Origin: Azospirillaceae bacterium
GTDB taxonomy: Bacteria > Pseudomonadota > Alphaproteobacteria > Azospirillales > Azospirillaceae
Direction of reading: 5' to 3'
NCBI GenBank assembly: GCA_031291675.1
Contig: JARLIO010000068.1
Coordinates: 1-42,070 of the forward strand
Length of the DNA: 42,070 bases
The translations under genes and the position numbers were made by a program. Positions 1 through 42,070 of the stretch are shown here, in pieces (the stretch's first letter is position 1; every line of letters begins with the position of its first letter). A model generated the notes under the pieces. That model had not been told where the DNA came from and did not search any database. It was given only the letters and a program-made list of their open reading frames with translations.

Positions 1-84
1 CAGGGGCTCGAACAGGGTCTTGAAAAGGGCCTTGAACAGGGTCTTGAAAAGGGTCTTGAAAAGGGGCTCGAACAGGGTAGAGCG
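1..84 (+). repeat. 12-bp coding tandem repeat (QGLE/KGLE linker)
   Basis: About six or seven imperfect 12-bp units of the form CAGGGTCTTGAA / AAGGGTCTTGAA run in frame from the window edge. Units differ mainly by CAG versus AAG and by third-position changes. They encode the alternating Gln/Lys-Gly-Leu-Glu linker of the partial Rpn-type protein. The copy number to the left of the window is unknown. Confidence 0.85.
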
Positions 85-252
85 CAGGGCAAGGCGGAGG
101 CTCTGCTTCGCCTGCTGGATCGGCGTTTCGGGCCGTTGCCGGCGGAGCTTTCCAGCCGTGTTCGAGCCGCCGACGCGGCGTCGCTCGATGCGTGGCTCGA
201 TCATATGATTGAGGCTCGCAGCCTTGATGCGGTGTTCGCTGCGGTCCGCTGA
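1..252 (+). CDS. 3' end of Rpn/DUF4351-family protein (partial)
   Basis: The open frame enters from the left edge in frame 1 and stops with TGA at 250-252; no start is present. The first ~28 residues are a tetrapeptide repeat (QGLE/KGLE) encoded by near-identical 12-bp units. After it comes a block of the form ALLRLLDRRFGPLP...LDAWLDHMIEARSLDAVF, which matches what I know of DUF4351, the C-terminal domain found on Rpn (recombination-promoting nuclease / PD-(D/E)XK transposase-like) proteins. In that family the nuclease domain precedes a variable Gln/Glu/Lys-rich linker like this one. The catalytic part is outside the window, so activity cannot be judged. Family assignment is from pattern recognition. 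Confidence 0.75.
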   Translation, partial: QGLEQGLEKGLEQGLEKGLEKGLEQGRAQGKAEALLRLLDRRFGPLPAELSSRVRAADAASLDAWLDHMIEARSLDAVFAAVR

Positions 253-278
253 GATTCAGGGAGCCGTCACCGGTTTTG

Positions 279-2099
279 TCAGGACGCGCCATAGAGTGGC
301 GAATTGCCCAGGTCCTCGGTGCGCGCCCGTTCGAGTTCCTGGCTGTAGCGTCGCAGCGCGTAGGCCTCGGTGAGATAGCCGATGATCGCGCCGCCCTCAT
401 GGTCTTCGGCGTCAGCGAGGACGGGCAGGGTTTCAAGTTCGGCTTCCGCGAATTTGTCGAGCGCGCTGCGGATATTCTGGTCCGGCCGCAGGAATATCCG
501 CTTGCCATGGTGCAGATCGCCCGCGGTCATGCCCGCAATCGTGGCGTCCAGATCCGCATTGTGAACATCGACCATGTTGACCATGCCGACATAATGGCCA
601 TCACGACCGATGGCAAACAGCCGTTTGGCAGAACCCAGGGGAAATCGCCGGCGCAACTCCGTCAGCGGCAGATCCGCCGGCACCAGATGGGGGTCGCGCC
701 GCATCAGGCGGCCGACCGTCAGGTCGCGAATCCAGCTGACGTCATGCGGACTGCGGACCGGTACGCCGCGCAGATGAAAGCGCCAGGTGGCGAAGCTGTA
801 GCCGAAAAGCTGACGGGTCAGGACAGCCGACAGGACGACCCCGATCATGACCCCGAGCGCGGCGTAGAAATCGGCGGTCATCTCAACGACAAGCATGATC
901 ATGGTCACCGGCGCGCCGACGATCGAGGCGGCGACCGCGCTCATCCCGACCAGCAGATACGCCGTCGTGTCGACATGGAGTTGCGGCGCGACCAGGGTCA
1001 GCACCCCGGCAAAGGCGCTGCCATACAGGCCGCCGATAAACAGTGACGCGCTGAACAAACCGCCGCGGAAGCCCGAACCGACCGAGATTGCTGAGGCGGT
1101 CATTTTGAAGCCCAGCAGCGACAGCAACAGCAGGGGTGACCAGCCGGCCTCGATCGTCTGCTGGATCGCCCCGTGACCTGCGCCGAGAACCTGGGGATGG
1201 ACGATCGCGAGTAGGCCGACCAGCATGCCACCCGCGGCCGGGCGCAGCCAGCCCGGGATGCCGCGCCGGCGAAACCATTGTTCGACCCCGGTGACCCCCA
1301 TCATCGTGATGACGCCCAGACCGGCGGCGCCGATGCCAACGGCCGCGAACAATACATAGTCGCTGCCGGCGATGCGCACCGGGTCGGCAAGGGCGAAAAT
1401 CGGCGCGCCGCCCAGGACCCGGTGCTGGACAAAGGTTGCGGCCAGTGCTGCGACGCTGACGGGTGCCAGCAAGGCCGGGGCATAGCTGCCGATCACCAGT
1501 TCAAAGGCGTAGAAGGCGCCGGCCAGGGGCGCGTTGAATGCGGCGGCGATCGCCGCCGCGGCGCCGCAACCGACCATCATCCGCAGATCACCGCGGCGCA
1601 GGCGCAACAGCTTGCCGAATTTCGACGACAGGCCGGCACCGATCTGGGTATAAGCGGCCTCCATCCCGACCGAGGCGCCGAACCCGGCGGACAACACGGT
1701 CATCAGAACCAGGTTGACGCTGTCGTTCAGCGACAGTCGTCCGCCATGGAGCGCGTTGGCCTCGATCGGATCGACGACCTCGCGAGGGCGAAAGCGCTTG
1801 ATGACCAGGGATGCCAGACCGACGATGAAACCCCCGACCGTCGGCAACAAGACCAGGCGCCACTGTGGCACCAGATCGGAACCTGCCGAGAGATGGCTGC
1901 CGCGTCCCAGTCCGAATAGCGTCTCATGGGCCAACTGGACGATGAGTTGCAGGAGCGTAACCAGCGCCCCGACCACGCAGCCCAGCACCGCGGCAATCGC
2001 GATCTGGGCATTTTCGGTATCGCGGATCCCGCGAAGGGTCCAGGTCCAGAGGCGGAGCCAACGAGATCGTCGCGGCGCGGTTTTGCTGACGGCGGTCAT
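279..2099 (-). CDS. CLC-family chloride channel/antiporter with CBS domains
   Basis: Integral membrane protein of 606 aa from the ATG at 2099; an upstream in-frame start at 2213 would add an Arg-rich, unlikely leader. Many hydrophobic helices cover residues ~30-430 and a soluble tail with two CBS-like repeats covers ~455-590, the usual layout of bacterial CLC proteins with regulatory CBS domains. The filter motifs depart from the canonical ones. The GREGP loop reads GMEAA near residue 147 (the gating Glu position is kept), the GxFxP loop reads GLFSA near 347-351, and no GSGIP is seen before the first. Ion selectivity and channel-versus-exchanger mode therefore cannot be read from the sequence. 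It stands alone, reading toward the Rpn gene. Confidence 0.85.
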   Translation of the reverse strand: MTAVSKTAPRRSRWLRLWTWTLRGIRDTENAQIAIAAVLGCVVGALVTLLQLIVQLAHETLFGLGRGSHLSAGSDLVPQWRLVLLPTVGGFIVGLASLVIKRFRPREVVDPIEANALHGGRLSLNDSVNLVLMTVLSAGFGASVGMEAAYTQIGAGLSSKFGKLLRLRRGDLRMMVGCGAAAAIAAAFNAPLAGAFYAFELVIGSYAPALLAPVSVAALAATFVQHRVLGGAPIFALADPVRIAGSDYVLFAAVGIGAAGLGVITMMGVTGVEQWFRRRGIPGWLRPAAGGMLVGLLAIVHPQVLGAGHGAIQQTIEAGWSPLLLLSLLGFKMTASAISVGSGFRGGLFSASLFIGGLYGSAFAGVLTLVAPQLHVDTTAYLLVGMSAVAASIVGAPVTMIMLVVEMTADFYAALGVMIGVVLSAVLTRQLFGYSFATWRFHLRGVPVRSPHDVSWIRDLTVGRLMRRDPHLVPADLPLTELRRRFPLGSAKRLFAIGRDGHYVGMVNMVDVHNADLDATIAGMTAGDLHHGKRIFLRPDQNIRSALDKFAEAELETLPVLADAEDHEGGAIIGYLTEAYALRRYSQELERARTEDLGNSPLYGAS

Positions 2100-2794
2100 G
2101 GCTGGCGATCGGTCCTGAAAACAGCAACGACGAGGTCCTGGGGCCCAAATTTGTCGAGCGCGCCTCGGCGATACGGTCGGCCGACGGGGCGCGCGGACCC
2201 AGCATGTGCACAATATACGCCGACAGGTGGGTTTTTACAGGATGTGACGCGAGCGCGCGGACGCAATGCCGGCTCGACCATCAATCCGTGTCGGCGCCTC
2301 GCGGCACGATCGGAATCGAAAAACAGAGCAGCTCCGCATCATCGAGCGTCAAGCGGCCGGGGCCGGCCGCAGGCAGACCGATGACGCGGCCAAAGTTCCT
2401 GCTGGCGACCAGCAGCCAAAAGACGGAAACCACGACGCCGCCGACCGGCCAGGTTGGGATGCCGGGAAATGGGTCGTGCAGCATTCGCGCATGGAGCGGG
2501 GCAAAGGTATTTCTAATAACATGTGCTGAAACGCACAGGGAAAATGCAGGCCTGATTGTCCAGGATGGCGCAAGACCGGCAGTCATTGTGCAGAAACGAA
2601 TATCAATATTGATCCCCCTTAACATCACAGCGTTTTCGTTGGAGATCTGATCCGGACCCATTAAAACCAGATCGGTGGCGATATTATCAATAGTCATAAA
2701 ACCATCAATTGAAAACAATGGTACGAATAACTAATATTCATGGCAATGAATCTGAGAATTAAATCTGAAATCTTTCGTGGCTTAGAGGAATGTC
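2100..2794. other. Intergenic region, A+T-rich right half
   Basis: About 695 bases lie between the divergent CLC and substrate-binding-protein genes. The left part is G+C-rich; from about 2510 the sequence becomes clearly A+T-rich. It holds a perfect 12-bp palindrome (ATCAATATTGAT, 2602-2613) and an inverted repeat ATTCAT-GGCA-ATGAAT (2736-2751) about 45 nt before the next gene. A minus-strand open frame at 2281-2718 has one hydrophobic stretch but no recognisable family, so I do not call it a gene. Confidence 0.5.
2736..2751. promoter_or_regulatory. Inverted repeat upstream of the substrate-binding protein gene
   Basis: ATTCAT and ATGAAT arms are separated by GGCA. The element sits in A+T-rich DNA 44 nt upstream of the ATG at 2795, a plausible operator or promoter-proximal position. 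No regulator family can be assigned. Confidence 0.3.
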
Positions 2795-3484
2795 ATGAAC
2801 CTGACACGGTATTTTTGCGCGGCTGTGATCGGTGCGCTGTTGGTCTCTCCATTCATGGCATGTCCGGCGGTTGCGCAGGACAAGAAGGTCCTGCTCGTGC
2901 TGTGGAAGGGTGAGACCAACGCAGAAAAGGCGTTCAAGGAAAAACTGGCTGGTCTGGGGCAGAACGTCGTCTTCGAAACCATCAATGCGGAGGAGGACCG
3001 CACCAAGCTCGCCATGGCGATTCGTCCCTTGACCGACGACATCAACGCCAGGAAGTTCAGCGCGATCTACACCTACGGCACCGTCGGCACCCAGGTTGCC
3101 AAAACCGTCATCACCAATGACACGCCGATCGTGTTCAACATCGTCTTCGATCCCGTACAGGCCGGCCTGATGAAAACGATGCAGGAACCGGGCGGTTCGA
3201 TCACGGGCGTCACCAATGGCGTGACAATCCCGGCACAATTCGACAAATTCAAGACGGTCGCGCCGATCAAGAACCTCGTGATCGTCTTTGATCCCCGCGC
3301 GATCCAGCAGGCTGCCGGCGGCACGGAAAAATTACGTCAGAACGTCAAGACCGTGGCGGTATCCGCCGAGCGCAACGGCGAAGCGGCAACGCGCCTGAAC
3401 AGCGGCATCGATGTCCTTCAGGGCCACTTCTCCGGTCTGCGGTCACAGGTCAACCATTTCGTTGGCCGCTTCGCCGCAGCCTGA
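2795..3484 (+). CDS. Truncated ABC transporter substrate-binding protein (ABC_sub_bind type)
   Basis: 229 aa with a clear signal peptide (hydrophobic core within the first ~25 residues, AVAQ before the likely cut). A GAGGA Shine-Dalgarno precedes the ATG. The body (VLLVLWKGETNAEKAF..., YTYGTVGTQVAKT, TPIVFNIVFDPVQAGL, GSITGVTNGV) matches the periplasmic ABC_sub_bind (PF04392, TrpX/YtrX-like) family, whose members are normally ~310-330 aa. Here the second lobe is missing: homology fades after about residue 205 and the last ~20 residues look like read-through. The 3' end overlaps the convergent DMT gene by 35 nt. No permease or ATPase gene is adjacent. It is probably a decaying or non-functional gene. 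Confidence 0.7.
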   Translation: MNLTRYFCAAVIGALLVSPFMACPAVAQDKKVLLVLWKGETNAEKAFKEKLAGLGQNVVFETINAEEDRTKLAMAIRPLTDDINARKFSAIYTYGTVGTQVAKTVITNDTPIVFNIVFDPVQAGLMKTMQEPGGSITGVTNGVTIPAQFDKFKTVAPIKNLVIVFDPRAIQQAAGGTEKLRQNVKTVAVSAERNGEAATRLNSGIDVLQGHFSGLRSQVNHFVGRFAAA

Positions 3485-4445
3485 CAGCGATTGCTGGCGA
3501 TGGTGTCGCGGGAGCCGGCGACGTCAGCCGCCGACGGACCAGCGCCAACGCCCGCCCGTCGATCGCGGCCAGTCCGATGCCGATCAGGGCCATGCCACCC
3601 AGTGCCGTCATCGTGATCGTTTCGTCCAGAAACGTCGCCCCGAGGAGCAGGGCTCCGATCGGTAGCAGCAAGGTCACCAGCGCGACGTTGGTCGCGCCGG
3701 CGGTGCGGATGATGCGGAAATAAATCAGGTAGGCCAGGGCCGTGCTGAACAGGGCGATTCCGCCCCAGGCGGCGAAAGCGGAGGCGCTGGGCAGCGGCAG
3801 GCGCCAGGGGCGATCGACGCCGAGCACCAGCGGTATCAGGATCACCGTGCTGGCGGTGATCTGTCCGGTGGCGACTTTGAGCAGAGGCACGCCTTTGAAG
3901 CGGCGCCCGTAGATTCCAGCAAAGGCATAGGACAGGGCGGCGAGAAGGCAGCCGGTTTCGCTGGCGACATCGCCGACGGCGCCGTGGTGCAGCGCTGTCG
4001 GGCCGATCAGGGCAACCACCCCCAAAAAGCCGAAGATCACACCCACAGCTTTGTTCCAGCTGAGTTTCTCGTTCTGGGTCAGAACATGGGCCGCCAGCAC
4101 GGTGAAGATCGGGGTCGTGGCATTGAGGATCGAGGCCAGACCGCTGGAAATCCGCATCTCGCCCCAGACGATCAGGGTGAAGGGAATGACATTGTTGAGC
4201 AGGCCCATGACCGCGAAGGACCGCCACATCTTGAGGTCGTGCGTCATCGGGTCTCGGCGTGCCAGGAGCACGGCGTGCAACACCAGCGCAGCGAGGCCCA
4301 CCCGGCCCAGGACGATGGTAAGCGGCGGGATTTCGGCAACGAGCACTTTGTAGAAGAAAAATGAACCGGCCCAGAGCAGGGCCAACACCAGCAGAAGCAC
4401 CCATTCCCGTGCGCCCATCCCGGGCGCGGCCTCGCGTAGCGACAT
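3450..4445 (-). CDS. DMT/EamA-family transporter
   Basis: 331 aa with about ten hydrophobic helices in two halves, the two-EamA-repeat design of drug/metabolite transporters. Typical elements are WAGSFFFYKVLVAEIPPLTIVLGR near the N-terminus and SGLASILNATTPIFTVL with E in TQNEKLSW. The second repeat contains SYAFAGIYGRRFKG and LLLPIGALLLGATFLDETIT. A good AGGAGG lies about 8 nt before the ATG at 4445. The C-terminal ~30 residues are Arg/Pro-rich and cytoplasmic. Substrate is unknown; such proteins export amino acids or metabolites. It overlaps the end of the truncated binding protein gene tail-to-tail. Confidence 0.9.
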   Translation of the reverse strand: MSLREAAPGMGAREWVLLLVLALLWAGSFFFYKVLVAEIPPLTIVLGRVGLAALVLHAVLLARRDPMTHDLKMWRSFAVMGLLNNVIPFTLIVWGEMRISSGLASILNATTPIFTVLAAHVLTQNEKLSWNKAVGVIFGFLGVVALIGPTALHHGAVGDVASETGCLLAALSYAFAGIYGRRFKGVPLLKVATGQITASTVILIPLVLGVDRPWRLPLPSASAFAAWGGIALFSTALAYLIYFRIIRTAGATNVALVTLLLPIGALLLGATFLDETITMTALGGMALIGIGLAAIDGRALALVRRRLTSPAPATPSPAIAVRLRRSGQRNG

Positions 4446-4539
4446 TCTTACGGCCTCCTGTTATTGTGCCGTGAAAGTGACGGAGCGCGACGGCCGTTTC
4501 TATCCGGATCTTGTCGTCCTATTCGCGGTCGGGGACGGT

Positions 4540-6477
4540 TCAGTCCCGACGCGCCAGCGCGGCGCTTGCCGGTGGATTGAATTCGGGCACGATGTGATGG
4601 AGCAGGGCGAAGACGCGCGGTTCGTCACCGGATCGCGCCGCGTTTTCCAGCTCTTCCAAGGCCCGGGCCAGGATCGCGCCGTCGACGGCGCGCGGCGACG
4701 CCATCATCACGCCGTCGACGTCGGTGGTCTCCGGGGGCTCGGCGGGATCGAACAGCTCCTCGAACAGCTTTTCGCCGGGGCGCAATCCGGTAAATTCGAT
4801 GCGCACGTCCTTGTCGGGCCGCAGCCCGGCCAGCCGGATCATCTGACGGGCCAGATCGGCGATCCGGATCGGTTCCCCCATATCCAGGACCAGGATCTTG
4901 CCCCTCTGGTCGTGACGGTGCAGGCCCTGGGCGGATGCCTGCAACACCAGTTCGACCGCCTCCCGCACCGTCATGAAATAGCGGCGCATATCGGGATGGG
5001 TCACGGTCAGCGGCCCGCCGGCGCGCAGTTGGCGCTCGAACAATGGCACGACCGATCCGGTCGATCCCAGGACATTGCCGAACCTCACCGTGATGAAGCG
5101 GGTCACGGTGCGTCCCGCCTCGTCCTGGCGCAGGTCCTGGGCCTGGCAATAACATTCGGCGATGCGCTTGGTGGCGCCCATCACGCTGGACGGCTTGATG
5201 GCTTTGTCGGTGGAAATCAGCACGAAGGCGGCGGCGCCGGACCGGCTTGCCGCATCGGCGACGTTGCGCGTGCCGATCGCGTTGGTCAGGATCCCTTCGA
5301 GCGGGTTGTATTCGACCATGGGCACATGTTTCAGCGCTGCGGCATGGAACACCGCCCGGGGGCATTCCGCGGCAAACAGCGCCAGCATGCGTCGCCGGTC
5401 GCGAACATCGCCCAGGACCGGGACGACGGTCAGGTCCGGGAAGCGCTCCCGGACTTCCATCTCGATCGTGTAGAGGTTGAATTCGCCGTTATCGACCAGG
5501 ATCAGGCGACCGGGCCCGAACCCGGCGATCTGTCGTGTCAGTTCCGAGCCGATCGAACCGCCGGCACCCGTGATCAGGACAGTATGACCGCCAATCAGGT
5601 CGCCGACGATACGCTTGTCCAGGCTGACCTGCGGGCGGCCCAGCAGATCCTCCAGTGCGACCGGCTGCAATGCCGGCATCCCGGTGAGATCGTCACGGAA
5701 TTCGGTCAGCGCGGGAAGACGCTGCAGGGACAGATTGAGGGATTCGGCCAGATCGGCAAGGTGGCGTACCTGACGGCCGTCGAGACGCTCGCGCATTTTG
5801 GTCAGAATCAGGCGCTCGGGGCGATTGCCCTGCTGTTCCAACTGCGCGACCACGGCTTCCAGCTCGTCAACGACGCCCATGACCTTGACGCCGTGGATTT
5901 CGCGGCCGACACGGCCGCCTTTGTCATCAATGACGCCGACGGCGCGGAAATGCGCACTGCGATCGCTGGCCAGCGCCCGGATGAACAGTTCAGCGCCGTC
6001 GCCGGCACCGATCAGCAGCACAGGGGACCTTGTCCCGGTCTGCGCGTCGAGGATCGCGGTGAGGCGGCGATCCTTGAACAGGCGGTACAGCAGCCGGGGA
6101 CCGGACAGCAGCACCACCAACACGAACCACATGATCATCGGCAACGAGCGCGGCAGAGCCTCAAGCCGCGTGACCTGAAACATCAGCAGCAAAAACACCA
6201 GGATCGTGACCGTGACCGCGCGGACGATCGCGGTCAGATCGCGCAGGCTGGCGTAGCGCCAGATGCCGCTGTTCATCCCGAAGGTTCGGAACGAAACCGC
6301 CGCGATGGCAACGAATAGCACGAGCCCCAGGCTCAGGACGTCGCCGCTCTCCTCCCAATAACGCCAGATCCCGTCGCCCAGGCGGAGATAGAGCGAGACG
6401 ACAAAGGCCAGCGCCGCGATGACGATATCGTGGCCGTAGGCGAGGAGACGGCGGTCAAAGCGGAGCAGGCGTTTCAT
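4540..6477 (-). CDS. Membrane-bound nucleotide-sugar 4,6-dehydratase (WbpM/CapD/PglF type)
   Basis: 645 aa from the ATG at 6477 (MKRLLRFDRR). Four hydrophobic helices fill the first ~150 residues. A nucleotide-binding-like middle domain follows, then an extended SDR domain with the GAGGSIG Rossmann loop. The catalytic region reads STDKAIKPSSVMGATKR, so the usual Tyr of SYK is Met, as is characteristic of the large WbpM-type dehydratases. These enzymes convert UDP-GlcNAc to its 4-keto-6-deoxy form at the inner membrane, feeding QuiNAc/FucNAc or bacillosamine-type sugars into O-antigen or capsule. With the epimerase and the WbpL-like transferase upstream it forms the wbpK-L-M style set. Confidence 0.92.
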   Translation of the reverse strand: MKRLLRFDRRLLAYGHDIVIAALAFVVSLYLRLGDGIWRYWEESGDVLSLGLVLFVAIAAVSFRTFGMNSGIWRYASLRDLTAIVRAVTVTILVFLLLMFQVTRLEALPRSLPMIMWFVLVVLLSGPRLLYRLFKDRRLTAILDAQTGTRSPVLLIGAGDGAELFIRALASDRSAHFRAVGVIDDKGGRVGREIHGVKVMGVVDELEAVVAQLEQQGNRPERLILTKMRERLDGRQVRHLADLAESLNLSLQRLPALTEFRDDLTGMPALQPVALEDLLGRPQVSLDKRIVGDLIGGHTVLITGAGGSIGSELTRQIAGFGPGRLILVDNGEFNLYTIEMEVRERFPDLTVVPVLGDVRDRRRMLALFAAECPRAVFHAAALKHVPMVEYNPLEGILTNAIGTRNVADAASRSGAAAFVLISTDKAIKPSSVMGATKRIAECYCQAQDLRQDEAGRTVTRFITVRFGNVLGSTGSVVPLFERQLRAGGPLTVTHPDMRRYFMTVREAVELVLQASAQGLHRHDQRGKILVLDMGEPIRIADLARQMIRLAGLRPDKDVRIEFTGLRPGEKLFEELFDPAEPPETTDVDGVMMASPRAVDGAILARALEELENAARSGDEPRVFALLHHIVPEFNPPASAALARRD

Positions 6478-6770
6478 CGGCGGGGATTGACGGCAGGATT
6501 GATAAGGGAAGAGGCGGTTCGTCGCGACATCGGCCAACCATCGACACCACATACACCGCCGTGAGCGGTGAAGTCACGAGCTGTCACCGGATGGCACACC
6601 AAATGCCCCGGTTTTGCCACAGGTCACAACAGCTCGACCTTGTCCCTTTGCCCAAGGCCCCGCGGCGTCTGAAAATGCGGTGGCGGGCGGATCTCCCGCC
6701 TTGTGGCCTTGACCGCAACCGATCAGATGGCCTTTGATGCCGGCGTAACCAACGATAGTCGGCGACGATC

Positions 6771-7115
6771 ATGCCTGAGAAGAAAAATCCCCTTAATCTT
6801 AACCCATTGCAACTGAAGACCCTGACGTTGTTGCAGGCCTTGGCCCGAATTGACGGCCATCACACCGCGCCGGCCGAGGACGGATCGATCCGTGTCGGCA
6901 ATTTGCCGCGACCGCACGGCAACCACTTCCACATGGGCGATGCCGTGGTGGCGTCGGCCGATGCGACAGGCCTTTCCAACCCCGCGGTGTGGCTGGCGCT
7001 GGAACGCAAGGGCCTGATCAGATCGCCTGACGTTGATGGCGGCGTGATCACGGCCGCCGGCCTGGGCTACGACACCGGCCTGGCGGAAAAGCTGCTGCAT
7101 CGCGCCGACCACTAA
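6771..7115 (+). CDS. Conserved hypothetical protein (114 aa)
   Basis: A small soluble protein beginning MPEKKNPLNLNPLQLKTLTLLQALAR. The sequence has a helical N-terminus, a middle with several His (IDGHHTAP, RPHGNHFHMGDAVV) and a C-terminal stretch (NPAVWLALERKGLI...ITAAGLGYDTGLAEKLL) resembling a small winged-helix or HTH-like fold, but no named domain is identified. It is the only plus-strand gene inside the minus-strand polysaccharide cluster. No strong Shine-Dalgarno precedes the ATG. I believe similar proteins occur in Rhodospirillales; function unknown. Confidence 0.65.
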   Translation: MPEKKNPLNLNPLQLKTLTLLQALARIDGHHTAPAEDGSIRVGNLPRPHGNHFHMGDAVVASADATGLSNPAVWLALERKGLIRSPDVDGGVITAAGLGYDTGLAEKLLHRADH

Positions 7116-7144
7116 TCCGCGGACGGGCCGCGACCGGGTGTCGC

Positions 7145-8110
7145 TCACGTGACCGCGGCGCGGATCCCCGCGATCGGATCGAGCGGTCGGCACCACCGGG
7201 TCGTGGCAACGAAGCGCCCGTCGTCGAGTTCCAGATTGCCGAACAGGCGCGGCACCCAGGCGCTCCGGCCCAGCGCCGTCAGCGACCATTGCAGCAGTTT
7301 CGGCGGCACCGGGATCAGCCGGGCGGGTCGGCCTTGTGCCGCGGCAATCGCGCGCACCAGATCCGCGGTCGACAGGGCGGTGCCGTCGCAGACCAGGTAG
7401 GGGCTTGCGCTCAGGCCCGGATGATCAAGGGCCAGCCTGATCGCATCGGTCAGGTTGCCCAGCGCGATCAGGCTGCGCCGGTTGTGCACCGCCCCCAGCG
7501 GCAGCGGTACGCCCCGTCCGACCAGGCGCACCAGGCTCGCCCAATTGCCGCCGGCGCCGGGTCCGTAGACCAGCGGCGGGCGCAAGGTCACAACCGCCAG
7601 CCCGGTCGCCGCGGCGATCGCCGCCAGTCGTTGCTCGGCCTCGTGCTTGGCCAGGGCATAAGGGTCCCCGGGAGCGGCGGGGCTGTCGTCGGACAGGGGC
7701 GCCGCGCCGCTGGTGTCACCCAGCACCTTGGCCGTGCTGATATGAACGAAACGGCGGACGCCGGCGCGCGCGGCGGCGGCGGCCAGGGCGGCGCTGCCTT
7801 CGGTCGTCACGGCGCGAAAGGCGCCTAGCGGGTCGGAGACGGTCTCCCGCATCACATGGACGCGCGCCGCCAGATGGACGACGGCGTCGATGCCGTCCAG
7901 CGCCGCGGTCCAGTCGGTGGCGGCACCAATGTCACCGACCACGGCCAGATCGATGTCGCTGCCAGCGCTGGCGGCGTTCGGGTGAGAGACCGGGCCGGTC
8001 CCGGGCCGGCGCAGCGCCAGCCGAAGCGGCCGACCTTGGGATGCCAACTGGGCGACCAGATGCCGGCCGACAAATCCGGTGGCCCCGGTGATCAGGATTC
8101 GCGGGATCAT
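7145..8110 (-). CDS. NAD-dependent nucleotide-sugar epimerase/dehydratase
   Basis: 321 aa extended SDR. The N-terminal GATGFVG loop (residues ~9-15) binds NAD(P); HISTAKVLGD and YALAK (YxxxK, mid-protein) supply the Ser/Tyr/Lys active site; LRPPLVYGPGAGGN is the typical substrate-loop region. It resembles the WbpK/WbpV type that reduces or epimerises the 4-keto sugar made by WbpM-like enzymes. Lying between the WecA/WbpL-like transferase and the WbpM-like dehydratase on the same strand supports a role in making the first sugar of a lipid-linked glycan. The exact product sugar cannot be read. Confidence 0.88.
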   Translation of the reverse strand: MIPRILITGATGFVGRHLVAQLASQGRPLRLALRRPGTGPVSHPNAASAGSDIDLAVVGDIGAATDWTAALDGIDAVVHLAARVHVMRETVSDPLGAFRAVTTEGSAALAAAAARAGVRRFVHISTAKVLGDTSGAAPLSDDSPAAPGDPYALAKHEAEQRLAAIAAATGLAVVTLRPPLVYGPGAGGNWASLVRLVGRGVPLPLGAVHNRRSLIALGNLTDAIRLALDHPGLSASPYLVCDGTALSTADLVRAIAAAQGRPARLIPVPPKLLQWSLTALGRSAWVPRLFGNLELDDGRFVATTRWCRPLDPIAGIRAAVT

Positions 8111-8343
8111 CCGGCCGAACGCCTGCCGCGGACGACGCCGGCCGCCGGTACGATCGCCGGCGCCGTGGCGAATTCAACCGGGGCTGCCCGGCGCGATGCC
8201 GGGATGACCCGAAACAGATGAACCCAACTGCTCATTTGACGCTGCCTCCGTTGATGTGCTGGCGCGTTGGCACCGGGACCGCCATGGCTCGTGGCGCGAG
8301 AGCCGCCGACCATTGGCGCCACAGCGCAGTACCCTCGCGACAT

Positions 8344-9333
8344 TCAGGGGGCTGGGGGGCCGTCGAGCGGCCGGGCCAGTACCACCAGCAGGATCAGGAC
8401 GACCACCGCCGCCGGGACCAGCATGATGGCGCCCAGCGACACCGCCGTGGTTGCGCACAGGATCAGCAATAGATTGGCCGCGCTGATCAACAACACGACC
8501 TGATCATGACGACGTCCGGCACCGACCGCCTTTTGATAGAAATGTTCGCGATGAGCCTGCCAGATCCGCTCGCCGCGCCAGGCGCGCCGCGCCAGCGTGA
8601 TCGTCGCGTCGGCGAGATAATAGGCCGGCAGGATCAGCGCCGGCAGCCACAGCCCGGCGACGGCCGCCTGGATCAGCAGCCAGCCGGTCAGGAACCCCAG
8701 CGGCACGCTGCCGACATCGCCCAGGAACAGCCGGGCCGGATGCCAGTTCCACACCAGGAAACCCAGTGCCGCGCCGGTCAGGGTCAGGGCGAACGGCGAC
8801 AGCAGGGTGGCACCGGCGGCGGTGTTCCCGGCGACGGCGAGACCAAGGCCGATCGCGGCGATTTCGCTCCCGCTGATGCCATCGATGCCATCCATGAAAT
8901 TGGTCAGGTTGACGAACCAGAGCCAGGCCAACAGCGTCACCACCCGGTCAGCCCAGAGTGGCAGCAATCCCTGCAGGACCAGCGCCGTCGGGGGGAGCAG
9001 CGCCAGCCCGACGATGACGGCCACGCCCTGGGCCGCCAGCCGCAGGGCCGGGGACAGGCCGCGCAGATCGTCGAGCCAGGACAGAGACATCAAAGCGATC
9101 GCGACGGCGGCGATGATGATGACCCCATGGGGGGCCGGCATTCCGATCGCGGTCAACGTCAGCCAGGCGACCAGGACCACAGGCACGAGGCCCCAGCCGC
9201 CGCCCCGCGGGGTCGGCCTTGTGTGGCTGCTGCGCTCATTGGGATGGTCGAGGATCGCCCGGCGTTGCAGGATTTCCAGGACCAGACGGGTCAGGGCGAT
9301 CGAAGCGATCGCGCTCAGCACCAGGGCGATCAT
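8344..9333 (-). CDS. WecA/WbpL-family undecaprenyl-phosphate sugar-1-phosphate transferase
   Basis: 329 aa, about nine to ten transmembrane helices. Family hallmarks are WLDDLRGL (the DD site), NLTNFMDGIDGISG (MDGIDG) and HPARLFLGDVGS, plus the cytoplasmic loop REHFYQKAVGAGRRHDQV. Such enzymes load a HexNAc-1-phosphate or deoxy relative onto undecaprenyl phosphate, starting O-antigen or capsule synthesis at the inner membrane. The start ATG overlaps the stop of the upstream GT4 gene (ATGA at 9330-9333), implying translational coupling. Confidence 0.92.
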   Translation of the reverse strand: MIALVLSAIASIALTRLVLEILQRRAILDHPNERSSHTRPTPRGGGWGLVPVVLVAWLTLTAIGMPAPHGVIIIAAVAIALMSLSWLDDLRGLSPALRLAAQGVAVIVGLALLPPTALVLQGLLPLWADRVVTLLAWLWFVNLTNFMDGIDGISGSEIAAIGLGLAVAGNTAAGATLLSPFALTLTGAALGFLVWNWHPARLFLGDVGSVPLGFLTGWLLIQAAVAGLWLPALILPAYYLADATITLARRAWRGERIWQAHREHFYQKAVGAGRRHDQVVLLISAANLLLILCATTAVSLGAIMLVPAAVVVLILLVVLARPLDGPPAP

Positions 9334-10553
9334 CCCCGGCGCGCCATCAGCGGGCGATCGACGGCATCCGGTGCCGGTGACCCGGGGTCGGCCAGCAACT
9401 CGCGATACAAGGCCACGGTTTCACGGCCGATGCGATCCGCGGAGAACTCGGTTTCAACCAGATGGCGCCCGGCGGCGCCCAGACGCTGGCGCAACGCGCC
9501 ATCCGCCAGCAGCCGCGCCAGCGCGTCGGCCAGGGCCGGGGCATCGTCGGGCGGAACCAGCAGGGCGTTGACGCCGTCGATGGCGATTTCACGGCAGCCG
9601 GCGACATCGCTGGCGACGATCGGCCGGCCGCACGCCGCGGCCTCCAGCAAGGTCTTGGGCAGGCCTTCGCCACCCAGCGGGACGAAGGCGGCGATCACGG
9701 CCTGTCGCCAGATCGCCCGGACATCCTCGACATGGCCCCGCCATTCGACACCGGGCAACTGGCCCCAGGCCGTGAGTGTCGCGGCGTCGATCGCCGCGGG
9801 ATTTTCGCCGTCGGGTGCACCGGCCAGGATAAGGCGGCAGGCAATGCCGCGACGCGACAGGATCTGCTGGGCTTCGACCAGTCGGGCAACGCCCTTGAAC
9901 TTGAGCATCCGGGTCACGACCGCGATCGTGGGCACGGCATCGCCGATGGCGCCCTCGGGTTCAGCCAGCGGCCGGAACCAGTCGGTGTCGATTCCCGAGC
10001 CCCGCACGATGCGGATCCGATCCCGTGGTACCAGACCGCTCCGGGTCAGAACGTCGCGATCGTCCGGATTCTGCAGGAGCACACGGGCGTTGCGCCGACC
10101 CAGGAGCAGCCGGAACGCCAGCCCCAGCGGCAACCGCAGCAAGCGCGCCTTGAGATCGCGGGCGGTAAAGACGTAGCCGAGGCCGGCGATGGCGTTGACG
10201 ACCGCGGGAACGCCCGACAGCCACGCCGCCACAGCGCCATAGACGCTGGGTTTGACCGCGACATGGTGGACCAGGTCGGGACGCTCCGTGCGGTACAGGC
10301 GCAAAATCGCGGCTATTTCGCGGAACGGTGCGATGCTGCGGCGACGCCACGGCAGCGGCAGCAGGCGGAACCCTTCCGCTTCGATTCGCGCGCCATGCGC
10401 GGTCACCCGGGTCGCGACGGCGACGTCAAACCCGGCATCCCGTGCCGCTCGCGCCATCGGCAGGCGGTGCGACCAGAAATACCAATCCTCGGTGACCAGA
10501 TAGAGGATCCGCAGCCGGTCCGGCGGGGTGTTGGGAACGGGGGACCGCCTCAC
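9330..10553 (-). CDS. Glycosyltransferase family 4
   Basis: 407 aa, GT-B fold. N-terminal half LRILYLVTEDWYFWSHRLPMARAARDAGFDV with HHVAVKPSVYGAVAAW is typical of PglA/WbpH-like GT4 enzymes. The C-terminal half has VVTRMLKFKGVARLVEAQ and the donor-binding EGLPKTLLEAAACGRPIVASDVAGCREI block. It probably adds a second sugar to the undecaprenyl-linked acceptor on the cytoplasmic face. Translation starts at GTG within a 4-nt GTGA overlap with the upstream epimerase and ends in an ATGA overlap with the WecA-type gene, so the three form one tight operon. Confidence 0.9.
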   Translation of the reverse strand: MRRSPVPNTPPDRLRILYLVTEDWYFWSHRLPMARAARDAGFDVAVATRVTAHGARIEAEGFRLLPLPWRRRSIAPFREIAAILRLYRTERPDLVHHVAVKPSVYGAVAAWLSGVPAVVNAIAGLGYVFTARDLKARLLRLPLGLAFRLLLGRRNARVLLQNPDDRDVLTRSGLVPRDRIRIVRGSGIDTDWFRPLAEPEGAIGDAVPTIAVVTRMLKFKGVARLVEAQQILSRRGIACRLILAGAPDGENPAAIDAATLTAWGQLPGVEWRGHVEDVRAIWRQAVIAAFVPLGGEGLPKTLLEAAACGRPIVASDVAGCREIAIDGVNALLVPPDDAPALADALARLLADGALRQRLGAAGRHLVETEFSADRIGRETVALYRELLADPGSPAPDAVDRPLMARRG

Positions 10554-11536
10554 GTCCGGTTATACTCGCGATACCAGCTGACGAATCGCGGCAGTCCAAC
10601 CGACAAGGGGGTCACGGGTTCGAAACCGAGATCACGCTGGCTGGCCGCGATGTCGGCATAGGTGGCCGCGACATCGCCCGGTTGCATCGGTTGCAGATCG
10701 ATCTGGGCCTTGATGCCCAAAGCCTGCTCCAGGATGGCAATGAAGTCGATCAGGGCTTCGGGGCGATGGCTGCCGAGATTGTAAGTCCGGTGCGGGATGT
10801 TGTCCGGACCACCGTCATCCTGCGGCGGATGGTCCAGCGCCGCCAGCGTGCCGGCGATGATGTCGTCGATATAGGTGAAATCGCGCAACATTTTGCCATG
10901 ATTGAAGACTTTGATCGGCCTTCCGGCGGTGATGGCGTCGGCGAACAAATAGGCAGCCATATCGGGCCGGCCCCACGGGCCGTAGACGGTAAAAAAACGC
11001 AACCCGGTCAGGGGAATACGGTACAGGCGGGCATAAGTTGCGGCAATCAGCTCGGCACTGCGTTTGGTTGCGGCATAAAGCGACACCGGGTGATCGACAC
11101 GATCCTCGACCGAGAATGGTAACGCGGTGTTGGCCCCATAAACAGATGAGGAACTGGCGTAAACCACATGCGTCAAATGGGGCAGCAACCGTGCCGTCTC
11201 GCAGATTACGGTTTGCCCCATGACGTTGGCTTGGATATAGGCGTAAGGATTTTCAAGAGAATAGCGAACCCCGGCCTGGGACGCCAGATGAACGATACGA
11301 CTGATGTTCTGATTGTCATGCATGAGCTGGGCCATGCCGGCGGGATCTGCAATATCCATCTGGAAGAATCGAAAACCGGGATGCGATTCGAGATGGGCCA
11401 ACCGCGCCTGTTTCAGTTTGACCGGATAATAGTCATTGAGATTGTCGATGCCGATCACCACCTCGCCCCGCTTCAGCAAGGCCTGACTGGTATGGTATCC
11501 GATAAATCCGGCAGCCCCGGTCACGAGAATCGTCAT
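10550..11536 (-). CDS. UDP-glucuronate 4-epimerase type SDR enzyme
   Basis: 328 aa from the ATG at 11536 (MTILVTGAAGFIG); the frame stays open further upstream but the family length fits this start. GAAGFIG binds NAD. GIDNLNDYYPVKLKQARL, ASQAGVRYSLENPYAYIQANV, ASSSSVYG and YAATK give the features typical of CapI/UDP-GlcA 4-epimerases, as does FFTVYGPWGRPDMA. The predicted product is UDP-galacturonate for surface polysaccharide. It is the first gene of the coupled operon 11536 to 8344 and is divergent from the GT4 gene at 11717. Confidence 0.9.
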   Translation of the reverse strand: MTILVTGAAGFIGYHTSQALLKRGEVVIGIDNLNDYYPVKLKQARLAHLESHPGFRFFQMDIADPAGMAQLMHDNQNISRIVHLASQAGVRYSLENPYAYIQANVMGQTVICETARLLPHLTHVVYASSSSVYGANTALPFSVEDRVDHPVSLYAATKRSAELIAATYARLYRIPLTGLRFFTVYGPWGRPDMAAYLFADAITAGRPIKVFNHGKMLRDFTYIDDIIAGTLAALDHPPQDDGGPDNIPHRTYNLGSHRPEALIDFIAILEQALGIKAQIDLQPMQPGDVAATYADIAASQRDLGFEPVTPLSVGLPRFVSWYREYNRT

Positions 11537-11716
11537 CGTATTGTACCGCTTCGCAATATCGGCGGCTGTTATGCCCGTTCGGCGGCGTGCTGTCATGTGA
11601 AAGTTGCCGGGATCGGTCGGGCTCGCCTCTTGCCCAAATCGTCGGATGCAGATATTAAGGATATGTTTGGAGATTGGCGGTATCATCCGCTGTGTCATCG
11701 GACTGGTGGTTGATTC

Positions 11717-12982
11717 GTGACGTTCCAGCCCTTAACCCTGCCTTTTTTGGCCCGTAAGGATCCGGTATTGCCGGGCACAGCGAGTGTGGACGCATTTCCG
11801 TTGGAATCGGCTGATGCGGGCCGCGACCGTGGTCGTACACCGATTACGATTGCGCATCTGATTACCGGCCTGGAGTCGGGTGGGGCGGAGGCTATGTTGG
11901 CCCGTCTCGTCTCGGCGATGGACGGCCGCCGGTTTCGCAACGTCGTCATCTGCATGACCCATCCGGGTCCGCTGGCCGACACCATCGTTGCCGGGGGCAT
12001 CCCGGTGTATTCGCTGGGGTTGCGGCGCGGTCGCGCTGATCCGCGGGCTCTGGTCAAGCTGGTGGCGACCTTGCGGCGTGAGGCGCCCATGGTGCTGCAA
12101 ACCTGGCTCTATCACGCCGACCTTCTGGGGGCCCTGGCGGCCCCCCTGGCGGGCGTCGCGCGTCTGGCGTGGAATCTGCGTTGTTCCAACATGGATATGC
12201 GCCAGTACGGGCGGGTGTCGCGCCTGTTGCCCAGCATTCTGGCGCGGTTGTCACGTCTGCCGGATGCGGTGATGGTGAATTCCGAAGCCGGCCTGGGCGC
12301 CCACGCCCGTCATGGCTATCGTCCGCGGCGCTGGGAGGTCATTCCCAACGGCTTTGACGTCGACCGCTTTCGCCCCGATCCCGATGCGGCGATGCAGTTG
12401 CGGGCGACCCTGGGGCTGCCTTTCGACTGCGTTCTGATTGGGTTGCCGGCCCGGTTCGATCCGATGAAAGACCACGCCACCTTCCTCGCCGCGGCGGGGG
12501 AACTGGCGCAGGAGGTCCCCAATGTCCGGTTTCTGCTGGTTGGCCGCGGTGCGGAGCCCGGGATTCCCGCGCTGGACGCACTGATCGCGCTCTATGGTCT
12601 GGCCGGTCGGGTGGTGATGCTGGGGGAACGGCATGACATGGACCGGATCCTGCCGGCGCTGGATATTGTGGCCCTGTCCTCGGCATTCGGGGAAGGCTTT
12701 CCCAATGTTCTGGGCGAGGCCATGGCCTGTGGCGTGCCCTGTGCCACGACCGACGTGGGGGACGCCGCACGGATTGTCGGCCGGCTGGGACGTGTCGTTC
12801 CGCCGCGCAGCCCGTCGGCGCTGGCGGCGGCGTGGCGCTCGATTCTGCAGCTCGGGCCGGATGGCCGGCGCCAGCTTGGGGAAACGGCGCGGCGCCATAT
12901 CGAGGAGAGCTACGCGTTGCCGGCCATTGTCAGACGCTACGAAAACTTCTATGTCGATCTGGTGGAAACACCGGCGGCATAG
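11717..12982 (+). CDS. Glycosyltransferase family 4 (EpsF-like)
   Basis: 421 aa with a GTG start at 11717; the first ~40 residues are not family-typical, so a later start is possible. Core motifs are TIAHLITGLESGGAEAMLARL (acceptor-side GGAE loop), the central VIPNGFDVDRFRP, and the donor-side SAFGEGFPNVLGEAMACGVPCATTDVGDAARIVG. A peripheral inner-membrane role in elongating the repeat unit is likely. It is followed after 6 nt by the asparagine synthase gene, and both are divergent from the epimerase-GT-WecA operon. Confidence 0.9.
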   Translation: MTFQPLTLPFLARKDPVLPGTASVDAFPLESADAGRDRGRTPITIAHLITGLESGGAEAMLARLVSAMDGRRFRNVVICMTHPGPLADTIVAGGIPVYSLGLRRGRADPRALVKLVATLRREAPMVLQTWLYHADLLGALAAPLAGVARLAWNLRCSNMDMRQYGRVSRLLPSILARLSRLPDAVMVNSEAGLGAHARHGYRPRRWEVIPNGFDVDRFRPDPDAAMQLRATLGLPFDCVLIGLPARFDPMKDHATFLAAAGELAQEVPNVRFLLVGRGAEPGIPALDALIALYGLAGRVVMLGERHDMDRILPALDIVALSSAFGEGFPNVLGEAMACGVPCATTDVGDAARIVGRLGRVVPPRSPSALAAAWRSILQLGPDGRRQLGETARRHIEESYALPAIVRRYENFYVDLVETPAA

Positions 12983-12988
12983 GGCGTC

Positions 12989-15001
12989 ATGTGCGGAATT
13001 GCGGGACTTGTTGATTTTTCGCCGGAACGTCATGCGGGCGACCTGAGCGGGCCGGTTGCGGCTATGACGGCGGCGTTGGCGCATCGTGGCCCTGACGCCG
13101 GTCGCCGCTGGATCGACCAGGAGGCGGGGGTGGGGTTCGGGCATCGCCGATTGGCGATTGTCGATCTGACCCCCGGCGGGGCGCAGCCGATGGCCTCGGC
13201 CGATGGCCGGTGGGTTGTCACCTATAACGGTGAGATCTACAACTTTCAGGCGCTGCGTGCCGAGCTGGCGGCGGCAGGGTGCCAATTTCGCAGCCAGTCC
13301 GACACCGAGGTGCTGATCGAGGCGATCGCAAGCTGGGGCGTTGCGACGGCGGCGCGTCGGTTGATCGGTATCTTCGCCTGTGCCGTGTGGGATCGCGGCC
13401 GGCGCCAATTGTCTCTGATCCGCGATCCGCTGGGGGTCAAGCCGCTCTATTGGTCCGAATCCCGGGGGGTGGTGCGCTTCGGATCGGAATTGAAGGCGCT
13501 GCGCGCCTGCGGGGGTTGGACAGCGGAAGTCGATCGCGCCGCGATGACGGCCTATCTGCGGCTTGGCTATGTTCCGGCGCCCCACACCATTTATCGCGGC
13601 GTTCACAAGCTGGAAGCCGGAACCGTGCTGACGCTGGGCGCCGGGGCCGCGCCGCGATCGGACCGCTATTGGGATCTTCGTGCGGTGGCGACGGGACCCC
13701 GGCGCTCGCCCTATAGCGATGCCGAGGCCATCACCGATCTGGAGGCCCTGCTGAGCGACGCCGTCGGCCGGCAGATGGTGGCGGATGTTCCCCTGGGCGC
13801 CTTTTTGTCGGGCGGCATCGATTCAAGTACCGTGGTCGCCTTGATGCAGGCGCAAAGCCCGCGCCCGGTCCGCACTTTTTCGATCGGCTTTCGCGAAGGC
13901 GGCTATGACGAGGCCGGTCACGCCGCGGCGGTGGCGCGCCATCTCGGCACCGACCATACGGAACTCTATGTCGAACCTCACCACGCCCTGGACGTCATTC
14001 CCAACCTGGCAAACTGGTATGACGAGCCGTTTGCCGACAATTCGCAGATTCCAACCTATCTGGTTTCCGCGCTGGCGCGGCGCCACGTCACCGTGGCGCT
14101 GTCCGGGGACGGTGGCGATGAGTTGTTCGCCGGCTATAACCGCTATTTCTGGGCCGACCGGCTGTGGCGTGGCGTGTCGTCCGTACCGCCTTTCGCGCGG
14201 CGCCTGGCGGCCGCCGGCTTGCGAGCCGTGGGCCCCGGCGTCTGGAATCGGGCGTTCTCGCCCTTGCCGTCCCGTCTGTGCCCGCGCCAGATCGGCGACA
14301 AGCTGCACAAGGTCGCCGCCATCCTGGGGGTGGACGGCGCCGACGCGATTTATCGGCGTCTGATCAGTCAATGGCCGGATCCGTCGTCGTTGGCCCGCGG
14401 CGAAATCGAGGCCGACAGCGTGCTGTGGGATCGTTCCGTCGCTACCGACATCCCCGATTTTGTCGAACGGATGCAGTATTTTGACGCTGCGATGTATCTG
14501 CCCGACGATATCCTGGTCAAGGTCGACCGCGCCAGCATGGCGGTGGCGCTGGAGGCCCGTGTCCCCTTGCTCGACCATCGCGTCGCCGCGTTTGCCGCGA
14601 CGCTGCCGCGCCACATGAAGATCCGCAATGGCACCAGCAAGTGGTTGCTGCGCCAGGTGCTGCATCGCCATGTTCCCCAGGCCCTGGTCGAACGGCCGAA
14701 AATGGGGTTTTCCGTTCCCATCGACAGTTGGCTCCGCGGCCCGTTGCGCGACTGGGCGGAAACCTTGCTCGATGAGCGGACGATTCGCGACCAGGGTTTT
14801 CTCGACCCGGTCCCGGTGCGGCGCCTGTGGGAGGCGCACCTGTCACGTGATCTGAACGGGCAGTATCCGCTCTGGGTCGTTCTGATGTTCCAGATGTGGC
14901 ATCAGCGCTGGATGCAGCCCGCCGGGGTGACGGTTCGCTACGACGAGGCCGCCGCTGGTGCTGCGGCATCCTCAACGATCGCGTTGCCGGCCTACGCCTG
15001 A
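12989..15001 (+). CDS. asnB: Asparagine synthase (glutamine-hydrolysing) type amidotransferase
   Basis: 670 aa. Cys2 directly after the initiator Met is the N-terminal nucleophile; AHRGPDAG, YNGEIYNF and SDTEVLIEA complete the class II glutaminase domain. The synthetase half has the PP-loop SGGIDSS near residue 274 and SGDGGDELFAGYNRY. These enzymes transfer ammonia to an adenylated carboxylate. Inside polysaccharide clusters, AsnB homologues often amidate uronic acid sugars, which fits the nearby UDP-glucuronate epimerase, although plain asparagine synthesis is equally possible. Co-transcribed with the upstream GT4 gene. Confidence 0.93.
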   Translation: MCGIAGLVDFSPERHAGDLSGPVAAMTAALAHRGPDAGRRWIDQEAGVGFGHRRLAIVDLTPGGAQPMASADGRWVVTYNGEIYNFQALRAELAAAGCQFRSQSDTEVLIEAIASWGVATAARRLIGIFACAVWDRGRRQLSLIRDPLGVKPLYWSESRGVVRFGSELKALRACGGWTAEVDRAAMTAYLRLGYVPAPHTIYRGVHKLEAGTVLTLGAGAAPRSDRYWDLRAVATGPRRSPYSDAEAITDLEALLSDAVGRQMVADVPLGAFLSGGIDSSTVVALMQAQSPRPVRTFSIGFREGGYDEAGHAAAVARHLGTDHTELYVEPHHALDVIPNLANWYDEPFADNSQIPTYLVSALARRHVTVALSGDGGDELFAGYNRYFWADRLWRGVSSVPPFARRLAAAGLRAVGPGVWNRAFSPLPSRLCPRQIGDKLHKVAAILGVDGADAIYRRLISQWPDPSSLARGEIEADSVLWDRSVATDIPDFVERMQYFDAAMYLPDDILVKVDRASMAVALEARVPLLDHRVAAFAATLPRHMKIRNGTSKWLLRQVLHRHVPQALVERPKMGFSVPIDSWLRGPLRDWAETLLDERTIRDQGFLDPVPVRRLWEAHLSRDLNGQYPLWVVLMFQMWHQRWMQPAGVTVRYDEAAAGAAASSTIALPAYA

Positions 15002-15014
15002 TGCGCCTTGTGCG

Positions 15015-15051
15015 TCCCGAGGGCGCCCCGTCAACCGGGACGCCCTCGGGA
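15015..15051. terminator. Hairpin between convergent asnB and L,D-transpeptidase genes
   Basis: Arms CCCGAGGGCG (15016-15025) and CGCCCTCGGG (15041-15050) pair perfectly, extended by T-A on the outside and by an inner CCCG/CGGG. It lies in the 72-nt gap between two convergent stops, fitting a shared two-way terminator. There is no T tract. Confidence 0.65.
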
Positions 15052-15073
15052 TCAGATCAGGCGCGGGACCGGA

Positions 15074-16231
15074 TCAGGTGCTCGATCCCGCGGCCGCCGC
15101 CCGATGGCCCATCGCATAGATGTCCGGATAGTAGGTGACGCGGTTCTGCGGATCGACACCGGCGGTGAAGTAAATGAAGCGAACCGGGATCGGGTGGGGC
15201 AGCCGGATCCATTTGGTGTCGCCGGCATCCAGCATTTTATCGATCTTCTCCGGCGTGATTCCGGCATCGGCCAACAGCATGTTGGCCAGCACGCGCGCGC
15301 CCTGAAGGCGGACGCATCCCGAGCTGACGCTGCGGCTGTCACGGTCGAACACTTTGGGATCGTTGGTCCCGTGCAGATAGATGCTGTCGCTGTTGGTCAG
15401 ATTGAACTTGAAGCGGCCGAGCGCGTTGAAATCGCCGGGCGCCTGGACGATGCGGATGCGACCGGGCGACACCGTGCTCCAATCCACCAGTTCCGGCAGC
15501 ACCGGCGCGCCGTCGAGATAGACGCTGGCGCCCTGGATCCCGGGATTGCCCCGACGTCGCAGCAAAGGCAGCTTATCGACCTTCATCACGGTTGTCGGGA
15601 CCGTCCAGGTCGGGTTGACCACGACATGGGTGATCTCGTCATGCAGCAGCGGCGTTTCGCGGCTGGGGCGGCCGACGACGGCGCGCATCGTGACCACTTC
15701 TTCGCCGTGACGGATCACGGTGACGGTCTGACTGGGCAGGTTGACGAGAACAATATCGGCGGGCAGCGCGGTCCGCAGCTGGTGGATCTGGGCAATGGTA
15801 TCCTGGATATCGGCCAGCGATTGGCGCGGGGTGCGATCCAGCAGCGCCAGCGTGGCCGCACCGACGCGGCCGTCACCGTTGAGCTGGTGGTCGATCTGGA
15901 GCGCCTTGACGGCGTCCTCGACGGCTGGCGTGAACACGTCGCCGGCGTCGGCCGGGGCGAGCAGGTTCAACGCCACCAGTCGCTGGGTCAGCCGGGCGAC
16001 GCGGTCGCCGACATCGCTCAGCTTGAAGGCAGGGCCAGGACCGACCGGTGCCCCGATCGACGGATCGGGGTTCTTGATGGCCGCGGCCAGGACGACACTC
16101 TCCTGCTGCAGGCGCTCGATCGTGCGGTCGAGTTGTTCACTGTAAGGCGCCGCAGCGGCTCCCCAGGGGAGACAGAGGGCGATCGCAAGGGATGCCAGTC
16201 GAGCGGCGACGCTCCGCGTAAAGAATGTCAT
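15074..16231 (-). CDS. Secreted L,D-transpeptidase (YkuD domain)
   Basis: 385 aa from the ATG at 16231; an in-frame ATG 21 nt upstream is an alternative. The N-terminus MTFFTRSVAARLASLAIALCL... with AAAA is a signal peptide. A helical region with a peptidoglycan-binding-like segment (VEDAVKALQIDHQLNGDGRVGAATLALLDR) follows, then the catalytic domain with HGTNDPKVFDRDSRSVSSGCVRLQ. The HGT and SxGC(V)R motifs give the catalytic His and Cys. This is the long YcbB/LdtD-like layout. It makes 3-3 crosslinks, or attaches partners to peptidoglycan, in the periplasm. Confidence 0.92.
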   Translation of the reverse strand: MTFFTRSVAARLASLAIALCLPWGAAAAPYSEQLDRTIERLQQESVVLAAAIKNPDPSIGAPVGPGPAFKLSDVGDRVARLTQRLVALNLLAPADAGDVFTPAVEDAVKALQIDHQLNGDGRVGAATLALLDRTPRQSLADIQDTIAQIHQLRTALPADIVLVNLPSQTVTVIRHGEEVVTMRAVVGRPSRETPLLHDEITHVVVNPTWTVPTTVMKVDKLPLLRRRGNPGIQGASVYLDGAPVLPELVDWSTVSPGRIRIVQAPGDFNALGRFKFNLTNSDSIYLHGTNDPKVFDRDSRSVSSGCVRLQGARVLANMLLADAGITPEKIDKMLDAGDTKWIRLPHPIPVRFIYFTAGVDPQNRVTYYPDIYAMGHRAAAAGSST

Positions 16232-16481
16232 GCCCCGTCCATTTCTATCCAAGTCCGATGCTCATGCCCGATATCGAAAAGCGGTGCCACTCTTAACACA
16301 GCGGCCCCGGTTGGTGACCGACTGTTGCGAAGATCCATTGGACCCGGGCAGGGATGTTGCGGCCCGGCCACATCATGACGAGACACCACCGCCGCCGTGC
16401 GAGTAACCCACCACAAATTCTGAGTGCAATCACAAATTTCAGGTTGTCATGGTCGTGATATAGGGACGCCCTTACGCCTGG

Positions 16482-16781
16482 TCAACGGGCGCGGCGCTTG
16501 TCGGAAACGGGCTCATGATCCCACTCATCTTCGCAGAGCCCTCCACCTCCGGGTGTTTCGGTGACGAAGACATCTCTCTTGTGGAGATTGACAGTGCCGA
16601 TTGCGGTGAGCACGGTTCGGCTGGCGACGGTCCGTTCCACATGGTTGAGGCAGATCGCGCCCGCCGGGCCGCCTTGCAGCCCGAAAACCCGACCTGTCGT
16701 CGATTTCAGTCCTCCGGCCAGAAGTCCGGATTCCTCATTTGGTCGAATGACCACGGACAGGCGGCCGGGAAGGTCGCCTCG
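16482..16781 (-). pseudogene. Hydantoinase B / oxoprolinase C-terminal remnant
   Basis: An open minus-strand stretch bounded upstream by a stop near 16782 encodes LSVVIRPNEESG, then GRVFGLQGGPAGAICLN, then TVNLHKRDVFVTETPGGGGL. This matches the C-terminal part of HyuB-type proteins (pattern: FGGxPGAxG..lN ... l..GDvxrIeTPGGGGyGDP). The family is normally >500 aa and only about 100 residues survive; no upstream part is seen. Such enzymes hydrolyse hydantoins or oxoproline together with HyuA. Read as a relic, it indicates rearrangement at the left edge of the metabolic island. Confidence 0.6.
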
Positions 16782-16815
16782 TCAAGATCTGTTTCCCGCT
16801 CGCTCACGCACCGTT

Positions 16816-16875
16816 CTGAGAGAGGTTGGTCTGAGAGAGGTTGGTCTGAGAGAGGCTGGTCTGAGAGAGGCTGGC
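16816..16875. repeat. 15-bp tandem repeat, four copies
   Basis: Four head-to-tail copies of CTGAGAGAGG(T/C)TGG(T/C) lie at 16816, 16831, 16846 and 16861. The first two are identical, and the last two carry a T-to-C change at the same position. The unit length keeps reading frame, but no real gene covers it. Confidence 0.9.
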
Positions 16876-17025
16876 GGTGAGATCCCGTCGGCCTCCTCGC
16901 CCGGAGGGATTTGGCGGTGGCGATTGTCAACAGCGAGTCGGCGCCCCACGCATAGTGCGGAGCGCACCTGTCTTCATTGCAGGTCGGTTGCTCCGGAGCG
17001 CGGCGGCATCCTCACGCCGAACATT

Positions 17026-17041
17026 CTCCAATATTGTTCAA
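17026..17041 (+). promoter_or_regulatory. Copy 1 of the shared 16-bp island box
   Basis: CTCCAATATTGTTCAA lies 57 nt upstream of the preferred GTG start of the UGSC gene. The identical 16-mer is at 19899-19914 upstream of the AraC-type gene, and a close relative is at 21697-21717. Position and repetition suggest an operator, plausibly for the AraC-type protein; the link is inferred. Confidence 0.5.
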
Positions 17042-17098
17042 TAACCGAAAAGCACTTTGCGGCATCATATGGAGACCAAAATAAGGGAGACTATCAAA

Positions 17099-18802
17099 GT
17101 GACTAATGACAACAAATTTGAAACGGTTTGGCCCGGTGGTGCGCCCGCGATTGAGGTATTTTCTCCGGCTCCGCGCCGGCCTTCCGTTGCCGGACTTCGT
17201 ATAGCATTTGTCTGGGACTACTTGTTCAGGGGGGATGAGATTTTTGCAATACTTGAGAGTGCGCTGCGAGACAGATATCCAGACATAACGTTCGTTAGTT
17301 ACGAAATGTTTGGAAATACGCTTGGGTCAAATGATCATCAAGTTCTGGCGACCTTGCCGGAAAAACTGGCTCAGCATGGCGTTGATGTCGTTATTTCAGG
17401 AGTTGGGTGCTGTGGTGCCTGTACACCGGCTGTTGTCAGGGCCAGCTCGGCTATAGAAAAGGCTGGCTATCCCACAGCGTCGCTTGTGTGCGAGGGATTC
17501 GCCGGTCAGGCCCGCGCCGTCTCACCGGGCCTCGGATGTTCCTGGTTACCCATTGTCGAAATGCCTGGCTATGTCGACAGTCTCAGCGACGATGAGCTGC
17601 GGGAGATGATCCTCTCGCACACCGTGGATGCCGTCGTGAAATGCCTCACGTCTGCCCCAATTGCGCAAGATCACAATGCGGAAGAGTTTGATCCTCAAGA
17701 AATCGTGGCTCGCGGGAATTTCAATGAAATCAATGAAATCTATCGAAAAAAGGGGTGGTCGGACAGCCTGCCTGTTGTTCCGCCGACGATCGAAGCCGTT
17801 GAGGCGTTCCTGAGATTTACGAAAGACCCGCTAGACCGTGTGATTGGATCCGTCCAGCCATCAGGCTCAAGGGTGACGATTTGGAACGTTGCCGTAAACG
17901 GCGTGATGGCGGGATGCGCTCCAGAATACATGCCCGTCCTTGTGGCGATCGCGGAGGTGCTGGCGGATCCTGCGTATGGTGTCGAACATAGCGGCGATAC
18001 GACGGGTAGCGACGCTCTCATTCTGCTTAGCGGCCCGGTAATCGAAGCCTTAGGCTTCAACCGGCAGAATGGTGCTTTACGAGAAGGGACCAGGGCAAAC
18101 ACCACCGTCGGCCGCTTTCTCCGCCTGTTCCTGCGGAATGTCGTCGGTTTGCGTCCAGGGGCTGGTGACAAGTCGACGTTTGGCCATGCTGCGCGGATCG
18201 TGCTGGCGGAGCACGAGCCCGAGATTGCAAAGTTGAACTGGACAACCTTTGGAGAGAGGCAAGGTTTTTCGCGGGAGAAAAGCGTTGTGACCATCGCCCG
18301 GTTTACGGGAGATACGGTTGTAGGCTCGATCTATGGCCGAAATCCCGAAGACCTTGCAGCGTACGTTGCAGATGGTCTGGTTCGGCAATGCTCATGGGAG
18401 CTATGCTTCGCAGCCGGTCTTGCGCCGGGCACCCATCGTCCATTGATTGTCATAAGCCCAATGGTTGCCAAAACGCTGGCGAAGGCCGGCGACTCGATCG
18501 AACGATTCCGAGAACGTCTTTATCAGCATGCGCGAATTCCGGCTTGGAAATTTGCGACCTATATTGGAAAATGGTCGAACAATGTCCCTGGCAGAAAGAC
18601 CCTTGGACAGATGCGTGACGAGGGGAATGCCAATGCATTATTTGCCGAAAGCGATGATGAAGACAGGCTGGTTCCGATCGTCGAATGTGCTGAACACATT
18701 CTCATTGCCGTGTCAGGCGATCCCTATCGTTCAAACGCAATCGCGTTTGGCAGCAACGGACTTCACGGCTTTCCTACGAGCAAGGAGATTCACTTAACCT
18801 AA
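17099..18802 (+). CDS. UGSC-family protein (Cys form), two-domain
   Basis: 567 aa from the GTG at 17099, chosen because AAGGGAG lies 9 nt upstream; ATG 17069 and TTG 17057 are in-frame alternatives without a good site. Residues ~15-205 form a domain with VISGVGCCGACTP, where C105-G-A-C108 aligns with the U-G-S-C redox-like motif of the UGSC selenoprotein family, Sec being replaced by Cys. From ~210 a second domain begins KKGWSDSLPVVPPT and includes NAVMAGC-type (VNGVMAGCAPEYMPV) and GDKSTFGHAARIV segments, which I recall as a companion family often encoded separately. Biochemistry is unknown to me. No signal peptide. Base composition is less G+C-rich than neighbours, suggesting transfer. Confidence 0.75.
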   Translation: MTNDNKFETVWPGGAPAIEVFSPAPRRPSVAGLRIAFVWDYLFRGDEIFAILESALRDRYPDITFVSYEMFGNTLGSNDHQVLATLPEKLAQHGVDVVISGVGCCGACTPAVVRASSAIEKAGYPTASLVCEGFAGQARAVSPGLGCSWLPIVEMPGYVDSLSDDELREMILSHTVDAVVKCLTSAPIAQDHNAEEFDPQEIVARGNFNEINEIYRKKGWSDSLPVVPPTIEAVEAFLRFTKDPLDRVIGSVQPSGSRVTIWNVAVNGVMAGCAPEYMPVLVAIAEVLADPAYGVEHSGDTTGSDALILLSGPVIEALGFNRQNGALREGTRANTTVGRFLRLFLRNVVGLRPGAGDKSTFGHAARIVLAEHEPEIAKLNWTTFGERQGFSREKSVVTIARFTGDTVVGSIYGRNPEDLAAYVADGLVRQCSWELCFAAGLAPGTHRPLIVISPMVAKTLAKAGDSIERFRERLYQHARIPAWKFATYIGKWSNNVPGRKTLGQMRDEGNANALFAESDDEDRLVPIVECAEHILIAVSGDPYRSNAIAFGSNGLHGFPTSKEIHLT

Positions 18803-18828
18803 CGAATTTGCCAGAGCAAAATATTGCG

Positions 18829-18848
18829 GTCACCCCGTATGGGGTGAC
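18829..18848 (+). terminator. Hairpin after the UGSC gene
   Basis: Perfect 8-bp stem GTCACCCC/GGGGTGAC with a GTAT loop, 26 nt past the UGSC stop and before the convergent AraC-type gene. There is no T run, so termination may be weak or factor-assisted. Confidence 0.5.
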
Positions 18849-18955
18849 GACCAGCATACTCTCTTAACAGGCACGGGAATTACTGAGATCGCGTGCCTTG
18901 CACGCAGCAGCGAATTGCCACTCGCCAAGTTAAATCGGCAAACGCACGGCCATCT

Positions 18956-19819
18956 TCAGATATCACTAAGAAGCAGCTTGGAGCTTAAATGAGCTTCTGA
19001 TCGTTGCGCTTCAAAGTGAAGGTGATCCTTCCGGAATTTGCCGGGAGTGATACCGGTGACGCGTTTGAAAGCACGCGTCAGGTGGGCCTGATCCGCAAAG
19101 CCCGTAGCCTGCGCAACATCGGCAACCGGGTGGCCTCTCGATAGCATTTCCAGGCATTTCGACAGCCGTCGTTGCGAGTGCCACGCATGCGGAGGCATTC
19201 CGACAATATGAGTGAAGCTCCTCACCAAAAGGTAGCGATCGATACGCGCGAGGTGCGATAGCTCCAAAAGACTGATATTTCGATCGAGGTAAGCAGCCAG
19301 ATACTGCTTGCAGGTCTCGACTGCCCGCACTTCTGTTGGTTTGTAATTCTCCCGTTGCGGCATCGTTGTATGACCTACATAGAACTGTGTGAGCAGGTCG
19401 AGCAGAGCCTGCTCGCGCACGATCGTTGCCGAGCCTTGCAGGCTTCGTAAGAAGGATTTGAGAGCAGCCAATAACGACCGATCGATGATGGTTGTCTCGC
19501 AGTAAAATTGAGAACTGTTACACTGCCGTTTCTCAAGCACGGCGCATGGAATCATGACCGTATGATAAAACCAACCGGATTGGTCGCCGGGATCTGCGGC
19601 GTGGACCTCGTTTGGCGCGACTGCGACAATTGCACCTGCGGAGGCAGCATTGGAGCCGCCGCGGCTTCGCACAACCTGCACGCCATCATTGATCAGCGAA
19701 AGCATCAGACCATCGTGGCTGTGCCGAGGCAGCGCCTGCCGAAAGCGGCCAACGGTGACTTCAATCCCACCGAAGTCATGAAGTTTTAGTGCGCGCGGGT
19801 CGCAATCCAGCGGTGTCAT
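18956..19819 (-). CDS. AraC-family transcriptional regulator
   Basis: 287 aa. The N-terminal half (LKLHDFGGIEVTVGRFRQALPRHSHDGLMLSLI...AIVAVAPNEVHAADP) is an AraC-type cupin effector domain with the typical H-x-H/D pattern. The C-terminal ~100 residues hold two helix-turn-helix motifs: ISLLELSHLARIDRYLLVRSFTHIVGMPPHAW and HPVADVAQATGFADQAHLTRAFKRVTGITPGKFR. It sits between the UGSC and epoxide hydrolase genes and is probably the local activator of the island in response to the transported compound. Two ATGCCTAAAG direct repeats (19866-19886) and the 16-bp box (19899-19914) lie in its upstream region. Confidence 0.92.
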   Translation of the reverse strand: MTPLDCDPRALKLHDFGGIEVTVGRFRQALPRHSHDGLMLSLINDGVQVVRSRGGSNAASAGAIVAVAPNEVHAADPGDQSGWFYHTVMIPCAVLEKRQCNSSQFYCETTIIDRSLLAALKSFLRSLQGSATIVREQALLDLLTQFYVGHTTMPQRENYKPTEVRAVETCKQYLAAYLDRNISLLELSHLARIDRYLLVRSFTHIVGMPPHAWHSQRRLSKCLEMLSRGHPVADVAQATGFADQAHLTRAFKRVTGITPGKFRKDHLHFEAQRSEAHLSSKLLLSDI

Positions 19820-19865
19820 GCCGCTAGATTAGTGACATTGAACAGTCAAAGCAAGTTTTTTAATC

Positions 19866-19886
19866 ATGCCTAAAGTATGCCTAAAG
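19866..19886. promoter_or_regulatory. Direct repeat ATGCCTAAAG x2, 11-bp period
   Basis: Two identical 10-mers start at 19866 and 19877, one helical turn apart, 47-67 nt upstream of the AraC-type start at 19819. Direct repeats in this arrangement are a common AraC-family operator form, so autoregulation is plausible; the binder is inferred. Confidence 0.4.
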
Positions 19887-19898
19887 AGTGGGCACTTC

Positions 19899-19914
19899 CT
19901 CCAATATTGTTCAA
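19899..19914 (+). promoter_or_regulatory. Copy 2 of the shared 16-bp island box
   Basis: CTCCAATATTGTTCAA is identical to 17026-17041. It is about 80 nt upstream of the AraC-type start (minus strand) and about 300 nt upstream of the epoxide hydrolase start. The following AGCTTTC is partly shared with copy 3. Confidence 0.5.
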
Positions 19915-19941
19915 GCTTTCTGTCGTTATCCCGGTCCAACA

Positions 19942-20049
19942 ATAACGAACGGTATGCCGCAGGCGTTGGAGGTGGTGTTCCCGAGGCCCGCCTTGCAGAC
20001 CTGCGTTGTGCATCTGATCGGCAACAGCCTGGACTATTCCAGTTGGGCA
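19942..20049 (+). pseudogene. IS256-family transposase remnant
   Basis: The plus frame here reads ITNGMPQALEVVFPRPA then LQTCVVHLIGNSLDYSSW. This matches the conserved IS256/Mutator transposase block (DGLxGfPeAIxxvFPxtxvQtCiVHLIRnSlxyvs). Only ~36 residues remain and no terminal inverted repeats were recognised. It is a fossil of insertion activity within the island. Confidence 0.75.
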
Positions 20050-20082
20050 GGGGCGATTTGCGGATCAGGACCAGAGGCTGAA

Positions 20083-20105
20083 TCATCCGATCCCGGATCG
20101 GATGA
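20083..20105. promoter_or_regulatory. 23-bp perfect dyad upstream of the epoxide hydrolase gene
   Basis: Arms TCATCCGATCC and GGATCGGATGA flank a single C, a perfect 11-bp inverted repeat centred 114 nt upstream of the ATG at 20208. It could be an operator for a dimeric repressor (TetR/GntR-like) or a hairpin ending leftover transcription from the IS remnant. Confidence 0.45.
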
Positions 20106-20207
20106 AGTGACGCTGGCTTGAATAATGTCATCGTTCGATCCGAACCGGGTTCCGCGGTGACATCGTGTAACCGGAAGCTCCGGCTTATCCGCCGTGGAGG
20201 TAGCAAC

Positions 20208-21347
20208 ATGAAACCATTCGAAGTGACATGGAGCCGAGATGCGATCACCGCCCTGCGGGACAAGATCGGGCGTTATCGTTTCCCCGCTGCGCCCGCCGAC
20301 GCGGGTTGGCGCTATGGCTGCGATCCTGAATTTCTCCGGCAACTGTGCATATTCTGGCAGCACGACTTCGACTTCGAGGGAGCCGCCGCGCGGCTCAACC
20401 GCTTCCCACAGTGGATGGTGCAGATCGATGGGCTCGATCTTCACGCACTGCATGTCGTGGGCGAGGCTGGGGGACGCCGACCGCTGCTACTGACCCATGG
20501 CTGGCCAGGATCGGTCTATGAGTTCTGGCAGGTCATCGAACCGCTCGCCTTTCCATCGCGGTTCGGTGGCCGAGCCGAGGATGCTTTCGACCTCGTCATT
20601 CCTTCGCTTCCGGGTTATGGCTTTTCCGGCAAGCCCGCCGCGCCAACGAGCGCGCGGACGACGGCGCGGTTGTTCCACCAACTCATGCTGGCGTTTGGCT
20701 ATTCGAGCTATTATGCGCAGGGGGGCGATTGGGGGTCTGCGGTCAGCGCCTGGCTCGGGCTCCAGTATCCAGAGGCGGTCAAGGGTATCCACCTCAACTA
20801 CCTGCTGGTGCAGCCGGATGCCGTGCCCGACACCGAGGAGGAAAAGGTCTGGAAGGTGGCTTTCGACGCCAAGCAGGCGGCCCTGGGCGCCTATGCGATG
20901 CTGCACAATACCCGGCCGCTTTCGCTGTCCTATGCGATGGTCGATAATCCGGTCGCCCAGGCGGCCTGGATTGTCGAGCGTTTCCACGATTGGGGCGATC
21001 TCTCGGAACGTTCGTTTGAGGATGTCTTCGGCAAGACGCGACTTCTCACGAACGTTATGATCTATGTCTTGAATGATGCCTTCAACTCGTCCACCTGGTT
21101 CTATGCCGGTGCGATCGAGGAAGCCGCGCGGACCATGCCGACGGGACGTCGTGTCGAAGTTCCAACCGCGTTTACGTGTTATCCGGACCCCAGGATCGCT
21201 GCGCCCCCGCGGTCCTGGGTCGAGCGTGGCTATCATCTGACCCGCTGGGTATCTCAGCCGCGCGGCGGCCACTTCGCCGCGATGGAGGTGCCCGAGTTAT
21301 TCATCAAGGATATCACAGCTTGGGCTGGAAGCTCGCCGCCTGGCTAG
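20208..21347 (+). CDS. Epoxide hydrolase (alpha/beta hydrolase, EHN domain)
   Basis: 379 aa from the ATG at 20208, with GGAGG 7 nt upstream. The N-terminal ~100 residues (MKPFEVTWSRDAITALRDKIG..., DWR-like GWRYGCDPEFLRQLCIFWQHDFDF) form the EHN domain of microsomal-type epoxide hydrolases. HGWPGS (97-102) gives the oxyanion hole, GGDWGS places the nucleophile at D174, and GGHFAAMEVPELF near residue 355 supplies the catalytic His. It opens epoxides to diols through an alkyl-enzyme ester and is cytoplasmic, with no signal peptide. In the island it may process an intermediate of the transported compound. Dehalogenase activity is unlikely given the EHN domain. Confidence 0.92.
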   Translation: MKPFEVTWSRDAITALRDKIGRYRFPAAPADAGWRYGCDPEFLRQLCIFWQHDFDFEGAAARLNRFPQWMVQIDGLDLHALHVVGEAGGRRPLLLTHGWPGSVYEFWQVIEPLAFPSRFGGRAEDAFDLVIPSLPGYGFSGKPAAPTSARTTARLFHQLMLAFGYSSYYAQGGDWGSAVSAWLGLQYPEAVKGIHLNYLLVQPDAVPDTEEEKVWKVAFDAKQAALGAYAMLHNTRPLSLSYAMVDNPVAQAAWIVERFHDWGDLSERSFEDVFGKTRLLTNVMIYVLNDAFNSSTWFYAGAIEEAARTMPTGRRVEVPTAFTCYPDPRIAAPPRSWVERGYHLTRWVSQPRGGHFAAMEVPELFIKDITAWAGSSPPG

Positions 21348-21482
21348 TGGGGTACGTCATCGAATTTGATACCGTCGCCCTCGCGAATGCGGGGCCCAGA
21401 GCCGCAAGCTCCGAACGATGGCGCCTGTGGCCCTGGATGTCCGCGTTCGCGAGCATGACGGTGGCGAGAGATCCTCTGATTG

Positions 21483-21624
21483 TCAGCCGCTCAAGAGCGA
21501 AAGCATCAGCCCGTCGTGGAAGGGGCCGGGGCAGAACATGGTCGCGATAGCGTCCCGCCCCAACCTCTATCCCGGCCAAATCATGTCGCTTGAGGCCGCG
21601 GGGAATGCGGTCTTGGCTTTCCAT
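21483..21624 (-). pseudogene. Frameshifted remnant of a second AraC-type regulator
   Basis: From an ATG at 21624 the minus strand encodes MESQDRIPRGLKRHD then LAGIEVGAGRYRDHVLPRP. This lines up with the start of the intact regulator (MTPLDCDPRALKLHD, FGGIEVTVGRFRQALPR). One extra base in the run at 21522-21525 shifts the frame; correcting it continues as FHDGLMLSLLSG (intact copy: SHDGLMLSLINDG) and then hits TGA. The cupin remainder and both HTH motifs are missing. The remnant also keeps the island box about 75 nt upstream, as the intact gene does. Confidence 0.75.
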
Positions 21625-21696
21625 GTCGCGAGCGTCGGGCGGAGGAATCGAGGAAGCAAGCGCACCAGGCCGCGTCAGCCAGGGTTCCGCAAATAA

Positions 21697-21717
21697 TCCA
21701 ATAACGTTCAAGCTCTC
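21697..21717 (+). promoter_or_regulatory. Copy 3 (diverged) of the island box
   Basis: TCCAATAACGTTCAAGCTCTC matches 18 of 21 positions of 19900-19920. It lies 73 nt upstream of the dead regulator's start, nearly the same distance as copy 2 from the intact regulator, and about 330 nt upstream of the liv operon. Confidence 0.45.
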
Positions 21718-22046
21718 GCGGTCTTTCTCAGGCAATTGAATGATCTCAGCAAGACAGCGCTCCGTAGCTTCAAGGATGCAGCTTCACGAATTCTTACGAA
21801 AGTCCCGCGCCTCGGGGCGACCGCGGCCCTTGCCGCATGGGGCGTTGGCCCGAAAAGGGTGGGCCCGACTTCACCAACTTTCTCAAGCCAACCGTGTCGC
21901 GTTGGCGTTCGGAACGGCCTTTGATGTCGCCATAAATGCGACTTCCGCAATTGGCCGGCGCAAGTGATTGCGACCAAATGGCTGGAGCGCACTGTTAGTT
22001 GTGCTCGTCCATCCACGATAATCTAAACGGTCAAAAGGGAAGACAA

Positions 22047-23159
22047 ATGCGATCTGGAACGACGAAGACTCTCGCGCTTGTTGCGGTGTTCAGCAGCATG
22101 GCGTCGTTCGCTGCGGCGGCCGATACGATCAAGATCGGCTTCGTCGCGCCGATCACGGGGGCGGCGGCTTCCTTCGGTAAGGAGACCGTTGGGGCGGTCC
22201 GCATGGTGGTGGCGAAGACCAATGCCGGCGGCGGCGTGCTCGGAGAGAAGATCGTTTTGGTCGAGACCGACGACGCCTGCGATCCGACACAGGGGACCGC
22301 GGCGGCCAGCAAGTTGGTGTCAAGCGGAGTCATCGCGGTTGTCGGGGGGATGTGTTCGGGCGCGGTGGTGCCGGCGCTGAAGATCTACGGCGACGCGCAT
22401 GTCCCGTTCGTGATTGTGGCAGCCAATTCGACGAAGATTGTCGCCGCCAACCCTGGCAATGCCTTCCTTGTCAATTCCACGGGGGATGCCCAGACGCTGA
22501 CGGCGATGACTCTCTTCGCTCAGAAAGGGATCAAAACCCTTGCCGTCGTCGACGAGGGCGATGCCTTTTCCGCGGACCTTTCGGCGATCGCGCAGACGCA
22601 ATTCAAGGCATCCGGCGGGAAAGTCGTGGACGCGGAGACGACGGCCAAGGGCGAGCAGGATTTTTCAGCACTTGTGACGCGCATCACGGCCGCCAAGGCT
22701 GATGCCGTGTACTGGACCGCCTATCAGGATGGCGGCGCCCTCCTGGTAAAGCAGCTTCGCCGCTCGGGTTACCAAGGGCTCATCGCGCTGAGTGACGGCT
22801 CCAATGCGCCTGACCTTTTTACGGTGGTGGGCTCGGCGGTGAATGGCGCCTACGTCTTCGGGCCGACGCCGCTGAAGGATCTGCCGCGCGGCGCCGCGTT
22901 CTCGGCCGATTTTGCCGCTGCGACGGGCGATGCGCCGGGCAACTATTCGGCGCTGGCCTATGACGCTGCCGAGGTGTTGCTCGACGCCATAAAGGCGGCG
23001 GGAACGACAGAGGGCGAGGCGATCGTGAAGGCGCTGAAGGGGACCCGGTACGAAGGCATTGCCGGCCCCATCGCATTTACTGAGAAGAATACCCTTGTCG
23101 GTTCGAATTTCATCGCTCTCGTCGCCCATGGCGGCGCCCTGTCGGTCCCCCAGAAGTGA
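22047..23159 (+). CDS. livK: Branched-chain-amino-acid-type ABC transporter substrate-binding protein
   Basis: 370 aa from the ATG at 22047. A signal peptide of ~24 residues (TLALVAVFSSMASFAAAA) precedes DTIKIGFVAPITGAAASFGKE, the family signature (Peripla_BP_6). VVGGMCSGAVVPALKIYGDAHVPFV, DEGDAFSADLSAIAQTQFKASGG and YQDGGALLVKQLRRSGYQGLI are typical of the two lobes. It binds the ligand in the periplasm for the LivHMGF membrane complex encoded downstream. Members of this family bind amino acids, amides, urea or aromatic acids, so the ligand is not fixed by homology. Confidence 0.92.
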   Translation: MRSGTTKTLALVAVFSSMASFAAAADTIKIGFVAPITGAAASFGKETVGAVRMVVAKTNAGGGVLGEKIVLVETDDACDPTQGTAAASKLVSSGVIAVVGGMCSGAVVPALKIYGDAHVPFVIVAANSTKIVAANPGNAFLVNSTGDAQTLTAMTLFAQKGIKTLAVVDEGDAFSADLSAIAQTQFKASGGKVVDAETTAKGEQDFSALVTRITAAKADAVYWTAYQDGGALLVKQLRRSGYQGLIALSDGSNAPDLFTVVGSAVNGAYVFGPTPLKDLPRGAAFSADFAAATGDAPGNYSALAYDAAEVLLDAIKAAGTTEGEAIVKALKGTRYEGIAGPIAFTEKNTLVGSNFIALVAHGGALSVPQK

Positions 23160-23238
23160 GCAAACCGCGGGCTGGTTCTCCCCGGCCGGCGGCTTTCACG
23201 ACTGCGAGCCAATCCCCCCCAATCACGAGGGAACACGC

Positions 23239-24144
23239 ATGGGCTTTTTCCTGCAGCAATTGATGAATGGCCTGATACTTGGCTCATTCTATGCTCTTAT
23301 TGCTCTCGGTTACACGATGGTCTTCGGAGTCTTGAAACTTCTGAACTTCGCCCACGGCGATATTTACATGGTGGGTGGTTTCGTCGGCCTGCTCATCCTG
23401 AAGCTTGGTTCAAGTTGGCTTGGGAGCGGTTGGCTCGGGGTGGTGGTCGCGCTGTTTGGCTCGGCCGCGCTTGTCGGAGCGCTCGGGATGCTCATCGAGC
23501 GCGTGGCTTACCGGCCGCTGCGGCAGGCACCGCGCCTGTCGGTTCTGATCACCGCGCTGGCGGCCTCAATGGTGCTGAACAGCGCCGTTCTCGCGTTGAC
23601 CGGGGGGCGTCCGGTCGCGTTCCCGGCGGACCTGGGGTTTGTCGGCTACGACCTTGGTCCCATCCATATCTCGGTCATCCAGATGGCCTTGCTGGTCAGC
23701 ACCCTCATTCTCATGCTGGTGCTGGAACTTTTCGTCTCCAGGACCCAATACGGTCGCGCGATGCGGGCGGTCTCTTACGATATGGTGGCAAGTCGCCTGA
23801 TGGGAATTGACGTCAGCCAAATCGTGAGCCTGACATTCTTCCTGGGATCCGCCCTCGCGGCGATCGGCGGTGTGTTCGCTGGGTCCTACTACGGAAGCCT
23901 TCACTTCTTCATGGGCTTCATCATGGGCCTGAAGGCATTCACCGCGGCAGTGATCGGTGGGATCGGCAGCATCCCCGGCGCCATGCTCGGCGGGCTGACA
24001 CTGGGTTTGCTCGAGACGTTCGGATCTTCGATACCCTTCATTGGCTCGGAATGGCGAGACGTCGCCGTATTCGGCGCGCTGATCTTTTTCCTCGTTTTGA
24101 AACCGACGGGGATACTGGGCAAGACCATGGTGGAGCGGATTTGA
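23239..24144 (+). CDS. livH: ABC transporter permease, LivH type
   Basis: 301 aa from the ATG at 23239 with GAGGG upstream. Signature start FLQQLMNGLILGSFYALIALGYTMVFGVLKLLNFAHGD, eight or so hydrophobic helices, and the late cytoplasmic loop GLKAFTAAVIGGIGSIPGAMLGGLTLGLLE (EAA-like coupling region). It is one of two permeases of a hydrophobic/branched-chain amino acid uptake system in the inner membrane. It is followed by livM with a one-base gap. Confidence 0.93.
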   Translation: MGFFLQQLMNGLILGSFYALIALGYTMVFGVLKLLNFAHGDIYMVGGFVGLLILKLGSSWLGSGWLGVVVALFGSAALVGALGMLIERVAYRPLRQAPRLSVLITALAASMVLNSAVLALTGGRPVAFPADLGFVGYDLGPIHISVIQMALLVSTLILMLVLELFVSRTQYGRAMRAVSYDMVASRLMGIDVSQIVSLTFFLGSALAAIGGVFAGSYYGSLHFFMGFIMGLKAFTAAVIGGIGSIPGAMLGGLTLGLLETFGSSIPFIGSEWRDVAVFGALIFFLVLKPTGILGKTMVERI

Positions 24145-24145
24145 T

Positions 24146-25138
24146 ATGCTGGACAAGTCTCCTTCGGAGGCAGCGGTCGAGCCCAGGGGGACGCTCGCAA
24201 CCGATGCTCGCGGTGTTTGGCGCGGGCGCGGAGGCCGGGCAAATATGCTAGGCGGTTCCGTACTGCTAGCCGCTTGCGTGCTTCCCTTTGTCGCCGATCC
24301 CTACGTGTTGGAAGTGGCCACGATGGCGCTTCTTTACATCGTTCTTTGCCTCGGGCTGAACGTCGTGGTCGGCTATGCAGGGTTGCTCGATCTCGGCTAC
24401 GCCGCGTTCTTCGCGGTCGGCGCCTATACGACCGGCATTCTCACCAGCCAGTTCGACTGGAGCTTCTGGGCCACCCTTCCGGTGGCCGCTGTCGCGGCGG
24501 CGGTCGCCGGTGTTGTGATCGGCATGCCGACTCTCCGGCTGCGCAGCGACTATCTGGCGATCGTCACCCTCGGCTTCGGTGAAATCATTCGGCTGATCGC
24601 CCGGAACCTTACGATCACCGGCGGTGCCAGCGGGCTTTACGGGATCGAGCGGCCCGTGCTGTTCGGCATCAGGTTGGATCGGAACATAGACTTCTATTTC
24701 ATGTTCCTGATCCTCGTTGTTCTCGTCATCTATGTCAGCGACAGCCTCAGCCACTCGCGCATCGGCCGCGCCTGGCTCTATGTCCGCTTTGACGAGGACG
24801 CCGCGGCCGGCATCGGGATCAACCGTGTCGCCGTGAAGCTTTATGCCTATATCGTCGGTGCGGTGATCGCGTCGCTGGCGGGAACGATCTTTGCTGTGAA
24901 GATGACGGCGGTTTCCCCCGAGAGCTTCACTTTTTCGCAATCCCTGGCGATATTGCTCGGGGTCGTTCTGGGCGGCATGGGCAAGATCCCCGGGGTCATC
25001 TTGGGGGCGATCGCGATGACGCTTCTGCCCGAGCTGATGCGGGACGCGGGGATCTACCGGCCGCTGGTCACGGCCGTGGGGCTTCTCGTGCTGATGCTGT
25101 TCCGGCCGCAAGGCCTCTGGCCGGACGGGAGGGCATGA
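24146..25138 (+). CDS. livM: ABC transporter permease, LivM type
   Basis: 330 aa. After a ~33-residue polar leader (MLDKSPSEAAVEPRG...) come the family blocks LGLNVVVGYAGLLDLGYAAFFAVGAYTTGIL, GMPTLRLRSDYLAIVTLGFGEIIRLIARN and VVLGGMGKIPGVILGAIAMTLLPEL. It forms the heterodimeric channel with LivH. A later start at an internal ATG (24245) is possible because the leader is not conserved in my recollection of the family. Starts one base past the livH stop. Confidence 0.93.
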   Translation: MLDKSPSEAAVEPRGTLATDARGVWRGRGGRANMLGGSVLLAACVLPFVADPYVLEVATMALLYIVLCLGLNVVVGYAGLLDLGYAAFFAVGAYTTGILTSQFDWSFWATLPVAAVAAAVAGVVIGMPTLRLRSDYLAIVTLGFGEIIRLIARNLTITGGASGLYGIERPVLFGIRLDRNIDFYFMFLILVVLVIYVSDSLSHSRIGRAWLYVRFDEDAAAGIGINRVAVKLYAYIVGAVIASLAGTIFAVKMTAVSPESFTFSQSLAILLGVVLGGMGKIPGVILGAIAMTLLPELMRDAGIYRPLVTAVGLLVLMLFRPQGLWPDGRA

Positions 25139-25141
25139 AGG

Positions 25142-25903
25142 ATGACGATCCTGGAGGTCAAACAGGTCTCGCTGCGGATCGGCGGTCTCAGTGTCCTGAC
25201 CGACGTATCGTTCAGCCTCAACAAGGGCGCGATCCACAGTTTGATCGGGCCGAACGGTGCCGGCAAGACATCGCTCTTCAATTGCATTACGGGCTTCTAC
25301 CGTCCGACGGCGGGGGCCATCCGCCTTGACGGAACCTCCCTGGCGCGGGTGACGCCGCATCGGGTGGTCCGCCTGGGGCTCGCGCGGACCTTCCAGAATA
25401 TCCGCCTCTTCAAGGAGATGACGGTTCTCGAAAATGTCATGGCAGGTTGTCATTGCCGCAGCGAGGGAAGCATCGTTTCGGCGCTTCTGCGGACGCGTGC
25501 CCATCGCCGGGAAGAGGAAAGCATCCGGGAGATAAGCCGCCGGTGGCTTGACTTCGTGGGACTGCGCGCGAAGGAGCAGCGGCGTGCCGGGGACCTGCCT
25601 TATGGCGATCGGCGGCGCGTGGAATGGGCCCGGGCTCTGGCGTCGGAACCGAAGTTGTTGATGCTGGACGAACCCGCGGCAGGGCTTACGCATACCGAAA
25701 AGGCGGAGCTGATCGAGCTTCTCCGTCGGATTCGTGGTCAGGGAACGACGATCTTGCTGATCGAGCACGACATGCCCCTGATCATGCAGGTCTCGGATCA
25801 CGTCGTGGTAATGGATCACGGTCAGAAGATCGCCGACGGAGAGCCCGCGGCTGTGCGCAGAAACCCCCAGGTCATCGAAGCCTATCTTGGCGTGGAGGAG
25901 TGA
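25142..25903 (+). CDS. livG: ABC transporter ATPase, LivG type
   Basis: 253 aa cytoplasmic ATPase. Walker A GPNGAGKTS near residue 40; signature-region LPYGDRRRVEWARAL (a degenerate LSYG/LSGGQ, normal for LivG); Walker B LLMLDEPAAGLTHTE; switch His in IEHDM. C-terminal GEPAAVRRNPQVIEAYLGVEE is typical of Liv-type ATPases. It pairs with LivF to power uptake. Starts 3 nt after livM ends. Confidence 0.94.
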   Translation: MTILEVKQVSLRIGGLSVLTDVSFSLNKGAIHSLIGPNGAGKTSLFNCITGFYRPTAGAIRLDGTSLARVTPHRVVRLGLARTFQNIRLFKEMTVLENVMAGCHCRSEGSIVSALLRTRAHRREEESIREISRRWLDFVGLRAKEQRRAGDLPYGDRRRVEWARALASEPKLLMLDEPAAGLTHTEKAELIELLRRIRGQGTTILLIEHDMPLIMQVSDHVVVMDHGQKIADGEPAAVRRNPQVIEAYLGVEE

Positions 25904-25904
25904 G

Positions 25905-26624
25905 ATGCCCGACACCGTTCTCGACGTGCAGAACCTCTCGGCTGGATATGGCGGCATCCGGGTGCTGCATGACATTTCGCTGAAAGTGAAAAAGGGGCGC
26001 GTCGTCGCTGTCCTGGGGACCAACGGGGCCGGAAAAACCAGCCTTCTGCGCGCGTTGTCGGGGCTGATCGCCGCCGAGCAAGGCATTATTCGACTGATGC
26101 AGCGCGAGATCACCAATATTCCGGCGCATAAGCTTCCGGCGGCCGGCATGGTCCACGTGCCGGAAGGGCGCCACATTTTCGGCACGATGACGATCCGGGA
26201 GAATCTGGAGCTTGGCGCCTTCACCGTCGCGGATGCCCGAACCCGCCACGAAAGGATCGACAAGGTCTTCGAAATCTTTCCGATTCTTGCCGAACGCCAG
26301 GGGCAGGATGCACACTACCTTTCGGGGGGGCAGCAACAGATGCTGGCGATTGGGCGTGGGCTCATGGCCGCTCCCACACTGCTTTTGCTGGACGAGCCGT
26401 CAATGGGGCTTGCGCCGATAATGGTCAAGGAAATCATGGTCATTATCGATCGCCTACGCGAGTCCGGCATCACCATTCTTTTGGTTGAGCAGAACAGCCG
26501 CGTTGCCCTCAGGCACGCGGATTATGGTTATCTGTTGGAACTCGGTCGAATTGTCCGCGAAGGCTGCGCCGCGGAACTCGCGCGGGACGACTCTATCGTC
26601 AGAACCTATCTCGGCGAGGTTTGA
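25905..26624 (+). CDS. livF: ABC transporter ATPase, LivF type
   Basis: 239 aa from the ATG at 25905, one base past the livG stop, with GGAGGAG upstream. GTNGAGKTSLLRALSGL (Walker A), YLSGGQQQMLAIGRGLM (signature), LLLLDEPSMGLAP (Walker B) and VEQNSR (switch region, Gln/His variant typical of LivF). It is the last gene of a five-gene operon 22047-26624. No T-rich terminator was seen after it. Confidence 0.94.
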   Translation: MPDTVLDVQNLSAGYGGIRVLHDISLKVKKGRVVAVLGTNGAGKTSLLRALSGLIAAEQGIIRLMQREITNIPAHKLPAAGMVHVPEGRHIFGTMTIRENLELGAFTVADARTRHERIDKVFEIFPILAERQGQDAHYLSGGQQQMLAIGRGLMAAPTLLLLDEPSMGLAPIMVKEIMVIIDRLRESGITILLVEQNSRVALRHADYGYLLELGRIVREGCAAELARDDSIVRTYLGEV

Positions 26625-26862
26625 GAGAGGCAGGATCGCACGGCGCACCGCCACCGATTTCACCGGGTATCATGGGCGCCGTCGCACGTCACGAAAGTCA
26701 CCCGTCACCCGCCATTCCGGGCTCGCCCGGTCCGCCTGGCAACAAATCTACCGCACGAAAGGACAAATTCGCTCGTCTCGCGGGCGTCATCGCGCTATCT
26801 TCGGTCATGGGCGAGGCTGCCCACGAAAGAATATTGCGTTATCGTAAGGAAGCGTCGAAGAA

Positions 26863-28113
26863 ATGGTCGATTGGGACGATCACTATGCCGGGCGTGTCAG
26901 CCGCATGGCCGGGTCCGAAATCCGGGAGCTGCTCAAGCTGCTCGATCAACCGGATATCATCTCCTTTGCCGGCGGGATTCCCGACCCGACACTGTTTCCC
27001 CTGAACGAGATCGCCGCGGCGCATGCCGCGATCCTGGCCGATCCGGCCCGGGGCGGCGCCGCTTTGCAATATTCGGTCAGCGAGGGCTATCTGCCGCTGC
27101 GCGAATGGCTGGTCGATTACATGGCGACCTTGGGCGTTCCCTGTACCCCCGACAATATCGTTATCACCAACGGCTCGCAGCAGGCGCTGGATTTCCTGGG
27201 CAAGCTGTTTATCGGCCCGGGCGACAAGGTGCTGGTGTCGCGCCCGACCTATCTGGGGGCGCTTCAGGCCTTCAATCCCTACGAACCGACCTACGACGTG
27301 TTGCCGGGCCCCGACAATAATCGCACGGTCGAGAGTTTTGGCGTCGCGGGCGGTGCCTCGGGGCCGCGGCTCGGCTATGTCATGCCCGAATTCCGCAATC
27401 CCACCGGGACCTCCTTGACCCTCGCCGAGCGCCATGAGCTGCTGGCGGTCGCCGACGCGCTTGATCTGCCGCTGATCGAAGACAGCGCCTATGAAAAACT
27501 GCGCTATGACGGCGAAGCCGTGCCCTCGCTGCTGGCGCTTGAGGCGGCGCGCACCGGCGGGGTCGATCACGGGCGGGTGATCTATTGCGGAACCTTCTCC
27601 AAGACGATCGTGCCGGCCTTGCGTGTCGGCTGGATCGTCGGTCCGCGCAGCGTGATCCGCAAGCTGGTGCTCACCAAGCAGGCCAGCGACCTGCATAGCA
27701 GCACCCTCAACCAGATGGTGATGCATGAGGTCGCGTCGCGGACCCTGATGGCGCAGGTCGGCAATATCCGCGCCAGCTACAAGGCGCGGCGCGATGCGAT
27801 GCTGAGCGCGCTCGAGCGCTACATGCCCGACGGCGTCACCTGGACCCGGCCGGAAGGCGGGATGTTCATTTGGGTGACCTTGCCCGATGGCTTCGACAGC
27901 GGCGTGCTGTTGCGTCAGGCGATCACCGAGGCCCGGGTTGCCTTTGTCCCGGGTCGGGCCTTCTTTGCCGACGGCTCCGGACAAAACACCCTGCGGCTGA
28001 GCTTCTCGCTCGCCGCCCCCGACAAGGGAACCGAAGGCATCCGCCGCCTCGGCACCCTGTTGTGCCGCCTGATTGAGGAGGTGCAGCCGGTGGCTGCCGC
28101 CGCTCGCGCCTGA
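26863..28113 (+). CDS. PLP-dependent aminotransferase (2-aminoadipate/aromatic type, class I)
   Basis: 416 aa fold-type I enzyme. DIISFAGGIPDPTLFP is the start motif of the LysN/ARO8/MocR-like subgroup. NGSQQALDFLGKLF, PEFRNPTGTSLTLAER (Asn/Pro cofactor contact) and DSAYEKLRYDG (Asp-x-x-Tyr) precede the PLP Lys in CGTFSKTIVPALRVGW; the C-terminal Arg lies in TLRLSFSLA. It moves amino groups between an amino acid and 2-oxoglutarate. It follows the transporter operon after ~240 bases but base usage is native-like, so membership in the island is doubtful. Confidence 0.9.
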   Translation: MVDWDDHYAGRVSRMAGSEIRELLKLLDQPDIISFAGGIPDPTLFPLNEIAAAHAAILADPARGGAALQYSVSEGYLPLREWLVDYMATLGVPCTPDNIVITNGSQQALDFLGKLFIGPGDKVLVSRPTYLGALQAFNPYEPTYDVLPGPDNNRTVESFGVAGGASGPRLGYVMPEFRNPTGTSLTLAERHELLAVADALDLPLIEDSAYEKLRYDGEAVPSLLALEAARTGGVDHGRVIYCGTFSKTIVPALRVGWIVGPRSVIRKLVLTKQASDLHSSTLNQMVMHEVASRTLMAQVGNIRASYKARRDAMLSALERYMPDGVTWTRPEGGMFIWVTLPDGFDSGVLLRQAITEARVAFVPGRAFFADGSGQNTLRLSFSLAAPDKGTEGIRRLGTLLCRLIEEVQPVAAAARA

Positions 28114-28126
28114 CCGCCGCCCCGGG

Positions 28127-28696
28127 TCAGCGTCCGGTCGCGCTGCGCGGCCGGTCGCGCCCGGCGGTCACGCTGTGCCACCAGGCCTGCAAAGCGCCGG
28201 GGTCGGGCGTAATCGCGGTGCCGTAACCCCCGCAGAAGCGGGTCCAGGGCTCGACCATCGTTCGGGCGACCGCGGTCAGCATCGGGACGGCTTCGCTGGC
28301 GGCCCGGTTGAATTCCGACAGCAGGCCGGACCCGGTGCTTTCCAACTTGCCAAAGCGGTTGATGATGACAAGATCACAGCCATCGTCGATAGCGCGCTGG
28401 ACGACCAGGCTGGCCGCGACGATCCCCGCGGGGTCGAGATGGCAGGACTCGGAACCGCGGCCCAGATCCTGTCTGATATTGATGATGTCACCGGTGCGCA
28501 GGTCCTCGACCACCATGGTCGGGGCGCCGCCAGCATCGGGACTTTTGCGCTGAACGATGCCGCCGACCCGCCAGCCCTGGTCACGAAGCGACCGGGCAAA
28601 CCCCGCCAACAGCGCGTCGACGTCCAGCCCGTCACGGCAGACGAGATAGCCCAGCGGGATGTCGAAGTCCGGTTCGCTTAACGCGGTGCTTTCCAT
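28127..28696 (-). CDS. DUF2478 protein
   Basis: 189 aa. The pattern GYLVCRDGLDVDALLAGFARSLR, GWRVGGIVQRK, CHLDPAGIVAASLVVQRAIDDGCDLVIINRFGKLES and FCGGYG corresponds to the DUF2478 family as I know it, often found near molybdate transport or molybdoenzyme genes and thought to be NTPase-like (THEP1-related). No molybdenum gene is nearby here. A classical Walker A is not evident. It is convergent with the aminotransferase gene, 13 nt apart. Confidence 0.75.
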   Translation of the reverse strand: MESTALSEPDFDIPLGYLVCRDGLDVDALLAGFARSLRDQGWRVGGIVQRKSPDAGGAPTMVVEDLRTGDIINIRQDLGRGSESCHLDPAGIVAASLVVQRAIDDGCDLVIINRFGKLESTGSGLLSEFNRAASEAVPMLTAVARTMVEPWTRFCGGYGTAITPDPGALQAWWHSVTAGRDRPRSATGR

Positions 28697-28910
28697 ACAG
28701 CCTGTCCCGGTTGGCCAATTTCACGGGAAAACCCCGATGTTCACCAGCGCCGTTTCCCGGTTGTGGCAGGGATCGCGCGGCCCATCAGCGGCAAGTATAG
28801 CGCGACGCCCGCCGGGGCGTACCCAAAAACCGTGATCGGCGTGCGGGAATTCGCTGCTGTTGGCATTGTCGTGACGGCACAATGCGCCGGGTTGGACAGG
28901 GAGGACGCGC

Positions 28911-29174
28911 ATGCCGGGAATAGCAAGGGTCGGGGTCGACCGTGCCGGTGGTGTGATCATCGGTAATCTGGCACCGACGGTTCGGGCCGATGGCTCACCG
29001 GTTGTCGTCGCCGGTGCCGCCATCACGCCGCATGGCGATGGACCGCATCTTGCGGCGATCACGGTTGGCTGCAGCGCCACCGTTCGCGCCCAGGGACGCT
29101 TCATCTGCCGATCCGGCGATGGCGCCAGCTGTGGCCATGTCGACAGCGGCAGTACCGACGTTCGCGCCGGATAG
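28911..29174 (+). CDS. Orphan PAAR-domain protein
   Basis: 87 aa with GGGAGG well placed before the ATG. The sequence is Gly/Ala/Val-rich with evenly spaced turns (GGVIIGNLAPTVRADGSPVVVAGAAITPHGDGPHLAAI, then CRSGDGASCGHVDSGSTDVRAG). This is the repeated beta-hairpin and His/Cys pattern of PAAR proteins, which cap the spike of type VI secretion or contractile phage-tail needles. The His and Cys residues (H, H, C, C, H) could hold the tip metal. No VgrG, Hcp, sheath or effector gene lies within several kb. Confidence 0.75.
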   Translation: MPGIARVGVDRAGGVIIGNLAPTVRADGSPVVVAGAAITPHGDGPHLAAITVGCSATVRAQGRFICRSGDGASCGHVDSGSTDVRAG

Positions 29175-29235
29175 CGAGAGGTCGCAATAGTGGGGACGGG
29201 TGACGGGGCCGGGCCGGCTCCCGTCCCCAAAGGCG

Positions 29236-30402
29236 TCAGGCCGTGACCGCGGTCAGCAAATTGCTCATGAACGCCTCGGCCTCGACCAGTTGCTCACGTT
29301 CGATGAATTCATTGGGCTTGTGGGCCTGTTCGATATCGCCGGGACCGCAAACGATCGACGGGATGTCCAGGACTTCCTGGAACAGGCCGGCCTCGGTGCC
29401 GAAGGCGACCTTGCTGTGGTGGTTCTGGCCGGCCAGGCGCTTGGCCAGGGTCACCAGCTCATGCGACGGATCGATCTCGAGCCCGGGGGCGCTGGTCAGC
29501 GCTTCCCAACCAAACCCGGTCTCGGGGGCGACGCGCTGCATCTCCGGTTCCAGGACCCGCTTTGCATGGTCCTGGAGCTCGGCCAGCAGGTCTTCGGGCT
29601 TCTGGGCGGCCAGGGCCCGGAATTCAAAATCGAAGCTGCATTCGGCCGGCACGATGTTGAGCGCGGTGCCGCCCTGAATGGTCCCGGTGTGGACCGTGGT
29701 ATAGGGCACATCATAGGCGGGGTCGAAGGGACCATTCTGGGCGATTCGACGGCCCATCGCCCGCAGATAGGTGATCATCTCGGCGGCATACTCAACGGCG
29801 TTGACACCGTGCGGCGCCAGTGACGAGTGACAGCTATGGCCGTGAACGTGGCAGCGCACCGCCAGCTTGCCCTTGTGACCGGTGATGACCTGCATGTTGG
29901 TCGGTTCACCGACGATGCACAGGGCCGGCCGCACCGGAGCCTGTTTCAGATGATCGAGCAGCGTGTGGACGCCGACGCAGCCGACTTCCTCGTCATAGGA
30001 AAAGGCGAAATGGACCGGAGTCGTCAGCGGCGCCGCGGCGAAACGCGGGGCGAAGGCCAGGGCGACCGCGATGAAGCTCTTCATGTCGGCGGTGCCGCGG
30101 CCGTAGAAGCGGCCGTCACGCTCGGTCAGCGTGAAGGGGTCGGAGTCCCAGCTCTGGCCGTCGACGGGAACGACGTCACTGTGGCCCGACAGCAGGATGC
30201 CACCGCGATCGGTCGGGCCGATCGTCGCGAACAGGTTGGCCTTGCTGCGGTCTTCGTTGAAAACCAGCGTCACCGGGATATCCAGGCGTTGCAGATAGTC
30301 GCGAACGAAATGGATCAGCTCCAGGTTCGAATTGCGGCTGGTGGTATCGAACGCAACGAGGTCCCGGATCAGGTCGAGACTGGCGAGGGGCGTGGAAGGC
30401 AT
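29236..30402 (-). CDS. argE: Acetylornithine deacetylase (M20 peptidase family)
   Basis: 388 aa. Zinc-site motifs are SGHSDVVPVDGQSW (H and following D), GRGTADMKSF (bridging Asp), and EEVGCVGVH (catalytic/metal Glu). Later come TVHTGTIQGGTALNIVPAECSFDFEFR (dimerisation-domain region) and the C-terminal AFGTEAGLFQ. It removes the acetyl group from N-acetylornithine in arginine synthesis, or a close substrate. GGAG lies 5 nt before the ATG. The downstream end faces the PAAR gene. Confidence 0.92.
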   Translation of the reverse strand: MPSTPLASLDLIRDLVAFDTTSRNSNLELIHFVRDYLQRLDIPVTLVFNEDRSKANLFATIGPTDRGGILLSGHSDVVPVDGQSWDSDPFTLTERDGRFYGRGTADMKSFIAVALAFAPRFAAAPLTTPVHFAFSYDEEVGCVGVHTLLDHLKQAPVRPALCIVGEPTNMQVITGHKGKLAVRCHVHGHSCHSSLAPHGVNAVEYAAEMITYLRAMGRRIAQNGPFDPAYDVPYTTVHTGTIQGGTALNIVPAECSFDFEFRALAAQKPEDLLAELQDHAKRVLEPEMQRVAPETGFGWEALTSAPGLEIDPSHELVTLAKRLAGQNHHSKVAFGTEAGLFQEVLDIPSIVCGPGDIEQAHKPNEFIEREQLVEAEAFMSNLLTAVTA

Positions 30403-30446
30403 ACAAACTCCGAAACAAACAGGCGGGTAACGGGGATCGGGGGCGA

Positions 30447-31079
30447 TCAGCGCCGCAGGAACGGATTATGCTGCCGCTCATAGCCCAGGGTCGAGCACGG
30501 ACCATGGCCCGGGATGAAGGTAACGTCATCGCCGAGCGGCAACAGCTTGTCGTGGATCGAGGCCATCAGGGTGTCGAAATTCCCTTGCGGGAAATCGGTT
30601 CGACCGACCGAACCCTGGAACAGGACGTCGCCGACGATCGCCAGTCGTGACGCGGCGTTGAAAAATGCGACATGGCCGGGCGTATGACCGGGAAGATGGA
30701 GGACCGCGAAACTCAAGGATCCGACCGTGACGACATCGCCGTCATGCAGCCAGCGCGTCGGCGTGAAGCCCTCGGTCGGCGGAAAACCGAACATGGCGCA
30801 TTGCTGTGCCATCCCGTCGAGCCAGAATTTGTCGGACGGCTCCGGCCCCTCGATCGGCAGGTTCTGCTGCGCAGCCAGGCTGGCAACCGCGCCGACATGG
30901 TCGAGATGGCCGTGGGTTACCAGGATTTTCTCCAGATGCACCCCGTGCCGGGTGACGGCCGCCAAAATCCGGTCCAGATCGCCACCGGGATCAACCACAG
31001 CAGCGGCCAGCGTCTCCTCACACCATAACAGCGTGCAATTCTGTTCGAACGGCGTGACCGGAATGATTTCGAAGCGCAT
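30447..31079 (-). CDS. MBL-fold hydrolase (glyoxalase II-like, YcbL type)
   Basis: 210 aa from the ATG at 31079 (MRFEIIPVTPFEQNCTLLW), the typical N-terminus of YcbL-like proteins; an upstream start at 31136 would add 19 residues without family support. Metal motifs are THGHLDHVG, HLPGHTPGHV, VGDVLF (Asp) and FIPGHGP (His). Length and ends match the short type II glyoxalase-like hydrolases, cytoplasmic thioester hydrolases. It is followed 44 nt later by argE on the same strand. Confidence 0.9.
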   Translation of the reverse strand: MRFEIIPVTPFEQNCTLLWCEETLAAAVVDPGGDLDRILAAVTRHGVHLEKILVTHGHLDHVGAVASLAAQQNLPIEGPEPSDKFWLDGMAQQCAMFGFPPTEGFTPTRWLHDGDVVTVGSLSFAVLHLPGHTPGHVAFFNAASRLAIVGDVLFQGSVGRTDFPQGNFDTLMASIHDKLLPLGDDVTFIPGHGPCSTLGYERQHNPFLRR

Positions 31080-31444
31080 TGTGGGGTCCAGGCAAAGGAC
31101 GGGGGCGGAGGCGCAGTCGGCGGAATCGGGCGGCAAACCACCCGGATCCGGTGATGCGGCAGGCAGGACACAGTAGCGGCCTCGTTGCGTTGCGGCAAGC
31201 CGGGAAACCTGCGGCTTGCCGCGAAGCGCGAAAACGTTTGCCCGAACGTGATCCGCGTTGTGCTATCCCGCCTTGAAACGGGACTGCAAAGAAAACGTCC
31301 CTTGAACTGGCCTCGGTTTTCTTGGCGTTGTCGCTATGACGCCGGGTCGATCGCCACGGTTGGTCCCCGGGATCGTTTTGCCGCGTGGGGTCATGTCAAG
31401 GGCGAGGCTGGCGCGCCGATGAGGCAGTGTTGCGGGGCAGGACA
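31080..31444. other. Divergent intergenic region with hairpin
   Basis: About 365 bases between the MBL-fold gene and the membrane coiled-coil gene. It contains a perfect 10-bp stem, GCGGCAAGCC (31192-31201) with GGCTTGCCGC (31213-31222), and a small ACGTT...AACGT inverted repeat at about 31233-31248. Nothing else recognisable. Confidence 0.5.
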
Positions 31445-31975
31445 ATGTTACAGATTCTGATCGATCATTTTGGCTTGCTCGTTGCCGTGCTCAGCGCCGC
31501 CGCGATGGTGGTCTCGGTCGTCTATGATATCGGCTGCCTGATCATTGAACGGGTGCAGCGAACCGCCAATTTGCAGCGCATGGGCCGCGAAACCGATGAT
31601 CTGGCGGTGGCGTTGCAGTTTCTTCAGGATCTTCAGACCGAAGCGTCAAAAATGCAGGGCAAGCTCGCCGAGCTGGTGATGCAGCGAAATCGGTTGGAGC
31701 GCGACGAGTTGACCGCGCGACTGTCACGTTTTGCGTTTATTCATGAAGTCGGTGAGGCGCGGCCCAATACCCGGATTTTTTCGACCGAGCTCGCCGTGGA
31801 TCCGGTGTTCGTGATGCTTCCGGATGGTGACGTCATGTTTTCCCGTATCATCTGGCGTTACAAGAACACCGCCCAGATCTGGGCCGAGAACGAGGCGGTT
31901 GCCCGGGATCTTTGCAGCAAGGTCATGGGTCGGAAATCGGCCATTCATGCCACCAAGATTATACAATCGGCGTGA
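31445..31975 (+). CDS. Membrane-anchored coiled-coil protein A
   Basis: 176 aa from the ATG at 31445 (AGGA just upstream). One N-terminal transmembrane helix (LLVAVLSAAAMVVSVVYDIGCLII) is followed by a ~60-residue coiled coil (heptads from RVQRTANLQRMGRE to DELTARLSR). A ~75-residue soluble domain ends in IIWRYKNTAQIWAENEAVARDLCSKVMG. No known domain was recognised. Layout and the final helix resemble the next gene product, so the two are probably distant paralogues acting together at the inner membrane. Confidence 0.7.
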   Translation: MLQILIDHFGLLVAVLSAAAMVVSVVYDIGCLIIERVQRTANLQRMGRETDDLAVALQFLQDLQTEASKMQGKLAELVMQRNRLERDELTARLSRFAFIHEVGEARPNTRIFSTELAVDPVFVMLPDGDVMFSRIIWRYKNTAQIWAENEAVARDLCSKVMGRKSAIHATKIIQSA

Positions 31976-31998
31976 CAGCGGGGTTGTGGGAATAAGCG

Positions 31999-32625
31999 AT
32001 GGACTATCTTGCGCTCTATGCCGTTCTTCTGATGATGATCGTGGCGATCCTCGTCAATCGGGTCCTTCGCGGCCGGATCAACGAGGCGCGCAAACGAAAT
32101 CGGGATATCCTGCGCAAGATCGACGATCTGATACGCCACCGAAGCGCCGCCGAGGGGGCGGCGATGACGCTGCGCAGCGAGATCGGGGAACAGGAACGGC
32201 GGATTGCGATCGCCGAGGACGAGGTGGCCAAGGCGGGAAAGGCCCTGGAGGAACGGCGTGCCCAGCCGATCCGCCGCTATTTCGTGTTCGATCGCCTGGA
32301 ACCGCGCGCCGGCGGGTTCTGGGAATGCGATGTTGTGCTGCAGCAGCCGCTCCAGGGCGCCTCGCGCGCCTATATCAGGAGCTGGATGGTGGGCCGGTGC
32401 TACATCATTGTCGGCAAGACCGAGTCCGAAGTCCGCGCGCGGCTCGAGTCGCGTTTCCCGGTGCAGCTCGGCTTTGCCCTTCGTGGCGTGCGTCGCTGCA
32501 AGCTGGCCGATCCGGACGGCGATGAGGGGGCGGTTGCGGTCAAGCCGATCGTCGCGGCGGCGCCGGTTGAAAGCGCGCCGACCGGCAGTGCCGCGCTCTG
32601 GGCGTCGCTGCGCGGCGGTTCATGA
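31999..32625 (+). CDS. Membrane-anchored coiled-coil protein B
   Basis: 208 aa, 23 nt after protein A. An N-terminal helix (YLALYAVLLMMIVAILVNRVL) leads into a coiled coil over ~25-90 (INEARKRNRDILRKIDDLIRHR..., EIGEQERRIAIAEDEVAKAGKALEERR). A domain with FVFDRLEPRAGGFWECDVVL and RSWMVGRCYIIVGKTESEVRARLESRFP follows, then an Ala/Pro-rich tail. No family name is known to me. The tandem with protein A and the MucR gene downstream suggests an envelope or signalling role, unproven. Confidence 0.7.
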   Translation: MDYLALYAVLLMMIVAILVNRVLRGRINEARKRNRDILRKIDDLIRHRSAAEGAAMTLRSEIGEQERRIAIAEDEVAKAGKALEERRAQPIRRYFVFDRLEPRAGGFWECDVVLQQPLQGASRAYIRSWMVGRCYIIVGKTESEVRARLESRFPVQLGFALRGVRRCKLADPDGDEGAVAVKPIVAAAPVESAPTGSAALWASLRGGS

Positions 32626-32950
32626 CATCACGATCCCGGGGCGCAACATCGTGCTGCCGTTCGTCATCCGGCCCGGTCTGATGGGAGATCGGGATAATTT
32701 CGGTTGTTGTCATTGAATTTCCGGAAGCATGGCAGTAGAATAAAACTGTCATGCTGAAGTTTTCGAGTGTTGTTCGGCTCGACTTCACAGAATGACCAGT
32801 TGAGCACCGCATGTCTTCTGGGTATCCCGGTCAAGGTCGAGCTCGTTGCGACTGATAATCGTTCGATCTTGAATGATAATCAGGCTCTGCTCGGATTCAT
32901 GATGGAAAGACACAGGACCGCGGGCGGAACCCTATGCCGGAGGTTGCAGG
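32626..32950. other. Intergenic region upstream of mucR
   Basis: About 325 bases, A+T-richer around 32690-32760. It contains an 11-bp inverted repeat (32726-32755). A plus-strand open frame at 32767-33042 overlaps mucR and has no family resemblance, so it is not called. Confidence 0.5.
32726..32755 (+). promoter_or_regulatory. 11-bp inverted repeat upstream of mucR
   Basis: AGCATGGCAGT (32726-32736) and ACTGTCATGCT (32745-32755) pair with one G-U wobble around an A-rich 8-nt loop, ~195 nt upstream of the mucR ATG. It may be an autoregulatory operator or an RNA hairpin; MucR-type proteins are known to repress their own genes at A+T-rich sites. Confidence 0.35.
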
Positions 32951-33364
32951 ATGAGCAACAACAAGGAAATAACGGGCATGGTGACGCGGATCGTCACGGC
33001 CTATGTTGGCAATCATTTGATTGCGATGGCGGATCTTCCTGATCTGATCCAAAGCGTGCACGAGACATTGGCCAATGTGGCGCAGGCTGCGACCGAGGAA
33101 CCCGTTTCCGTGCCGGCGCCCCAGCCGGCCGTGGCCATCAAGAAATCGGTGACCCCCGATTTCATCATCTGTCTGGAGGACGGCAAGAAACTGCGCATGC
33201 TCAAGCGCCATCTCAGCGCGCATTACCAGATGTCGCCGGAGGATTATCGCGCAAAGTGGGGGCTGCCGCCGGACTATCCGATGGTGGCGCCGAACTATGC
33301 CAAGCATCGTTCCAATCTCGCCAAACGGATCGGGTTGGGGCGGCGCACCGCCGAAGCCGCCTGA
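32951..33364 (+). CDS. mucR: MucR/Ros-family transcriptional regulator
   Basis: 137 aa; GGAGG 7 nt before the ATG. The N-terminal ~40 residues (VTRIVTAYVGNHLIAMADLPDLIQSVHETL) are the oligomerisation part. The C-terminal domain reads ICLEDGKKLRMLKRHLSAHYQMSPEDYRAKWGLPPDYPMVAPNYA, the Ros/MucR DNA-binding fold. The zinc site is C-x2-D-x9-H-x3-H, with Asp in the second ligand position as in many MucR proteins. Such regulators control exopolysaccharide, motility and cell-cycle genes in alphaproteobacteria and act as heterochromatin-like silencers. A polysaccharide locus 20 kb away is a possible target, but that is conjecture. Confidence 0.95.
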   Translation: MSNNKEITGMVTRIVTAYVGNHLIAMADLPDLIQSVHETLANVAQAATEEPVSVPAPQPAVAIKKSVTPDFIICLEDGKKLRMLKRHLSAHYQMSPEDYRAKWGLPPDYPMVAPNYAKHRSNLAKRIGLGRRTAEAA

Positions 33365-33371
33365 GGCCGGC

Positions 33372-33776
33372 TCAGCGTCCGCGCTGCGGGGCCGAGGGCT
33401 GCGGCGCGGCGGTGGGCGCTGATGATGCGACCGGGCTCGGGGCCAGGTCGCGGAGGGCGGCGACGGCCCGGGCGACGGCGATTTCCGCTTGTCCCGGCGC
33501 GGCGTGGCGCAAGGCCAGCAACGGCGGCCAGATCGCGATACGGCTGCCGCGCCGCATCGCGATCAGCCGGTCGATGGTGTCGCTGTCGGGCAGGCGGTCG
33601 GCTTTGCGCTGATTACAGCGGCGGTGCGCCAGGACGATATTGCCCGGGTCGTCGGTGCCGCCATAGCATTGCGGGATGACGTGATCGAACGTCGCCTTGG
33701 CGCCGACCGGAGCGTCGCAATAGAAGCACCGGCCGCCCTGGAGAATATCCATCACGGTTGCGTCGTCACGGGTCAT
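33372..33776 (-). CDS. HNH endonuclease family protein
   Basis: 134 aa from the ATG at 33776. RCFYCDAPVG gives the first zinc Cys pair. FDHVIPQCYGGTDDPGNIVLAHRRCNQRKADR supplies the HNH core (DH, N, H) and the final Cys of the treble-clef finger. The C-terminal ~45 residues are Ala/Pro/Ser-rich and unstructured. It starts 22 nt after the SUV3-like helicase stop on the same strand, so it is probably co-transcribed. Substrate is unknown; comparable small HNH proteins occur in restriction, phage and housekeeping settings. Confidence 0.88.
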   Translation of the reverse strand: MTRDDATVMDILQGGRCFYCDAPVGAKATFDHVIPQCYGGTDDPGNIVLAHRRCNQRKADRLPDSDTIDRLIAMRRGSRIAIWPPLLALRHAAPGQAEIAVARAVAALRDLAPSPVASSAPTAAPQPSAPQRGR

Positions 33777-33798
33777 ATCGCCAACCCGCGAACCAGGG

Positions 33799-36039
33799 TC
33801 ACGGGTTCGGCCGCCGACCGCGGCGGGGCCCGGCAGGGCCTGTGGCCCGCGCCGCCGCCGCCGCCACAGGGCGGGGACGTCGCCCCGGGACCCCGGCGGC
33901 GGCGCCCGGTCGGGCATCGCCCACCGGGCGCCCGGCCTTCTCCCCGTTCTTGGCGGTGTGGCAGACGTCGCAGATGCGGAAGCGGTGGTTCGCCTTCAAC
34001 CGGGTGCCGCAGGATGGGCAGGCCCGCGGCAGGCTGCGTTCCGCCAGGGTGCGTTCGATGAAGGCATTGAGTTCGGCGCGCCGGCCCTGGCACAGGTCCA
34101 TTTCCGGATAGGCCGCCGGAAAACGATAGGCCAGCCAGGCATAGGCGGTCAGGTCCTTGACCGCTTTTTCGGCGGCTTCCAGCTCGACATCGGTGCCGAC
34201 GGCGTGGCGGAACCGCTCGGCGGTATCCGGTGCGGCGTTGTTGTGGCCCCGGCCCTGGGCCAGGGCCCACTGGCGCAGCAGGCGCACCTGGTTGGCATCG
34301 CGGACATCGATCGGACAGCGCGACAGGGTATCGCGGACCGACATCGGCAGACGCGCCGGGTCGACGGCGATGGCGGCCTGGATGCGCTCATCCAGGTCGG
34401 TCATGCGGAAGGTCTGATGGGCGCGCAGCAATTCCTGGCCCGCGGTGCGCAGCACCTTGGCCAAGCTGTTGGTATCCAGCGCGCGGGCGATGGCGTCGAC
34501 ATGCGAGGTGTTGGGGGAGATCCACGGGCGCGGATCCTCCGGGGGCTGCGGCGGGCTGGTCAGGGCGCGACGGACCGGGTTGATGGTCTCGCCTTCGACG
34601 ACGGCAACCCGTCCTTCCTCGTGCATGCCAAAGCGGCCGGCACGGCCGCCGATCTGCCGGATTTCCGGGGCGTTCAGTTCGCGCTCCGATCGGCCGTCAT
34701 ATTTGTGCGTCGATGACAGCACGATCCGGGCGATGGGCAGGTTCAGGCCCATGCCGATCGCGTCGGTGGCGACCAGAACCTCGGCCAGACCGTCGCGGAA
34801 CCGTCGGGCCTCGGCGCGGCGGACCTCCGGCGACAGGGCGCCATAGATCACGGCAACGGTGCGGCCATGGCCCAGCAGGTCGGCGCGCAGCGACAGCACG
34901 TCGCGTCGCGAGAAGGCGATCACCGCGTCGCCCGCGCGCACCCCGGTCAGGGGAACCCGTTCCTCCTGCACCCGGAGCGGCGATTTCCGGGTGAACTCGA
35001 CAATCTCCAATTCCTCGCCGGTCGCGTCCGCCAGACGTTTGACGTAGGGAATGGCATCCGCCGAGCCGGTCATGATGATCTCGGGTGCCGCCATGCCGGC
35101 GACCGCCTGGGTCCAGGCCCAGCCGCGATCGGGATCGCCAATCATCTGGATTTCGTCGATGACCACCGCGCCCAGGACGCGGTTGGTGTTGGCCATTTCG
35201 ATCGTCGAGGAAATGAAGGAGGCGCCGGGGCGGACATCACGCTCTTCACCGGTGATCAGGCTGCACGGGCGGCCACGGGACTCCAGCGCTTCCTGGCCTT
35301 CGAGCGCCAGCAGTCGCAAGGGCGCCAGATAGGCGCCGTTTTCGGCGGTGGCCAGGCAATCGAGGGCGGCGTGGGTCTTGCCGGAATTGGTCGGCCCGAC
35401 GAACAGGCGCAGCCGGCGCAGTGTCGCGCGGGCGGCGACGAAGCTGTCGAGATACACGCCGAGGCCGGACGCCGTTTCCAACTGGGCGCGCCGGACCTTG
35501 ACGCCGGCCCGTGCGGCGGCGGTGGCAAAGGATTCCTCCAGCGCGTCGAGCAGATTGTCGAGGCGCGGGATGCGGCCGCCAAAGCCCAGCGTGCGGCCCA
35601 GTTCCGCGGCGAAACTGTCAGGTCTCCAGGCATCGCCCAGAGCGGTGGCTCGTTCGGTCAGCGAGACCAGCCAACTGTCGAGACGGCCACGGGCACGCTC
35701 GATCGCAACCGAGTCGCGACAGGTCACTTTGACGTGGCGGGCCCAATCGCGAATGTCGGTGCGTTCAATGCCTTCCGCGCGGGCGATTGCCGCGGCCAGC
35801 CGCTCTTCGAGCTCGGCAACCGGACCGATGGTGACGCGGAACCGGGCCTTGTAGGGGCGGCTCTCGTTTCCGGGAATTACGAGTTCGTGCGTGGTGGCAA
35901 TCGACCAGCGCGCCGGGGTCGAATCAAAGTCACCTTCGATGCCGTCGGCGCGGACGGCGCCAGCGATGGCACGAAGAGCATCCCGACGCGCCGGGGAATC
36001 GGCGTCGGTGGATAGGGGATCAGATGAGATTTCGTTCAT
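33799..36039 (-). CDS. SUV3-like ATP-dependent RNA helicase
   Basis: 746 aa from the ATG at 36039 (a GTG two codons upstream is the alternative). Helicase motifs: GPTNSGKT (~215-222, Walker A), VVIDEIQMIGD (DEIQ instead of DExH), MTGSAD, VIAFSRRDV, ATDAIGMGLNLPI and QIGGRAGRFG, all typical of mitochondrial SUV3 and its alphaproteobacterial relatives. A C-terminal zinc ribbon CPSCGTRLK...CDVC is followed by a Pro/Arg/Ala-rich basic tail that may bind RNA. In mitochondria SUV3 unwinds RNA for the degradosome; the bacterial role is inferred from homology. Confidence 0.95.
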   Translation of the reverse strand: MNEISSDPLSTDADSPARRDALRAIAGAVRADGIEGDFDSTPARWSIATTHELVIPGNESRPYKARFRVTIGPVAELEERLAAAIARAEGIERTDIRDWARHVKVTCRDSVAIERARGRLDSWLVSLTERATALGDAWRPDSFAAELGRTLGFGGRIPRLDNLLDALEESFATAAARAGVKVRRAQLETASGLGVYLDSFVAARATLRRLRLFVGPTNSGKTHAALDCLATAENGAYLAPLRLLALEGQEALESRGRPCSLITGEERDVRPGASFISSTIEMANTNRVLGAVVIDEIQMIGDPDRGWAWTQAVAGMAAPEIIMTGSADAIPYVKRLADATGEELEIVEFTRKSPLRVQEERVPLTGVRAGDAVIAFSRRDVLSLRADLLGHGRTVAVIYGALSPEVRRAEARRFRDGLAEVLVATDAIGMGLNLPIARIVLSSTHKYDGRSERELNAPEIRQIGGRAGRFGMHEEGRVAVVEGETINPVRRALTSPPQPPEDPRPWISPNTSHVDAIARALDTNSLAKVLRTAGQELLRAHQTFRMTDLDERIQAAIAVDPARLPMSVRDTLSRCPIDVRDANQVRLLRQWALAQGRGHNNAAPDTAERFRHAVGTDVELEAAEKAVKDLTAYAWLAYRFPAAYPEMDLCQGRRAELNAFIERTLAERSLPRACPSCGTRLKANHRFRICDVCHTAKNGEKAGRPVGDARPGAAAGVPGRRPRPVAAAAARATGPAGPRRGRRPNP

Positions 36040-36173
36040 TAACACGGACTATTGCGGGAAAGGATTAAAAAAAGCAAAAGCTTCGTCGTCGGGCCCCGAT
36101 TTTGTGCCGGCCGACGCGGTCTTGCGGGCCATCAGCAAGCTTTTATCGGTTGATGGGGGCAGGCTGTCGGCCG

Positions 36174-36503
36174 TCAACGCGGTGGGCGCGGTCGCCGGGT
36201 TCGGTCGGGCCGTTCCAGGCTGCTGACCCGCTCCATCGCCTCCATCACCACCAGGGCATCGCCCAGCTGTCCTTTTCGGACCAGGTCACGACTATAGGTG
36301 TTCAGGGCCCCCAAGACCGCCAAGTCATCGGTCACGCCGGACATGACCTGCCCGGAACGGTCGAGGATCAGGACGTCCATGGCCGCCAGCATTTCGGCGA
36401 CCAGTCCGACCGAGCGGTCAAGTTCATCATCATCCTGGGTTGAGGCCTGCAGGAGCGGCTTCAGGACCGTCGACAAGCGGGTATCGCGCTCAATCTTTGC
36501 CAT
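36174..36503 (-). CDS. Conserved hypothetical protein (109 aa)
   Basis: A soluble, mostly helical protein (MAKIERDTRLSTVLKPLLQ..., DELDRSVGLVAEMLAAMDVLILDRSGQVMSGVTDDLAVLGALNTYSRDLVRKGQLGDALVVMEAM) with a basic Arg/Pro tail. Coding appearance is good but no domain is recognised. It lies upstream of the helicase gene on the same strand with a 134-nt gap and is divergent from nifJ. Confidence 0.6.
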   Translation of the reverse strand: MAKIERDTRLSTVLKPLLQASTQDDDELDRSVGLVAEMLAAMDVLILDRSGQVMSGVTDDLAVLGALNTYSRDLVRKGQLGDALVVMEAMERVSSLERPDRTRRPRPPR

Positions 36504-36897
36504 CGTTGTTCAAGCCCTCGTTGGCAAGGGCCCGTCTCAAGGGGGGGCCGGTCCAACAACGGGCGATGGATCGACGCCATGGTGGTCGGGTCTTCGTTCC
36601 GAGACACCGGCCGTATCGCACCACCGGTACAGCGAACCGCGGTATGCGACAGGGATAGGCTTCGGGACTGCCACGGGTTTGGCGGCGTCGCGACCCCGTG
36701 ACGCATGCCATAGATGGTGCGCCCGGCCCGCGCCGACAAGGAGGCGTGATCGTCCGCAAAGCAGACAGGGACAAAGCTTTTTCGAGCGCCGGTCTTACCA
36801 GTTTTGATGCACGTCAATGTCGTCTGTGCCGCGAGCGACTAGTTTGCCAGCATAAATATGCCCGGGCGGCGCCTATAGCGGGCGGTGAGGAGGTGGT
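36504..36897. other. nifJ upstream region
   Basis: About 390 bases between the divergent hypothetical and nifJ genes. It holds an FNR/FixK-like box at 36804-36817, A+T-rich DNA at 36840-36860 suited to a -10 region, and a strong AGGAGGT at 36888-36894. The remainder shows no recognisable gene. Confidence 0.6.
36804..36817. promoter_or_regulatory. FNR/FixK-type box
   Basis: TTGATGCACGTCAA matches 9 of 10 defined bases of TTGAT-N4-ATCAA. Its centre is ~88 nt upstream of the nifJ ATG. A class II arrangement would put the transcript start near 36852. This fits oxygen-dependent activation of pyruvate:ferredoxin oxidoreductase. Confidence 0.65.
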
Positions 36898-39800
36898 ATG
36901 CCTAAATCAACGACAATCATCGACGGTAATGAGGCGGCGGCATCGGTTGCCTACCGCTTGAGCGAAGTGATCGCGATCTATCCCATCACGCCGTCATCGC
37001 CGATGGCGGAGCTGTCGGACGAGTGGGTCACGCACAAACAGACGAACATCTGGGGGACGATCCCCAGCGTCGTCGAGATGCAGTCCGAGGGCGGCGCCGC
37101 CGGCGCGGTCCACGGCGCGGTTCAGGCCGGATCGCTGGCAACAACATTCACCTCCTCGCAGGGCTTGTTGTTGATGATCCCCAACCTCTACAAGATCGCC
37201 GGCGAACTGACGCCGTTCTGCATCCATGTCGCCGCGCGCACCCTCGCGACCCATGCCCTGTCGATTTTCGGTGACCATTCCGACGTCATGGCCTGTCGCC
37301 AGACCGGCTTTGCCATGCTGTCGTCCGAGAACGTTCAGCAGGCCCATGACATGGCCCTGATCGCCCACGCGACGACGGTGCGGGCCCGCATCCCGTTCAT
37401 GCATTTCTTCGACGGGTTCCGCACCTCGCACGAACTCAACGTCATCACCCCGCTGTCGGACGACGATCTGCGTTCGATGATGGATCCGGCGGCGCTGGCC
37501 GCGCATCGCGCCCGGGGCCTGACGCCCGACCACCCGGTGGTCCGGGGCACCGCACAGAACCCCGATGTCTTCTTCCAGGCCCGGGAAGCCTGCTCGCCCT
37601 ACTATGAGAGCTGTCCGGCGCTGGTCCAGGAGATGATGGACCAATTCGCGGCCCGGACCGGCCGGCAGTATCATCTGTTCGACTATCACGGCCATCCCCA
37701 GGCCGAACGCGTCATCATCGCGATGGGCTCGGGTGCCGAGACGGTGGCCGAGACCGTCGAATGGCTGGCTGCCCGGGGCGAACGCGTCGGTTCGGTCACG
37801 GTGCATCTGTTCCGGCCGTTCTCGATCGCTGATTTCGTCGACGCGCTACCGGCGTCGGTGCAGTCGATCGCCGTTCTCGACCGGACCAAGGAACCGGGCG
37901 GGGTGGGCGAGCCGCTGTATCTCGACATTGTCGCCGCCCTTGACGAAGCCGAGGCCGCCGGCCGGATCCAGCGGCGGCCGAATGTGATCGGTGGTCGTTT
38001 CGGTCTGTCGTCGAAAGAATTCACGCCGGCGATGGCCAAGGCCGTCTGCGACGAATTGCTGCGCAACAAGCCCAAGCGCCGCTTCACCGTCGGCATTGTC
38101 GACGATGTCAGCGACAGCTCGCTCAGCTACGACCCGGCGTTCCACATCGAAACCGGTGACGTGACCGAGGCCCTGTTCTTCGGCCTCGGCGCTGATGGCA
38201 CGGTGGGTGCCAACAAGAACTCGCTCAAGATCATCACCAAGCATACCGACCAGTGCGGCCAGGGCTACTTCGTCTATGACAGCAAGAAGTCGGGCGCGGT
38301 AACAGTGTCGCATCTGCGCTTCGCGCCCAAGCCGGTTCGGGCGCCGTGGCTGATCCGTGAAGCCAGCTTCGTGGCCTGTCATCACTTCCCGTTGCTCGAA
38401 CGCAATGACGTGTTTGAAACCGCGGCCGTGGGCGCCACGGTACTGCTCAATGTTCCGGGTGGTGCCGACGCGGTGTGGGATTTGCTGCAGCGTGAGGCGC
38501 AGCAGATCATCATCGATCGCAAGCTCACGGTCTGGGCGATCGATGCCGGTGAGGTGACCCGCGCCGAAGGGCTGGGGGGCCGCATCAATACCGTGATGCA
38601 GACCTGTTTCTTTGCGCTGACCAAGCGGCTGCCGATCGAGCAGGCGGTGGAGTATATCAAGCAGGCGGTCGTCAAGACCTATGGTCGTCGCGGGGAAGAG
38701 GCGGTGCGGCGCAATCATGCCGTGATCGATCAGGCCTTGGCCCATTTGAAGCAGGTCAAGATCCCGGACCATGTCACGGCGACGCATTCCCGGCCGGCGA
38801 TTGTCGGCCCCGATGCTCCGGCGTTCGTGCAGCGCGTGACCGCGACGATCCTGGCCGGCCATGGTGATTTGCTGCCGGTCAGCGCCTTCCCGGTTGACGG
38901 GACCTGGCCGGTTGGCACGGCGCGCTATGAGAAGCGGCGCGTCGCCACCGCATTGCCGGTGTGGCATTCCGAGCTGTGCATCCAGTGCAACAAATGCTCG
39001 CTGGTATGTCCGCATGCGGCGATCCGGGTCAAGGCCGTGCCCGAGGCGGCGCTCGCCGATGCCCCGGAAGGCTATGTCACGCTGCCCTATCGCGGCAGCG
39101 AGTTTGAAGGTTTCCGCTATACCCTGCAGGGATCGCCGGACGATTGCACGGGTTGCACCCTGTGCGTCGCGGTGTGCCCGGGCAAGTCGAAGACGGACCC
39201 CAAGCAGCGCGCGCTGTCGATGGAACCCGCCGAAGGTCTGCGGGACAGCGAGAACGCCAATTTCGACTTCTTCCTGAAATTGCCGGAAACGCCGCGGGAC
39301 CGGGTGCCGCTGAGCGTCAAGCATACCCAGCTGTTCGAACCGCTGTTCGAGTTCTCGGGTGCCTGCGCCGGTTGCGGTGAGACGCCTTATGTCAAGCTGC
39401 TGACCCAGTTGTTCGGCGATCGCACGGTCATCGCCAATGCGACCGGTTGCTCGTCGATCTATGGCGGCAATCTGCCGACGACCCCCTACACGACCAATCC
39501 GGAGGGCCGGGGACCGGCCTGGGCCAACTCGCTGTTCGAGGACAATGCCGAGTTCGGTCTTGGGATCCGCGCGGCGCTCGACCAGTTCACCGTCGAGGCG
39601 CAGCGCCTGCTGATCGAATTGGCGCCGACGCTTGGGCTCGAAGTTCAGTTGGCGGCGGATCTGGCCGGGATTTCCCCCGCCGACGAGGCCGGCCTGGCGC
39701 GGCGCCGGGCGGCAGTGGCCGAGTTGATGCGCCGGTTGGATCGCAGCACCGATCCCAAGGCGCTCCGTCTGCGCCAGATCGCCGAACATCTGGTACGCAA

Positions 39801-40461
39801 GAATGTCTGGGTTCTGGGTGGTGACGGTTGGGCTTATGACATCGGCTTTGGCGGCCTCGACCATGTCATGGCGTCAAACTTCGATATCAACGTCATGGTC
39901 ATGGATACCGAGGTTTATTCCAACACCGGAGGCCAGCAGTCCAAAGCGACGCCGACCGGGGCCTCAGCCAAGTTCGCCAGTGCCGGCCGTGTCGCGGGCA
40001 AGAAGAATCTGGGCATGATGGCCATGACCTATGGCCATGTCTATGTCGCCCAGATTGCGATGGGTGCCCGCGACGTGCAGGCGGTCAAGGCGCTGCAAGA
40101 GGCGGAAAGCTATCCGGGTCCCTCGCTGGTGATTGCCTATGGCCCGTGCGTGGCCCATGGCTTCGACCTCAGCCGGGGCCTGGACCATCAGAAGATGGCG
40201 GTCGAAAGCGGCCATTGGCCGTTGTTCCGCTACGACCCGCGGCGTCTGGACCAGGGCAAGCCGCCGCTGGAGATGGACTCGGCGGCGCCGAAGGGTAATC
40301 TCGAAGAGTTCATGGCCAACGAGAGCCGGTTCCGCTCGTTGGAACGTGCCAATCCCGAGCGCTATCATGCCTTGATCCAGGCCGCTGAGGCCCAGAACAA
40401 GGTGCGGTACGACATGTATCACTATCTGGCGTCGTTCTCGGAGCCGACGCAGAACGGGTAA
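36898..40461 (+). CDS. nifJ: Pyruvate:ferredoxin (flavodoxin) oxidoreductase
   Basis: 1187 aa single-chain enzyme, the usual length. The N-terminal domain starts TIIDGNEAAASVAYRLSEVIAIYPITPSSPMAE. Two ferredoxin-type cluster motifs follow, at C694/C697/C700/C704 (CIQCNKCSLVC) and C750/C753/C756/C760 (CTGCTLCVAVC). C823-x2-C826 (CAGCGET) begins the proximal cluster, and GGDGW at 974-978 with SNTGGQQSKATP forms the TPP/Mg site. It oxidises pyruvate plus CoA to acetyl-CoA and CO2, passing electrons to ferredoxin or flavodoxin in the cytoplasm under low oxygen. AGGAGGT 4 nt from the ATG implies strong translation. Confidence 0.97.
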   Translation: MPKSTTIIDGNEAAASVAYRLSEVIAIYPITPSSPMAELSDEWVTHKQTNIWGTIPSVVEMQSEGGAAGAVHGAVQAGSLATTFTSSQGLLLMIPNLYKIAGELTPFCIHVAARTLATHALSIFGDHSDVMACRQTGFAMLSSENVQQAHDMALIAHATTVRARIPFMHFFDGFRTSHELNVITPLSDDDLRSMMDPAALAAHRARGLTPDHPVVRGTAQNPDVFFQAREACSPYYESCPALVQEMMDQFAARTGRQYHLFDYHGHPQAERVIIAMGSGAETVAETVEWLAARGERVGSVTVHLFRPFSIADFVDALPASVQSIAVLDRTKEPGGVGEPLYLDIVAALDEAEAAGRIQRRPNVIGGRFGLSSKEFTPAMAKAVCDELLRNKPKRRFTVGIVDDVSDSSLSYDPAFHIETGDVTEALFFGLGADGTVGANKNSLKIITKHTDQCGQGYFVYDSKKSGAVTVSHLRFAPKPVRAPWLIREASFVACHHFPLLERNDVFETAAVGATVLLNVPGGADAVWDLLQREAQQIIIDRKLTVWAIDAGEVTRAEGLGGRINTVMQTCFFALTKRLPIEQAVEYIKQAVVKTYGRRGEEAVRRNHAVIDQALAHLKQVKIPDHVTATHSRPAIVGPDAPAFVQRVTATILAGHGDLLPVSAFPVDGTWPVGTARYEKRRVATALPVWHSELCIQCNKCSLVCPHAAIRVKAVPEAALADAPEGYVTLPYRGSEFEGFRYTLQGSPDDCTGCTLCVAVCPGKSKTDPKQRALSMEPAEGLRDSENANFDFFLKLPETPRDRVPLSVKHTQLFEPLFEFSGACAGCGETPYVKLLTQLFGDRTVIANATGCSSIYGGNLPTTPYTTNPEGRGPAWANSLFEDNAEFGLGIRAALDQFTVEAQRLLIELAPTLGLEVQLAADLAGISPADEAGLARRRAAVAELMRRLDRSTDPKALRLRQIAEHLVRKNVWVLGGDGWAYDIGFGGLDHVMASNFDINVMVMDTEVYSNTGGQQSKATPTGASAKFASAGRVAGKKNLGMMAMTYGHVYVAQIAMGARDVQAVKALQEAESYPGPSLVIAYGPCVAHGFDLSRGLDHQKMAVESGHWPLFRYDPRRLDQGKPPLEMDSAAPKGNLEEFMANESRFRSLERANPERYHALIQAAEAQNKVRYDMYHYLASFSEPTQNG

Positions 40462-40497
40462 TACCGCTTCGGTCATCGGATCTCGTGAAAACAGAGA

Positions 40498-40529
40498 GGG
40501 CGGTCCGGGGTCATCCCGGGCCGCCCTTT
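40498..40529 (+). terminator. Rho-independent terminator of nifJ
   Basis: GGGCGGTCCGGG (40498-40509) pairs over 12 bp with CCCGGGCCGCCC (40515-40526; one G-U) around GTCAT, followed by TTTG. It lies 36 nt past the nifJ stop. Confidence 0.8.
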
Positions 40530-40581
40530 GCTGTTGGTGCTGCCGGATCAGGAGCACCGCCGACGGAAGCCCGTTGCCGCG

Positions 40582-40773
40582 TCAGTTATATTGCGGCTGC
40601 ATGTGGTGGGGGCGATGGTGGTGGTGGGGCGGATGATGGAGGACGTAGCAGGCGTGGTGATCACCGTGCCGGCAAGCCCGTCTTAGCCCGTCCGTCCCCG
40701 CGGCCTGCGCCGCGATCGGAAGCGTTGCGAAAAGCACGATGGCGGCAACGAGGATCTTAAGCTGTCTGAACAC
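40582..40773 (-). CDS. Small secreted His-rich protein
   Basis: 63 aa from a GTG at 40773 with GGAG 8 nt upstream; an ATG at 40791 would give 69 aa but places the Shine-Dalgarno inside the gene. Residues 1-24 (FRQLKILVAAIVLFATLPIAAQA) are a clean signal peptide with an AQA cut site. The mature ~38 residues contain CRHGDHHACYVLHHPPHHHHRPHH: two Cys and about twelve His. A periplasmic or outer-membrane metal-binding role (Ni, Zn, Cu or Fe) is plausible but not established. It sits between the nifJ terminator and the universal stress gene. Confidence 0.6.
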   Translation of the reverse strand: MFRQLKILVAAIVLFATLPIAAQAAGTDGLRRACRHGDHHACYVLHHPPHHHHRPHHMQPQYN

Positions 40774-40871
40774 CAGGAATTCTCCAGTCATGAAGGATAA
40801 CGACGTTTGACCAACATTGTGCCGGTCATTCTATTCCCTTGCGGCCTGGCGATCTTTTGCGCAACGCGTCT

Positions 40872-41696
40872 TTAGTGCGAGAACAGCACCGGGAGCGTCA
40901 TTTCGCGCAGAATTTGGCGCGTATTGCTGCCGCGGTAGCGCAGAGGAAAGCTGTAGTTGCCATAGGCGCCCATCACCATCAGATTGGCCCCTTCGTCGAA
41001 ACTTTGTGCCAGCAGGGTGTTGGCGGTTCCGATTGAGCCCGCGGGAAATTGATCGACGCGTGCGGTGATGCCATGGCAACGCAGCCAGTCGCCGATATCG
41101 ACCGTGGGCAGCGTCGCGTCGGTCTCGTCCGATCCGCTGGGGCGCAACGCCAGAACCACCACCTGGTTGGCCGCGGTCAGGAACGGCAATGCGTCGGCGA
41201 CGGCACGGGCCGCTTCGCGGCTGGCGTTCCAGGCCACGATCGTCCGGCTGCCAATCTCGGTGAAGGTGCCGGCATAAGGCAGGACCAGGACCGGATGACC
41301 GCTGTTGAGGATCACCTGTTCGGCCAAATCCTCGGGGGTTGGGTCGTTGTGGTCGCCCGGCTCGTGCTGGCCCACGATCGTCAGATCGGCATAACGCGCG
41401 CAAATCACGGTTTCGCCGACGACGAAGCCTTGTTCGCCGTGCGCCAGCTGCCACCAGCGGCCGGTGATGCCGCTGTCGGCGATTGCGGCGTCGAAGTGGC
41501 GGTGGCAGTCCTCGGCCGCCTGTTCCAGGTGCTGACTGGCGCGTCGGGCGACGATGCCCGGGGCAAAACTCTCCTTCTGGGCGAAAAGTCCGGTCAGGTT
41601 GGCGTCAAAGCGCCGGGCCAGGGCGATCGCCACGGTCAGTCGGGCGGTCGCGTGCGGTGTGGCATCAATGTGAACGAGAATGTGGCGAATCGTCAT
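40872..41696 (-). CDS. Universal stress protein, tandem UspA domains
   Basis: 274 aa with two UspA folds. The first begins TIRHILVHIDATPHATARLTVAIALARRF and the second begins GSRTIVAWNASREAARAVADALPFL. The second ends with VMGAYGNYSFPLRYRGSNTRQILREMTLPVLFSH, which fits the ATP-binding G-x2-G-x9-G-(S/T) signature; the first domain's corresponding VGQHEPGDHN stretch lacks it. Cytoplasmic stress or anoxia adaptation is the usual role. Proximity to nifJ and a candidate FNR-like site upstream suggest oxygen control. Confidence 0.92.
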   Translation of the reverse strand: MTIRHILVHIDATPHATARLTVAIALARRFDANLTGLFAQKESFAPGIVARRASQHLEQAAEDCHRHFDAAIADSGITGRWWQLAHGEQGFVVGETVICARYADLTIVGQHEPGDHNDPTPEDLAEQVILNSGHPVLVLPYAGTFTEIGSRTIVAWNASREAARAVADALPFLTAANQVVVLALRPSGSDETDATLPTVDIGDWLRCHGITARVDQFPAGSIGTANTLLAQSFDEGANLMVMGAYGNYSFPLRYRGSNTRQILREMTLPVLFSH

Positions 41697-41821
41697 GGCT
41701 CAGGCTCTCCGGGGATCGACAAGGGGACACGGATCAGGTTCGCTTCGGGGGATCCGCGGCAAAGCGATCGTCGCGCGGGCGCTGTGACGACGATGGCGAC
41801 GACAAGGCGATTGATGCGCCG

Positions 41822-41835
41822 CAGATCTTTATCAA
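41822..41835. promoter_or_regulatory. Weak FNR/FixK-like site upstream of the Usp gene
   Basis: CAGATCTTTATCAA matches 8 of 10 defined bases of TTGAT-N4-ATCAA, with one perfect half (TTGAT on the minus strand). It is ~126 nt upstream of the start at 41696. Chance occurrence is possible. Confidence 0.35.
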
Positions 41836-41940
41836 GTTCCGGCGGCGCCGACTGTCGGAAAAAGGTAGCAGACGCCGGACAGCCGCCCAGGCCATCAGGC
41901 TCGCCATCGGGATCCAGCGGTTGTCATTTTGGCGACGACG

Positions 41941-41997
41941 CGTTGGGCTTTCGCCCAAACCCAACGGGGGCCATGCCCCGGACCCCCTTTGTTTTTG
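41941..41997 (+). terminator. Compound hairpins with T tract
   Basis: CGTTGGG (41941-41947) pairs with CCCAACG (41960-41966), or TTGGGC with GCCCAA around TTTC. GGGGC-CAT-GCCCC (41967-41979) or GGGGG/CCCCC (41966-41970 with 41983-41987) follows, then TTTGTTTTTG. It reads as a plus-strand terminator, although no plus-strand gene lies just before it; it may be a dispersed intergenic repeat. Another stem, GCGGGC-GGCA-GCCCGC, follows at 42037-42052. Confidence 0.5.
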
Positions 41998-42070
41998 TCA
42001 AAATAGAGGGGGATTCGAGGTTCACCCCGAGCGGGTGCGGGCGGCAGCCCGCGGGCCGACAGCCAAAATG

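Follow-up and report, generated by a model that had tools for sequence, protein, structure and literature searches.

The window, by which we mean the whole stretch of 42,070 nucleotides analysed here from an Azospirillaceae bacterium, contains the dead 5′ stub of an AraC-type regulator gene (AraC′) with an 18-bp box upstream of it. The stub and the intact AraC-type regulator encoded nearby are members of one small AraC subfamily. In the likeliest history, which we consider rather probable, two regulator-box units were brought together and one of them was cut at a dispersed repeat. The pseudogene itself is an ordinary truncated gene, mostly a matter of ordinary genome decay, but its junction is informative. 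The following features are referred to below.

17057–18802, plus strand: gene of a UGSC-domain protein, convergent with the regulator, as in all five relatives
18956–19819, minus strand: intact AraC-type regulator (AraC_binding, residues 24–140; HTH_18, residues 191–264)
19899–19916, minus strand: diverged box with three mismatches, 79 nt upstream of the intact regulator
20208–21347, plus strand: gene of the epoxide hydrolase family, on the other side of the box from the intact regulator
21355–21487, no strand: dispersed palindromic repeat of about 133 bp, its right edge cut and fused to the regulator remnant
21488–21624, minus strand: 5′ remnant of the AraC-type regulator gene AraC′, with ATG at 21624, about 45 of 288 codons and one frame break within 21522–21531
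21631–21659, minus strand: promoter position of the remnant (TTGCTT, 17 nt, GACGCT), from conservation only
21696–21713, minus strand: box GCTTGAACGTTATTGGAT, with the same sequence as in loci L011, L036 and L037, located 333 nt before livK and 71 nt before the remnant ATG
22047–23159, plus strand: livK-type substrate-binding protein, first gene of the liv operon
23059–26624, plus strand: livHMGF, two permeases and two ATPases; the livH start is uncertain, probably near 23239
26863–28113, plus strand: PLP-dependent aminotransferase gene, after the liv operon

Remnant of a Second AraC-Type Regulator Gene

A tblastn search of the window with the intact regulator protein finds the remnant in two pieces: 21624–21526, starting at Met1 (55% identity over 33 aa), and, in a shifted frame, 21530–21489 (64% over 14 aa). 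Both pieces come under an E-value of 2.9e-5, while other matches in the window, the intact gene itself aside, have E-values of 0.19 or worse. The regulators of five relatives (loci L011, L012, L036, L037, and L038) match the same site with E-values of 2.0e-8 to 2.5e-11. These values, with the intact protein and with all five relatives, indicate that the remnant is real rather than a chance match. An earlier sequence-only reading of this DNA had aligned about 45 codons, including the start, with the intact regulator, and had proposed comparing the two proteins across the frame shift; the search bears out the alignment from Met1, and the similarity of the shifted-frame remnant is significant.

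Sequence similarity and the common Met start place the remnant in the AraC subfamily of the intact gene. The C-terminal double helix-turn-helix domain is absent from it, the sequence beyond 21488 being occupied by the repeat and the hydrolase gene. AraC′ is dead because everything after about codon 45 is missing, including the DNA-binding domain (residues 191–264 in the intact protein). The rest of AraC′ was not found in its own genome, where the 11 other matches are only 21–34% identical.

The frame break is real in the assembly: the column near 21522–21531 is lacking in the intact gene and in all five relatives. The sequence-only reading had placed a single extra base in the run at 21522–21525, with a stop following the break. 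A TGA is indeed present in the shifted frame, at 21483–21485, but it lies inside the dispersed repeat and not in regulator sequence. Death of AraC′ by point mutation, that is by frame break and stop, is therefore rejected, and the frame break is secondary in the loss of the gene. The unshifted frame of the remnant stays open to 21313 (103 aa) and has no Pfam match at E 1.

Second-codon positions of the remnant differ from those of the relatives at 5–8 of 32 sites, compared to 0–4 among the relatives themselves, an excess such as would be expected after loss of function.

The 18-bp Box and the Promoter Region

The box is present in the upstream regions of all seven regulators (five relatives, intact gene, and remnant). 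In the relatives it is located 58–83 nt upstream of the ATG, with 0–2 mismatches (n = 5); the remnant (71 nt) and the intact gene (79 nt) both fall within this range, and their boxes lie at nearly equal upstream distances, as the sequence-only reading had stated. The remnant box agrees with the pattern read from the relatives at all 18 positions, and the box of the intact gene at all but three; no box arose in 100 shuffles. Six genomes together contain 14 sites with at most three mismatches to the box, seven of them upstream of the seven regulators; the other seven all have three mismatches, and two of these are in the own genome and one in L012. A reversed control pattern has two matches, both in genome G463. 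The exact box was not found in the loci of distant matches (L013–L023 and L063).

Among the columns conserved in at least four of the five relatives, the remnant keeps 17/17 in the box, 22/28 between the box and the ATG, 86/100 in the coding part, and 1/5 upstream of the box. Comparison of the box (17/17) with the box-to-ATG and coding columns taken together (108/128; Fisher p 0.068) weakly suggests that the box has been kept beyond the background in the remnant.

Hexamers similar to TTGCTT and TAAGCT recur downstream of the box. Where the remnant has GACGCT, four of the five relatives have TAAGCT and the fifth has CAAGTT. The TAAGCT-like hexamer lies 5–6 nt from the ATG, a spacing that suggests a leaderless transcript. 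A scan of positions 19800–22100 for promoters and terminators with a generic consensus yielded no sites, so the promoter positions are based on conservation only.

The 333 bp between the box and livK (21714–22046) contain no recognised gene or promoter, and a 102-aa minus-strand frame within them has no Pfam match at E 1.

Junction at a Dispersed Palindromic Repeat

In the stretch 21348–21486, the window repeat shares 93% identity with a copy located in contig C12 of its own genome. Besides the window copy, five copies, with 83–94% identity, are present in 814,836 sampled bases of the genome; the copy loci besides the window are L061 (531–664), L073, L091, L101, and L107. Simple scaling from this sample gives about 36 copies in the 5.87 Mb genome. 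With DNA parameters, the stretch 21348–21486 folds into a long hairpin (z −2.85 vs. shuffles).

At the point where the window copy switches to regulator sequence, GACGCG follows in all five other copies of the repeat, and the similarity to regulators ends at the same edge, 21487. Since the cut edge of the repeat is where the remnant stops, the gene was evidently cut by a rearrangement at the repeat. A DNA search with positions 21340–22046 gave no match in a plasmid collection at E 0.01, and a search of 16400–28800 for RNA elements gave no Rfam match at E 0.1. The 20-base core of the repeat has no exact match in viral contigs, and no tRNA gene is present in the window.

Conserved Unit of the Relatives

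The relatives derive from a scan of a genome-contig collection, which gave two loci, and from a search at E 1e-50 in 296 genomes of the family of the first one, of which five matched, those two included; at most eight candidates were scored per genome. Among 82 genomes of the own family, the one match at E 1e-45 is the own gene, and 11 others at E 1e-30 have about 30–33% identity. In a class sample of 385 genomes, only the own genome and one match with 34% identity were found at E 1e-40. The AraC subfamily passes no NCBIfam cut-off.

All five relatives share one unit, made up of a binding protein gene, the box, the AraC regulator, and, convergent with the latter, a UGSC gene. In each of them the binding protein gene is divergent from the regulator, and its product is assigned to Peripla_BP_6 by Pfam (L011 and L012) or by tblastn (the other three). 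The binding proteins are 75–97% alike, and in L011 and L036 the box is 119 nt from the binding protein gene. Liv-type permeases and ATPases gave no match at E 1e-5 in the searched stretches around the five units. Locus L012 has a second box, GCTTGAATGTTCTTGGAG, at 1953–1970 (minus strand), with three mismatches; it precedes an AMP-ligase gene by about 500 bp and has no intact regulator alongside. A very weak AraC helix-turn-helix-like fragment occurs at 1580–1509 of this locus (48% over 27 aa, E 0.026 in 7 kb), and the second box possibly marks another dead regulator whose box was kept.

In the window, the intact regulator retains its convergent UGSC gene, with a product 68–76% identical to those of the relatives. 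This gene is the only UGSC match in the own genome, so that no second one is left beside the remnant. The UGSC protein has 581 aa, of which only residues 25–198 form the UGSC domain, above the Pfam cut-off and with 54 vs. 125 bits in NCBIfam; outside these residues it has no Pfam match at E 0.001.

The divergent binding protein gene of the relatives has no counterpart in the window. The livK product gives no match to the relatives' binding proteins at 1e-3, the alignments covering about 190 residues at 24–26% identity (E 0.05–0.11), and no remains of the usual binding protein gene were found between the box and livK. Nor was a close orthologue of this protein found in the own genome, where the best match (51%) is in contig C12.

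Neighbouring Genes and Composition

The nearest relatives found for the liv operon are loci L025, L026, L066, and L067 (48–54% identity for LivK, 62–73% for the permeases). An intact second regulator beside livK, for which the sequence-only reading had suggested looking in relatives, was not encountered: no regulator of this AraC subfamily is present in any of the four loci within the stretches read, and the AraC′–livK pairing may thus be recent or accidental. A fifth, more distant liv locus, L027 from Streptomyces (LivK 39%), shows no annotated AraC gene over the part that was read.

An epoxide-hydrolase-family gene occurs in three of the four liv relatives (L025, L026, and L066), with 37–39% identity. 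The closest hydrolases, with 62–64% identity, are plasmid ones of Roseomonas and Methylobacterium, and in the two of these plasmid regions that were read no liv or AraC genes are annotated. The hydrolase may or may not be a long-standing partner of the liv genes.

GC3 is 0.56–0.58 in the UGSC gene and the intact regulator, 0.72–0.83 in the hydrolase, liv, and aminotransferase genes, and 0.76–0.82 in six flanking genes, blocks that would agree with different origins. In the relatives, the same two genes, UGSC and regulator, range from 0.57 to 0.78. The remnant has GC3 of 0.61 over 31 codons, too short a stretch to assign to a block. The compositional boundary lies between the intact regulator and the hydrolase and not at the repeat; therefore block boundary and junction do not coincide.

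Surviving Regulator and Possible Control of livK

The DNA-binding domain of the intact regulator is identical to those of the relatives at 70–78 of 100 columns (77–78% for four of the five and 70% for the fifth), and the N-terminal domain at 73–85 of 165. The second recognition helix, which we place from knowledge of the AraC/MarA family, is identical to that of three relatives and agrees at 12 of 14 positions with the other two; the first helix agrees at 11–13 of 15. With a conserved DNA-binding domain and a more diverged sensor domain, the intact regulator probably still reads the box, possibly in answer to another ligand. Its preference may have shifted, since its own box has drifted at three positions. 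If it still reads the box, its targets could include both copies, on the hydrolase side as well as on the livK side, and service of the livK box by this survivor is plausible.

According to this weaker part of the proposed history, the box would have been kept since the survivor still binds it, controlling livKHMGF across the box. The full form of the proposal is a capture of the regulon, in which a survivor with a changed sensor would have acquired the operator of a distant relative, now dead, after the repeat-associated fusion; judged from sequence, we regard this as tentative and rather doubtful. If it were true, a complete liv transporter would be controlled by a switch that in other genomes is turned towards a binding protein gene.

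The contrary reading, that the box at 21696–21713 is an inert leftover and livKHMGF is outside the control of the survivor, is compatible with the other histories, and we see the chances for and against it as balanced. The retention of the box (Fisher p 0.068) is compatible with recent gene death, the distance of 333 nt to livK compares with 119 nt to the binding protein gene of L011 and L036, and the liv relatives are without this regulator. What argues for a function is that all 18 positions of the box are kept while the box-to-ATG region keeps only 22 of 28 conserved columns, and that the box is oriented towards livK as it is towards the binding protein gene in the relatives.

Origin of the Remnant

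The sequence-only reading had taken the stub for a second copy of the intact gene. However, the remnant is closer to regulators in four other genomes than to its neighbour. The protein identity of its first-frame piece is 79% to L037, 73% to L011, 71% to L012, 70% to L036, and 58% to L038, compared to 55% to the neighbour; in another alignment, restricted to the first 30 residues, it is 53% to L038 and 56% to the neighbour over 27 residues. The DNA identity is 63.4% to the intact gene and 66.7–77.5% to the five relatives (76–78% to L011, L036, and L037), so that the remnant is not nearer to the intact gene than to outside genes, as a recent tandem duplicate would be. Of 43 remnant residues, with alignment columns 33 and 34 around the frame break left out, 25 agree with both the relatives and the neighbour, 10 only with the majority of the relatives (the neighbour has a gap at one of these), none with the neighbour only, and eight with neither. 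In a tree of 141 columns, the longest end branch (0.49) is that of the neighbour, and the remnant lies nearest L011; the tree has no starred branch, and three of its four inner branches are open.

A simple duplicate of the intact regulator is disfavoured by these identities and by the shared residues (10 vs. 0), with p-AU of 0.14, and thus no rejection, for a clade of intact gene and remnant. A local tandem duplication, in which the regulator and its box were doubled in this lineage, the intact copy evolved fast and the other died, would account for the adjacency of the two genes on the same strand, the similar spacing of their boxes, and the p-AU value. It would also fit the intact regulator, which looks over-diverged relative to its UGSC partner (61–63% identity to L011, L012, L036, and L037 for AraC, 73–76% for UGSC) and differs from each relative at 9 of 31 second-codon positions. 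The higher DNA identity of the remnant to outside genes, its residues in common with the relatives' majority, and the three changes in the intact box, where the remnant box has none, argue against a duplication, and we regard it as unlikely. A contig misjoined at the repeat, with AraC′ whole elsewhere in the organism, is improbable: the junction coincides exactly with a repeat (about 133 bp, other copies 83–94% identical), and the genome is a 99-contig draft, but this genome, listed as 97.71% complete, holds no other AraC′ piece at the expected identity, the remnant has separate signs of decay (frame break, GACGCT, and second-position changes of 5–8/32 vs. 0–4), and the repeat copies presumably differ enough for ordinary reads to tell them apart.

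We therefore prefer the joining of two units. The unit of the UGSC gene and the intact regulator and a unit with AraC′ would have come to adjoin. The repeat would have been the site of a deletion or recombination that fused AraC′, at about codon 45, to the hydrolase side, so that AraC′ lost its sensor core and DNA-binding domain. Later or parallel decay would account for the frame break and for the absence of the usual −10 hexamer. Two regulator-plus-box units, one by the hydrolase and one by the transporter, were already proposed in the sequence-only reading; the two starts with boxes at the distance typical of the subfamily stand, while the hydrolase and liv genes are not the usual partners. 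The ranking of the remnant within the subfamily, the box (7/7), the unit (5/5), the GACGCG of the repeat (5/5), the GC3 blocks, and the missing rest of AraC′ count for the joining of units. The p-AU of 0.14, the exception of L038 (58%/53%), the GC3 boundary off the junction, and the p of 0.068 for the box count against it, as does, for control of livK, the longer distance from the box.

Comparison with Known Systems

The locus provides a clean junction that shows how two regulator-controlled modules can merge: a dispersed repeat marks the breakpoint, one regulator is dead, and an operator-like box is exactly preserved before a transporter. The 18-bp box is now available for an AraC subfamily that lacks an NCBIfam cut-off pass, which makes a binding test simple.

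The window repeat, which we liken to REP- or MITE-like dispersed palindromic elements, is short, is an imperfect palindrome, and has several diverged copies in one genome; unlike such elements, it is without an assigned family, 21340–22046 having no plasmid match at E 0.01 and 16400–28800 no Rfam match at E 0.1. As in an ordinary truncated regulator pseudogene, the remnant is a 5′ fragment with a frame break, a decayed promoter position, and a missing DNA-binding part. Unlike in such a pseudogene, the box in front of it has been preserved exactly, and 1.7 kb away lies an intact relative whose box is of the same type.

Divergent units of an AraC-family regulator and a transport gene are a general arrangement. 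The window resembles the unit of binding protein, box, AraC regulator, and UGSC protein of L011, L012, L036, L037, and L038 in the regulator, the position of the box, and the convergent UGSC gene. It differs in the gene across the box, which is an epoxide hydrolase gene in the intact unit and a complete liv operon in the dead one.
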